Part shown: positions 1 through 64,000 of the stretch, in pieces
Layout of the letters: every line of letters begins with the position of its first letter
How positions within the stretch are numbered: the stretch's first letter is position 1
NCBI RefSeq assembly: GCF_022605165.1
Contig: NC_063072.1
Location: forward strand, 62,001 to 126,000
DNA: 64,000 bases
DNA from: Purpureocillium takamizusanense
Lineage: Eukaryota > Ascomycota > Sordariomycetes > Hypocreales > Ophiocordycipitaceae
Direction of reading: 5' to 3'
Notes under the pieces: generated by a model
Told to the model about the DNA's origin: nothing
Database searches by the model: none
What the model saw: the letters and a program-made list of their open reading frames with translations, nothing else
Position numbers and translations under genes: made by a program

Positions 1-3000
1 CTGCCAAGAATTAGACTTTATCACCGAAGGCTGCGATTACATGTTCGGCAGAAGGAGGGAGGAGCATCCACGCCGTGACTCGTGCCAGCCACCCATCCAG
101 CCAAGTCAAGTAATCAGTCATGCGTCGTGGTCGTGGTGGCCCCTGCCCCTCCCCCCGCAGAGTAAGAGTCTCGGGTCATGGTGATGGCCAAGATGAACTG
201 GGGGGTCCACGACTCCACGCTAGGAAGTTTAGTGATGGCGGCTTGCTTGCTGCTTGTTCTTGTGATGTAGTACTTGCACTTGGGCGAACCGAACCGCTAG
301 CATCAGCAGACTTGCAGTTTAAACATTGGGCCCCCGGATTTTACGGAGCTTGGCCGGACATCCCGCACGACGCGCGGTGAACAGGCAGGCGGCTCGTCGG
401 TCGGTCGAGACAGGAACCCCTTCCCTCCCTTGGGGGGCGGTGCGGTGCGCATTACTAGTAGGTTATTAGCTGTTCTGCCCGGCGGCTCGACGGCTTGGCG
501 GTATCATGACAAACATGCGACGAAGATGTCCATGCGCCCACACAACGAGAGTGTCAGACGTCAATCAAAACAACGATCAAAGTCACGGGCTTCTGTACAG
601 CGAGCGAGTGAGCGTCACCGTCCGTCCAGAGGAGCGAGCAGCCGCGCAGGTCTGCTCCGTTGCACCCACTGACAAGAAGCCGTCGCGACCATACCCCCTC
701 CATGTCTTAGAGCGTCTGTCGCGCCGGCATCTTATCTGTCGCCTAAAAACATCCCTCACTTAGCACTCCAACAGCTGCGTTCATCACCGTTTCTCCGGAA
801 CGGCTTCGCTTTGTTTCCCAGCAACATGATGAGCTTAGGTCCCAGGGCCGTCCCGAACTATGAGGGTGGCTTTGCCCGCCACGTCATCGGCGAAAAATGC
901 GCCGCGCCCGTGGGCGGTGCACGAGCGACGCCCTTGTAACGGCGAGCGGGATTGACGACCATGGCCAGCGAGAGGCTGCGGGCGTCGAACCGTCTAGCCA
1001 AGCATCGGCTCATGATTATTCAAAGGGGGTTGAAATGGCGTCATACACAGTACTCCGTAGTAAGTTAGTATATATACTGGTTCATAGTCCAGAGTCCAGA
1101 CACTCACTCCCTTGTTGGAGAAAAGCCAAGAGGCTCGGCATTCCCCGCCAAGCCAGTCATGACACTGATGGATTGATTGATGAACCAGGGCAGGGGAGGC
1201 ATGAGCCTCGCTGTGGGACCGCGCGGCTGTTGTACGCGTTTGCACGGCACGCGATGCTTATTATTTACACAGGTGGGACGGCGGCCTCCCTAGCCAGTGC
1301 TTTCCGTGGCACAGTGGGCGGGCGCCTGGGAGATGCCAGGCGTCCTCTTTACGTACTAGGGATATCGTTGCCATGTGGCCATGGGTGACGATGCTGGGGA
1401 ATCGGCGCGTTTTGTCAGCGCTGGAGCCGTCGCAACACGCTTATTTGCATTGGTGTTTGCATCGTCCCGCCCGAGCTCGCTCCTCCGTCTCCATTGTCGG
1501 CGAATTTTGAAGCGCTTTTGTCGCAGCAACAATTCTAGCCTGTTGAGAGGGCGCTCTGTGGCCGAGCCTATTCTGCAGCGCCCATCGCACGGAAGCACCC
1601 GTGAAGCCTGATCGCTAACCGTCGAAACCTCGCACCCCTTTCGGCACGCCGAGGGTATGAAGACGCGGTGGTATATGCGAACTGCTGACAAGGGGCGCCT
1701 GGTTCGGGATGTTTTTTTTTTGCCGGCCCCAGTTCATGGGCCGTCGCAACCTTGATCAATAGCATCCCAGTCCTGGACGAGGTGCTGCGCAAGTCGCCTG
1801 TTATAGCGACATGGAATGTCTACTATGACGCTGGGACCGCCGTGGCTCCGCCGCCGCCCACCAAGCGCAGATGATGAGCACCTCTTGTTGTTGGCAACAA
1901 AGTGCTTGGCACTCTTCGCATGCCCACGCCTTGAACTTTTCGCCGGGCAAGGCAGGCAAGGCAGGCAAAGGGGAAACACTAAGAAAAGGGTAAGGGCTAG
2001 TATCGCGGGCATCATGTCGTAGGCTCGGCTGAGGGGCGGTGTTGTGGGTTATTAGTTGGTCAGCCTCCCAGCTGGTCGATTCTTTCACTGCTCTCTCTCT
2101 CTCTCGCGGCCACGTATATAGCTCTTCTTCCTCCCTCTATAGCCCATCAAGACGGCCTTCATCAGCTGTGCGCCTGTACCAGAAGCAAGAACGGTACGAG
2201 CATGCAAACATGCTCGGGGTACAACTAGCAGCAATGATCTTTAATAAGACGGGTCAGTGCCCGTAGCCCGTAGCATCAGGGTCTGAAACGGACCCTCATC
2301 AACCGCCACTGCAACCACTGCCGATCATGTTAGTAACGTTAGTAATGGGACTGATCCCCCCGCCACGAAGCCAAGCGCCCCCTCCGCATTGTCAAACTCT
2401 CGACCTCGTTCTGAAACAGCGTCAGATCAATCTTGGCAGCGAATTCTGAACCTCCCCCCGCCTCCCCCGTCTCCCGTCAAGAAGTTCGTTGAAACTCGAA
2501 TGTGCTGCTGCCAGCTTTATGAAACCGTTCCATCCAGTCGTAGCAACGTCGCAGAGTATACTTACGACGGAGTGGGCGACTTCCGCCGTGGTGATTCGGC
2601 TGTCGCGGGTAATTCTTTGCGTGCAACTTCGGCCAGGCGTCCAGGCTAGCCGAGGCGAGCGCCCATCGCGGCATGTTTCCGACTCTTACGCATACACAGT
2701 CAGCGCGGCGAAGATCGACGCCTGGTGATGGAGCTCGCGACTTCTAGCATGGTTATACTTGGGTATAGCTAAGTCGAAGGAGCTATTGTGGCCTTGTGGA
2801 ACTGGCCACATTGACCCTTGCGATCGAGCAAGACGCATGTCATATCACAGGCCCACCCGACGATTCCCGGAAGAAAAGTCCTAGCAGCAAATGAAGCCCA
2901 TGTTTTCCGAGAGAAATTGCATAAGCGGTGGTATATTTGGCATAGAATATCCTAGCTTCTACGACACTCCGACCGATGCTCCTTCGCTTTCGCAAACGTG

Positions 3001-3236
3001 TCAAACAGCGCGCGTGAGCCACCATCTTCCCTGCGTGGTAGCCACTATGTACATATAGCATATTGCAACATGGGATCCCGTGCAGAGGCACGAACGCAAC
3101 GGAAACTCGACCCACGCGATGACCACAAGGTAAAAAAGAAATACAGACAGAAAAAGGCCACACCAGGTCCACGGCCAAGGCATCAAGTCCTGACAACAAA
3201 GCACTCGGTACACGCAAAGCCGCAACGTGGGATCGA
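1..3236. other. No supported gene
   Basis: I see only short overlapping open frames with no recognisable domain and no coherent exon chain. There are small simple-sequence patches, a CT run near 2093-2104 and GGCAA repeats near 1950-1970. The last few hundred bases probably include the 3' flank of the CFEM gene on the minus strand. Confidence 0.6.
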
Positions 3237-3931
3237 TCACACAAGGGCCGCTGCCGCCGCGGCGAGAACCCCCGCCATACCCGAGAGATACGCGGACGCT
3301 GCCGGCGCCGCCGCGGCTCCTTTCGATGCAGTCGTCGTCGTCGTCGTCGTCGCAGCGGCAGTCCCAGACTGTGAGGTCGTCGTCGTCCCCGCGGCGGCGG
3401 CTGCGGACGTGGTCTGACTGGTTACAGTGTCGGTCGTCTTGGTGGCCGCGCCGCCCTTGCCTTGAAGCTTGTCCCCGAGGATGCTTGTCGCGCGGGGAAA
3501 GTCAGTCGCCGAGCTGCTCAAGGCGATCCAAATGCCGCACGCCTTGCCAACAGCCCCTCCAAAGTCTGGAAGAAGCGTCTTGTCAGTACAGTACGTAGTT
3601 ACTCGGTATTAGTCAAAAACGAGCTGTTGTTAGTCGCACGAGCTACGGCGGGGGAGGGGAATCGAGCCAACAACGCACCGAGGGCACATTGCGCCTCCAC
3701 ATCTCGCGCCACATCACGGGCAATAAGTCCCGCGTTCTTGCAGAGGCACTCAATGTCCGAACCATCAACCTTGGTCGTGTCGCATCCCTCGGCGGGCATC
3801 GCCTTGGCAAAGGCCGAGAGCGCACATGCCGGGATCTCGTCGATGTGTCCAGAAAGGCTGCCCGCGTCGAAGGCGACCACGCGCCCGAGGAGGCTCACCA
3901 GAGTAGGCAAGAGAATGATAGCCGTCTTCAT
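3237..3931 (-). CDS. CFEM-domain secreted/GPI-anchored surface protein
   Basis: Two exons, 3931-3679 and 3565-3237, joined over a 113-bp intron (GTGCGT...TTCCAG), encode 193 residues. The chosen ATG opens a signal peptide (MKTAIILLPTLVSLLGRVVA); an in-frame ATG at 4024 would only prepend a polar stretch. A CFEM core follows (PAC..EGC..ECLC..QC..KAC, about residues 25-95). The splice restores the conserved stretch QCALDFGGAVGKAC. A Ser/Thr/Ala/Val-rich stalk and a hydrophobic Ala-rich tail ending at the stop fit a GPI anchor signal. CFEM proteins act at the cell wall or outside the cell, in haem/iron capture or host interaction. Only six of the usual eight CFEM cysteines are evident. A TATA-like TTATAAAG lies about 120 bp upstream. 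Family assignment is solid; the substrate is unknown. Confidence 0.85.
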
Positions 3932-4052
3932 GTTGACGATGGTTTGTTTGCCGGTCACGGATCGAAGAGGCGTTTCCGGAAACCTGATTCTTGTCTGAGA
4001 ACCCGACTTTGAGGCATAATGCACAACAACAACAACAAGGGAATGCTCAAAG

Positions 4053-4060
4053 CTTTATAA
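4053..4060 (-). promoter_or_regulatory. TATA box of the CFEM gene
   Basis: TTATAAAG on the minus strand, about 120 bp before the ATG at 3931. It supports that ATG as the start. Confidence 0.45.
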
Positions 4061-6273
4061 CTCGTTCATTAAGCCTCCCCCGCGCTCGTGGCGCTCATCG
4101 TGGTATCGCGTGCATGCACGCAGGAGCGCGCGGGGACCCGGCAGGTCAGTGCTCGAGTGCGGCTGAGGTCCGCATTCGCTTGCGCGGCTTGGCACCAACT
4201 GCAAAAGCAGTCAGCCTCGGCTCCCCAGCATCATAGTGCTGCAGCCAACACCCCCGAATGCATTCATTCAGGGCGGCGCAGGGGTGCAGAGGGAGTAGTT
4301 AGTGTCGAAATGGCATCGCGCCGTGTCCGGGGATCGTCACTATAGCGAGAGCCCCAATATGGCAAGCTTGAAAATAGTCTCGGAAGCGCCCGGGTGCATG
4401 CCGTCGGTCAGGTGGACATGGATTCTACGCTTTGCATCTACGCGCGTAATAAAGCTACTTAATATCATGAGCAACTCGCTGCCTGGTTGTGGAGTCATGG
4501 TAGTGGTTGACGATACGGTGATACTGATGAGGGCAGATGCAGCATTTTGTCTTGAACAGTCAATGCGATCATCCACGAAGACGTGTCACTTGTGCGATAG
4601 AAGTTTAAAGGAGTGAACCGCCATCGCGTTGCCATCTTGCTGATTCGCCATGTACGTCAGGTTGGCTGCGGCAGTTGTGCCTCGGCACCCTGTTGTACCA
4701 CGCAAGCCAACAGACGAATCGAGTGCCGGACGCACGACACCTCCACAGCCAGAGCTTCGCGGTTGACATGCGTCGTGCAGGCCAATTCGCGGAGTTTACG
4801 CAGCGGCGTGTCATACCGACATGATTGAAGCACAGGAACATGCGGCGTCGGAAGGAGTCTTTTGACGGCGCAGCGTCTCTCGGCTTTCATGACTGACAGT
4901 ACATCGGAGAGTGCAGAGAGCACGGAACAAACGGCTTCTTCCCGCCCGATGCGCGATACCATAACATCCTTTTGCTAGGCCCACAGCTGGGAAGTCCGCA
5001 AGATGTCGCTAGGAGAGGCCGCAGCTTTGGCAGCACGCGCACACGCTGTGTCCTCAAAGCGGACACATAACTACGATTTCAGCTGAGTTCTGCTCTTGCT
5101 GCGTACGTACTGAGGTCAACTTTCGTGATCTTACATGACTACGACGGCCCAGTGAGCGGGGCGGCAACGGAATTAGAAACGTCAAATGAGACAAGGGAGG
5201 GAGTAGGTACTCTTCATCGTCGAGCCTAACAATGCCAGCTTGTTGATCATGACCGAGGACCTGACGCCCAACATGCTAACACAATACAGTGTCGCCGGCT
5301 CGAGGCATATCGAGGCTCTTGACGGCTCCGAGGAGACGTCGCATACCGCGGACTTGCAAATCCCAACCTGATATCCCTTGACATTGCATGGCGCGGACAT
5401 CGAGGTTCCGGAGACATCGGACCGTTTACCGGGCCGAGTATGCAAGACTTGGACAACACTTGGCCCCATGGGCCGATGCAAGTCGAAGACGTGGCGCGGC
5501 ATGGAACAATTCCCGAAGAAACGCTGTGGGGCATCCCATGCCAACCACACGTTCATGTAGTCAGACACTACCTACTCAATGCTTCATCAACATGGCTCTC
5601 CAGCCCCGGCGCCGTATCGGCAGCGAGAGTTCTAGTCGTTCAGTCATCCGGGACGCCGCAGACATGTCACTCGCGACGCAGCGTCAGTGTTGGCCTGTTC
5701 CTGAAAACCCGCCGAAGAAAACGGGCGCCACGCCACACCCCTCGGAGATGCTTTGCTTGCCTTCTCGAATTCAAGGCTGAACTTCGCTGCCGAACTGCGC
5801 CGGCAGCCGAGGGCTGAAAGCCCCCGTGGCCCGTGGCTGGCACTCCTTTTCACTGTGATGGCAGTCGTGTAAATGGAGTGGACCTTCTATAAATGGCAGC
5901 CCGGCCCCACCTCCTCCTCCCCCGCGAGGCCCCCCTTCTCCGGCGTCGGCGTCGTCCGGGGCCGCCGTGGGGTCCAGTCCAGTCCAGTCCCGGCGAGGCG
6001 GCAGCGGCGGCGGCGACCACAACAGACGCACCAACAAACGGGCGGCCCCTCGCCCTCCGAGCATTTTCCGCGTGCATGTTTCTAGAGAGAGGTGGCTTTG
6101 GCTCGGGAGAGACTCCCCCGCTGAGATGAGTATTTGCGTTTGGCCGCGTCGGTGCCGAAGGGGGGAATTATTACGAAGTGCCGTTATTCGGGTGTTGTGA
6201 AACCACGATGAATGCTTGAGGCGCTCTCTCTCTGACCTCACTACTGGAGATGGGCAAGGCATCTGGATTGCAA
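4061..6273. other. Intergenic, no supported gene
   Basis: The longest minus-strand frames (5182-5568, 5771-6352) lack introns, domains or signal peptides that I can defend. One frame carries an isolated subtilase-like serine motif (see rejected items). The last 200 bp are the promoter of the small secreted protein. Confidence 0.5.
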
Positions 6274-6274
6274 G

Positions 6275-6281
6275 TATAAAA
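6275..6281 (+). promoter_or_regulatory. TATA box of small secreted protein gene
   Basis: TATAAAA about 195 bp before the ATG at 6474. It is followed by a CA-rich, ATG-poor leader typical of a highly expressed fungal gene. Confidence 0.5.
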
Positions 6282-6473
6282 TGCGTCCATCTATCCCTCT
6301 CAACTCGAACATGTTCATCATCATCTTCAGCATCATTGCAACCACCATACACTCACATCACTCAACGCGATAGACTGAGCACTCATTCACTCGCCGTCCT
6401 TGAAACTCAAACAACTTCACACAAACCACACACATAGACAATCACATACATATTCCAGCAACCAGTCAACATC

Positions 6474-6866
6474 ATGTACGCCTCCATCATCAAGTCCGCC
6501 GTCCTCGTCGCCGCCCTCGCCGGCACCACCGCCGTCAGCGCGCTCCCGCAGGCCGCGCAGTACCCCGACAAGTGCGGCGACATGGTCTGCCAGCCCGACA
6601 CGCCGCTCTGCTGCGGCGTCTACTATAACGGCAACATCGAGCTCGAGTGCGTGGCCGGCAAGACGTGCCCGCCCATCCAGTATCCCACCAAGACCACGAC
6701 GACGGCGACGCCCACGCCCCCTGCCACCACGACTACGAGCTCCACGGCGCCTCCCGCCTCGCCTACCTTTGGGCCCAAGTGCGGCGATTCATTCTTCTGC
6801 AAGCCCGGGCAGGTGTGCTGCACGCTCTACAAGTGCGCCGACACGCCCGAGCAGTGCCCCAAGTAA
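6474..6866 (+). CDS. Small secreted protein with two knottin-like cysteine modules
   Basis: Single exon, 130 residues. Residues 1-23 form a clear signal peptide ending in Ala-x-Ala-type residues. The mature protein has two six-cysteine modules. Module 1 (about residues 33-67) has spacing C-x4-C-x6-CC-x11-C-x5-C. Module 2 (about 102-129) has C-x5-C-x5-CC-x4-C-x6-C. A Thr/Pro-rich linker of about 33 residues, probably O-glycosylated, joins them. The C-C-CC-C-C order is the inhibitor-cystine-knot (knottin) framework. Both modules share a CGD...C...CC core, so internal duplication is likely. Small size, secretion and paired cysteines are effector-like, but I do not recognise an orthologue and assign no activity. 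It could also be a wall-associated structural protein. Confidence 0.8.
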   Translation: MYASIIKSAVLVAALAGTTAVSALPQAAQYPDKCGDMVCQPDTPLCCGVYYNGNIELECVAGKTCPPIQYPTKTTTTATPTPPATTTTSSTAPPASPTFGPKCGDSFFCKPGQVCCTLYKCADTPEQCPK

Positions 6867-7418
6867 ATGCGTTGCAGGAGGTTGCACAATCACACTAGAC
6901 GGAAGGGATAGATCGACTTGCACTTGGAGATGGGCTAGAAGGACGCTTGTTGGCGGGCGCGGAATGGATAGACTGTTTGCGACATGGCGGCCTGGGGAAC
7001 TCGGCGCTTCATCAATGTGCCACTCACTCTTTTGGTGCTTGCTTCCAGACACTCCTTATGAACCCTTCGTAACTGTTCAATAGACGCGCAATATACTAGA
7101 CTAACATGTCATTTTCTACACCACTGCCAACGTGACGGCAAGTAGCCATGCACAACTACGGTACTTGTACTGCACCTTGATCTTTTCCCATCGTGCGCTT
7201 GTCATCCTTCCACTCCTAACAAGTCCCGTCTCTGCCACCGGCGAACGTGAGGCTCGTAATGGCGCCGGCCTGTGTGCGCTCCAATAAGTCATCAACTACT
7301 GCGCGCACTAGCCGAAACCTATGCGAGGCCGATCATGACGCCAGCGCGACATTGTAAGTAAGTAAGCGCGAGCTGCTTTGGCCGATTGACTCATTCCACT
7401 CCCACGCCCATCCATCCA

Positions 7419-7424
7419 TATATA
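7419..7424 (+). promoter_or_regulatory. TATA box of methyltransferase gene
   Basis: TATATA inside CATATATACG, 105 bp upstream of the ATG at 7529. Confidence 0.4.
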
Positions 7425-7528
7425 CGTACCACCGCCAACAAACCATCGTCAGTGCAAGGCATCGCCAATACCTTCAAACCCCCTCGAACAAACCCTCACC
7501 AAAACACATTGACCGACAATAACAAACC

Positions 7529-8203
7529 ATGACCGACACGCCGCAGACCCTCGTCCAGCGCGGCTACGATGAAATCGCCGAAACGTACCTCCAGTGGGCA
7601 ACGCAAAAGGAGACCCCCCGCCCAGCCCAGCTGCAGCTTCTCCTCCGCGAACTCGGCCCCGCCGTCGCGCCCTCCGCACACGTCCTAGAACTCGGCTGCG
7701 GCGCCGGCGTACCGGGAACGCAGATCCTCTCGCGGGCATGCGGACGCGTCGTCGCCAACGACATCTCCACCGCGCAGATGCGCCTCGCGCGGACGCACAT
7801 CGGCACCGCCGACACCAACGTCGAGTTCATGCCCGGCGACATGACGCAGCTGTCCTTCCACGACGGATCCTTCCAGGCCGTCGTCGCGCTGTACTCCATC
7901 ATCCACCTCCCGCGCGACGACCAGCGGGCCATGTTCCGGCGCGCCTACGCGTGGCTCGCGCCCGGGGGCCTGCTCTTGTGCAACCTGGGCACGTCGGAAG
8001 ACGACGAGGGCGAGGGGTCGGTGGCGAGCTGGCTGGGGACGCAGATGTACTGGAGCCAGTGCGGTCCCGAGGCCAACGCGCGCATGGTGGCGGAGGCGGG
8101 GTTCGATGTCGTGCGGAATACGATTATCGAGGAGGAGGAGGACGGGCGGGTGATTCCGTTTCAGTGGATACTTGCGCGGAAGCAGGGGGAGCTGGCGACG
8201 TGA
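7529..8203 (+). CDS. Class I SAM-dependent methyltransferase
   Basis: Intronless, 224 residues, of normal length for a small class I methyltransferase. Motif I is textbook: hVLELGCGAGVPG at residues 51-63. An acidic residue ends the second strand (VVANDIS), followed by the GDM motif (MPGDMTQLSF) and then VVALYSIIHLPRDDQ and LAPGGLLLCNLG for motifs IV-VI. The fold belongs to the UbiE/Methyltransf_11-25 group acting on small molecules. There is no signal peptide, so it should be cytosolic. The substrate cannot be read from the sequence. The gene converges on the unknown gene at 8439-9445, with about 235 bp between stops. A TATATA box lies about 105 bp upstream. Confidence 0.88.
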   Translation: MTDTPQTLVQRGYDEIAETYLQWATQKETPRPAQLQLLLRELGPAVAPSAHVLELGCGAGVPGTQILSRACGRVVANDISTAQMRLARTHIGTADTNVEFMPGDMTQLSFHDGSFQAVVALYSIIHLPRDDQRAMFRRAYAWLAPGGLLLCNLGTSEDDEGEGSVASWLGTQMYWSQCGPEANARMVAEAGFDVVRNTIIEEEEDGRVIPFQWILARKQGELAT

Positions 8204-8438
8204 GATGCGATGCGAACCATGTTGCGTGCTACAATAATAAGGGGGCAAGAATTGAGGATGTGGGCAGTGTTGGGTTCCGTTGTCGTGAATTCAATGTTGT
8301 CAAGGGCTTGGTGACATGCGCAGTCTGCCTGAAGAGTCCATTCACGCGGTGTCGGCTTGACTCCTGCACAGGTTGATTGACTGATTCCGTGATATAGAAT
8401 CGGCTCGGGGCCGACTATTCAAAGCGTCTCATATGAGG

Positions 8439-9445
8439 CTACGAGGATTGAAGAATATCCTCGCTCCGCAGAGGGTACGAGCCCGTGGTGCTCTCAAACT
8501 GGCGCTTAAACTCCTTCGCCGCCGCATACTCCTCCACCCGGGCCTCGTCCCAGTCCGGGTTCCGCCACGTAAACGGCACGTCCATCGACTGTAGGCCGAA
8601 GCCCATGTAGATGGGGATAAAGTCGGGCAGGTGGTACATGCTGCCCGTCGCCGCCGCCTCGCGATCGACCTTTTCCCACGCGCTCGCCGTCTGCGGGTGC
8701 CAGGCCATGGGCTTGGGGCGGTGCAGCCGGAAATACGAGCAGGCGTGCTCGCGCTCCATCTTGATGGCCTTGAAGATGGCGTCGGCGTCGGACTGGGCGC
8801 TCTCGCTAAGGCGCAGCGTCCCGTCGTCGTCGTCGGGCTTGTCAATGGCAGCGGTCGAGGGCGTCTTGATCAGCGGCGCGTAGGGAATGTCGCCCGTGGC
8901 ATCCTTCTTGTTCGGGTCGTCGCTCCTGTCGCGGTCATACCAGTGGCGCGTCAACGCCTGGGCCCGCGCCGCGAGGTCAAACTCCTGGGCGGCTGGAACG
9001 TCGCCGCACTTTTTGGACAAGGCCTTGAGTCCGCGCTCGACGACGGTGTATTGCAGCACGCGCCGGGTGAGGTCGCGGCGTGTCTCGAGCGAGCGGAGCA
9101 GCAGGGAGAGGAGCTCTGGGTCATCTTGCTCGTGGAGTGGCGCGTGGGTCTTGAGCAGCAGGCCAATGTACGCAACTTGGTTCCGAGTCAGTTAGTAAGA
9201 GGTTGCTGAGTTGTGGTTGCTGGTGATGATGACAGGGACTTTGCGCTCGCACCTTGTCTGACGGCGTCTTCGTGCGCGGCCGACGGGGGCTCATAGTCGT
9301 ACGGTATATACGGCCAGGCCAGCTCACCGTCGCTCGCGGGAGCGGCTGCTTCTCCGCCACGCTGGATGGATTCCAGGTCAAACGTCCTCGTGCCCAGGAC
9401 GGTGGTGATGACGAACGGGGAGGACGTGTCCTGCTGCTGGCTCAT
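8439..9445 (-). CDS. Conserved-type hypothetical protein, two exons
   Basis: Exons 9445-9253 and 9175-8439 are joined over a 77-bp intron (GTGCGA...ACCAAG with a CTGAC-type branch site), giving 309 residues in one frame. The start at 9445 (MSQQQDTSSPF) is preferred over the ATG at 9544, which lies only about 20 bp from the TATATATA at 9563-9570 and so probably precedes the transcription start. The protein is cytosolic-looking and hydrophilic, with an N-terminal PYDYEPPS region, a helical middle and a C-terminal conserved-looking block (YFRLHRPKPMAWHPQ ... DFIPIYMGFGLQSMDVPF). I do not recognise a domain. Codon use is strongly GC-biased like its neighbours. Confidence 0.75.
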
Positions 9446-9562
9446 GGTTGTTGGCTGTCGAGTCGACCGACACTTGTTGCTCCTTGGGAACCGCTCAATG
9501 GTTGTCCGCGAAATGTCTGGAGGCGAGAGCTGCGCGCACCTCATCGGCGCGAAACGGTGACA

Positions 9563-9570
9563 TATATATA
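9563..9570 (-). promoter_or_regulatory. TATA box of gene at 8439-9445
   Basis: TATATATA, about 120 bp upstream of the ATG at 9445. It decides the start against the more distal ATG at 9544. Confidence 0.5.
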
Positions 9571-9711
9571 CAGCTTCGAAGTGGAATTCGGCGCATGCCC
9601 ATTTTGGTTCACGATGGTCTTTTTTTTCCTTTGGCGCCTTGGGTCGAGTGGTTTGATGTGCTGCTAGCGGTCTTGTCGACCCCGCTGGACCCTACATCGT
9701 GGGCGGGTGAA

Positions 9712-9734
9712 CAGGCAGGCAGGCAGGCAGGCAG
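9712..9734 (+). repeat. (CAGG)n microsatellite
   Basis: Between five and six perfect CAGG units in otherwise unremarkable intergenic DNA. Confidence 0.9.
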
Positions 9735-10614
9735 CCGGCTGGGGCCTGGCGTTGCGGACTGGGGGCGATGGGTCGCAGCCGAGGCAGCGCTCACGTTCCT
9801 GGCGACGAATAATTTGCGGATGATAACTTTGCGGCTTCGTTGCGCTGCCGCATTGGAGGATGCTTGAGCTGTAGCTGCTCTACTAGGTACCAGTAGTAGG
9901 TACAGGTAGTAGGAAAGAATACCTAGGTTGAATCCTCAGCCGGGGCAGCTTTCATCCCCCGGCACAGTGGCTGGCGGCGGTGCTAGGCCCTGGAAGCCCT
10001 ATGGCGGAGGAATCATAGAATGGCTCCCATCCATCCCTGCTGCACGGCCTTTCATCATGGCGACCGTCCCAAGGGGCAGCAGCACAGTAGCATCCACTGC
10101 GTCGATTCCATCCAAGGTGCAATCAATCGATGTTTCATTGCATCCCAACACTGCCGTGTACACACCTACTGTCTCTGCTGTTTGTTGTACATCCACGGCA
10201 CGTGGGAGCTGCAGATGACGTCTTTGCAGCTGACACGCTCCGCCTCCCCCCACCAACAAACTTTTGGCCCTCTGAGTGTTCAGCTTAGAGCCTACCTAGG
10301 TAACAAAGCTGCCACCAGCAGGGCTCAATGCTGGGCCCGGGGCTCTCCAAAACCTACCCTATTGCTGCCCGCTGTCAGCCGCTCCACAGCCCAAGCTCCA
10401 TCCCCGCAGTGCCAGATCTACCGCATCCAGGTCGTCTCCAACCTCCTCCACCTTCCCCATCCCTCTCGCCTCCACCTTTCACATATCCACAGTCCTCCAC
10501 GATCCGAGTCGAGCACTGCACCGCAGTTCTCCTCCGCATCACCCACCGCACTCGAATGTCACTTGCTCCCGCCGCCGCGACGGCCGCCGCCGCCGCCGAC
10601 CCTCGTCCTCCTTG
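9735..10614. other. Intergenic / promoter region, CT-rich
   Basis: No gene seen. Repeated GTAGGTAC/CCTAGGT motifs occur at 9882-9926 and 10293-10302. The last 250 bp are C/T-rich on the plus strand, typical of a fungal promoter/5'UTR, and belong to the membrane protein gene downstream. Confidence 0.5.
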
Positions 10615-10754
10615 ATGAATACTGCGTCCCCGGCTCGGACCGCGCAGCAACCAGAGCGGCCTGAAGCCCACCGCTCAACACCTAGCCAAGTCAGCTCTGC
10701 GAACATGTAAACATGCCTTTCTCGTGACCGCGCTGACCGCCCATGGATTGATAG

Positions 10755-10859
10755 CATGTTGAAAACAACTCTGCCGCTCCTCTGTCCCACACGCCGCGCG
10801 AGTCGCCCTCCCGGGCTTCCGAACCCCAATATGAGTCCCTCCCCAACGGCGACGCCGCC
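10755..10859 (+). other. Probable extra N-terminal coding segment of the ArAE-type protein
   Basis: The frame of the downstream ATG (10860) stays open back to 10755, directly after an acceptor-like GATAG, and reads as plausible polar protein (HTPRESPSRASEPQYE). An upstream ATG at 10615 opens a similar Gln/Pro/Ser-rich stretch. Joining the two in phase needs the weak donor GTCAGC at 10690 (65-bp intron); the better donor GTAAAC at 10707 gives the wrong phase. The true N-terminus is therefore unresolved. Confidence 0.45.
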
Positions 10860-13800
10860 ATGAGGGCGCCCTCCAAGGATTCCGCCCTCCGGCGCGCCTT
10901 CAAGACCCTCGGGCGCAAGCTCCATGCGCCCGCCGCCGGCTTTGCACGCTGGTTGGCTTCGCCCAAGGGGCGCGGCGTGCTCAAGTGCACCATTGCCTAC
11001 ACCATCGCCAGCCTCGCCACCTTTGTCGCGCCCTTGTCCGACTTCCTCGGCCGGCCCGACGGTAAGCACGTCGTCGCCACCATTACCGTATACTTCCATG
11101 CCTCGCGCTCTGCCGGCTCCATGATCGAGGCCGTTCTCATCGCCAGCGTCGCCGTCGCCTACGCCGAGCTCATATCGATCCTCTCCATGGCCACATCGGT
11201 CTTCGTCGGCTCCGCTCTCGGGCTCGTTACCCTGGCGCACGTCCTCGTCGTTGTCGTCTTCATCGGCGGCGGCTTCGGCTTCATGGGCTGGGTCAAGCAA
11301 AAAATGTCCAACCCGCTCGTCAATGTCGGCAGCACCCTGGCCTCGCTCGCCATCATCGGCGTAGTCACCAAGGAAAACGCCGTCGTCGACAACGTCTTCT
11401 CCAACCACAAGATTGTGCAGGTCTTCAAGATGCTCATCATGGGCATCACCACGGCCGCAGCCGTCAACCTCCTACTCTGGAGAGTCTCGGCCCGCACGTC
11501 GCTCCGCCAGTCCATGAACCGCGCATCGACCTCTCTTGGCCAGATGCTGTCCGTCATTGCGAGCGATTTCCTCCAGGGTGCAGAGGACGATCCCTCGTCG
11601 CTCGCCGAGTTGGCAGCTGCGCAAAAGGCCTACGCCGCGGCCTACCCGCAGGTCATGACCAACCTCCGCGAGGCCAAGTTTGAGCGCTACTTCCTCGGAC
11701 AGGAAAAGCTCTATGCCCTCGAAAGATCAACCGCCACCGCCATCTCCACACTCGCCCAGTCCATTGGCGGCTTGCGCAGTGCAGCCTTTGCCCAATCCGC
11801 TCTGCTCAAGGAGATACGCGGGCGGACGGCACAAACACCGTTGTCTCCCGCCCAGAGACTCATCTCTCCCCTCAACAGCCGCTCTTCGAGCTACACGGCG
11901 GCTAGCATCGATGGCGACAACGGACCGTACTTTGGGAACAAAGCGGGCAAGGCTCCTCTGCAGACGCCGACAGACACGTTTGAGGTCTTTGTGACGATGA
12001 TGGGTCCCCACATGGAAGCCCTCGCTGACATTCTTTCTCGGGTTCTTCGCGATCCGCCCTTTGGCGACGCACCCGACTACGACGTCAGGGTGTTGGACGA
12101 CTTCAGGTTCCACTTAACCGACGCTTTGAGCGGCTTCAACCTAAGCCGCGCCGCCGCTCTGTCTGAGCTGTATCTGTTGATCGACCAGAGTCGATCCCGG
12201 TCCGACAAGACAAAAGCCGAGTTCGAGGAGGTTGCCGCAGCTTGCGGACACTTCAGCTTCAGCTTGCAAAGTCTTGGAGAAGAAATGTCAAAGTACTTGG
12301 ACGTCGTCGATGATCTCAAGTACGTGAGCGACCGCAGCAAGCGGAGCTGGCGGTGGTTGCTGTGGTTCCGAAAACCCTCCTCTCGGGGCTTGTCCATGTC
12401 GGCCCTGCCTTACGAGCCGACCGACACATCGAGCTGGATCAAGCCGATCAAAAAGTCGGCGGTCCCCAAGGGGATCCCCGAATCCATGGTCGAACGCCGG
12501 GATACCTTTGCCTGGAAGGCGGCGCCCGAGGCCAGCCGAGTGCTTGCCACCATCTCGCAGCATGTGCTCAAGTTCACCCGAACTTTGGCGAGAGACGAGA
12601 GTGAGTCGACTCCCGGCAGGTTTGGCACATGACGAAGCTGACGCAAACAGTTCGCTTTGGACTCAAGGTGGGCATCGGCGCCTCCCTCTGGGCCATGTGG
12701 GCGTTCATCGACGCCACCCGCGATTGGTACATGTACTACCGCGGCGAATGGGGCTTGCTGTCGTTTATGATTGTGTGCTCCATGACGGTCGGCGCGTCCA
12801 ACACGACCGGCTGGGCTCGCTTCCTCGGCACCTTCTTTGGCGCCTTCTTCTCCGTAGTTAACTGGAATCTGAGCCAGGGCAATGCCATCGCGTTGGCCTC
12901 CTTGGGCGCGCTCGTGGCGTTTTGGAACTTTTTCCTCATCGTGGCACGGGGCAAGGCGCCGCTGGGACGCATGACGCTGCTGGCCTACAACGTGTCGACG
13001 CTGTATGCGTACAGCCTCAGCCAAAAGCTCAACGACGACTACGGCGACGACGAGGGCGAAGGAGGGCGGCATCCGCTCATCATCTTCATCGCCGAGAAGC
13101 GAGCCATGTCGGTGATTGCCGGCATCCTATGGGGGCTCATTGTGTGCCGACTCATCTGGCCCATCTCGGCTCGCCAGAAGTTCAAGGAAGGCATGTCGAT
13201 GCTGTACCTGCAGATGGGCTTGATCTGGCGCCGTGGGCCTCTGGCCATCCTCCTCCGCAGCGACTGCACGCAGAGCTACCTTCGCTCGGGTGAGCAGGGC
13301 GCCTTGCAGAGATATGCCGACCGGCTCGAGGCGCTGCGACAGGCCGCGGCGTCGGAATTCGAGCTCCGGGGCCCATTTCCTTTCGAGACGTGTGGCCGCA
13401 TCATGCGAAGCACGAACCGCATCCTCGACGGATTCTACGCCATGAGTCTGGTCACGCAGCTCAAGGGCAGGCTCACGCCGGGCGAGCGCGCGTTGCTGCA
13501 GTATACTGCCCCGGAACGGGCGGTGCTGTGCGACCGCATGTGCCACGTTTTCCAGGTCCTGGCCAGCTCCATGATGCTCGAGTACCCGCTGACCGACGCC
13601 GTGCCGAGTGTCGACGGCGTACGAGACCGCCTTCTCAGCAAAATCTTTGCGTTCCGCAACGCGCAGGAGGTGTTGGAGCCGGGGCTCCGACGCGGCGAAG
13701 GGTCTGCGGGCGATACCGGGCTGGACATTGTACTGGAAGAAAAGGACTACGCCCTGCTCTATGCGTACGCGCTCGTCACGGGACAGGTTGCCGAGGAGCT

Positions 13801-13870
13801 CAAGGTGGCGGAGCGAGAGATGGAAAGCCTGTTTGGCGTGCTCAACGAGGAGTCTTTGCTCTTGCAATGA
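10860..13870 (+). CDS. Large FUSC/aromatic-acid-exporter-type membrane protein (DUF2421/DUF2422, Bre4-like)
   Basis: Exons 10860-12600 and 12651-13870, split by a 50-bp intron (GTGAGT...ACAG), give 986 residues in frame. The N-terminal half has a hydrophobic block of about six helices (residues about 40-210), including VLVVVVFIGGGFGFMGWVKQ. A long cytosolic helical domain follows (about 220-575). A second hydrophobic block (about 590-790) begins with IRFGLKVGIGASLWAMWAF and contains the VGASNTTGWARFLGTFFGA motif. A final helical domain follows. This two-block layout matches the fungal proteins carrying the 'putative ER transporter 6TM' N-terminal domain plus the aromatic acid exporter/FUSC domain. 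The transported substrate is unknown. An in-frame upstream stretch suggests that 35-60 residues are missing from this model's N-terminus. Confidence 0.85.
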
Positions 13871-14019
13871 GCCGTTTGTCGCGGTCCCGCGGAGGGAAGG
13901 AGGACGATACCCAGAAACAATCTACAATGTGCATCTCTTCAAGTTCATCTATACTAGGCAGCGTGTATTTAATCCACAGAATTCCCTACTTCCCCCACGG
14001 CATGGCGAGGGTTCCTCCT

Positions 14020-15993
14020 TCAGACGTTGGGCACGGGCGGCAGCGCAAACTCCTGAAAGACGCCCACGCAGGGCGGCCCCTTGCACACCGTCGCCGTCCT
14101 CCGCGTCAGGTCGTACCGGACGTGCGCGAGGGTGATCTGCCGCCCGCGGTACGGGTAGTCGGGCACGCCGCGCACCGTGCAGTCCCCGACGTGCTGGCAC
14201 ACCGACGACGGGGCCGAGAGGTGGTCGCAGAAGGCCTCGGTCACGTCCTCTGGCGTGAGGAGCAGACCGTCGCCCCCTGGCGCCGCCGCCACCACAGCAG
14301 CAGCATCGCCATCATCATTTCCATCACCATCCAGCACCTTGCCGTCGCCCACCATCATCTTGCCGCTCTGCACCCCCGTATTATCGTCGCCCACCACAAT
14401 CTTGCTGCTTCGCACCACCGCTTTTCCATTCTTCACCGCCATGGCGGCCCTCCTCATCGCGCTCCCCCCCGGCCGCCGCAGGCCCTGCGCGACGCGCACG
14501 TCGCGGAACCACGTGCTGCCGCCAGGGTTGCGGTCCGCCCAGCCGCTGGCGTGGAAGGCCGGGTTGACGAAGTGGTTGGCGCCGACGACGAACGACGGGC
14601 AGCCGTTGCTGTTGTGGTGGTGGTTGTACGTCGAGGGCATGGACATGGACATGGAGATGGGCGACGGCGGCACAGTGTGCAGCAGGTCCGGATACGCGAG
14701 GTGCACGGCCGAGGGCGTGACCTCCATGTTGATGACAAAGTCGTCTGCGGTGCCGACGACGAGGCGGTTGGAGACGTGGCGCGGGGCGTTGCGGATGTTG
14801 ATGAGGCCGTTGGCGAAGTTGATGTTGTGGAGGAACTGGCGGCGCATGAGCGTCATGGGGAGGAGCGGCGTCTGCTGCCACTTATTAACCTTCTCGTCCT
14901 TCCGCTGCTGCTGCCCATCTTTCTGCTGTGCCTGCATCTGCCATTTTTTATCCGCCTCTCGGTCGTCTAGCACCAGCGGAAAGTAATCCTCCGTCGACAT
15001 GAGCGAGCAGGCGCACACGCCCAGCCCCGCGGCGTTGACGCCCGAGCGGCCCAGCTGGCCGGCCTCGGTGACGAGGAACATGGCGGGCAGGCGCTCGGAC
15101 GGGTGCGGGTGCACCTCGAGGAGGAGGGCCGTGTCGTTGTCGTGCACGCTGGCCGACATGTCCCAGTTTTGGGCGAGCAGGACGGAGCGCGTGGACGTGG
15201 CGGAGGAGAGGAGGCCGGCGGCGGTGCACTCTTGGAGGGAGGGGTCGGCATTATTCTCATCGTCCCATGTGTGCTTGTCATTTTCGTTTACGTTGACGTT
15301 GTCCTTGTTGTTGTTGTGGATCGAGGGGTTGGTGTTGTTGACGTTGTTGCCGTTGGTGCTGCCGTCTCTAGTACTCACAGGGGCAGGCACGGCAGTCGGG
15401 GGGTTCGTCGGAGTAGAGGAGGAAGAAGAAGAAGAAGAAGAAGAAGAAGACGGCAGGGTCGCACTGCTCGGATGAGGACGGATGCCCATGCCGCGGACGC
15501 GCGCGAGGTCGTACCGCGCGTTGAGCAGGACAATCTTGTCGAGGTCGACGCCCGCCCCGTCGGCGATGCCCTGCATCTCGGGGAGCGCCTCGGGGAAGAA
15601 GCGCTCCACGCCGGGGATGTACACCTCGTGGATGATGCGCCGGCATGTGTCCCTGTATATTGCACCACGTATCAGCACTATAATGAACTAGGATGACCGA
15701 ACAAGTTCGAGGCAAGGCTCCCAGAGCATGAACGCTTTACTCCAGTCCGACCAGTTGTGAAGGCGGCAGCGGTGGACGACCTTGTCACGGGACAAAGCAA
15801 AGTAGGAGGAGAAGCATCGTAATAGACATATGGGAAAGACCTACCAAGGCGGCAGCTTGCCCGGCTGGCTGTAGTGCTCGAGGCTGGCCAGGATCTTGGC
15901 CCGCGCCTGCTGCCCGTGCGAGAGGCCGCGCTCGTACGGCAGCCCGCGGACCACGATGTGCTGGTAGTGCGGCGGCGGCGCGAGGGACCCCAT
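14020..15993 (-). CDS. C45-family Ntn hydrolase (acyl-CoA:6-APA acyltransferase-like) with low-complexity inserts
   Basis: Exons 15993-15845 and 15652-14020 join over a 192-bp intron (GTAGGT...TACAG) to give 593 residues. The N-terminus has the family's GLPYERGLSHGQQARAKI segment, then VDLDKIVLLNARYDLAR and the ECTAAGLLSS...LLAQNWDM block. Cys192 in ECTA fits the autocatalytic nucleophile. The C-terminus has SMTLMRRQFL- and HVRYDLTRRTATVCKGPPC-type features. Penicillin acyltransferase relatives are about 350-400 residues. The excess comes mainly from three inserts: a Ser/Asn-rich stretch (about 110-185) encoded partly by a (GAA)n tract at 15418-15449, a Gln/Lys stretch after DDRE, and a Gly/Asp/Val stretch near 480-530. 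Such enzymes hydrolyse or transfer acyl groups on amides. There is no signal peptide. The substrate is unknown. Confidence 0.85.
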
Positions 15994-16766
15994 GGCGACT
16001 GACTACTGACGGACTGATGGACTGGATGAATGTGCGTGCTGCTTGTGAGGGGTCTCTATCTGGCGTTGGGGTATGGTATGGTATGGGCGAGGGTATGGCT
16101 GCTGGCGGCTCGCCCTTGTTACTTATCATGTTTTCTTGGCCCTGCAGCCACGCTCGTTATCCCGCTTATTCGGCGTCTCCTGACAGTCCTCAGCTTAGCA
16201 TGACCGTGTGATGGTTTGCTCCATCCGATAGCGGCCTTCTCCACGGCTCATCACGCAGTCTCAACCTGTCAATCCGTTCCAAAGGGCGTCCTATCGCGGC
16301 TGCACGACGTGCCTCACTCGGCATGACTGCCCGCTTTGGCCAGTCGACTTACACGAACATCCGCCGCTGGCGTCAACTTGCCCACCGCTCGGCGTCTTGT
16401 CCCGAAGCGGTAGTCATGGCGACGAGCGTTTTTTCCCCAGATTCTGCACTCCACAAATCCTTCCCTTCTCCGCATGCGCACCCCGCGGGTTGACGATCCT
16501 GCATGGCTTTAGCTGGATGGGCGCGTGCTGCTCGTCGGGGAACCACACGCCTGCAGGTGGCTTTTGCACGCATGGATCAAGGGAGGCATATATCTTGAGG
16601 CGTTCGCTGCCTCTTTGCGAGCGCTGAGTTTGTCTGGGAGATGAGCAGTTGTTGTACACTGCACGTCGCTGCTTGGACATTGCTGGCTTGCCTTGCCTCT
16701 TGTCTTTGTCTTCTTATTGCTCCCCGTCTCCAGCCCTGACCCGTCTTCCCATCCATACCTATAAAG
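15994..16766. other. Intergenic, divergent promoters
   Basis: This is the shared upstream region of the minus-strand C45 gene and the plus-strand MFS gene. No coding signal is seen. CT-rich DNA precedes 16767, and CTATAAAG at 16758-16765 is very close to the ATG, so it may lie within the leader. Confidence 0.5.
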
Positions 16767-18769
16767 ATGCACGGCGAGGAAAAGTCTACGGCCCCCACGG
16801 CGGCGGCGGCATCTCATGATGAGATTGAGGAGGCACAGCCCCCGTCCCAGACGCCCGACGTGCACCACATCGACGGGCACCTCTTCTCCGACAAGGTGCC
16901 CACCAAGCACGACGACGCGCTCGACTTTCTGCGCTCGACCGGCGACGACAACTTTACGTACACCGACGCCGAGGCCAGCAAGGTGCGCTGGAAGATTGAC
17001 CTGTACCTGATGCCGCTGGTGAGTAGCTGGCGACCCCCCGTTGCGACGCTGTTCTCCCCCCCCCCTCTCGCGAGCTGGCTGACTGACCGACACTGGTGTG
17101 TACATGTAGCTCCTGGGCACGTTTACGCTCAACTTTCTAGACAAAGGCATCTTGTCTAATGCATCCGTCTTTGGGCTCCGGGAGGACGCTGTACGTGTCG
17201 TCCGTCCCGCTTGGGTATTGGGGGAGGGGGGGGGGAAGATGGCTAACATGCAGACAGCATCTCGAAAAGAGCCAGTACAGCTGGGTCGCCAGCATCTTTT
17301 ACTTTGGGTGAGCACTCACAAAGTCCTCATAGCATCTGACACTCCCTTCTTACACACCCACCCTTCTTACACACCCACAGCTACATGATCGGCCAGCCGC
17401 TCAACGCATACATGCTGCACCGCGTCCCCGTCGGCAAGTGGCTCGCCGGCAACGTCCTCGGCTGGGGCGCCTGCATCCTCCTCGCCATCACGTCCCGCAA
17501 CTTCGCCGCGCTCGCCACGTCGCGCTTCTTCCTGGGGCTCTTCGAGGCCGTCAACAACCCGGCGTTCGTGCTCATCACGGCGCAGTACTACACGCGCAGG
17601 GAGCACTCGCTGCGCGCCTGCGCCTGGTGGTCCGGCAACGCCGTGGGGTCCTTCTTCGGCGACCTCATCGCCTACGGCATCGGGCATGGGCACGGCGCCC
17701 TGTCGCCCTGGAAGTACATGTTCCTGGCGTTTGGCGGCGTGACGGTCCTGTGGGCGGGCGTGCTGGCCGTCTTCATGCCCGACTCGCCGTGGAGAATGCG
17801 CGTGCTGTCGGAGCATGAGAGGAAGATTGCCGTGCTGCGCGTCATGTCCAACCATACGGGCATCAGCAGCTCGCATTGGAAGTGGGAGCAGGCGCTGTCC
17901 GTGTTTTCCGACCCACAGGCGTGGATCTTTTTCGCCATTGTGTTTGTTCAGTGCCTTCCCGCTGGAGGTTTGACGGCCGTCAGTCAACCCCCTGAAGCCA
18001 ACACCCCCCCCCTTAACCCCGGCATTCCTTGTCACCAACGATGGACCAGATGCTGACGACAGTTGTCTCGCAGTTCAACAAGCTGATCCTGACCGGGCTG
18101 GGATACACGAACCTCGAGGCAACCGTGTACTCGATGCCCGAACACGCCATCCACCTCGTCAGCATCGTCAGCGCGTAAGTCTCTCACTCTCATCACATCC
18201 ATCAAATCCCGAGCCATCACTAGTTGTTAGCGACGTGATGATGCTGTCTAACACGAGACCGACCCGCATCCAGAGGCATCGCCGGCTCCTACATCCGCAA
18301 CTTCCGCTGCGTCATCATGGTCCTCTCCAACATCCCCCCGCTCGTTGGCGCCTTGCTCATCAACTACGTCCCCACGTCGGAGAAGCTCACGCGCCTGGCC
18401 GGCGTCTACCTGCTCTTCACCAGCACCGTGAGCTACATCATGACCATGAGCCTCGTCGCCTCCAACATCGCCGGCATGTCGCGCAAGACGACCGTCGCCG
18501 CCGGCATGTTCCTCGCCTACTCGGCCGGCAACCTCGTCGCCCCGCAGCTCTTCATCTCCACCGAGGCCCCCGGCTACCAGACGGGCTTCCGCGGCATGAT
18601 TGCCTCCTTTGTCGTGCTCATCATGCTCGCGCTCGCGCTCATGGGGTACCTGATCTGGGAGAACAGGCGCCGGGACCGCCTGTACGGCGAGGTGGACCCG
18701 GACGAGCCGCACGACGACTTTTTGAACAAGACGGATCGGGAGCTGTCGTATTTTCGCTATAGCTGGTGA
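16767..18769 (+). CDS. Allantoate-permease (Dal5)-like MFS transporter
   Basis: Six exons: 16767-17018, 17110-17190, 17258-17307, 17381-17978, 18074-18174 and 18274-18769. All have GT-AG borders (GTGAGT, GTACGT, GTGAGC, GTCAGT, GTAAGT) and phases that sum to 525 residues. Family marks are the N-terminal DLYLMPLLLGTFTLNFLDKG helix, QYSWVASIFYFGYMIGQPL, LGWGACILLAITSRNFAALATSRFFLGLFEA, the MFS motif-like MPDSPWRMRVLSEHER loop, the central FNKLILTGLGYTN segment and LSNIPPLVGALLINYVP in the second half. About 12 membrane segments are expected. The anion:cation symporter family imports organic anions such as allantoate, ureidosuccinate, vitamins or short peptides across the plasma membrane. The downstream Zn2Cys6 gene on the same strand is a candidate regulator by position only. 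Confidence 0.9.
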
Positions 18770-19396
18770 TGGGGCGTGTGAATTGAGCCCCTGGAGACGC
18801 TGATGAGCGGGCTTGTTGCGCTTGTTCATTCAATCATGGGCTGTTACGTAGTGGCAATTTTTCGGCCGATTGCCGTCAAAGCCATCGTACCTGGCAGAGG
18901 ATCACGGCTCATCGTTGTCTGAGCATCAAGATGTTCCGGCTCAGTGACAGGCCAGGAAAGGTTGGCACCTGAGCACACGCCATCGACATCGACAGCGTGT
19001 AAGCTGTTAGTTGACTCACTCATTATTTTGTAGTGTCTCGATCGTGATACGGGACTGTAACCGTCTCTTCATGAGCTTAATAGTCCTAAATAACACTTGG
19101 ACGCTCTCGTCCGTCAACAGCATGGTAAACAACAGCATGGTAGATGCTAGCTGTGCTCATGCCCCTGGCAGTCACGCACCTTCACCTCCAACCCCCATCT
19201 TATAGTGGGGATCAGTGAGGGGGCGCGGCGGAGCTCCAAGCACCAGTGGTGCTCGTTTCCCAGATCGTACTTCGTATTTCTTAGACCAGAGTCCTTGCCT
19301 GCCGGCTTCGTTGTATTCCCCAGACTTTGCATGTTCTTCGGACAAGCAAAGTCGTCGCCGCCACCCCGATGAGCCAACACATGCGGCGTAGCTTTC
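18770..19396. other. Intergenic
   Basis: 3' flank of the transporter gene and promoter of the Zn2Cys6 gene. No other coding signal is seen. Confidence 0.5.
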
Positions 19397-21844
19397 ATGG
19401 CAAGTCCTAATTATCTCCCGGCTTCCCATAGCCATGGCAGCCGTGCACTTATATCGTCTAACTGTGTGGTGGCAGGCTGCTTGACATGTCGCAGGCGCAA
19501 GGTCCGCTGCGCCGGCGGAGATCCCTGCCAGAACTGCTCCCGGATGAACATTGCCTGCCACGCACCGTTTGATGCCAATTGGAAGGTCACGGTCGGTGTC
19601 CTGAACGACGATGATGGAAGCAAGGCCGCGAGTTCCAAGCCGCAGAAGACGCGACAAAGCAGCAGTGCCCCAGCATCAAAGCCTTGCGACGCACCGTCAC
19701 ACGCAGAGCCATCATCAGAAACGCCTCTCGGCACAAGCAACGGGCAGACTGACGAGATTTCCCCGGCACAGTTGCCGACTTGGTCGGTTGAGCAAGAGGT
19801 ACATCACGGCCAGGATGTAGAAGTCACCAGCAGGCCAACGCCCTCCATTGCCTACGACACTACGGGCATACTCCCGTGGAACAGCACCTGGGACTTTGAC
19901 TTTTCTCTTGATCCGTGGCTTGACTGCGCCACGCCCTTTACCGCTCTCGAAACTTGGGACATGGACATGGCACAGGCGGCGGCGACTGAGGTGTCACTGT
20001 CCACGCCGACTCTGCCAATCTCGTACTTGAGCTCGCAACACAGCCGTTCGACAGCGCCTCCCTTAGACGACGCAGGGGTCGTTAATCGACAAACGAAGTG
20101 CCTGAAACACAGCACATCGCTAGATGATGAACTTACACACGAGCAAAGCATCAACTGGGACGACTTCTTCTTTCAACACTACGAGCACTGCATCAGCGGC
20201 TGGGCTTACTCCCTGAAAGACGACGGCAAGGGCAACTATCTCCGCTTCGTCCTAGACTTCATACGAGGACCCAACGTTCACGCCGAGTCGCCCTTCAGGC
20301 TTGCCGTCCTGGCGTGGACGGCGAAGCACTGGGCCGTGGCGTGCCAACCGGGCGATGATACCTGGCGGCAGTATTACTCCCGCGCGACGGCGGCACTGCA
20401 AAGGCTAGACGCCCAGGGTCCGACCGATTCGCCGGAAACATGTTCTTCAGGGCAGCGGGTGATGGCATCCGCTTCCGAGGTCGCCATATGCACTGGCCTG
20501 TTCCTCTGTCGTTGCGACGTGCTCAACGACGACCTCGGCTCCATCCTGAACTACCTCGAGACGCTGAAGCTGCGGCTAGACGCCGACCTTGACGGCGTAG
20601 AGCTCTCTGCATTTGCCAGTCAAATCCTTCTCTGGCTCGGCTATCTCCACGTCCGGGTGTCCATCTTCGCCTCCCCCTGTCCGGCGCCGACAACCACCAA
20701 CAACATCACCGCCGTATCGACGACCCTCCTCGACGCCATCGCTAGCCACCCGAGCTACCAGCAGATTCTCGATCGGTCCCAGACATATTTATCTGAAATA
20801 TTCGGCGACTCGTATCCACCAGAGGAGCTACTTCACGACGCAGAAAAGGCCCCGGTGGCGGTGCGAACCCACGAGACCTTTTGTCTCATCGCCAACATGT
20901 TGCGCTATCGTTCGTGGAAGCGCCTCGTCGTGCAGCACGGCGGCGGCGACGAGTCTGCGCAGCTCGAGCTGGACAACGCCAAGGTCGAGGCAATCGACGC
21001 GGACATGAGGAGAATGGACGTCGAGTTTGGGCTCGCCATGGCGACGAATCCATCCGCTGCCGTGTTGCGGCGGATATGCTTCCAGCAGCTCGCCGTACCA
21101 CCGACGCGGCCAGGCGCTCATGCAACGAGATTCCATAACCTCCGATCAAGCACGTCGCCAGCTTCCGGCATCGCACTCGCCAATATGCATCTCGTAAGCT
21201 CTCCGGGCTCCACGGGCGTGACTCCGCCGCTGGCGCGGGAAACCACGCTCCACGACGACGCACCACCATTACCCCCAGATAGCTCCCTTTTGAACCGCGC
21301 GTCATCCCAGTGGCTGGCTTGTTACGCCGTCTTCCTTACGGCCAAGATCCTCTGGTCTCGGCTCCTTCATCCAACCCTGCGCAGCGAAGCGTCCGCCGTC
21401 GCCGCCGTGAGGTCCATCCTGGACATTGCCCTGCACCTGCGGCGGGCGGCGGCGGCGCACGAGTCCTCGAGCCCGACGGGCACGTCGTGGCCGCACAAGA
21501 TGCCGCGGTCGATGCTCTGGCCGCTGCCGCTGTTCGTCGCCGGCGTGGAGACCACCGACGAGGTCCACGCGGACTGGATACGCGGCTTCATGGACGAGGT
21601 CACCGCGTCGTGGGGCGGCGAGGTGGCCATGTCGGCCAAGGAGGGGCGGGAGGCGCAAGGGGGTGTTGGGGGCGTCGGTCGGCGGCAGCAAGGCGATGGG
21701 ATGATGATGAGTGGCGCGAACCGCGTTCAGACGCTGATGGGGAGGGTTCGCCGGCTGCAGGACCGGCTGGGCTGCCGAGTGGACATTGAGGGTGTGGTGA
21801 AGGAGATGGGTGCTGGTGAAGGCGGCAGAGGGTTCATATTGTAG
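19397..21844 (+). CDS. Zn(II)2Cys6 fungal transcription factor
   Basis: One long exon of 815 residues. The binuclear zinc cluster is complete near the N-terminus: Cys28, 31, 38, 44, 47 and 54 with spacing C-x2-C-x6-C-x5-C-x2-C-x6-C and the usual basic RRRKVR helix. An acidic Ser/Thr/Pro-rich linker follows. The C-terminal two thirds is the helical middle-homology type (for example LRFVLDFIRGPNVHAESPFRLAVLAWTAKHW, shown here by position about 280-310), resembling fungal-specific TF domain 2. The C-terminus has DRLGCRVDIEGVVKEM, a common ending in this group. It acts in the nucleus. Residues about 575-640 are Pro/Ser-rich and could hide an unspliced intron, though the frame stays open. It follows the MFS gene on the same strand. 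Confidence 0.87.
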   Translation: MASPNYLPASHSHGSRALISSNCVVAGCLTCRRRKVRCAGGDPCQNCSRMNIACHAPFDANWKVTVGVLNDDDGSKAASSKPQKTRQSSSAPASKPCDAPSHAEPSSETPLGTSNGQTDEISPAQLPTWSVEQEVHHGQDVEVTSRPTPSIAYDTTGILPWNSTWDFDFSLDPWLDCATPFTALETWDMDMAQAAATEVSLSTPTLPISYLSSQHSRSTAPPLDDAGVVNRQTKCLKHSTSLDDELTHEQSINWDDFFFQHYEHCISGWAYSLKDDGKGNYLRFVLDFIRGPNVHAESPFRLAVLAWTAKHWAVACQPGDDTWRQYYSRATAALQRLDAQGPTDSPETCSSGQRVMASASEVAICTGLFLCRCDVLNDDLGSILNYLETLKLRLDADLDGVELSAFASQILLWLGYLHVRVSIFASPCPAPTTTNNITAVSTTLLDAIASHPSYQQILDRSQTYLSEIFGDSYPPEELLHDAEKAPVAVRTHETFCLIANMLRYRSWKRLVVQHGGGDESAQLELDNAKVEAIDADMRRMDVEFGLAMATNPSAAVLRRICFQQLAVPPTRPGAHATRFHNLRSSTSPASGIALANMHLVSSPGSTGVTPPLARETTLHDDAPPLPPDSSLLNRASSQWLACYAVFLTAKILWSRLLHPTLRSEASAVAAVRSILDIALHLRRAAAAHESSSPTGTSWPHKMPRSMLWPLPLFVAGVETTDEVHADWIRGFMDEVTASWGGEVAMSAKEGREAQGGVGGVGRRQQGDGMMMSGANRVQTLMGRVRRLQDRLGCRVDIEGVVKEMGAGEGGRGFIL

Positions 21845-22149
21845 CGCTGCCGACGTAATGGCTCGTCTGCCGACGTCGTCCCTGCGCTGCTGGGAGTGCT
21901 GGGAGTTACTGACGAACCGAGAACGCGCGGCGACGGCATCAGAAGCGGCAATTCTGATCAAGTTATAGTGGTAGGAGTGTCGGAAATATTGTTGTCATCC
22001 ACGGCGAATGTCGAAGGGTTTGTGCGAGCCGCCTGAAAAAAGTTATATAATTATAATGTAACCGACGATAATATAACTAATAATCAATATCCGTATTTTA
22101 CCCATTAGGAAATAATATATTGTAGTTGCGGTTACCACCAATGTATCCG
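21845..22149. other. Intergenic with AT-rich patch
   Basis: No gene. Bases 22036-22130 are strongly AT-rich (TTATATAATTATAA, AATAATATATTG), marking the edge of the accessory segment that follows. Confidence 0.5.
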
Positions 22150-23144
22150 TCAAATGCCGCGTAGGTAACAGGCCGTTGCTACCATCAATGCGAGGCAGAA
22201 TGAAAGCAGCACGCAGGGAACGACGACTCTCAATAGGCCGCGTCCCGAGGCTGGTGTATTGATTGCCAACATTCGCCTTGCAGGGGTACAAGGTCGCGCC
22301 GCTGAACGATATCTGGCCACATTCAGCGAGTCTGAAGAAGACGGCATGTGTTGCTCAGCAGGGAAACAGGGGGCGCTGGCTGAAAGTCCATAGTGCTGTA
22401 GTAGGGAAGAAGGCCGGCAGAGCCGTACGGGCTCGGGATGCTTGACCCCAGACTGCGCCGAAAGTATAAGTTGCCTCGGGAGCGAATAAATAATTTCTCC
22501 GTTGAACGAGGCAGCAACTCGGAAGGACTGCCTCGAAAGACTGGGGACCGGGGTCGCGACTGGTCTCTCTGGGTCTGTGACCGTTCTTGATGCATTGTTA
22601 GATTCTGGCGGAGGCGGTAGATGGTGTATATTGTCAAACACCTTATCACGGGCCATGGACAGCTCGTCGCTGAATAGGGCAGCCTGTACAAGCTGCCCTA
22701 TTGCTACCGAAAATGAGACCTGCGAGATACCGATTCTGACCAGAATGTCGGGAGTGTCGTCGATGTTATAGGCAATACCTATTAGAGCTACGGTAGTTTG
22801 AGCGATCTATGATACGTCAGTCACTGGACCTGAGTTATGCAAACGCCGTAGGGGACGCACCACATTGAAAGATAACCATGACACCACGAATAGCCGGATC
22901 CTGAGGCGATGTGTCACCCAAAGCAGCCGTACTAATCGAATAAGGCTCTCGCTTTGCAGGATCACAGCAAGCACCACACCTGCACCATATTACGGCAAGG
23001 GCCGAAGGGATATGCTTTTACATAGCGCTGCCTAGATCTCGGCTCATTGGTTTGACAACGCTCCGACGACGCGACCTAGTACGGCTCTTCGAGGTCCCCG
23101 GCGATGCATACGTCATCGGCTGGCGACGGGTCTAATATCCCCAT
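22150..23144 (-). pseudogene. Putative multi-spanning membrane protein, decayed or with unresolved exons
   Basis: A convincing last exon (22806-22150) starts after CATAG and reads IAQTTVALIGIAYNIDDTP..., with two hydrophobic segments (VALIGIAY, VSFSVAIGQLVQAALF), a polar Pro/Ser region and a final hydrophobic helix (VVPCVLLSFCLALMVATACY). An upstream exon 22979-22861 (GCAG...GTGCGT) joins in phase and adds a basic, Leu-rich segment ending SWLSFNV. However, the same DNA in another frame reads equally well (CDPAKREPYSISTAALGD...RGVMVIFQC). A short ATG frame at 23144-23076 (MGILDPSPADDVCIAGD) looks like the start of a fungal membrane protein but hits a stop after 22 residues. Either a frameshift has damaged the gene or I have not found the right intron chain. 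Confidence 0.4.
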
Positions 23145-24017
23145 CTTATACGGACTGACTGAGCGGGTCGTCGCAGTTCGTAGCGCGGCGATGCTACTTG
23201 GAGACGGTCCGTGATGAGGCGCGGACGCGGCTGTCAGTGTCGCTAGTGGCGAAATAGGAGGCAGCTATATAAGAAACTTCCCCACTATCCCGACTGCGCT
23301 TTGCGATTCAGCCTCCTCCGCACTATCTCTATACGGGGCCCGGCATTCGCAGAGCCGGTGAATGCTAGCACTCCGAGGTCCCTACGGAGTTGAAGTATCT
23401 TCCGAAACCAGTTCACTCGTGGTCTCAGACGCCGCTCTACGCGGACCGAGCGGCATGAAAACATCAAAGCGAAACGGGCAGTGCGGTGGTCGGTTCGACT
23501 CGGTGCGAAGCACTCCTCCTACCGTTCACAGCAGCCTTACTAGCGAGTTTTCTCGGTCTGGTGAATACGAGGCTGTCTGCTTCGAGAGCAAAGCGGCCAT
23601 GCTGGAGCTATCGACCAAATCAACCGTGATCCTGGCACCAGGAAGTTGCTCGCAGCATTCGACACCCCGCTCAAGGTTCCATTGAACATTCCAACACTAG
23701 AAAGACGTGCGGAGATCCAATGTGTATTATAATATAAAACCACCTGAATAAATTATGTCTCAATCATGTCCGTGGTCTTCATCGCTTAGTATGCCCTGAG
23801 GAGGTATCCTAAAAATACAGCGCTCCAAGGAAGAATTGAACTCCATGTTGGTCGATACTTCCACTCCCTCGCTTTTACGTCTTCCCCGAAAATGTTGCGT
23901 AGAGAGAGAACCTCTTGAAGGCCACGTTCAATGGGCGTCGTCAATTTTTGCAACAGCATAGATCAGGCGCTCGGTTGACCGCAAGAAAATACACTGTCGC
24001 CAACGAATGGCCTCCCC
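23145..24017. other. Intergenic, no supported gene
   Basis: Short frames only. One minus frame near 23530-23690 (ITVDLVDSSSMAALLSKQ) looks faintly coding but is flanked by stops. It may be a relic. Confidence 0.45.
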
Positions 24018-24917
24018 TCAGATTGATTGTCTATGCTCACTACACATGAGCCATCTCAGCACTTCCCTAACCCTCCTTCTACGCCTAAATTGGCGGCTTG
24101 CTAGACGCTCTGGGGCAGCTAACTTCGCTACATGATCGAAGACCTCCTGAATGCCTTCACCGCTTTCGCCAGAGCATTCGAGATATAGATCCGCTCCAAT
24201 GCTTTTTGCAGCCATCAACCCTTCTTCGGAATCTACGTAGTCCGTGGGCCTTTCCGTAAGCCGACCAGTAGCCTCTGCGAGCGTCCGAACGTCTTTCTTC
24301 AGCCCAAGGAGAATAGTCGGGATGCATGGGTCAAGATTGGCCAAATCTGCCTTCCACTATCGCATTATCAGTGCCGCTTGAGCAACGCCTGGTGACTATC
24401 ATGATACGTACCTTTGCAAGAGAGTTCTCTAAGGTATCAGGGTCGCCAACAGAGAATGCAAGAATGATTATCACGTTTCTTGAGCCTGACAGTGCCCGGA
24501 CGTATCCTTCCTCCATCGAATGTTGAATCTCGCTTAGCGAGAGTTGAACGGCTTCGTCCTCGTGATAATGATCGATCACATAGTTGTCGAAAATGTTTGG
24601 TGGCTGTGGCCGAGGTCATCAGTCTAGTACTCGACTCGTGGCCGCAGCATGGAGTTGTCATTATCTGCTGCTTACATGATACTGTTTCCAGGCGTATTAG
24701 CTGAATGACGCTGCACAACTATTGTTCAGAACCCCAAACCTTTGGAAAATAACCCAAGGCAAAGGCACTCAGAAAACTTGTTTTCCCGCAAAACCGGTCT
24801 CCAACAACGAGCACTTTCCTACAGAGGGTTAACGTTGGCCGCGCCGCAAATAGGCAAATAGAAGAAGGGAGGCAAGACGGGGTGAGGTTACCATCGAATC
24901 AACCTTTGCGATGGCAT
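24018..24917 (-). CDS. Divergent Rho-family GTPase-like protein with degenerate switch motifs
   Basis: Four exons (24917-24892, 24818-24740, 24603-24412, 24356-24018) with GTAACC/GTTTGG/GTACGT donors and TAG/CAG/TAG acceptors give an uninterrupted 211-residue protein, normal Rho length. Rho landmarks are clear: KVLVVGDRFCGKTSFLSAF (P-loop, residues 10-28), NIFDNYV (switch I), ILAFSVGDPDTLENSLAKWKADL, IPTILLGLKKDVR (base-binding KKD) and a final YLECSGESGEGIQEVFDHV. Key catalytic positions are changed. The Gly12-equivalent is Arg17, the switch I Thr is Asn, two residues before it are missing, and DTAGQE is replaced by EIQHSM. The tail is basic (five Arg) but ends CSEHRQSI, so no CaaX box is visible. 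It probably does not hydrolyse GTP normally. A TTTATATAG lies about 90 bp upstream. Confidence 0.8.
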
Positions 24918-25917
24918 TTTTGTCCACGGCCCGACGAGCGAGTGAAGTAAATGATATTGGTGCTGTTCTTTTGCTCCTGGGTTGACTGCAGCGACTCAAC
25001 TATATAAACATCATAGCGACATGATGTAGGTCGGTCGCATAACACGGTTTATGAGCGACTCGTATCAACAGAACCCGGCCTAACCTGGGTCGGGTGCACC
25101 TACGCCTCATTGAAAGGTGGTCCCGCCACGGACGGACTACGGAGTCGCGGCAGGATTTGCTAGCGTCGCAAGACGGGCTAGCGATCTCTTGCTCGTGTCT
25201 AACGACAACCAATCCGACAATACGCACCGTTCGAAGGGTCCCTCCCGAATGGCGATATTTGTCTCCTCGGCCGATAGTGCCGGTCCAACCGTTGCCGTGA
25301 CCTTACCACCGACAAAGAGCTGCCCCGCGCTGTGCCCCCTGGCACGAGGCGTTAGGGTTAGGAATGGTATGAGAACTCAGATTCTCTTGCCCGTGTCCAT
25401 CTGTGAGCCACTCAAATTGTGGCACCGAGCCATCGGTAGTACAAGGCCCTTTTGACCTAACGTATTCGTGAAGCCTTCTAGCCGTAGTAAATGGGTCTGT
25501 TGAGGTTCGTCTGCGCTGTAGGCGCGCTGGCGCTGGTTGTCAATATCACTACTTTGGCCTTCATAAATATCCCCGCCCTGGACAGCGCATTTAGTTACCG
25601 CCAGAGCCCGGTGCGGAATCGGTAGCGCAACAGTGGCTTGTTGTTGGAAATTACAAAGCGTGTTGGTGGCGGGACTTGGACGGCGCTGGCTTGCGCCCAT
25701 CCATGCAGTGACCGGCGAGAGAGTCATGAATAACTAACACTACTAGTTAGTTGATGAGCCGTTGGCGGTTGCACGGTTGCGCGCGCGACGATCGATGGCA
25801 GAAACCCAACCCCATTGTGGAAGGCAAAACGACTGTTCGCGTTGGTTGAGAGCACCATCGCCAGCCGAATCATCTCATGCGGCACTTGGGCCAGGCCCGG
25901 TACCCGCGTCCGCGTCC
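24918..25917. other. Intergenic
   Basis: Promoters of the divergent Rho-like gene (minus) and the carboxypeptidase gene (plus). Contains TTAGGGTTAGG at 25352-25362. No gene seen. Confidence 0.5.
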
Positions 25918-25924
25918 TTATAAG
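25918..25924 (+). promoter_or_regulatory. TATA box of carboxypeptidase gene
   Basis: TTATAAG, about 106 bp before the ATG at 26024. The in-frame ATG at 25877 lies upstream of it and is therefore an unlikely start. Confidence 0.55.
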
Positions 25925-26023
25925 CCAATGTCTGTCGGCGGCCTGTCCTGCCAGAGACTAATTTACGTCCTCATCCCTATCACAGAGATTCAAAGGGCGG
26001 CCTTGCTGACCGAGCACCTCAAC

Positions 26024-27671
26024 ATGTTGCTGCCGACCTTGATCGCCACTGCGCTCGCCGCGCAGGCCTCGGCGCAGCTCATCTGGAACGCGAGGAGTCA
26101 TGATGCCCCTCAGCCCAAAGACGAGCTGGCCGTCGACGACCGTGCCAGCAGCAAGCACCAACATACGCTTCAACAACCTACGGGCGGCGATGACAACATC
26201 CCCGTGCCGCCGTTCAAGACGGGCCAGTACACACTCAAGGCGCAGGATAACAAGACGTGCCCGACGTACGGAGAGTCGCAATGGACCGGCACCGTCGACG
26301 TCACCGACGCGCACCGCCTCTTCTTCTGGTTCTTCGAGAGCCGCAACGACCCGGCCAACGACCCCGTCATCGTCTGGATGAACGGCGGGCCCGGCGGGTC
26401 GTCCATGTTTGGGCTCTTCAACGAGCTGGGCCCCTGCATCTTCGACCTCGATGCGACGGAGCCGAGCGCCAACCCGTGGGCGTGGAACCGCAACGCCTCG
26501 CTGCTCTTCCTCGACCAGCCGGCGGGCGTGGGCTTTGCGTCTCTGGCCGAGGGAGCGCCCATGCCCGCGGCCGATCTCGACGGCGCGCCGGGGTTCCAGA
26601 CCTTCCTCAACATCTTCTTTGGCGAGATATTCCGCGACAAGGCGCATCTCCCGATTCACATCGCGACCGAGTCCTACGGGGGTCACTACGGTCCGGTATA
26701 CTTGATGCACATCCTCGATTCGCGCGCGTGCGACTCCAAGTCGGCGTTCTGGGGCAACATCACGTCGCTCATCCTCGTCGACGCTCTGCTGGACTGGACG
26801 GGCAACGCCATCGGCACGTACGAGCTCCTATGCTCCGACTCTGGCAGCAGCAGCCCGGCCATCCTCAACTCGACGGCGTGTGACAAGATCCGCCATGCGC
26901 TCCCCGAGGTCGAGCGACTGGGATTATCCTGCGATCTGAGCCAAGACGGGCACGAGTGTGTCGCCCTGGACCAGCAGTACATGGACGAGATTGACATCTT
27001 CTACCGCGAGCTCATCAACACGGGACAGCGCAGCCCTTTCAACAGTGAGTGCTTGACATTGTCTTGTTCGTCATATGTGTCCGCGCACTGACCCGTGATG
27101 ATGAGCAGTCCACCAGCCCTGCTCGAGCCTACCGCTCTGCTACCCAGGCAAGGGAAACTTCACGCGATACCTCAACCAGGCGCACATCAAGGCGGCGCTC
27201 GGCATCCCCGCATCGGTCGCCTACAGCGGCGTCAACCTCGCGCTCAACAACGCGTACGTCCGCGGGCGCGACCCGCTCAAGACGACGACGCGCGAGCTCG
27301 CGGCGGTGCTGGACGCGCACGAGAAGAAGCACGTCGGCGGCAGCGGCGGCGGCGGCAGCCTCGGAGACATTCGCGTGCTGGTGCTCAACGGCAACGACGA
27401 CTACATCGTCAACACGCCGGGCCAGCGGTTCGTCTACGACCACCTGGTGCGCTGGGGCGGGCAGGCCGACTACCGCATCGCGCGCTGGAGGGCGCTTCCA
27501 GAGGACGAGCTGGGCGGCGCGACGACGGGCTTCTGGAAGGGGACCGACGATGGGCGGCTGGTGTTTGTGGGCGTGGACGGGGCGGGCCATACAGTGCCGG
27601 GGGATGTGAGGGAGGGGAGCTGGCGCATTCTGCAGCGGTGGATGGAGGGGGGGTGGCGGCGGCAGCACTAA
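26024..27671 (+). CDS. Secreted serine carboxypeptidase (S10)
   Basis: Exons 26024-27044 and 27109-27671 (64-bp intron, GTGAGT...AGCAG) give 527 residues. A signal peptide (MLLPTLIATALAAQASA) is followed by a propeptide-like stretch. S10 marks are FFWFFESRNDPANDPVIVWM, the NGGPGGSS oxyanion motif, LLFLDQPAGVGF, and the catalytic triad: Ser217 in ESYGGHYGP, Asp in GNDDYIVNTPGQ and His in DGAGHTVPGD. The length and order match fungal extracellular or vacuolar carboxypeptidases that remove C-terminal residues. The start was chosen from the TATA box and signal peptide. Several Asn-x-Ser/Thr sites fit secretion. A Gly-rich insert (HVGGSGGGGSLGD) lies before the Asp motif. It sits in a group of secreted hydrolases. 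Confidence 0.92.
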
Positions 27672-28141
27672 TAATGGAACCTTGGAAGCCTCCGGGCATG
27701 GCTCTCCGCTGTAGACCTCCAGAGCTCCGGCAACAGTGGGTGTTACCCGCCAGAGCATTGAGCACTGGATCCGTTCCATAGCTCCGCCGTTCTCCGATGC
27801 CCCGACCGTCTGCCGGAGGGCCATCGCTATAAGGTAGGGGTTGAGTTGATGGCCGCCGGCGGTACTATAGCGGCCCGCGCTCCACTGGTAATCCCGGGCT
27901 GTTGATCCTCCGTAGCGGCTACTAAGGTACAACGTCTGGGGCCGCGGCAGCATGACTCCTTCAGTGGCGCCGACGACGCCGACACCAGGGCTCTCTCTAG
28001 TTCAACTTATCACTGCCATCTCATCCCATCCATCATTCACGCTCCGACGCCTTACCATCGAGTCGCCCTTCCATCACATCCATCCATCCACCCACCCACC
28101 CACGCCCGCGTCGTGCCCATGGACCGCCCCGTCATCCCGTC
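27672..28141. other. Intergenic
   Basis: 3' flank of the carboxypeptidase gene and a promoter with CATCCATC/CCACCCAC repeats near 28078-28105 before the Zn2Cys6 gene. Confidence 0.5.
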
Positions 28142-30489
28142 ATGAGCTCCTCCGTCGCCGCCGCCCCGCTTCTGCGGCGGCGCAACGGCCGCCCGCAGGC
28201 ATGCGATCAATGCCGCGGCCGCAAGGTCGCCTGCGACCATACCCAGCCCGTATGCAACCGCTGCCGCGCCACCGGCCGCGACGACGAGTGTACATATACC
28301 ATTTCCAGCTCGCGGCCGGTCCGACCGTGGCCCATGAGCTCCGCCCGCCGCCGCAACGAGGGCCAGCAGGGCTCACCGAGCACGCCCGCGGCAGAGGCAC
28401 GACCTGTCACTGCATCGCTTCACGTCTCGCTCCTCCCAGACGCCGCCGCCTTCCCAAATGGCGTCCAGGACCGTGTCCCATCAGACGTGATGACGCCATC
28501 GCCCAGCTCGGACGAACAGGCTTCAGGCCCTCCCTCTTCTGCGCCGCCCGCGCCCGGCCCTGGCTTCCTCGGCATCCTTAGTCACTCGGCCGTGTACGAA
28601 GAGACCAAAAACACCCTGTCGCTGCTACAGGGCTTCCGGCCCTGCATCCCTGGCCATGGCGATGCCGCCCAGGCGCACTTCCGCGACCCGTCGCAGGTGC
28701 TGTCCTCGCCCGTGCGGGAGATGTGCTTGGTCGTCCTGCGGAGCATTCCCTGCCCGCCCAAGGGCCACATCGCCCTGCGCATGTCGCCGCATCCCTACGA
28801 TGGCTGGGCGCGCGTGGCCGCCCAGCGCGTCCTCGCAGGTCTGTACGAACGCTTCGGCGCGCACCTCGGTACCGCCCGGACCAACGCCCAGCTCGAGGAC
28901 ATGGCTCTGTTCCTGAGCCGAAACACCGCGCGGCCCTTCAACGACAACGAGCCGGACCCGGACCAATGGATAGGCCAGTTCACCGGCCCGAACTTGCGGT
29001 GGGAGTCTCTGGGCTTGCTCTTCACCTTCAGGGAGCTGGGCGGCTCGACCCTGAGCGACTCAGATCATGACATCGAGCAGTTCACCTGTGGACTAACCAG
29101 GCATTGGCCCGAGGTTGCCCAGGTGTGCCTCGGGCTCTGTGTCGATCTCACTCGCCGCTTCTCCGACGGCAACAGCATACTCTTGCAGCTATGCATCAGG
29201 CGGACCGTGTCGGAGTCGATCCTGACCGGCGACGCAAGTACGTTGACGCAGAAAAGACATTCGAGTAAGAAGACCCGTACTGACTCACCAGCGGGAAAGG
29301 CGCGTCTACTTGGAGATGCCTCGCAGAGTCCGTCTCCCTCATGACATTTTTAGGCCTTCACGACGAAACCGAGACGCCCGACTACCGCCCGTCACTGAGC
29401 TCCGAGTCCAGGCGACGCATCGCCGCCCACGTCTTCATCATGGACAAGGTCGTTGTCCTCTTCACCGGGCGGCCGCCGCTCATCGGCCACCGTTATGCGT
29501 CCACACCGCTGCCGCTGGATCTTCAAGACCAAATTTTGCTCGCCGGCGACGAAGCCATAGCCCGTGCCTCGGAGGCCCTCGACGAGCGGGGCTGGAACAC
29601 AGAGGGTGGGCTGTACGCATCGACCAGCCTCCGAGCGCGACTCATGATTGCTCTGATTCGCGATGAGCTCGTCGAGATTGCTCTGGGACGCTGGAGGCAA
29701 ACACCCTTTGATAAGATGCTGTGGGTGGCCCTCCCCGCATCGCCGTTTGACCCATGGGCTTGCTGACAACAAAGACAGGGCCATCAAGGAGCGGCAAATC
29801 CAGACAATGGCAGAGTTTCCACCCTCCCTCATCTACCAGCCCGGTGAGCTTGACGCTCGCTCATCGAGCCCTGGTAGGGTGTACGCCAAGCTCCTGATTC
29901 AACTCGAACACTTGCAGAACCTCTTTGTGGCGGACCGGCTGCTGCTCAGGCGAGGTGGCCTAGACCAGGGTGACTTGCTCCTGACGAGCTTCGAAATGGT
30001 CTCGTTGACGCTGCTGTTTTGGACAAACAAAGATCGCTTCGCCCTGGCACGGCCGGATTTTGCCTGGCTTGTGAGTATCCAGCTACCTTGCATTCGATCC
30101 CCTTGAACCCCGGCCGGCGACGGACGACGACGACTGACAGCAGACAGGTCATGGCCTACGCCACGCCCGCGGGCGGCATCCTGTGCATGGAACTGCTCAA
30201 CCCGTCCTTCAACGGCGCGCATCCTCGCAACGCCAAGATCACGCGCTCGAGCATCATCCAGAATCTGAGTCTGCTTATCGGCTTCCTGGACTGGATTGGC
30301 CCGTCCGCCGCCAACGGGAGCCTCTGCGCCAACTGCAGCGCCGTCATCCAGCACGTGCTCGACCACACGCTCAACACGACGGGATCCAGCAGTTGGCCGC
30401 CCGAGGCCCTCGACGAGATGCAGCTCGACTTTAACTTTGAGCTGTTTGACACGTTTGAGTGGCTGCGCGCAGACTTGACGAATGAGTAG
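28142..30489 (+). CDS. Zn(II)2Cys6 fungal transcription factor
   Basis: Four exons, 28142-29237, 29354-29720, 29779-30070 and 30148-30489, with introns GTACGT...TTTTAG, GTGGGT...GACAG and GTGAGT...GACAG. Phases sum to 698 residues. The zinc cluster is intact: Cys21, 24, 31, 38, 41 and 50 (C-x2-C-x6-C-x6-C-x2-C-x8-C). The middle region shows fungal-specific TF domain features: a TFRELGG helix, the QLCIRRTVSESIL helix, then after splicing IAAHVFIMDKVVVLFTGRPPLIGHRY, which resembles the canonical 'DK..s..lGRPp.l' block. The third and fourth exons restore continuous helices (KMLAIKERQIQTMAEF; FAWLVMAYATPAGG). It is nuclear and lies between secreted protease genes, which makes it a positional candidate for their control; no binding-site evidence supports that. 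Confidence 0.88.
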
Positions 30490-30521
<32 letters not shown>

Positions 30522-30522
30522 C
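30490..30522 (+). repeat. (CCTG)8 microsatellite at the stop codon
   Basis: Eight perfect CCTG units start immediately after the TAG stop of the Zn2Cys6 gene, so the 3'UTR begins in a tetranucleotide repeat. Confidence 0.95.
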
Positions 30523-31428
30523 GGTGCGACTCGCGCGTGCTGTCCCTCCGCCAACTCCTGCCCAGCGCCATGGCACACCATGGTTGCTAGACGTCGGCTT
30601 GGAATTCTCTAAAGCGATGCAAAGCGCTCAGCAACCGGTTCAATGTTGAAAGACGGCACTCTTGCCCCCGCCCCCTCACTTTCTCTGGTCTGGGACCCTG
30701 AGCTCGGGCCACGTATCTGTGGCGCAAACCCCCGGCGTCTTCGCACGCACAGATGGCGGTCTGGTCAAGATGCACTGGGTCTGCCTCGGATCGCGTTTCC
30801 GGATCTACAAACGGCTCCCCACCATACCTTTGTTTGTTTCAAGCCTTGACATGAGGCTCACACCAAAGGCGAGTTCACCATCCGCCAGCTAAGACAGCCA
30901 GCCCTCTGGCATGCGTCGTGCCTGCAGAATGCATGGCCGATTAAACCCAGAGTTCAACATTGCCTTCAAACAAAATCGGAAAGCCACGTGGGCTGGCCCC
31001 ATGCAACCCAAAGTACGCTGTTGCGAGGGGCCGTTGCTTGAGTGAGGCGCAAGACACGGCTTACTGATCTGCCACGACTGGGCTCGTCATGCCACAGACC
31101 CCTCGTTGGCCGCTACTCTTGACGCAAGGGTCCCCGAGTCCTCGACGACTTGCAGGCTGACTGAGTACCACCTCCGCACAAGTGCTCTGCGTTAGGATGA
31201 GTAAGTGCCTTGCGGGCGCAGGAAATGTACAAGGTACAACGAAGCCCGCGTGAGACGGCTCGGATCTCGTTGTCGTTCAACATCCCTCACGACCACCGCG
31301 TGGCCAATTGGGAATGGTTTGCGGAAATGTTCCTTGGCGGAAGGTGTTACGAAAGCCGCTGATGCATGCCGTGCGCAGCACGCATCGTGGGATGGGTTAA
31401 TGCAACAGACCCTCTACTCTCGCTGTCC
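30523..31428. other. Intergenic
   Basis: No gene seen. Promoter of the subtilase gene at the right end. Confidence 0.5.
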
Positions 31429-31435
31429 TTATAAG
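31429..31435 (+). promoter_or_regulatory. TATA box of subtilase gene
   Basis: TTATAAG within the palindrome CCTTATAAGG, 95 bp upstream of the ATG at 31530. The core is the same as in the carboxypeptidase promoter. Confidence 0.55.
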
Positions 31436-31529
31436 GACCAACGGGAACCCTCGCGGCTGCTCTCAGACAGGTAGTGGCATTACTGGGCTCGCTCTTGTCA
31501 GTAGTCGACGCAGCTTTCCGTCCTTGACC

Positions 31530-32904
31530 ATGCGGCTGTCCACCATCGCCCTCGCCTTGCCGCTCCCCGCAGCTTTCGCAGCGCCGGCCTCGAAGCGGGA
31601 CTCACCGGCTCCTCTAATCGTCCCACGAGGGGCCACATTGGTTCCCAATCAGTACATTGTCAAGTTCAAAGAAGACCCTGCTGCCGCTGCCGCCAGCGAC
31701 GCCCTCGTAGCTGCCCAAGCAAGAGCTACCCGCCACTACAACAACGTGTTCAAAGGGTTCGCGGCGCATCTGGACGCAGCGACTGTTGCGCAACTTCGCA
31801 ACGACCCAAACGTAGGTTCTTTTGGCTGAAGGCATGGTGTCATGATGCTCACATGGTAGACCAGGTTGACTTCATCGAGCAGGATGCCGTGTCAAGCATA
31901 ACGGAGTATATAACCCAGTCCCCAGCGACATGGGGAATCTCACGGCTCTCCCACTTGAAACCACATATTAGGAACTACGAGTATGACTCATCCGCCGGCG
32001 AGGGTACTTGCGCCTTTGTTCTCGACACGGGCGTATTTGCCGAGCATCCGGTATGTCTGTCCCGTCTATCAAATGGCACCCATCTTCCCTCGCCATGCTC
32101 ATATACCCGCAGGACTTTGAGGGCCGCGCCAAGATGCTCAAGTCGTACGTCCCCGGCCAAGACACAGACGGCAAAGGCCACGGAACCCACGTCAGCGGCA
32201 TCATTGGCAGCAAGACGTTTGGGGTGGCCAAGAAGACCAAGATCTACGGAGTCAAGGTCCTGGACAACGAGGGAAACGGAAACAACACGGGCATCATGGA
32301 GGCCATAGACTGGGTGGCCAAGTTCATCACCTGCGGCAAGTGCTCAAAAGGCGTCGTCGTCAACATGAGCTTCAGGGGAGGGTACTCGGTCGCCATGAAC
32401 CAGGCGGCCGCCTCCCTGGTCAAGGCCGGCGCGTTCGTCGGCGTGGCGGCCGGCAACGATGCCACCTACGCGTCGTCCTACTCGCCGGCCTCCGAACCGA
32501 GCGTCTGCACTGTGGGGGCGAGCGACAATGATGACTATGCCACCCCCTGGTCCAACTACGGCGCTGCCGTGGACGTCTTTGCGCCGGGCCTGGACATTCA
32601 GTCAACCTGGCCCGACGGCCAATGGGTTCGTCTTTCGCGCAACCACTTGCCTCATGTATATGGCAGGGCCCCATGATCGACGTGTATGCTAACGAGAGAG
32701 GAACAGCAATACCTAGACGGGACGTCCATGTCGGCGCCGCACGTTGTCGGCCTGGCGGCATACCTCGGCGCCTTTGAGGGTATCACCGGCGGGGCGGCGT
32801 GCGATCGCATCAAGGCGCTTGCCAGGAAGGACATACTAAAGGAAGTCCAGGGAGAGGGTACGCCGAACTTGCTTGTATTCAACGGCTATCCAGCGGCGAC
32901 TTAG
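31530..32904 (+). CDS. Secreted subtilisin-like (proteinase K-type, S8) protease
   Basis: Exons 31530-31811, 31865-32050, 32113-32625 and 32707-32904 are all phase 0 and give 392 residues. Order: signal peptide (residues 1-18), an I9-type propeptide (QYIVKFKED ... HYNNVFKGFAAHLD ... VDFIEQDAV), then the catalytic domain. The triad is visible: Asp148 in FVLDTGV, His179 in GKGHGTHVSG and Ser334 in DGTSMSAPHVVGLAAY. The oxyanion Asn is in VGVAAGNDA. The length and exon layout fit fungal cuticle-degrading or Pr1/proteinase K relatives, which digest host or substrate protein outside the cell. The third donor (GTTCGT) is non-ideal, but phase and conservation support it. A CTTATAAG box lies 95 bp upstream. 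Confidence 0.93.
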
Positions 32905-33428
32905 TGAGGCGAGGGAGAAGGGGTTTCGTGGTGGTGGTCGCGTAGGGGGCGTGAGATGGGAGCTGATAAATACCACTGCTTCATTGCGTCTCAGCGAAGC
33001 AATGAATACCGCAACAACAAGCGCAATACCCGCATTGCATGCCCAAAAGAACCAAGACTGGTACGAGCGTCTAGGCAGGATACCCGTCGTCATCGCGTAG
33101 AAGTGACCGCTAGACTCCACGCAGGTAAGCGCCCTCGCGCAGGGGGGCCGGGATGAAAAGCTGTCAACGCGGCGCAACATCCAACCGTCATCATGGACTT
33201 TGGGGCGGTCCCCCCAGTAGCCGCAAGATGAAAAAGAACTCGTCTTCTTCCCTCGTTGAATAGAATAGTGTTTCTTGTCGTTCGTTGTCGAAAACTCGCT
33301 CCGTCTCCTTCGTCCTTCTTGATTTCGGGTCGTTCGTCCACTCGCTTCACGTGCACTCCAGCACCTCACAGTCATTACCCATCTGCGCTACAACTTTCAC
33401 AGTCCCTCACTTATAATAACCCATCAGG
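32905..33428. other. Intergenic
   Basis: No gene seen. Leader of the secreted protein gene at the right end. Confidence 0.5.
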
Positions 33429-34484
33429 ATGAATCTAAAGACAGTCCTCGTTGGAGCGTTACCTCTCGGCCTCCTCCCCGCCGCCGCCGCCGCCGCGCAG
33501 ACTCACAAGATTAGCAAGTACGGCTGGTTTGGCAGCAGCAGCGCAGTCGAGCACGCACAACAAGTCAAGGCCATCGTGTCTGATGCGAGCATCGACCTCT
33601 CCCAGCCCTTTGACGCCTTCACCATCCCCAGCACGCTGTACGAAAAGCTCGGCCCCTACACCTTCGCCTTTGACGCGACGAACCGGCGGCTCTTCTTCTC
33701 CGTGCCCAACACGGAGCTGCCCTCGCTGGGGTACAACTGCCTCATCGGCTTCGACCTGTCGAAACCCGCGGGCTCGTCGTCTTCGTCGTACGAGGAGATG
33801 TACCTCTACGGCTTCGGCCCGGGCAACGTCTCCTTCGCCGCCGTGCCCGAGGGCAACGACACGCGCCTGTGGTTCGACGTCGACCCGGACCCGACCACAG
33901 GCCGCGCAACGGCCCTCGCGGGATTCCTCTGGCTACCCCGTATCAGGCTCTACAACCCGTCCACGGGACTGGTCAAGGCTTCGCCCGTCGCGGGGGGCGG
34001 CGCGGACGACTACTCGTCGACCTACGACCCCGCGACCGACAGCCTCGTAGTGCGCTACCGCCTCGGCAACCAGACGCGCATCACGGCATACGACCCCGTC
34101 CGCGCCTCCAAGAAAGACTTTTCCGCGCCGAAATACGACGTCCAGTTCGCCTCCCGCGCGCTCAACACCGCCAAGTCCAAGACGGTCCGCGGGTGGGCCG
34201 TGCTGGCGCAGAACCTGTACGTCCTGACGGGCGACTCGGCGAGCACCTTTGCCGACACCAACGCGGAGATTGTCAACGTGGATATCCGGACGGGCAGGAC
34301 GACGCAGGGCCCCGTGGGTGCGCAGGTTAATAAGCTTGGCTCGGGGCTGTACGATGCGCTGCCGCAGGGGTTGGGCGTGCGCTACAAAAAGGGCGAGTAT
34401 CATCAGCTGCTGTTTGGGGTGGCTGCCAGGACGTCGAGCCACAGGCAGGCGAACCTCTTCTCTGGCAGCAAGGTCCTGGGTTAG
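33429..34484 (+). CDS. Secreted protein of unknown function, possibly beta-propeller
   Basis: Single exon of 351 residues with a hydrophobic signal peptide (residues 1-21). The rest is rich in short beta-type segments with Tyr/Asp turns that recur at rough intervals (YTFAFDATNRRLFFSV, MYLYGFGPGNVSFAAV, STYDPATDSLVVRYRLG, LYVLTGDS, HQLLFGVA). This is how secreted beta-propellers look, and bacterial TagC-like proteins have a similar feel. I cannot name the family with confidence. N-glycosylation sites (NVS, NDT, NQT) fit secretion. There is no membrane anchor. It lies between the subtilase and the crotonase. The stop codon lies inside a TTAGGG-type repeat. Confidence 0.75.
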   Translation: MNLKTVLVGALPLGLLPAAAAAAQTHKISKYGWFGSSSAVEHAQQVKAIVSDASIDLSQPFDAFTIPSTLYEKLGPYTFAFDATNRRLFFSVPNTELPSLGYNCLIGFDLSKPAGSSSSSYEEMYLYGFGPGNVSFAAVPEGNDTRLWFDVDPDPTTGRATALAGFLWLPRIRLYNPSTGLVKASPVAGGGADDYSSTYDPATDSLVVRYRLGNQTRITAYDPVRASKKDFSAPKYDVQFASRALNTAKSKTVRGWAVLAQNLYVLTGDSASTFADTNAEIVNVDIRTGRTTQGPVGAQVNKLGSGLYDALPQGLGVRYKKGEYHQLLFGVAARTSSHRQANLFSGSKVLG

Positions 34485-34492
34485 GGTTAGGG
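34478..34492 (+). repeat. Telomere-like (TTAGGG) repeat overlapping a stop codon
   Basis: GGGTTAGGGTTAGGG, two and a half canonical fungal telomere units. The TAG stop of the secreted protein gene lies inside it. Confidence 0.7.
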
Positions 34493-34658
34493 TATCATGT
34501 CGACGTGGACGGGCTTGCATTTTAGCTCGCCCGTCCAAGGCTCTGCTGCGAGATATGGCTTCATCTACGCCAGGCAGAAGACTTTGCATGTAGAGTCCGA
34601 CACAGGTGACGGATAGCATGTATCTTGAGACGAGTATGATATCGCCTATACAGAGTTA

Positions 34659-35717
34659 TTATTTCTTCCTCTCCGTAAACGCCTTCATGTAGCGCGCAGG
34701 CTCCTCCCCGCCATCGCTAAACATGCGCGCAAACGAATCCACCCCGGCCTCAATCCCCGTCCCCAGATCGCTCTCCTCCCATATCCTCACCAGGCGCTTC
34801 TGCTCCCTCACCGCCCCGGGCCCCAACGCCGTTATCCCCGCCACCGCCCCCGCGACCACCCCGTCCAGCTCCTCCACCGTCGCGCAGCACCCGTCCACGA
34901 GCCCCCAGCGCTCCATCTCGGGCGCGCCGTAGATCCGCGCAAAGTACACCATCTCCTTGGCCCGCTGCCAGCCCACGATGTTGGCCAGCAGCCGCGCCTC
35001 GACGACCGACGGGACGCCGTACCGCGCCTCGGGCATGCCAAACGTCGAGGCGCGCGTCGCGTAGCGGAAGTCGCAGGCGGCGGCGAGCTCGAGCCCCCCG
35101 CCGAGGCAGAGGCCGTGGATGCGCGCGATGGAGGGGACGGGGAGGTGGCGCACGGCCTGGCACGCGCGGTGCAGCGCGGTAATGAAGGCCTTGGCGTCGT
35201 CGTAGGACTGGAGGCGGGCCATTTCGAAAATGTTGGCGCCCGTGGTGAAGGATGGGGGCGGATTCTTCTTCTTCTTCCCCTCCTCCTCCTCCTTGACGGG
35301 GTCTGCCGCAGCAGGAGCAGCTCCCTGGATGACGACGCAGCGCACGTCGGGCTCGTCAGCCAGCGAGCGCAGCGTCGAGGTCAGCTTAGCGATGAGCTCC
35401 CCACTCAGGCTGTTGAGCCGCCGCGGGTTCGAGAGCGTGACGGTCGCGACGGTGCCCTCCCCTCCTGGCGGGGCGGCGTCGACGGAGCAGAGGACGTCGC
35501 CGTCACCACCCCCGGCGGCGGGGCGCTTTTGTTGTTGCTCCGCGAGGGGGATTGTCTCAGTCGACATGCATCGTCGCGGCGCATGTACTCCCAGAGCCGG
35601 GGTGCCCGCGTACAGCCTCCTCCACGTGGTGGTGGCGGTGGTGTGAACTTGGGCACGACGGACCGTCGTCCATGCTGATTCAAATGGTCTCAGGAGAGCG
35701 CGACCCATGATTTGCAT
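34659..35717 (-). CDS. Enoyl-CoA hydratase/isomerase (crotonase) family, probably mitochondrial
   Basis: Intronless. Starting at 35717 (MQIMGRALLRPFESAW) it has 352 residues. An in-frame ATG at 35885 lies within about 10 bp of the TATATAAG box, so it is an unlikely start. The first 50 residues are Arg/Ser/Thr-rich without acids, like a mitochondrial presequence. Crotonase marks are VTLSNPRRLNSLSGELI, the first oxyanion segment FTTGANIFEM, the second GLCLGGGLELAAACDFRYA and the FGMPEARYGVPS region. An Ala/Glu/Lys-rich insert of about 20 residues (VKEEEEGKKKKN) breaks the first half. It probably acts on acyl-CoA in beta-oxidation or amino-acid breakdown. The exact substrate and reaction are not determined by the sequence. 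Confidence 0.88.
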   Translation of the reverse strand: MQIMGRALLRPFESAWTTVRRAQVHTTATTTWRRLYAGTPALGVHAPRRCMSTETIPLAEQQQKRPAAGGGDGDVLCSVDAAPPGGEGTVATVTLSNPRRLNSLSGELIAKLTSTLRSLADEPDVRCVVIQGAAPAAADPVKEEEEGKKKKNPPPSFTTGANIFEMARLQSYDDAKAFITALHRACQAVRHLPVPSIARIHGLCLGGGLELAAACDFRYATRASTFGMPEARYGVPSVVEARLLANIVGWQRAKEMVYFARIYGAPEMERWGLVDGCCATVEELDGVVAGAVAGITALGPGAVREQKRLVRIWEESDLGTGIEAGVDSFARMFSDGGEEPARYMKAFTERKK

Positions 35718-35890
35718 GAGCGCTGCCGCGACTTCATGGTCCTCGTGGGGATGGAGAAGCCGGTTGGAAGCGCGTGAGTTGGGACAGCACGGAGATGGTG
35801 AGGTTAAGGAGAACCCCGCATGTCTTGTCGTTGGTCCGAGGATCGGTGAGCGCACGAGCCAGGGGGACCTAGTCAGGAACGGCAAGTCTA

Positions 35891-35898
35891 CTTATATA
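35891..35898 (-). promoter_or_regulatory. TATA box of crotonase gene
   Basis: TATATAAG on the minus strand, about 175 bp before the chosen start at 35717. Confidence 0.5.
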
Positions 35899-37319
35899 GA
35901 TCCCTGTAGACCCTTTCGATATGAGGAATCTATTTGAGTATACGAAGATTGTCCATGGAGCAACTCATCGAAGCTATATGCGGAGATTCATCGCGGATTT
36001 ATCCGTTGATGTGGTCTATAGAGGCAGATGCTGGTCGCTAGCGAATCTACGTAGGAGGCGGTCTGGCCCCCATATATCTCGGGGCGGCTCGTTGGCGCGG
36101 CGTGGCCTGGTTCGGGATGGCTGCCGAGGAGGCTGATACTTTAGCTTGATGGCCCTGGTAATGGTCAAGTAGGAGCACGGATCAGGGTCGTGCGTACGTA
36201 CTGCGAGTGGTTGTCCTTGAATACGAGATTGGAGGCGGGCCGCGAACCGCGTTCGATATACCTGAAGCAGCTATGGTGAGATGCCCGCCTGCCTCTCGAT
36301 GCCTGGCAGCCAATAGACGACACGCGGGGTTGATCTCAATGTCCCCCAGCGTAGTAGTTAGTAGCGTGTATGCCGAGTCTAACTAATAAGTTTGCGAAGC
36401 AAGGGGCGGGACTGGAGACGCAGGGACACACACAGACCATAAGTTAGTAGTCCAGCTAATAAGGGAGGGGCTTTCGCACTTATACAAAGACGGTTTGCAT
36501 GTAACTTAGTAGTCTCATAAGCGCTCCCGGGCCCCATGTCCACCACCTGCTGCCGTCGTGTGAGAAGACATGGGCCCTGATTAAGTCTCCGTGGCCCTCG
36601 AGCCGTCCTCCGGTGAGTTCCCGTGCCCGTGCCCGCGTCCTACAAGCCGAACGAGCTAATCGCTTAAAGCCGCCATTTGCACTCCATCCGATAGCCATTT
36701 GCCTTTGTCAAAACTACTACGTTGTACTTCCGTACTGTATGTCGCCATTCGGACCTGATGCCCCTCACGCAGCCAGGCTGAGAAGCCCCCCGGCGCTCAG
36801 CTTGTGCTGCCAAGCCGGAGCATCACCATTGTCTCTTATCGCCGTCCATTTATACCCCCCCAAAGCGAGGCTAGCAATTGCGCGATGCCAGCAGAATTTA
36901 GTGCCTGGGCTGACTCGCATAATTGGCGCTAATAACATGCAGAGCCACTTCATATTTATTTTACGGGACCGGCCGGCATGGAATACGAAGCAACTCAGTC
37001 CTAATACGGCACTTGTGTATGTACGTACGTAGCAGTAACTAACTTAGCACTTGCTTCTGAGTGCGCAGGCTCGCGCGCGCGGGGTGAGACTGCGTCCCGG
37101 CAAGTCACGCCTCGCCACGATAACTTGGTGCCACAGGGCATTTTGCGCGTATATATGTCTCAGTTGGCAAAACAAACCCACGGTGGCACGACATGACACG
37201 GGAGCGTTTATCAACGCCGGCGGGCGCTGCGCGACGCCCGGATTGTCGTATGGTGTGGTGTGGCCGCCCTGATATCTATGGCGAGCCGGTAGCCTCCTCT
37301 TCCTGTTCCTACGTTAAAG
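35899..37319. other. Long intergenic region
   Basis: No supported gene. Between 36345 and 36520 the motif TTAGTAGT/TAACTAATAAG recurs four or five times in both orientations (GTAGTAGTTAGTAG, CTAACTAATAAG, AAGTTAGTAGTC, AACTTAGTAGTC). Confidence 0.5.
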
Positions 37320-37374
37320 CCAACTCCCCATACGCTCTTTACTACGTAAAACCAACTCCCCGTACGCTCTTTAC
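37320..37374 (+). repeat. Direct 23-bp repeat in promoter
   Basis: CCAACTCCCCRTACGCTCTT followed by TAC occurs twice, starting at 37320 and 37352, with one mismatch and 32-bp spacing. It lies just upstream of the TATAATATA near 37399 and about 120-175 bp before the FAD oxidoreductase start. It could be a paired regulator site or a small tandem duplication. Confidence 0.8.
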
Positions 37375-37495
37375 CCCCTTCGCTCCCTGCGTGTCTTTTA
37401 TAATATATATATTTTCCGGCCCTCTTGAACTGGATACGCGCCGGTCTAGTGACAGCCTTATCCCTTTTGCGACAAAAGTCAACAACTAACTCGCG

Positions 37496-39090
37496 ATGCT
37501 GCTGCCAAGCTTCATCGTCGGGAGCGCGCTCGCCCTCGCCACCACCGCCGCGGGCTCTCCATGCAGCCCGCCCAACGTCGTGCACAAGGACATTGTCATC
37601 GTCGGCGGCGGCGCGTCAGGTGTATACGCTGCTGTCCGCCTTCGCGAAGACTTTGGCAAGTCCATTGCCCTCATCGAGAAGCGCGAGATTCTTGTACGTA
37701 TTTGCTCCCCCCTTCGCTCCTCGCCCGGCCTTGACACACACACACACTCTCTCTCTCGCTCCGTGCTCGAGATGGCTGGGTCCTTGCTTTCATGTTTTTC
37801 CCCATGGTAAAGAAAAGAAAAAGAAACTCACCGCAGAGACGCGCACAGGGCGGCCATGTCGACTCCTTCACCGACCCCGAGACGGGCGGCAACATCGAAT
37901 TCGGCGTCCAGGCCTTCCTCGACGTCGGCAACGCCACCGGCTTCTTCGACCGCCTCGGCGTCGCGCGCAGGCCCTTCGCGGCCGAGCGCCTCAACTCCAC
38001 GTACATAGACTTCGAGACGGGCAAGGTGCTCAACTTCACCCTACCGCCAATGGCCGATCAGCTCGCGGCCATGAACAAGTTCCTGCAGGTCATCGAGCCG
38101 TGGGAGCGCCTCCTGCAGCCGGGCTACTTTGACTTTCCCGACCCGGACGAGATCCCCGGCGACCTGCTGCTCCCCTTTGGCGAGTTCGTCACCAAGCACG
38201 GCATCGAGAACGCCGTGCCCCGCATATACTCCATCAGCGGGCTCGGGCTCGGCAACATCACGAACGAGATCACCATGTACGTCCTGCAGGCGTTTGGCGG
38301 GCCCAACGCGCGCGTCGTGGTCGGTCGGGGCCGCTCCTTCGAGCCGGCGTCGGGTCGGAACCAGGATCTCTACGACGCGGCGGCCAGGCTCCTCGGCTCG
38401 GACGTCCACTACTCGAGCACCATCGTCGACTCGCACCGCACCGACTCAAAGGTACGGGTCACCGTTCAGGACGCCAATACCAAGATCAACACGACCATCA
38501 TCGCGAAACGCCTCCTCGTGGCCATCGAGCCCTCCCGGGGGCGGAACATCCAACCGTTGGACCTAGACGAAGACGAGCTTAACCTGTTCAACAAGTTTCG
38601 CTACACGTCTCGATTCGCCGGCGTCATCGACAGCAAGGCCCTCGCCGTCAACAAGTCCTACGTCAATCTGCCGGCCAACGCCGCGCCCAACAACTACCTC
38701 TCCTACCCCGAGGTCCCCTTCAACGCACGCTTCGACTACCTCGGCACGGGGCACTACTTCCGCGTCGGCGTCATGGGCAACCACGCGGTGAGGGACGACA
38801 ACGCCAAGCAGCTCGTGCAGCAGAGCTACGAGACGCTCCTGGATGCGGGGGACCTGGTCCCCGGCGAGACGGACCGGAACATTACCTGGAAGGCGTTTTC
38901 GGCCCACGGGCCCATGTACGCGCGCGTCTCGCGCGAGGACATCCAGGCCGGCTTCTATAAGAGGCTGTACGAGATACAAGGCCGGCGGTCGACGTGGTGG
39001 ACGGGCGCGGCGTGGAGCGCCCACATCCAGACGGTCCTCTGGAAGTACGACGACGTCCTTATCCCCAAGATGCTGGAGGGGCTGGAGTAG
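37496..39090 (+). CDS. Secreted FAD-dependent amine oxidase-type oxidoreductase
   Basis: Exons 37496-37693 and 37849-39090, joined over a 155-bp intron (GTACGT...GCACAG), give 479 residues. A signal peptide (about 1-21) leads into the dinucleotide-binding fold VIVGGGASGVYAAVRLRED (GxGxxG at residues 37-42) and, across the splice, LIEKREILGGHVDSFTDPETGG, the second FAD motif typical of flavin amine oxidases. The middle domain has several N-glycosylation sites. The C-terminus (WWTGAAWSAHIQTVLWKYDD) resembles the family's last FAD contact. The closest annotation I recall for this type is beta-cyclopiazonate dehydrogenase-like oxidase, a group of secreted fungal oxidases that mostly lie outside cyclopiazonate clusters. 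No biosynthetic partner genes are nearby, so that reaction should not be assumed. Confidence 0.85.
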
Positions 39091-39697
39091 ATTCTTTCGC
39101 TAGGAGGGCATTGTACATGATACTTCACTTCAAACCAACCCTCGCTTGCAGCAATGCGCCCGTCACGCTATGTTATAGTCTTTGTGCCCTCTTAGCACAG
39201 TCCCTATTCGTGAATCGTGGCCCGGGACTGCGCGCCTACCGTGTATTGCAGCCGGCTGGTCGTCGACCGACTCATCTTCTCATTTGGGCTTATGCGCTCC
39301 TCCTGATTGAAGGTGATCTGAGCAGATGACAGGCTTTTCTGTCTCCTGCTCCGAGGGTCTCCAACTGACGTCGCGGTCTGGTCTTGAGGGGTTGCTGCCT
39401 TGTGAGACGCGAAGACGGAACCAATAGCTACTACATACGGGTTGTCTATTTATATAGTTGCGAGTCTACGTCCTCTCGATTATGTGCAAATCGCCTTATA
39501 AATCGGGAATAGGCTAGATTTTATACAAGAATTATATCCTTGCATTATAAAATCAGGGTCGTGGATCAGGGCCCATGTCTTGCGCCTCTCCACCCAAACC
39601 TCCGCCTTGCTCGTAGTTATCCTTCATCCCGCGGGTAGCCTTTAAGGGGCAGGGAATATCAATGAAGAAATCTAGAGAACCCGGGCTCCTCGCGCGT
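39091..39697. other. Intergenic
   Basis: Convergent 3' flanks of the FAD oxidoreductase and fungalysin genes. No gene seen. AT content rises toward the fungalysin gene. Confidence 0.5.
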
Positions 39698-41734
39698 TTA
39701 GCAAACGCCCTTAGGAACATTGAAACTATCGACAGGCCGAGGCGTGCGAAATAACCCCCCGGCAAACTTTGCGCCGTCGCCGAGACCACGCTTCGCAAAT
39801 GCCTGCCATAGCGCGCACTGGTTGGCCCCTTGAGTAAGAGCCTTATCTGCATCAATAATGGCGTCGCGCCCGGCGACCATGCCTGGGTTGCAAGGCTGGA
39901 TGGCCATGCCGGTCATAATGAGCTTCATAGCAAGGTAGCGGCCATCCTTAGGAACGCCGGCAGAGTCGAACTCAGGGAAGTCCTTATCGGTAATGCCATG
40001 CTTCTCAATAAGGTTCCAGATAACCTCATATAAGATAGTTGCCCAGATGGTTCCTATATAGTGACTCTCTTTCCGTTTGTTAATGTCGGAGTATAAAAAT
40101 GGGTTGGTAACATTGCTAGTAGAGTAGGGGTAGCCGCGGATGCCTCGAGGCTTATTAGCGGCCCACGAGGCAATAGTATAGTCCTTATGGCGATTATCAG
40201 TAGCCTTAATTCGGACCGCTATAGCCATAAAGTCGGACCAGCCTTCGTTCAGGCCGCTAGACTCGAGACCGTCAAGGCAGCCAGCGTTACTAGGGCCGCC
40301 AGTCAACCGGCTAGACACTACGAGAAAAGTCAGTCCCGTGCGTTATTAAATACAGAAACCTTGAATATTGCACTTACGGCCATGAGTGTACTCGTGGAGC
40401 ACGATATCAGTATCAAACGAGCCGTCGCGCGCCGGCATGGAATTAGTCCACATTTGTATCCCCATGCGGGCCATCTCGCCGTCAGGGGGCGCGATAAAAT
40501 AGGCATTCTTAGTGCTCGACCCGTCTTGAGCATCGAGCATAACGAAGTCTTTGTCGAGGCCACCCTTGCCGTTGTTATTAAGCTGGAAGTTACCGGCCTT
40601 CTCGTCGAAGCCAAGGATATATAGTAGATCGTGGTACTTGTTGACAGTATAGAAGAGCTGTGTGATAGACGCATCTCGGTAGGCTTCGTTATTGGATTCC
40701 AAAGGCGAGTATTCGTATACAAACATTCTACTAGGGCTAGTAGGTCTGTAGAGATTCGTGATATCATTACCACCAGAAGGGTTCGCGTGCGCAACGGCGT
40801 TATTGCCCATAGTCGTCGTAAAAAATTCTTTGCCCGCACCATTCCACGTAAAAGGCGATGCTGCTAGGTTCCAAGGGTCCTTAAGAGAGCTTCGCTGGCC
40901 CTCGGCTGGATTGTTTACGTTCCAAGGGTAGACCTTGTATGTGGCTAAATCGTCCACGTAGTTAACAACACCGTATACAGTCTTGGTGTTAAACGCATCA
41001 ACGTAGGTTAGGAGCCAGTAATCCTTGATAACGATCTCGACTCTCCAGGCTAAAAATAGCTTTTTATTCTGTTGCTGAAAGTAGACGAGCTTGGCGTTAG
41101 GGTCACTAAAGGCGCCCTTAATGCCCTTAATAGTAAACTCGTGCTTCTTGTCATCTTTAGCCTCGGCCTTTCCGTTTTGGATCGGTATTCCTAAATCGAG
41201 TGTATTGATGGCGCCCTTGAGGGCAGCCACGGGGTCAGAGAAGTCATCCTTATTAAGATTCTCTTTAGGCGCGTCGCCCTTGAAAAAGCTATTGCCATAT
41301 GAGAGAATCTTGCCGTCCTTAACCTAGAAGTTGTTAGGCTTGAATTTATATGCATAGTCCTAGTAACTTACGTTAACGTTAAAGTCGGCATTATCAATGT
41401 CAATGCCGTATAGGGTCTGCTTGAAGTGTACGAAGGCAATGCCGTCAGAGCTGACGTAGTGGTCATTGACCAGGCGGTATTCAGCACCGGAAGCAATAGT
41501 CTTCACCAGCTCCTTGGCGGTTTCAAGATAGTCGCCGCGCTTATTGATGGAGGCAACTGAGCTATCAGTCTTAACACTCGACGAGGACGTATACTCGGAG
41601 ACCTGAGGAAGGCGGAACTTTTCAAGGTCGATACCACGCTTAGAGGGAGACGACTCATTGGGTTCCTGACTCCGAGGGTGGGCTTGCACGCTAATAGCGA
41701 GTCCTATGAGGCTGAGAAGAAGGAAAGACTTCAT
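39698..41734 (-). CDS. Extracellular metalloproteinase, fungalysin (M36)
   Basis: Exons 41734-41372, 41323-40378 and 40317-39698, with donors GTAAGT and GTAAGT and acceptors TCTAG and CGTAG, give 642 residues, the usual length. MKSFLLLSLIGLAISVQA is the signal peptide; the ATG at 41791 is too close to the TATA at 41813-41819 to be the start. A long FTP-type propeptide precedes the catalytic domain. The zinc site is HEYTH (His431, Glu432, His435) with the third ligand Glu461 in NEGWSDFMA. YRDASITQLFYTVNKYHDLLY and GFDEKAGNFQ are canonical. The enzyme digests protein outside the cell. Codons end in A or T far more than in neighbouring genes (many ATA, TTA, GCT), so base composition is out of step. 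Confidence 0.93.
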
Positions 41735-41812
41735 GGCGGAGAATGTATAGCTTCGAAAGAGAGGCCTTGCCGAGGAAGAAGAAGCCGTCATGTTGGCGAC
41801 GAGGGGATCGCA

Positions 41813-41819
41813 TTTTATA
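41813..41819 (-). promoter_or_regulatory. TATA box of fungalysin gene
   Basis: TATAAAA on the minus strand, about 80 bp before the ATG at 41734. Confidence 0.5.
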
Positions 41820-42885
41820 TCCTAAGAAGCTCAAATGGGATTCAAGCAGACAGGCCCACTCAACTAGGGCCTCTATCTATGCCTGGAGTCTGAGAGGCGC
41901 GGCAGGTTCCGGGAGGTTGCTGCCCGCGTTTCGAGTTACAGTACCAACCCTCTCCTCTCTACAGTATATAATGTATCATACACAAGCCGGAGCAAGGATT
42001 AGCCCGGCATTCCATAGGTATGGAGCGATCAGGAAAGTAGCTCTTACGTTAGCTCCGGCCCTCATGGCATCCTTTGGCGCTCTCGAAAGCCAATACAGGA
42101 TTTGTGATTCAGGCCCCTTCCCAGCCGACCCACACTTTCCGATAGACGCACGAACGCCAAACTAGAATGACCTTGTTCATACGTTCCTCGTTGATGCTTA
42201 GAGCGGTAAGCTCACTGGGATGTACATACCGCTTGAGAAAGACTAGAATATTCCACTAGGAGCCTCCCGCGTCGGATTCTAGACCGTGTCGGATTCTAGA
42301 CGAGAAGCACATATAAGAGCATGTTAGTCATTCAAATTTAATGTAACCCAGGTACAGTCGAGTAGGTTTATAGGATCATGCATCATAGTAAAACATGGTA
42401 ATTACCGGGTTATAGTACTGTGTCAAACTCAAAGCTGGACGAGAACGACGGCCGTTGCGATGGTGACGCAGCGGACACCCGTGTAGCTCCATGTTTCCAC
42501 CGACGTATTACGAGTCGTCATTGCTGGCCGGACCCCGGACAGTTCTGATTTGTAGTTCCTGGGAATGTATATATGCGGGTATGTATGTGTGCGTCGGTTC
42601 TGTGTATAAGCCATACTGCCTGGTTATGTATTTCTAGTCTATGTAAGCACCTGAGTATATATACTTATTAGACGACTAATACGGATTACTCATATGCCAC
42701 AGCTGCCGCCGAATCCAGAATAAGACGAATTTAAGCCATTTTACGGTGCATCCAAATATTAGCGAGAAATTCCGCAATTATCTCTACTATATATAGTATG
42801 TACAGTATATACTACTTACCTAAAAGAGCAAGGAATAGGGAAGGATGGTCTTGGCAAAAGGATGCTGCTTATAGACCCCTTTTAT
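41820..42885. other. Intergenic, increasingly AT-rich
   Basis: No gene seen. A tandem GTCGGATTCTAGAC pair lies near 42272-42302. The composition indicates entry into a repeat compartment. Confidence 0.5.
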
Positions 42886-43411
42886 TAAGGGACTTATTCC
42901 TCGACCCCTATGTTTTAATAGAAAGTCCCTAAAATATGGCTAAATAGTTAGGTAACTCTTATGTCCTATACCCCCCTAATTTCGAACCTTAACAGCGGCC
43001 AATGCGGACGGCGCAAGCCGGCCCACGTCTTATAAAATCAATATAACGCGCCGCGCCGCAATACATATACTACGCGCAATTTTCAATCCACTAGACTTTT
43101 CAAGGCATAGCAAGCAGTCCTCGTAGTCCTCGTAGCCCTCGCAGTCCTTATAAGGCTAGGTTATAAGGCGGCGACGCCTATCCGATCAAGTGAAAACCCC
43201 CCCCCGCGCGAGTGAGGGTAACCTCAATATAGTGATGCTATCGCGCCTACAATAATAGGGACAGTAAATAATGAGGGCAGTAGCGACGGACCGAGACGCT
43301 ATTAGTCGAATAGATAGCTAAAATGGGGGGGAGGGTAGGTATCCGCCATAGTCGAAGCTACGAAATAGGGACTTTCTATTGAAACATGGGGGTCGAGGAA
43401 CAACTCCCTTA
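42886..43411. mobile_element. Small inverted-repeat element (MITE-like), 526 bp
   Basis: The ends form a 45-bp terminal inverted repeat: 42886-42930 and the reverse complement of 43367-43411 agree at about 41 of 45 positions, with outer tips TAAGGGA and a shared core TTCCTCGACCCC. Most mismatches are C/T or G/A. No transposase frame is inside, only a short repeated TCCTCGTAG motif near 43115-43145. A target-site duplication is not clear. This fits a non-autonomous DNA transposon relic with mild RIP-type decay. Confidence 0.7.
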
Positions 43412-44293
43412 GTCGAGTATGATCATCTCGTTAGCGTCGTCTGAATAATACGGGAATTGGAGCAGCCCTGCCAAAGCTCCTCTAGGCGGAGACGCGACGC
43501 CCACTTAGACGAATATGTGCCGCTCGTGTTGGCGGACCTTGCATGACGCTGGAATACAATGCCTCCAGACATCTAGACTAAAATACTCTAGATAGGTTAC
43601 AGTCTAGATAAGATAGCGCTAAGCGCCTGGGGCTTGCATGATTGCCGAAGAGTCTGTCAATAAGGTTAATAAACGCGGATTAACTCGGACAAAGCGGTTC
43701 GTAAAGCCCTAGTCGTTATGTTTGTCTCTCAATCTACAAATCGCAGACGACCTCGAGCCTCCTGGCATGAATCCCGGACAAGCAGACTCTTGAGTCCGGG
43801 CCCACACCCATGGAATCCGAGGCGAGATTCGATCCTCTGTGTTTACTCATACGCAATCGCCGACAAGGGACCCCGGCGCAAGTGCGCGAGTAGCCCCCTC
43901 GCTCTGGCCAATCGCGCGTTATGATTACTGAGTATGGGTCTAACCATATCGAGGCTTTCTTATACTAACGTCCCGTGGCCTGCAATGGCCTGTTCCTATA
44001 TACGCAACTGAAATAAGTGGGAGCGTTGGCGCGTTTACGGCATCAAATATATCTAATAGCATAATATATCCCCCACTTCAAATAGCCTCAACACTATAAA
44101 CGAGGATATGGATCGAATCATGGTACTCATGCCGAAAATTTAATTCAGTAAGTCATAGTAATAGGCTTTAGAAAGGCCAGAAGCTATTTTATGTGTTATC
44201 AGCGAGCATCGGCACTAAGAAACGAACAAAACGCAATAAAGTATTTTCCATAAGAAGGTTACTCTAGCCTCAAGACGTCCGTTCTTTATTCAA
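43412..44293. other. Intergenic
   Basis: No gene. A 7-bp stem hairpin (CCCGGAC...GTCCGGG) lies at about 43771-43798. A moderately AT-rich promoter precedes the phospholipase-like gene. Confidence 0.45.
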
Positions 44294-44300
44294 TATAAAA
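44294..44300 (+). promoter_or_regulatory. TATA box of phospholipase-like gene
   Basis: TATAAAA, 105 bp before the ATG at 44399, followed by a TTCATTCATTCATT leader. Confidence 0.5.
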
Positions 44301-44398
44301 GTTCACGCTTCTTGTATTCTGATCCTCACAGACTTTACTCGACAGTTCTGTTCATTCATTCATTCATTGACTTATTGACTGCAAACACTCTACTCGAA

Positions 44399-45828
44399 AT
44401 GCTTGCAAATCTTGTTCTCGTCCTTTGTGGCCTCGCCGTCGTGGCTAAACCTAGCCGAGCGTTTGTAAACCCGGCACACTAGGTCTTTAGTTCCGTCTAC
44501 TAACATACTCCCAGGACGGCTCTTCAAGAGCCCAGACACGATGCCAAGTTGCTAGCACTCACAAACAACCATACCACGTCGCGAAACACCTGGATCTCCC
44601 CATACCAAGGTACCCATGAAAGTACTACTTTAGACGACATCGGGGAAGGCACAGTTGGGCAGCTCATCCGCAGGTTTGAATTTTCCGAGCATCACTTTCT
44701 TGGAGACCAGATTACCTTCGTTGATGAACTCGGAGTTGAGTTTACTGCCAAGGAACGACCAATCGTGGCCATTGGCGGTGCCCTAAACCTGACATACGGC
44801 AAGATTTGTGCTTTGGCAGGTGACTTTTACGGCACAGATAGTCCCATCAGCGACGGCGCGGACGATGTCGAACGCCGAAAGCGCTTTATGAGCGCTTTAG
44901 AGACTCTGATAGATAACCCAGAGGACCAACCTGGCGACGCCCAGAAGCTAGTGGCCTACCTTCAGACAGAGATCGATGCCGTCGCTCGGGCCGTTGCGAA
45001 TGGCCAAGACCCATCTTCCGTGTATAAGGGGGGTGAGGTCATCAGCAATGTAAAACTGGAATGGATGACATTACAAAGAAAGCGGAAGAATTTTCCTTCA
45101 TACGTTGGTCTTGCTGCCATCAACTGGGATCACTTTGGAGACGATGCTCGCGTCGCCTATACGACCGGTCATGCAGCGGCTATTGAACATGCGGCAAAGG
45201 AAACAGGTCGCGCGTCGCCCTCTTTGAGGCATACGTAATGAACGCCTTCGCAGACCACTATCTGCAGGACCTCTTCTCAGCGGGTCATCTTCGGACACCA
45301 CGCCGTCTACTTCACGGCTTATTGGACACCGAGGACAAGCTAGCTCAGGTGAGTTTTCACTCGCATAGCTGTGAATGAGGAGGGGCTGTACTAACCCAAC
45401 TCAAGTACATGCATGACGAAGATTCTGCCCTTGGCCTCTTGGTTAAGGATGCCAGCGGGTCGCAGTGGACTGCTTTTGGGGATAGGAAACTCTTGGACAA
45501 GGCCAACGAGGTAAACTTACTGAAATGCCAAGCAGCCGTGGCGGCTTCTGCGAGAGAGATATACGACTCCTGGCGAAACGAGGCGGCGATCCCGACCGAC
45601 GAGTATCTGGCATGGAAAAAAGTGCCAAGTAAAGAGTCTGCCATGGCTAGAACCCAAACCTTGAGTCCGCTCTTTCTCCGAGGCCCTCAAAACACCTATC
45701 ATGACCTTCAGCGCCGGTCAAACATCGAAGATAGGAGAACTTGGAGGCACGACACTCATTGGTGGACCGAAACCACGCTCTTTTTGCTATCGGAATCGAA
45801 ACTATGGCACTATCCGATGAGCATATAG
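44399..45828 (+). pseudogene. Zinc phospholipase C-like secreted protein, frameshifted
   Basis: The ATG at 44399 opens a signal peptide (MLANLVLVLCGLAVVAKPSR), with donor GTAAAC at 44465. An in-phase acceptor (CAAGAG, next base near 44537) resumes at PRHDAKLLALTNNHT. The main exon carries TYGKICALAGDFYGTD and YVGLAAINWDHFGDDARVAYTTGHAAAIEHA. It then loses frame near 45205-45215: the expected continuation FEAYVMNAFADHYLQDLFSAGHLRTPRRLLHG is in another frame, one base out. The next intron (45349-45405, GTGAGT...TCAAG) and last exon to 45828 are intact. HYxxDxxxxxH resembles the zinc-ligand motif of bacterial phospholipase C/S1-P1 nucleases. The family name is an inference. The break may be real inactivation or a base-call error. 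Confidence 0.6.
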
Positions 45829-46195
45829 ATATACAATGGGTACCCGGCGGAAATTCAACCTCCTGAGAGGGAATGCTTCGCGCCACTTTGCTTGGGACGG
45901 CCCGAAAAAAACAGGGTTATACTTGAAAACGGGGGAGTGTTCCGATCATTGAACCGAATTGTGCTGAGCTTTGGCTGAGCGGCATATGCGGCCAGACCAG
46001 AGCTAAATCAGCTAATCCCGCAAACGTGGTCCAGCCCGAGCCCGTGGACGAGCGGCGCGTTCTCGTAAGGTGGTAGAATGGGTTGGCCGTGGTAGGAAAA
46101 TGGGGTTTTGCGACGTTGTTTTTAGCAGACATAGTTCGTAAATGCGAGTACATGTATCTGGCGTATGCCGTGAGGAATAAAGCTCCGAAAGGATT
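45829..46195. other. Intergenic
   Basis: No gene. Composition is balanced up to about 46195 and then switches abruptly to AT-rich DNA. Confidence 0.5.
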
Positions 46196-46199
46196 TCTA

Positions 46200-49135
46200 T
46201 GCCCTATTTTTTTCCCGCACTTTAGATAGGTACGAAAGTAGATTTATACTCCCTATTCTTATTAGTCTACTACTATACTCTACTAGAGTTTTCCCTATCC
46301 TTATTATTACCTTTTATAAATACTAAAAGTATTATTATCTTCCCTTCTTTAATTATAATATTAGCTCTTAATATTATTATTATATAAGCCTTAATAAAAT
46401 AGCTTTTTTTATATTAAATAGCTTAAAGTTAAAGACATTAAAGATAGATAAGTTTCTATCTTTAATAAAAGTAAGATAAGTAATAGCGGTAATATATAAA
46501 GTAACTTAATATTAAGAAATAATATAATTATAAAGATATATATAATTTAAATAAAATATACCTATATAAGATAAATTACTAAGGAGTAAAGATTAATTAT
46601 AGTTAATAATTATATATTAAATAAGAAAATTAATCTTTAAGGTATTAATATTAATAAAAGGCTAAGATAAATAAATAGTAAAAGTAAGAGTAATAATATT
46701 TAATATTATTAATATTAATACTATAAATTTCTATTATTATTACTACTACTATTACTTTAAAAAAAGAGATATACTTATTTTTTAAGTTTACTATATTAAT
46801 AAATAATAAAATAAAATAAAATAAAAGTTTATAATTATTAATAATATAAAGTATATTATATAAAAGATATATATATATTATTACCCTTTTTTATTTTAAT
46901 TTATATAATTATTAATAAATATATATTTAAATAAAGACTTAAAGGCTTTAATTATTATTTATTTATTATTTTATATTATTATAACTTTATTCTTATAGTA
47001 ATAATATTAATTTAGTCTTATTTTTAAAAGTAATATTATTTATAAAGGAAGAAAACTTTTATTATAAAGGTATTTATAATAAAATAAGGGATCTTAAGGT
47101 TTATTATTATAAGAGTATATTAAGCTTAATATAAATAATAAAGATTTATAGAAGTCTATTAATAAGGTTTATACCTCTTATTTAATAAAGAGTAATATTA
47201 GCTATTATATTAGGGCGAGAAAGATATTAAACCTATAGGACGTAATCCTCTTCGTCCTTTATTTCTTCCTATCTCTACTTAATGCGTTATCGCGTAAGGA
47301 TACCGAATTCTAAGCTATCTCTATAGCCGAAAGGTTAGTCGTAAGCTAATTAAATAGTCTTTAATATTGGATACTTATATTTACGCTTAGTTATAAAACT
47401 ATACGGCGATCTATGCCTTAAGTAAGGTACTTATATTATTAAGGCATACTTATATCTAAAGTATTAAAAATAAGGCAAAATAAATAAGTATTATCGGCTA
47501 TAATTAAGGAGGCATATTATCCTCCCTTTAACTAAGAAAGCTTCCCCCCTTTATAGTTATCCTTATAGTCTTATCTTTATAGCCCCTTTTTACCCCTAGC
47601 TATTCCTTTAGCTATTTTTCGTCTTTTTTAGGCTATCTTCCCTCTTTTACTCCTTCTTTTACTCCTTCCTTTATGCCTTCTCTTACTAATATATTATATA
47701 AATAAAAAGTACTAGCTATATATTATATTAATAAGAGAAAGTATAAAAGAAGATTAAGTAATAGCTTAAGTAAAAAACGGCTAAAGGAATAGCTAAGGGT
47801 AAAAGAGATAATAAAGATAAGATAATAAGTATAGCTATAAGTAAAGATAGACTACTTTAAAGGAATAAAGATAATTATACCTCTTTAATTATAGCTTATA
47901 ATACTTATTTTTTACCCTATTTTTAATACTTTAGATATAAGTATATCTTAATAATATAAGTACTTTATTTAAGCGTAAAAAGTTATATAGTTTTATTAAG
48001 AGCGTAAATATAAGTATTTAATATTAGAGATTATTTAATTAGCTTATAATAGACCTCTTAATTATAGAGGTACTTTAGATTTAAGAATCCTTATATTAAA
48101 ATATATTAAATAGAGATAGGAAAAAGAGAAGGATAAAGGGGATATACTTTATAGTTTAGTATCTTTCTACCTTAATAAAATATATTTATTATTATTATTT
48201 ATTTCTCCCTCTTTAAGTTTTTATTAATAATATATAAAATAAGCGGCTTATTATCTTTTCTTAAATTTATTTATTAAATAGCTCTTAAATAGCTATTTTT
48301 TAATTTATAATATTATTCCTTTTTATTTAAGTACTTATTATTAAGGCCTTTAAATATAATCGCTCTTTATTATTTAATATATATTACTTTTCCTTTTTTA
48401 TATCTTATTATTACTTCGCTTTTTTAATTATACTAAGGTATAAAATATAAAAGCTAATATAGTACTATATAATATTAATTTATAATATAGCTTAAAGGAA
48501 GCCTATAAGCTAAGTATTACTTAGCTATATAAAGCTTATATAAAGGAAATATTTATATAGCCTTATATATATTATACTTATATTATAGTTAAGTTCTTAT
48601 ATATTACTATTATTAATCTTCTTAATAAAAATAGTATAAATACCTTTTAATATAAGGGCGATTATTGTAGGGCTTTTAGATTAGTTTCCTAATAATAATA
48701 CTATTTAATAATATAATTAATATCTTTAAATATAAAAGTAATCGCTATAAGTCTTTTAAACTATTTCTTTAATTTCTTTTATAATTATATTATAATTAAG
48801 TTTTTATATATTACTCTTATTATTATTATTATTAATTTTATTAATAAGAACCTGTAAGTACTTTTTAATATAAATATAATTACTATAAGTCTTTTAAATT
48901 ATCTAATTAATAATTAAGCCTTAATTAAATACTTAAGTATTAATATTATATTATTATAAATTTTAGTATTTACTTTATTATTAATTAATTTATTATAAGC
49001 TTAAGTTATTTATATTATAATAAAGTAAATAATATTAAAGGTATTTATTATAAAGAAGTAATATTAAAGGTATTTATTAAAAACCTTTATAATAAAAAAA
49101 GCCTTTAAAAATTATAATAATTAAAAATAACCCAC
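46200..49135. repeat. AT-rich, RIP-like isochore
   Basis: About 2.9 kb made almost wholly of A and T, with TTATTA/AATATT runs, stops in every frame and no open frames over 60 codons. Boundaries are sharp on both sides (GC-normal DNA before 46200 and after 49135). Short GC-containing islands, for example 47210-47345 and 47520-47690, look like less-decayed parts of former repeats. RIP of transposon copies is the usual cause in Pezizomycotina. Confidence 0.85.
47250..48140. repeat. Long imperfect inverted repeat inside the AT-rich tract
   Basis: Arms of about 420-450 bp (about 47250-47700 and 47717-48140) are reverse complements with a spacer of about 16 bp. Bases 47430-47511 match the reverse complement of 47881-47960 over some 80 bp with mostly G-to-A/C-to-T differences. 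Innermost sequences (47672-47700 and 47717-47745) also pair. The left arm keeps more G and C; the right arm is almost pure AT. Confidence 0.8.
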
Positions 49136-49463
49136 ATTCACTCATCCGTGTCTGCTCGAACAGCGGCCGGTTGCAGGTCCACTCATCCGCTTTGCCCCCC
49201 ACCCCGCCTTGCGGACACTTGTAATACATACATCCGGGCACACCCACGAGTGAGGGCATCTATCTCCCCAGAGACATTTGATCGACAACTGACCATCTCA
49301 TCAGCAGCCTGTCGAACCGGCCCTCTCCATCGCCTCCTCCGCCTTTGCCCACCGGCCAATTCCACGACCCATCCATCGTCCGCCCTCTATTGCCTACTTG
49401 AGGACACCGCTGGCCTAGATACTCAGCACTCTGCTCCCGTCCCATCGGCGCTTACAGCCCGCC

Positions 49464-50866
49464 ATGGCTTCGATAAACGACCTCGCGACCGCCGCCATCG
49501 CGAGCTCCTCCTCCACCTCCACGTCACCACCGCCGGCGGCAGGGGCGCAATCGCAACCACAGCCGCAGCCCGCCGCTGGAGCTCCGCGCGGCGCCTTCAT
49601 CGTCCTCGAGGGCCTCGACCGCAGCGGCAAGACCACGCAGGTCAAGCTCCTGGAGCAGCGCTTCGTCGAGGCGGGGCGGTCGGTCAAGGTGATGCGGTTC
49701 CCGGGTGCGTTTGTCTATTCCCTCCGTCCAACCCCCCCCTCCCGGGCCAGTTTTCCTTTTCTCCGTTCGCCACGCGAATGCCACTAGGCATGTGAAGAAC
49801 GGTTCTTTCAGCCATCTTGGGAAGGCAATTGTGTCCCTACTGCGGGCTAGAGACTCGCCTCAGGTCAGCCGTGAGCCAGAGGGGGAGGTGTAACATGGAG
49901 TGTGAACTGCGCAAAGGACCACCATCACGGCAGCGACATGAGAGACTAATCCGTCATGTCCTCGTGCAGACCGGTCGACGCCCATCGGGCAAATGATTGA
50001 CGCGTACCTCAAGAGCGATGTGGCCATGGAGGACCACGTCATCCACCTGCTCTTCAGCGCAAACCGGTGGGAAGCCGCGTAGGTTGCCTACATGTCCCCA
50101 TCACATCACCACCATCACTTCTCCCGCTCCACCCCTCACGCGTCCTCGCCCCTGTCCATAGCCTCATCGCCAACAACCTCCCCTTCATATCACCCCACCC
50201 CTGATATAAAACCCCCGTCTATCTTGCAGCCATCACATTAGCCACCAACCGCTAACGAGCCAAACCCCCTCCCCAACTCACAGCGCCCAGATATCCTCCC
50301 TCCTCGCCGCCGGCACCACCATCCTCTGCGACCGCTTCCACCTCTCGGGCATCGCCTACTCGGCCGCCAAGCGCAACCCCTCCCTGCCCCTCCCCTGGGC
50401 CGCCGCCCCCGAGCGCGGCCTGCCCCGCCCGGACCTGGTGCTCTTCCTCGACCTCGACGAGCGCGCCGCCCGCGCCCGCGGCGGCTTCGGCGACGAGCGC
50501 TACGAGCGCGCCGCCATGCAGGCGCGCGTGCGCGACATTTTCTGCGCCATGGCCGCGGGCGCTGACGAGGAGCCGTCAGAGTCGTTGCCCTCTGCCGGTG
50601 ATGCTGGTGGTGCTGGTGTTGCTGGTGGCTCTGCGGACCCTCCTCCTGCTGGTACCGGTGCTGCCGCTGTCGCCGAGTCGACATCACCGCCGCAGCAGCA
50701 GCAGCGACAGCAGCACACCCCCCGCAGAACCGGGGAGCACATCCTCGTCGTCGACGCCGGCGCCAGCGTCGAGGCCGTGGCCGACGAGATATGGCGGCGC
50801 GTCGAGGCGCGGGTGCGGCAGGTGGACGCGGGCGAGCTGGGCGCCTCGGTCGGCGTCGTGGAGTGA
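49464..50866 (+). CDS. Thymidylate kinase (dTMP kinase)
   Basis: Exons 49464-49704, 49970-50078 and 50284-50866 (introns GTGCGT...GTGCAG and GTAGGT...TCACAG) give 310 residues. The P-loop is EGLDRSGKTTQ (residues 49-59). FPDRSTPIGQMIDAYL is formed across the first splice, then LLFSANRWE and the DRFHLSGIAYSAAKR lid/DRF motif, then DLVLFLDLDE. This is the cytosolic/nuclear enzyme that phosphorylates dTMP to dTDP for DNA synthesis. Two departures from the roughly 210-residue norm are a 40-residue Ser/Pro/Ala/Gln leader and a 60-residue low-complexity insert (about 215-275: Gly/Ala/Pro then QQQQRQQ) near the C-terminus. It lies directly downstream of the AT-rich tract and converges with the gene at 51769. 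Confidence 0.94.
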
Positions 50867-51070
50867 GTGACTGAGCGAGCGAGCGAACGAGCGAACGAAA
50901 GGACTGAATGAATGAAAGTCAGAAGGCAGAGGGCTGGGCGGAACGATTGAGCGAGTTGGTTGGTAAACGAGCGAGTGAGTGAGTGGCGAAGTGAGGAAGT
51001 GAGAGCGAGGGAGAGCAAGAGTGGGTGAGTGAGAGTGAGTGCGAGTGAGTGTCGAGTGAGTGATCGGGAG
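50867..51070 (+). repeat. Degenerate GAGT/GAGC/GAAC microsatellite
   Basis: It begins at the stop codon of thymidylate kinase (GAGTGAGTGACTGAGCGAGCGAGC...) and continues with interruptions as GAGCGAACGAGCG and GTGAGTGAGAGTGAG for about 200 bp, so it is probably the 3'UTR. Confidence 0.8.
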
Positions 51071-51768
51071 ACCGAGCGCCGAGTTAACGAACGATACGAT
51101 GCGCACGCGCAGGGAAGAACAGAGAACACTTTGAACAGGGCAACAGTCGCAAGGGGACACATCTCAGGATACGTAGGCCATGCATGAACATATACTAGAC
51201 AGACAGATAGACTATCGAGCGAGCATATTGTATGGATCGAACAACACCTGTCTGTCGAACACGTCCGGCCCAGTAAGAGCGTGTGGCATATCCCATCGAG
51301 CGAGCACATCAAGGCAAAGGATGTACAGACAAGTCCGGCACAAGAGAGACACGCACATGAGTATCAATCAATCAGGCTTCAAGCCAAGTCAATCAACTAC
51401 CAGGCAGGCGCGCACGCACGCACGCGCCCAGCCACGCACTCCATCGACCGACCCATGGCCACGTCAAGAGACGCGCCGCGCACCAAAGCCCGGATTCAAA
51501 CCAAACAAGCAATCTGCCACGCCGTGCAACGCCACGTCCGCCGTGTCCAACAAGAGAAGTGGACCGGCCCAAACTGGCCAAAGAACAAAACGCCGATTTC
51601 CGTACCCCCAAGCCAGGTTCGTACACATAATCAGTTATACTTTGCATCATGCCGCCCATAACTTCATAACGATATATATCCCTCGCACTACGTCCTCCAT
51701 TTACTTTTTCAGTCGCTCACCCAGCGGTAGCGAGGTCCGGTGTACGACACATTGGTCGACACGAGACG
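51071..51768. other. Intergenic between convergent genes
   Basis: Shared 3' region of thymidylate kinase and the nuclear-type protein. Contains CACGCACGCACG near 51414-51426. No gene seen. Confidence 0.5.
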
Positions 51769-53320
51769 TCATGAGGCGGCGACGGCGGCGGCGGCGGCGG
51801 CGGCCTCGCTCTCGTCCTTGTTGCTTTCGCTCTCCCACAGGTCAAAGCTCTCGCCCGTGCCGTCCATGGGCTGCAGGACGGCCGCCTTGGAGGAGCCCTT
51901 GGTGGCCGCGCCCATGAGTGCGGCTACTTCGGTGACGGCGTCGCCCTCGGGCTCCGCCTCGTCGGCGGCCAGGACCTCGAGGTCGGGTGCAAACTTGAAG
52001 TTGCGAGACGAGGGCGGCTCCGACTCCTGCTCCTGCTCTTGCTCTTGCTCCTGCTCGTCGTCCTCGTGCACGAGCACCACCGACGACTCATCGCAGCCGT
52101 CGGCGTAAAAGTCGACGGCGTTCATCTCGCCGAGCGCGACCCTCTCCTTTTCGACCACCATGTCGTCGGGGGCGGCGCGGCTGTGGCTGCTGGCGCCCCG
52201 GGTCTGCGAGACATCGTCGGGAGGCGGCACGTTCTCCTTGTCGCGGCCCTCGTCGCGCTCGCGGGTGGCCTTGCGCGCGCTCTCCTCGTCTGACGAGATG
52301 TCGAGAACGCACGTGCTGTGCTGCAGCAGGTTGGTCATCTCCTGCTCCGGGGTGTCCTCGTGGATGTCGAAGAACCAGCTCGCCTTGGCCTCAGGCTCGT
52401 CGAGCAGGCTGGTGGTGGAGGAAGAGGAGCGGGCTGAAGGCCTGGCGGCGCGGGCGACGGACGCCGATGATGATGCCGGCGGCGGAGCATAGCTGGAGAT
52501 GGTGCCTTTGAGGGCGGCGTCGAGAGAAAAGGGAGCAGCAGAGGAAGCCTTGCCGAGGCCAAACGAGGGTGGGTCGACGCGCGTGTAGGGGCCGGAGCGC
52601 CGGCGGCTGGAGAGGATGCCAGAGCGCTTGCCGCGGGTGGGCGAGCGGCCGGCGGGCGCGGAGACGGACGGCGACGACTTGCTGGCGAGGGCGCTGTTGA
52701 GGCGGGCGGCGGGCGACTTGGGCTGGAGGGTGCGCCTGAGCGTGGAGCTGTGCTTGAGGGGAAGCCTGGCGGCAGCCGAGGGCGTGGAGGGAGCGGCGGC
52801 AGCTCTGGTGAGGATGAAGGCGGAGGGGGCGGGCTTGAGCAGGGCGTCCTTGAGAGGCGAGGCGGAGGAGTTGGAGCCCTTGGAGCGCTTGGCGAAGAGG
52901 ACGGGATCGACGTTTTCCGCGTCGTCGTCAACGTCGAGCAGCTCGGCCTTGCGCTTGCCGCTGGGGGGCGCGACGGCTGGAGAGGCGAGGTTAGCCAATG
53001 TGCAATTGTGCGCGTTGGACTGGATGCTGGTCCGCGGCGCCGTCACAATCATTTCATCCATCACTTCACGTCGACGATGCTCGCGTTGGCTGCCTGCCAT
53101 CTTCAACGGCGCATCGGCGTCGTTCCAACGGGAGCCCCATTATACGCTGGGCAGACAGTACAAAAAAACGAGAGTGCATGACGCGCCGAGGCGGGGGCGC
53201 GGATTCGGGGCGGGTTCATGCACGCGAAAACGTACCGTTTTGCCTATTCTTGAGGCTCGTCAGGCTCTGCAGACGCGCCCCGTCGAGGGGGGCAAACGGC
53301 TGGCGGGTGACGGCAGCCAT
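51769..53320 (-). CDS. Conserved-type disordered nuclear protein, unknown function
   Basis: Exons 53320-53236 and 52976-51769 (260-bp intron, GTACGT...TCCAG) give 430 residues. The join forms LTSLKNRQNAVAPPSGKRKAELLDVDDDAENVDP. The N-terminus (MAAVTRQPFAPLDGARLQ) matches a small Sordariomycete family I recall without a known role. The rest is mostly disordered: a basic Ser/Pro region (RSPTRGKRSGILSSRRR), a conserved-looking SLDAALKGTISSY box, then an acidic block with SWFFDIHEDTPEQEMTNLLQHS and DKENVPP, an EQEQEQEQEQE run and a poly-Ala tail. KRKAE and RRR clusters suggest nuclear import; D-E-N-V-D-P and KEN-type motifs suggest cell-cycle turnover. Both suggestions are inference. Confidence 0.8.
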
Positions 53321-56300
53321 GGCGGTGGTGAGTGACGACTCCAGAGGAGTTGTGGAGTGGTTGATGCGAGGGAAGAGAGTCGGCAGCAGCACGAGCACGG
53401 GTGAGTGAGTGACGATGGATCGCGTCTGACGAGCTGGTGGTGTTGTTCCTTCTGCGGCGGGGCTCTAGGTACTCTCTGCTGGGTGGGCGCGTGTTTGTGT
53501 GTGCGCCTGAGGCCTGCTGCTGACTGGGGTGTGTGTTGTTTGAAATGGAGCAGAGCTGCAGCAGCTACAAGGTGTGGATTATTGTTGTTTGTTGATCGAT
53601 CTCGTCGTTTCGTCTTTTTGACCCCGCTTGATTTTACTGCTCGGCAGACGACATGGGTGGTCTTGGAGCGAGGAGAGGGAAAGCGAGCGAGCGTGATGAA
53701 TGGGGGAAAATAGGAATACGATACGTATGTGGGAGGAGCAAGGAACAGGAACAACAACAATCAACAAGCAGCAGCACGAGGGAGTGAAGGGGAGGGGAAA
53801 GGAAGAGAGAGGGCGGCGAACAGGGCGGGTGCAGCGCGGGGGCCGGGGTATATGAGAGAGCCAGACGAGGGAGACGACACGAAGAAGAGATGGATGGTGT
53901 GGTTCCCTTGCCCGTGCTGGGATGGATGGATGGATGGATAGATGGAACTGGCGGCGAGACACAGAAAACGAGACACGGGCGCTTGATGATGGACTGGGTG
54001 GCCGCCGTTTCTGCAGCCTGGTCCAGCCCAGCAGTCCAGCGGCGGGCGCGAATGGCCTCCACTGCTGGTTGATTCACACGCTGGAGCTTCTCCCATTCAG
54101 AAACCGCCACTAGGCAGCGGGCGGCCTGGGGGGGGGAGTCGGCCAGCTGTGCAGCAGGCTCCCAGTGCACGACGCCACTCACTGGTGGGGAGGGGGGGCT
54201 ACTAATTGCTGCTGCTGCTGCACGACGCGTCTCTTCCACAGCGCGCGCCGCAGGCTGGGAGGGGGGGGGCTGCCAGCGTGTCAGTGGCGCCAGTGACGGG
54301 ACCCCCTGCTCTACCTAGTAGCGGGCTGCATATCTGCCCCGCCGAGATCTGACCTGCCCTGCTCCTTGCTGGGTTCAATGATGTGCTGCCCTGCGCATCG
54401 CCAGCCAGCCCGCGCGCGCGCGCGTCGGCGGGGCCAATGAGGTGCGCGAGCGGGCGTGGTGGCGCCGGCCAATAGACGCGTCGCGATGCACCACAGTGCC
54501 GTAGGTCTGCGTAAATTGTACGCAGTACGTAGCGCACTTTACAGGGTTGCTTGATGACGCCAAAAAAGAACGAGGGGGGCGCCAACGATGGTGGTGGTGG
54601 CCCTTCTGCTTCTCATGCTTTCCCATCGTTCCCTCGGTCACACACACACTTTCCGTCCATCGCAAGGGATGGATGGATGGATTGACGCTGCTCCAAATGG
54701 CCTTCCCACCAGCGCACACACAATTCTAGTGTAAGCGTCCATCAGCGTTTGCATGCAGGGGCGCAACAAGACCAGGCCAGGCCAGCTAGACCACCAGACC
54801 ACCAGACCAGACCAGACAGACCACTACATCAGCAGGCGCTCGCACTGTAAAACACCCTCGCCGTCTCTCTCGCTGCCAGTAATTCAATTCGTTTCGTTTC
54901 ATTCTCAATTGATTGAGATTCAATTCATCCATCTACCCATCCATCCCACCGCTGGGAAAACCCCCTCGTCGTCATCGTCAGACTGCCTTTGTTTTTTCTT
55001 TTTTCTGTATTGTTCCTTTGGCACCAGCCCGGCCAGTCGACCCGCTCGCCCCGACAAACTGCCGTGCCGCTTGCTGCTCTTCAAGAAGATCCGTCCCCCG
55101 CACCACACGCACCTTGCCCCATGTTTAATTGATTGATGATTGTTCGAGTCGCCGCCCCATCTCGCAGCGGTTCATCGCGGAACAAAAAGAAGCAAACGGG
55201 TCCCCCCCGCTCGAGCGCCGCGATTTGTCTCACGCCCCTTCATCACCATCACCACCACCACCACCACGAATCTGCGACAAACCATCTGGTCACACGGGAG
55301 GGAGCTTTGGAGGGAGGGGCCCCGGATGGACGGCCGTGCATTCGTCGCCGTGGCTGTGCCGTGTCGCCTGCCCGCTCACGTCATGGCTCTGCTTCTCTGC
55401 TTCCAGGAGCTTTTTACTCTTTGCTCTTCTGAGCCAACTAACACTTTTACGCCATACGCACGACGTAGTTCCATCACATGTGCAGAAACGGAACCTGTAT
55501 GCACTTTCCCGCCCGTAGCCCAAGGTGCCGAGTAGTAGTAGCAGTCAGTAGTGCGACAGACGGGTCATGCTGTGCATCATCCATTTCGCTTCCTCCCGAC
55601 GCTGAGCCCGCCAGAGGAGGTGGCCTAGGTAGTTACCTGCAGAGTGCAGACCGTGTCCCACACCTCTGCAACACGACATCTCTGCGATGCCTCCCCACCC
55701 GTCGACTCACACACGTGAAGTAACCGGGATGGAATCTCATCTTTTCATGGGGCCATTCTTGCTTTTTGCCTTTTCTTGACGGGCAAACTCCGTCGTCTTT
55801 CCTATGAAATGAATCCCCTGGTCTCACTCACCCCCGAATAACCCTGTTGTTCGTTCTGCAAGGTACCGAACCTCCGCCGCGTTTCGTCTCACACGAACGT
55901 GCAGCAGCAAGCAGCCGCGCCTGAGTTCGATCACGACTTCTAGCTCGTCTGTCTGTTGCCCGGTATACGTCCCCGGTCTTGTTGGAGCGCGGATACATGT
56001 ATGAGCGTATGTATGTATGTACTGTACTACTAGTGCTGCATCCAGTTTGCCATCCATCCATCCAACCATCATCAATGTGCAACTCCCCCTCCCTCGAGCG
56101 CCTCCTTGGATCAAATCTCCCTCCCTGCATTCGCGCGACCACCCTCTCCCCATCCACCCCCCCGCTTCCACTTCCTCGTCGCACGTCCGCGTCCGCCTCT
56201 CCCGCCGCCCAGGCACGCTGTACAGCCCATCATCCACCCACCATCTCATCTCAACCACCCCGAGCAGAGAATGAATTTAATAGGTGAAAGAAAAGGAAAA

Positions 56301-58526
56301 CGAGAAAGACGTCAGGAAAGGCAACCACTCTAATCCCATGCTCCACTCGCTCCCTCCCTCCCTACTGCAGCTCTCTCGCACCACGCAGTCCACGGCCCCC
56401 ATATCCCACGAACCCCATCATCATCTCGTCCGTCCATCCCGGCCCACTGGCCCGGCCATGCGCGCCCGCGGACGTGAAGTGGTGGTGGTCGCGTCTCCTG
56501 CGGGCGTGCAGTCAGTCCGTCCGTCTCTCGCTTGCTCGCTTGCTTGCTCGCTCGCTCGCTGGCTTGCTTCCTGGTTTGGCTCTGCATCTACATCATTAGC
56601 TCCCTCCTCCTCCTCCTCCTCCTCCTCCTCCTCGGCGCCTCCGTGCTCCGAGAGGCGCCGCCCACCACCACGCATCGCGGTGCATCGCATCGCATCGCAT
56701 CACATCGCATCGCATCACATCACATCACATCACATCGCTAACAATATCTCCCATCCCACACCCATGCCCTCCCGTGCCGCACGTAGCCTTTTCTCACATG
56801 GCGCAGCTGATCTGAAGGGGTTTGGCCCGCCGATTGGCTCCGCGGCCAAGTGAGAAATGAATGAATAAATGAATGAACGCCCGACACACTCCGTTTTGGC
56901 CTCGCCAACGGGCCGGGCCAGTCGGTCAGCCAGTGCATTCGTACATAAATTGCACGAACTGAAGCCAAGCGATTTCCCCCGTGCTTGCGTGCGACGTACC
57001 AAGTGTACGTACTCAGTACAGTACCTCTGTGGACTGAGTGGCTAGCATCCGTTTGCCATGGAACTGTAACAGACATATTCCCCCCCCCCCAAACCCACCC
57101 GACCAACCTCGCTCTCACAATAGTCGCTCCCCTCCGTCCTGCGACCACCCGCGTCTCCCTGCCGCCACTTCACTTCACCCCACCACGGCACTTCACTTTC
57201 ATACACTTCCAGAATTCATCCTCACCCTCATCAGCCATCACCCTCCAACCGTCCGTGCCACCGCCTCCTCAGCCCAGCCCAGCCCGGGGTCCTGGCCGGC
57301 CACCTCGCCTCCCTCGCCCTGCTTATACGTACGTACCTTGCTTGGTACCTACCTCACCTCACCTACGCGCCAACGACGTCTCACGTAGTTTGTTCCTTGC
57401 CTCACACCGACACAACATCATCAAGCGCTCTCACACACACTCTCATCCTACTTGATACGGCAGTACACGCACAGCGTCCTGTACGTACATCCAGCTATAT
57501 ATACGTATATGCTGCGCAACTCCCCCGTCCTCACCTCAGCCCCGGCCCAACCCGACACAGCGGCCTCGCCTCCTCATCCCATCCCGTCTCTCGTGCCATG
57601 CCATGCCATCCAGTCAATGGCTCGCCATCCCTTCCACTTCCAACATCCCAAGCAATAAATAGTAATAGACCGCACGCCAACCTCCGTAGCTTATCCGCCT
57701 CACAAACCCTTTTCCAGCAACCTCATTCTGTAGCGCGCGCGCCATACCCCCGAACCCCCGTCTCCAACCACCATACGTACTTAGCATGCGGTGTTCGAAG
57801 TAGAGTTACGTAGTTAGTAGTTCTGTACAAGTATCTCTCCCCTCCACGCTCACGAGCTCCCACAACGCCCCCCTTCTCATACCGTAGACCCCACCACCAC
57901 GGCCCTTTTAGCCCATCCGAGAACTGTGTTGGATGATACTCATGCCCTCCTGCCTGCGTCGTCGTACCTTCAACCTGACACCGGCCTGGACCCCGCCCGG
58001 CCGCCTCACGGCTGCATTCCAGCCCGACTCGACGTGTCTCATCGGGCCCGTCACGGGGCTGGCTCCCAGGGCCGGCCGACCGCCTCCGGCCGTCGCAGAC
58101 GCCGTCACTGACCACCAAAAGGAGCCAGCGCACCATCCCGTTGCCTGCGTCGTTGCCTGTTGCCACCCACACCAAGGCGCAGCGCAAGCTACCGGCTTGG
58201 AAACGTTTCCACCGACATCGCTCCGCAAAGTACAGAGTGCCCGGATTCTCCGCAAGCGTGGGTAGCGCAAGACCGCATCGCCAGACATTCAGTCGCCGCT
58301 CATCACCTGCCGCACCAGCCGCCAACATCTCACTTGCAGTCGGCGTCACTCAGCGGCAACAACCAGACCCACCACACGGCCAGGTGCAAGACTTGGAGAG
58401 AGTCGTTGGATTAGTGAATACTTGCTATCGGAGTCACTCAGGGCCGTGCCAGGAATCATCAGATTCCGCTCTTCCACCGTCACTCCTCATGTCCGTGCCA
58501 ACCTTCAGTCACACGAACCTGTTCCT
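53321..58526. other. Gene-poor, microsatellite-rich region
   Basis: No supported gene in about 5.2 kb. Simple repeats are dense: GGATGGATGG at 53921-53937 and 54667-54680, CGCG tract at 54412-54426, (CCT)n at 56602-56632, TTGCTCGC repeats at 56530-56565 and TACGTA/GTAC clusters around 57325-57350 and 57480-57510. CT-rich DNA near 53321-53760 is the promoter of the minus-strand gene at 51769-53320. Confidence 0.55.
56681..56738 (+). repeat. Pentanucleotide CATCG/CATCA minisatellite
   Basis: About eleven CATCR units in a row (GCATCGCATCGCATCGCATCACATCG...). Confidence 0.9.
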
Positions 58527-59171
58527 TCAATTTCCCAGCTGATGCGGTTTGCTGTGTTCCCCCGCGGGCGCGGCCTTGTCTGCCTCGATGGGGTGTGCCG
58601 AGGACTCCGATCCCCGGCTCACCCTCGCGTCGTCCGCCAATCTGTGTGCCAGTGCCACGGTTCCGACCGAGACCTTGGCGGCGTCGTGCTCCAAGGTATG
58701 AGGCGTCTCGTGACCTGGTGTCGTGACGGCCGGATCCGACTGGAGGCTGTGCTTCGACCTCGGCGGCATCACGACAAACGAATCGTCGTCCTTGAGGGTG
58801 TGAGGCCGACTATGTGAGCCCGTCTGAGCAACTTGGTCACGAGCAAGATCGTGCCGCGACGAAGCTGGATCTTGCGTCGTCATGGGGTCCGTGTCAATCG
58901 GATGCGATGCTTGGGAATGGGGCTTGGCGGCGGTCGGGTCCCGCTCAAGCAGGTGCTCGATGAATTTGCCCGTTTGCTGCGCAGTTGGGTCTGCTTCTAG
59001 ACCATGCTCGTCCTGCCGTAGGCCACGGTTGACGAGCTGGTCTTTGGTGAGGGTATGCTGGCCAACAATGGCGGCTACCATGGGCACAGGCCTTTCGGGA
59101 GTTGCCTTACCGAGGTCGCCTAGTGCCCCCTGACCAGAACACTCCCCTTGCCGGTCGGCTGGAACCAAGTA
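58527..59171 (-). other. In-frame HxLxxD repeat extension downstream of the PLAC8 stop
   Basis: After the TAG at 59172-59174 the same frame stays open for 214 more codons. It reads as a degenerate repeat of about 18 residues headed by His-x-Leu/Ile-x-x-Asp: HTLTKD, HGLEAD, HLLERD, HPIDTD, HDLARD, HTLKDD, HSLQSD, HTLEHD, HRLADD, HPIEAD. Such ordered repetition does not arise in non-coding DNA by chance. It is probably the C-terminus of the PLAC8 protein, cut off by a nonsense mutation or reached by an intron with a poor donor (for example GTTCAG to GTCAG, in phase). Confidence 0.65.
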
Positions 59172-59962
59172 CTATTGCTTCTGTAGGTACTGAACAAGGG
59201 GAACAGCCGAGGTCTGCTTCTCGGTGGCTTGCTGCAGAGACTTGCCTGCGGGCTGCTTGTCGGCTGGCCGGGGGCTCTCGGGGCGCATGGGGGCCACCTT
59301 TGGAGAGCCCGTGGCAGACTTGGAACACGTGTAACTCATGGGCAGGTAGGACTGATACTGGCTGGTGACAGAGCCGTCAGGGTCATGTATGGCCCGTAGT
59401 CGCTTGTGATGCTTCTCCCGGAGAAGAATCTCCTGCTCGTTCCTCATGAGGGTGCAGCAGGGGCAGCAACAGCCATCAAGCCAGTCGTGTGCGTCCGTCC
59501 CCTTGATGCCGTAAAAGGTGCGGACCGTAGTTTGAAGGCGGGCAAAGAAGCAGCCATAGACTGCGAAGAATCAGTTGAAGCACTTGTGCAGGACAGGTTG
59601 CGATACTCACATGGGCAGCAGACAACACACGTGGTGCAGTCGAAGGTGCAGCTCTTCTTCTTGTGCCTGGCGCTCAGGGCATCGTATCCCGCTAGGGCGG
59701 CTCGCAGACGGGACCAAGTACGCGAGTACACTGCCCACGGCAGGCACACGGACTCGGCAAGCATGGGGGCGAAGCCATCACGGGCCTGATCGGAGCCTTG
59801 CCACTGCCACTGGCTGTGACGTTCGTTTGCGGAGCGCTTATCCATCTTGGACTTGGGGGCCCTCAGGCAGAAGTTGGTTCGGCGGCGATGCCAGAGGGGA
59901 GGGTTCCTCAAGTAGGAGAACCGGGGATCCGCAGTCCAGTGGAGGGAGTCCTGGCGAGCCAT
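59172..59962 (-). CDS. PLAC8-family cysteine-rich protein
   Basis: Exons 59962-59611 and 59560-59172 (50-bp intron, GTGAGT...TCGCAG) give 246 residues to the TAG. The N-terminal block DPRFSYLRNPPLWHRRRTNF and HSQWQWQG..QARDGF is typical of a fungal PLAC8 subgroup. The cysteine core follows: ESVCLPWAVYSRTW, CTFDCTTCVVCCPC, the spliced FYGCFFARLQTTVRTFYGIKG and DGCCCPCCTLMRNEQEILLRE. PLAC8 proteins are small membrane-associated, Cys-rich proteins linked to metal handling or cell-size control in plants and animals; the fungal role is not known. The frame continues past the stop as an HxLxxD repeat domain. The start at 59962 is a choice: the frame is also open to an ATG at 60103. Confidence 0.82.
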
Positions 59963-62900
59963 ACTCGGAGGATGGCCCCGGGAAGGACGCCGTTTGCTGG
60001 AGCGGAGGGAGCAGAGGGAAGCAGAGGAAGCCTCGAGTGAGTGATTTTGTTTCCACAGAGGGCGGAAGCTCGGTGTTGCAATGGAGCCAAGCGTTCGAGA
60101 CAAGGTGGCGGATGCCTCGTGATGGAGCGAGTGTGGGTGGCAGCCAGAGAGCCCGCGAAGCGAAAGGATGCAGACGCAGAGATGTTGGGCTTAGAGATGC
60201 TGCAGAGACGAGAGACGAGAGACGAGACGGAAGCAAAGTCGCGAGAGCGGCGAGGAGAGCAAAGACGGCGGGAGAAGCAAGTTGTTCGCAACGCGCAGGC
60301 AGAGCCCGTGGCGGTTGACTGGCTGAAGGCGCGCTCGGTGGGTGCGTCGTGTGGTGTTACGTTGACGAGGCAGGAGCGGCTTGACGCCATCGCGACTTCC
60401 TCCGTGGACGCAAAGTAGGTCCATGGGCGCGGTGCGGAGCATCACGCCGTGGTCATGGCGCCATGGAAGTCGGCTGGACGCAAATCACCTCTCGCTGGCA
60501 GGAAGGAGTCTCCAAGCACCTCAGTAGGGCCATGATTGCGTAAGTTAGTAGACTGGCAACGGCCAGATGTTGCTGCTGCCACTCGTTGAAGTCGACTCTC
60601 CCGTGACATGACAGCCAAGCCGCCCGCACCAGACAGAGGGTATCGAACAAGCAAGCACATCTGCAGGTGCTCCTACCTCCGCCTCATCCTTCAGGCACTC
60701 GGCGGGCGCCTTCTCTCCAATGCCGACGGAGAGTCATGCTCGTTCAATGTCGTCCAACGGGACGGTTCACTTTGCTCAGCGCGTCGTAGGGAAAGCCCCG
60801 CCCCGCCCCCCAGAGCATCATCGACAATCGGCACCTTGCCAACGAGCATCGAGAGCTGACCATTGAACGCGGATGGACGGACGGCCGAGTCGAGGATGAC
60901 CACGCGGGCCGAGACGCGAGTGGCGCGGGTAAAGTGCCTGCCTCTTCAGCGCAGCCAGATCGCATCGAGGCGATTCACGGTCGACAGCCGGCCCAGACGC
61001 GCTGAGAGAACGGTGGGACGGTGCACGGACAACCATCAGGCAGCATGTCGTTGGCTCCTGGGGCCTGATGATGATTGCCTATCACGGCATCGCTGTGACG
61101 GAAGTCGCAGTTGGTGGCTTTGGCAAAGGGTGATGGCCTTCCGCGGGCTGCTGGTGGGCGGCACCGGCTGTCGGCGTCGACGCGAGTCGCCAATGGTCAG
61201 TCCAATGGGTCCGCTCATTCAGTTGAGAGACGATGGATGTGGGGACCTTGAACAGAGACGCCTCCTGCGATGCGAGCGGGTGCCGTTTGCCCAGTACAAC
61301 CTGGAAGGCACAATGGAACCCAAGGTAGGAGGAGCGCACAGAGCACATGCGGTTGTGCCTGCCATCTGCACTGCACTGCACTGACTGGACGGGCGGGCTG
61401 AACGTGCAGCAGATAGAGTGAGATGCCCACTAAAAAGGCCCGTGACGGGCCCCCACCACACAGGAGTCTTCTTCAGGCCCGTCCCCCTCCAGTGTCAGGG
61501 CCCACCGGTGCTGTGGTAGTGCCTGACTTCCGGGTTTGCACCAGGAACACTCCCAACAACCCACGACGGACCAGCGGGACGAGTGGCTGTGCTCAAAGCC
61601 GCGCCCGTCCACCAGTCAGTCTGCTCTGGCCATTGTCATCTCGTCTGGGTTGCATGGCACCGCGGCCAAACGACAAGAGAGACCACCATCCATCCACGTA
61701 CCATGAGCGACAGCAGACGCCGCGCTTGTCGCGAGCGATCCAAGCACACGGACCTCACTCAATACCTATACTGTACTAGACCTACGTTCTTCGTACCTAC
61801 CGTTGGCGTCCTGCAGCCTCGAGCCTATTCTGCAGCCTCGAGCCGCCATGCCTCGCCCTCCTTCCCTACTGGGATGACATGACGGCGACATCGCGGCAGC
61901 GGTGGCGTGGTGGTGGTGGTGGTGGTGGTGGTGGCGCCGACTGCACGCGAGGCATGGACGTGTGCGACAGATGTAAACTGGCAGGATTGTGGTACAGCAT
62001 ATATATGGATTACAGCATGTGAGCGGCGAAACGCATGCCTTGCTTTGCTTTCGAACAGGTGCAGGACTTGGCGCATCTACTGAACATGCAGCGTGACAGA
62101 TAGACACACACACAGACGTCCATCATCACCATCGGGCCCAACAGCGACGTTCGCCCCTTGCTTGCCCGTTTTTATCTCTGGTGGCTACAAAGGACCAGTA
62201 ATAATGCTAGCAGGACCAGCACCTGTTCTGTTAGGCGCGACGGTTGGTCAAGTACCAATGCAACGCAGACGCACGCACGCACGTTGCACCGTGGGGCCCC
62301 CCCTCGCATCCTCATCAAACTGCGGCCGAGACTCTAGCGGGGGGTGGACGAGAACGAGGGCTCGTCCCTGATTAGCAACGACGGCGCGCCTGACGATTTA
62401 CATGAATGTGTCCCATCTCAATCTCAACGGCGACGACGACGGCGACGACATGGTCAATAGTCACCCCAAGGCCCGCGTCGTCAGCAGACAAATTTCGGCC
62501 AAGGAAAGACCAAAGACATTGGACATACGTATATACGAGCATCATACGGGTCATGGGACGGTCGTGCGGGACGCAGCGCACGGGGCCAAGGCGGGCGTCA
62601 TGCCATTGTGGTGTGTCGGATGGCATCAAAACGGCCGCAAACACCAGCGCGCCGTGGTCACCGCCGCCGTCGCCGCCGTCCTGCGGTAACGTGCCGCGTG
62701 GGACCCGGGCCCGCACCGGGGTATTACGAGGAAGTAGAGAACCTCTGGGCACGACATGTTGCCTTTTTTTCTCGCGCGCCATACGAAGCATGTACGGGAG
62801 CAATTGCCGTGGCAAAAAGCAATCTCGTATGTTGCGGAGAAACCTGGGTGCAGCAGCGGAAGACAAGGCACAGTGAGTGATTCATGAAGACGAGCTCGGC

Positions 62901-64000
62901 GCCTTCGTGCTGTGCGTGCAGCAGTGTGCGAGCGAAGCACCAAACAAGCACGGCAACGTCGTCGTCGCCAATGTCTCCCACCTGGCGGAAGTTGTTGGCG
63001 CGGGGCGTCTGGAATGCGGCAACACCGCATCAAGCCAAGTCTTGCCCCCGGCGTCGTCCAAAGACGCAGTTGTCAGGCCGACGATCATGGCGACGATGAC
63101 ATGCCGAGCCGAGGATCACAGATGTTGTTGGATCGACGACGTCCTGTACTGCGATGCGATGCGATTCGATGCGCGATGCCCGGATGTCGACACTGCCGGA
63201 TGACATTGAGGAGCCACGGTTGGGGACTGAAGATGCATGGAGCCTGCCTGTGTGAACCAGGGGCGACAATTCCGCACAGGCCTGGACCTCTACTGGCCCC
63301 CCCTCCCGTGTCGCCACCGACGGTCCGGATCACTGACGCCGCTTGGGCGAGTTGCTTGACTCGCCTAATTCCGCCATCGCGTCGTGAAGACGGGAAGCAA
63401 TGCGTTCTGAACTTCTGCAGATGGTGCCAGGTGCAAAAGAGCCAGCTACACCTCGACTCAGTAGCGCACCAGTCTAGCGGCCGGGCGAGAGGCGTTCCAA
63501 TTCCACAGCAGGTACCTAAGGTACCTTAGTACATGCCCCATTGGACGAGGTGCCGTTCGAATTGCGCCTGGCGTCCGCCCCTGGCGATGGCATGGTGTTG
63601 ATGGGTGGTGAGGCTACGCACCTTGGACGCTTAGGAGGCTTGGCAAGCCGTGTCGACCCTACTGAACCTTGTTTGCAATAGATGGATCTCGTCGCTCATG
63701 GTTGCTTTCAGGTTCAGATGGAGTGCACGAGAAGGGCCGCAGTGGAGAGGGCCGTCCATCCGTCAGTCGGCGAGTGAGAGGACCTAGCGCCGGCCCGCGC
63801 ACGCAGTGGAGCGCGCGCCGCCCGTGCTCCACGGGCTCCACTGAGGAAGCTGTGTGTGCTCAGGACATGAGTGAGGTGTGCTACCCCGTGCAGCCTGTGC
63901 TCCAGGGCAGTGCTGCAGTGGGGAGCTGGCTGCCCGCCGCCCGCTGGTCCCTTCAAGTTCCAATGCATCTCTCCGTGCACCTCCTCATATGGCCCTGATC
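59963..64000. other. Gene-poor region to the window edge
   Basis: No frame here has a recognisable domain or a convincing exon chain. There is a (GTG)n tract at about 61906-61934 and GGTACCTAAGGTACC at 63510-63525. 59963-60400 is probably the promoter/5'UTR of the PLAC8 gene. Confidence 0.5.

What the first reader, a model, noticed from the sequence alone, without database searches (positions are those of the whole stretch)
24018..24917. Rho-like protein that has lost its GTPase motifs but kept an intact gene
The four-exon model is open, in phase and of normal Rho length, yet Gly12 of the P-loop is Arg, the switch I Thr is Asn, DTAGQE is EIQHSM and no CaaX box is visible. Animal Rnd proteins (G12/A59/Q61 replaced) show that such changes can give permanently GTP-bound signalling proteins. 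A fungal counterpart in an accessory, repeat-flanked segment would be novel. It could be a decoy or a lineage-specific regulator of polarity. The alternative is early decay.
Basis: partly seen in the sequence, partly recalled or inferred. Interest (0 to 1): 0.8.

Follow-up and report, generated by a model that had tools for sequence, protein, structure and literature searches.

The report
Diverged Rho2 copy with dead switch
In an insect-killing fungus, a spare copy of the cell-shape switch protein Rho2 has kept its fold but lost its switching parts and membrane anchor; it is either a repurposed "pseudo-switch" or a gene that died only recently.

Summary
The gene is real, but its model needs correcting. 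The genome fits Purpureocillium takamizusanense PT3. Its introns match the genome's own Rho2 gene in position and phase; the tiny exon is absent from Rho1, Rho3, Rho4, Cdc42 and Rac here. With a tree (96/96) this makes it an old, very diverged Rho2 duplicate (68 of 176 core residues identical). The reported losses are confirmed: P-loop Gly to Arg, switch I Thr to Asn, DTAGQE to EIQHSM, no CaaX.

It is not simply neutral decay: codon-position identities (53/68/31%) and conservative replacements (37%; null 22%, 0 of 400 as high) show past selection on the fold, while switch II lost 11 of 12 family-wide residues. Whether it works today is unknown: no transcript data could be read, and two protein searches with this gene found no orthologue and no annotated copy. 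It is not an Rnd relative. Best reading: a lineage-restricted Rho2-derived pseudo-GTPase; close rival: a recently retired one.

The parts
24892..24917 (-). exon 1, start codon at 24917; intron 1 (24891-24819) is phase 2, as in Rho2
24740..24818 (-). exon 2; holds the P-loop GDRFCGKT (24802-24779), Gly12 position is Arg, GKT kept
24676..24681 (-).
24493..24534 (-). replaced switch II (SEIQHSMEEGYVRA in place of WDTAGQEDYERLRP); 1 of 12 family-wide residues kept
24021..24095 (-). Arg-rich C-terminal tail of 25 residues without CaaX

Best explanation
It is an old DNA-level duplicate of the fungal Rho2 gene. Shown: it keeps all four Rho2 introns, including the two around the Rho2-only microexon, an open frame, the nucleotide-pocket residues GKT and KKD, and more of the family-wide residues than neutral change would leave; it has lost switch II, the switch I Thr, the P-loop Gly and the CaaX box. 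Inferred: the product is a soluble Rho-fold pseudo-GTPase. It may still bind a guanine nucleotide as a structural ligand, but should neither hydrolyse it nor change shape in response, and should not answer to Rho GEFs or GAPs. Its remaining role would be to bind a Rho2-pathway partner as a fixed scaffold or competitor, with the Arg-rich tail in place of the lipid anchor. That it is used today is not shown.
For: Intron positions 27, 29 and 93 (phase 0) are shared with Rho2, and position 29 occurs in none of the genome's Rho1, Rho3, Rho4, Cdc42 and Rac; intron 1 matches too. Tree: with 11 Rho2 proteins at 96/96. Codon-position identity with own Rho2 93, 120 and 54 of 176. Conservative replacements 40 of 108, null 22.4%, 0 of 400 as high; family-wide residues kept 31 of 58, null 23.1 +/- 3.3. 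Switch II keeps 1 of 12 family-wide residues, the rest 30 of 46, p 0.0006, post hoc. A frameshift does not explain the switch II change.
Against: No transcript evidence could be examined. No orthologue and no annotated copy was found. GC3 0.486 against 0.711 in Rho2 is what relaxed selection on codons could also give. The contrast between family-wide residues (31 of 58 kept) and Rho2-only invariant residues (23 of 63) is not significant by itself (p 0.069). Raw identity is lowest at core residues 125-138, not in switch II.
Confidence: 0.5

Rival explanations
1. Retired gene: a once-functional Rho2 paralogue, long under selection, that lost function recently and is now drifting; the frame has simply not broken yet.
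For: Catalytic motifs and CaaX are lost; no annotated copy or orthologue was found; a frame survives short neutral drift fairly often (102 of 600 runs open at 0.1 substitutions per site, indels not counted). A decayed second Rho2 copy is known from Fusarium tricinctum (P0121).
Against: Loss of 11 of 12 family-wide switch II residues while 30 of 46 elsewhere are kept is more than a short drift would do; all splice sites and the microexon are intact.
Confidence: 0.38
2. Rnd-like protein: GTP-locked, permanently active Rho signalling protein.
For: Gly12 and Gln61 positions are replaced, as in Rnd proteins and RhoH, which are described as constitutively GTP-bound (PMC4974793, passages seen).
Against: The switch I Thr and the DxxG Gly, which hold the GTP state (recalled), are lost; no CaaX; descent from Rho2, not Rnd.
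Confidence: 0.06
3. Horizontal transfer of another fungus's Rho2 rather than a duplicate of this genome's own.
For: GC3 0.486 against 0.711; identity to the listed fungal Rho2 proteins is about equal, near 40%; the AU test does not reject a place outside the sampled Rho2 proteins (p 0.167).
Against: No donor-like sequence was found, and fast change of a native duplicate explains the same pattern.
Confidence: 0.05

Closest known systems
Fungal Rho2 (RHO2) GTPase
   Same: All intron positions including the microexon, G-domain length, 68 of 176 core residues, GKT, LKKD and ECS motifs
   Different: P-loop Gly, switch I Thr, DTAGQE and CaaX are lost; Arg-rich tail
Animal Rnd proteins and RhoH
   Same: Substitutions at the Gly12 and Gln61 positions (Rnd side from PMC4974793 passages, and recall)
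   Different: Not the closest kin by sequence; lacks CaaX and the switch I Thr, which Rnd proteins keep (recalled)
PseudoGTPase domains such as those of p190RhoGAP (PMC5593906, listing and start of abstract seen)
   Same: GTPase-like domain without standard catalytic motifs
   Different: Those are parts of large animal proteins; this is a stand-alone fungal Rho2 derivative
Degenerate Rho2-like protein of Fusarium tricinctum (P0121)
   Same: A second, degenerate Rho2-derived sequence in a related order of fungi
   Different: 134 aa with much of the G domain gone; by eye closer to Rho2 itself, so probably an independent relic

Membership tests
Fungal Rho2 (by descent) | Rho2 intron map with the 6-nt microexon | tested here: met
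   microexon control
Fungal Rho2 (by descent) | Groups with Rho2 proteins in a tree | tested here: met
   96/96 among 18 proteins; 91/65 among 25 with other long branches; the branch is very long
Fungal Rho2 (as a working switch) | GDGACGKT, switch I Thr, DTAGQE | tested here: not met
Fungal Rho2 (as a working switch) | C-terminal CaaX box | tested here: not met
   no alternative last exon gives one
Animal Rnd | Closest sequence kinship to Rnd1-3 | tested here: not met
   RhoA 4.3e-30, Rnd3 3.8e-26; Rho2 descent
Animal Rnd | Stable GTP binding without hydrolysis | not testable with these tools
   needs purified protein
PseudoGTPase | GTPase fold with catalytic motifs lost | tested here: inconclusive
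   Motif loss met; fold inferred from the Pfam Ras match over residues 10-177 of the 4-exon product; no structure was predicted
PseudoGTPase | Expressed protein with a retained non-catalytic role | not testable with these tools
   no transcript data on hand

The most novel reading that the evidence does not exclude
A stand-alone fungal Rho pseudo-GTPase in current use: a Rho2 duplicate that gave up switching and prenylation but is kept as a fixed, soluble Rho-fold binder, a lineage-specific modulator of Rho2 signalling.
Probability: 0.35. Interest if true: 0.6.

Novelty: new variant of a known kind. Interest (0 to 1): 0.36.

Why it matters
If it is expressed, it would be a fungal case of a Rho protein turned into a non-switching one, with its parent (Rho2) still in the same genome, so lost and kept functions can be compared directly. 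The Rho2 microexon also matters in practice: of 21 public Rho proteins read (picked by me, not at random), 9 have wrong or missing residues at just this spot, among them those of P. lilacinum, Epichloe, Fusarium zealandicum and Colletotrichum fructicola.

Tried and rejected
Compensated frameshift as the cause of the switch II change: an out-of-frame 'DTSGH' 25 nt away looked tempting (7 of 1500 recoded controls as good for the 5-mer, 239 of 1500 for the 8-mer). A frameshift-aware alignment gains 3 points at the lowest penalty, matched by 29 of 60 recoded controls, and 0 at the two higher penalties.

A frame-shifted CaaX relic ('CVVS'): 57 of 500 shuffles as good. An alternative last exon with CaaX: none found, where shuffled downstream sequence gave 0.7 on average. 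RIP as the cause: the index is negative at the gene. Lowest-identity window: it falls on core residues 125-138, not on switch II, and 1013 of 20000 shuffles match it, so the focal claim rests on family-wide residues only and was made after seeing the data. P0121 as an orthologue: read as an independent Fusarium relic; its place in the tree is weak. Rfam and tRNA scans of the window: nothing. dN/dS: dS is saturated (ML dS 19.4, dN 0.61; three other methods failed or gave no value), so no ratio is claimed. Structure prediction was not run: the tool takes proteins that the DNA gives letter for letter, and this is a spliced product. Paper searches aimed at an earlier report of such a protein; nothing in the capped listings was of this gene or of a stand-alone fungal Rho pseudoGTPase, but the library is partial. 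A review of fungal small GTPases (PMC8146680, passages seen) does mention Ras-superfamily duplicates in Laccaria that lost motifs and became pseudogenes or gained new functions, so the general idea is in print.

Full report
What is there. The window is C5:62001-126000 of a 35.57-Mb, 14-contig fungal genome, so the gene lies about 86 kb from a contig end. Assembly size, number of scaffolds, largest scaffold (6.1 Mb) and N50 (3.09 Mb, the length of C4) match Purpureocillium takamizusanense PT3 as published (PMC9302088, whole text read; contig lengths). The identification rests on these figures, not on a name in the data. The DNA of 24018-24917 matches only itself in the genome.

Gene model. A site of that quality arises in 56 of 20000 shuffles and 99 of 20000 Markov sequences of the intron; with a relaxed donor, in 1487 of 20000. 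The donor of the first of these two introns, GTTTGG, is weak; Rho2 uses a GC donor there. The result is a five-exon gene of 213 codons.

Ancestry. Intron positions in Rho2 coordinates are 27, 29 and 93, all phase 0, in both this gene and Rho2. Rho1 and Rho4 share 27 and 93, Rac shares 93, and position 29 occurs in none of Rho1, Rho3, Rho4, Cdc42 and Rac. Intron 1 is phase 2 at the same place in both. In a tree of 18 proteins the gene sits with 11 Rho2 proteins at 96/96 on a very long branch. In a first tree of 25 proteins the corresponding support was 91/65, with another long-branched atypical protein (L040) drawn in. Whether it split before or after the sampled Rho2 proteins diverged is not resolved (AU p 0.167). 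Because the introns are kept, it is a DNA duplicate and not a retrocopy.

What was lost and kept. Over 176 gap-free residues, 68 are identical with own Rho2. GDGACGKT became GDRFCGKT, YIPTVFENY became HPPNIFDNY, WDTAGQEDYERLRP became SEIQHSMEEGYVRA, GLKKDL became GLKKDV and ECSS became ECSG. There is no CaaX, and no alternative last exon gives one. An Arg at the Gly12 position is natural in Rheb (recalled; one search did not bear on it).

Selection. Codon-position identities with Rho2 are 93, 120 and 54 of 176, where base composition alone gives 28, 26 and 25%. The third position is near saturation while the second is well kept. This sums both branches; Rho2 itself is conserved (own Rho2 matches 10 orthologues at 148-165 of 176), so most amino-acid change belongs to this gene. 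Against a null of neutral change with stops forbidden, conservative replacements are in excess (40 of 108, 37%; null 22.4%, 0 of 400 as high). Residues invariant in own Rho2, 10 orthologues, human RhoA and own Rho1, Cdc42 and Rac ('family-wide'; Rho3 and Rho4 were not in this set) are over-retained, 31 of 58 against 23.1 +/- 3.3; residues invariant in Rho2 only are not, 23 of 63 against 24.3; the direct contrast of the two is not significant (p 0.069). Within the family-wide set switch II keeps 1 of 12 and the rest 30 of 46 (p 0.0006, post hoc). Plain neutral change to about 39% identity leaves the frame open in 5 of 600 runs before indels are counted. So the fold was under selection for most of the gene's life and the switch was not. 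The data cannot say whether selection has stopped since.

Relatives elsewhere. A profile of this gene plus Rho2 finds 6476 proteins; the 120 listed are 29-42% identical to this gene. Searches with this gene alone found nothing at E <= 0.001 among 803 candidates (four-exon form) and one weak hit among 108 (residues 78-190 of the five-exon form, E up to 10), a 134-residue degenerate Rho2-like protein of Fusarium tricinctum. The search needs shared 5-residue words, so an orthologue below roughly 55-60% identity could be missed (my estimate). No annotated copy of this gene itself came up; I did not check whether this species' proteome is in that database.

Surroundings. On the plus strand from 25850 lies a serine carboxypeptidase gene (Pfam S10, 5.7e-48) whose second part is open in another frame after a probable intron. 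A Zn2Cys6 regulator gene lies at 19373-21841. The stretch 22-26 kb has 50-56% GC, lower than most of the window, and no RIP signature. One 228-bp stretch at 22737-22964 has a 78% copy on C9 and 23027-23115 a 76% match on C8; 24918-26000 matches only itself.

How it most likely works. The GKT and KKD residues that hold phosphate and base are kept, so the domain may bind nucleotide as a structural ligand. Without the switch I Thr, the DxxG motif and the Gln it should neither sense nor hydrolyse the gamma-phosphate, and with switch II replaced it should not be driven by GEFs. Without CaaX it would be soluble, or held by its Arg-rich tail. The likely role is a fixed binder or competitor in the Rho2 pathway. 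All of this paragraph is inference from family knowledge.

Verdict. A real, intact gene with a corrected model: an old Rho2 duplicate with a dead switch, not an Rnd relative and not simple neutral decay. Present-day function is about as likely as recent retirement. Interest is moderate.

Noticed in passing
L040 (G000:C5:1355954-1356576, minus): A second atypical Rho-like gene in the genome: P-loop GDEKCGKT, DTSCPD in place of DTAGQE, but with a CaaX-like end CTVL. One intron of the automatic model has a poor acceptor, so its first half is uncertain.
   Followed up: partly
P0015, P0016, P0047, P0048, P0050, P0052, P0058, P0083, P0115 (public Rho2 proteins): 9 of 21 public Rho proteins read have extra, wrong or missing residues exactly at the Rho2 microexon, so gene models of Rho2 are often wrong there.
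   Followed up: partly
P0121 (Fusarium tricinctum): A 134-residue 'hypothetical protein' that reads like a decayed second Rho2 copy.
   Followed up: partly
window 46001-49000: AT-rich block, GC 16-25%, RIP index 0.98 to 1.39, with inverted repeats 47245-47387/48001-48143 and 47417-47480/47910-47973: a strongly RIP-mutated stretch.
   Followed up: no
window 39701-41323, minus: Fungalysin (M36) metallopeptidase in two abutting open pieces at about 49-54% GC beside a stretch with mildly RIP-like indices at 40-44 kb; introns or breakage not examined.
   Followed up: no
window 22737-22964: 228-bp stretch with a 78% copy at C9:988027-988254 and a nearby 89-bp match on C8: possibly a small dispersed repeat.
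   Followed up: no
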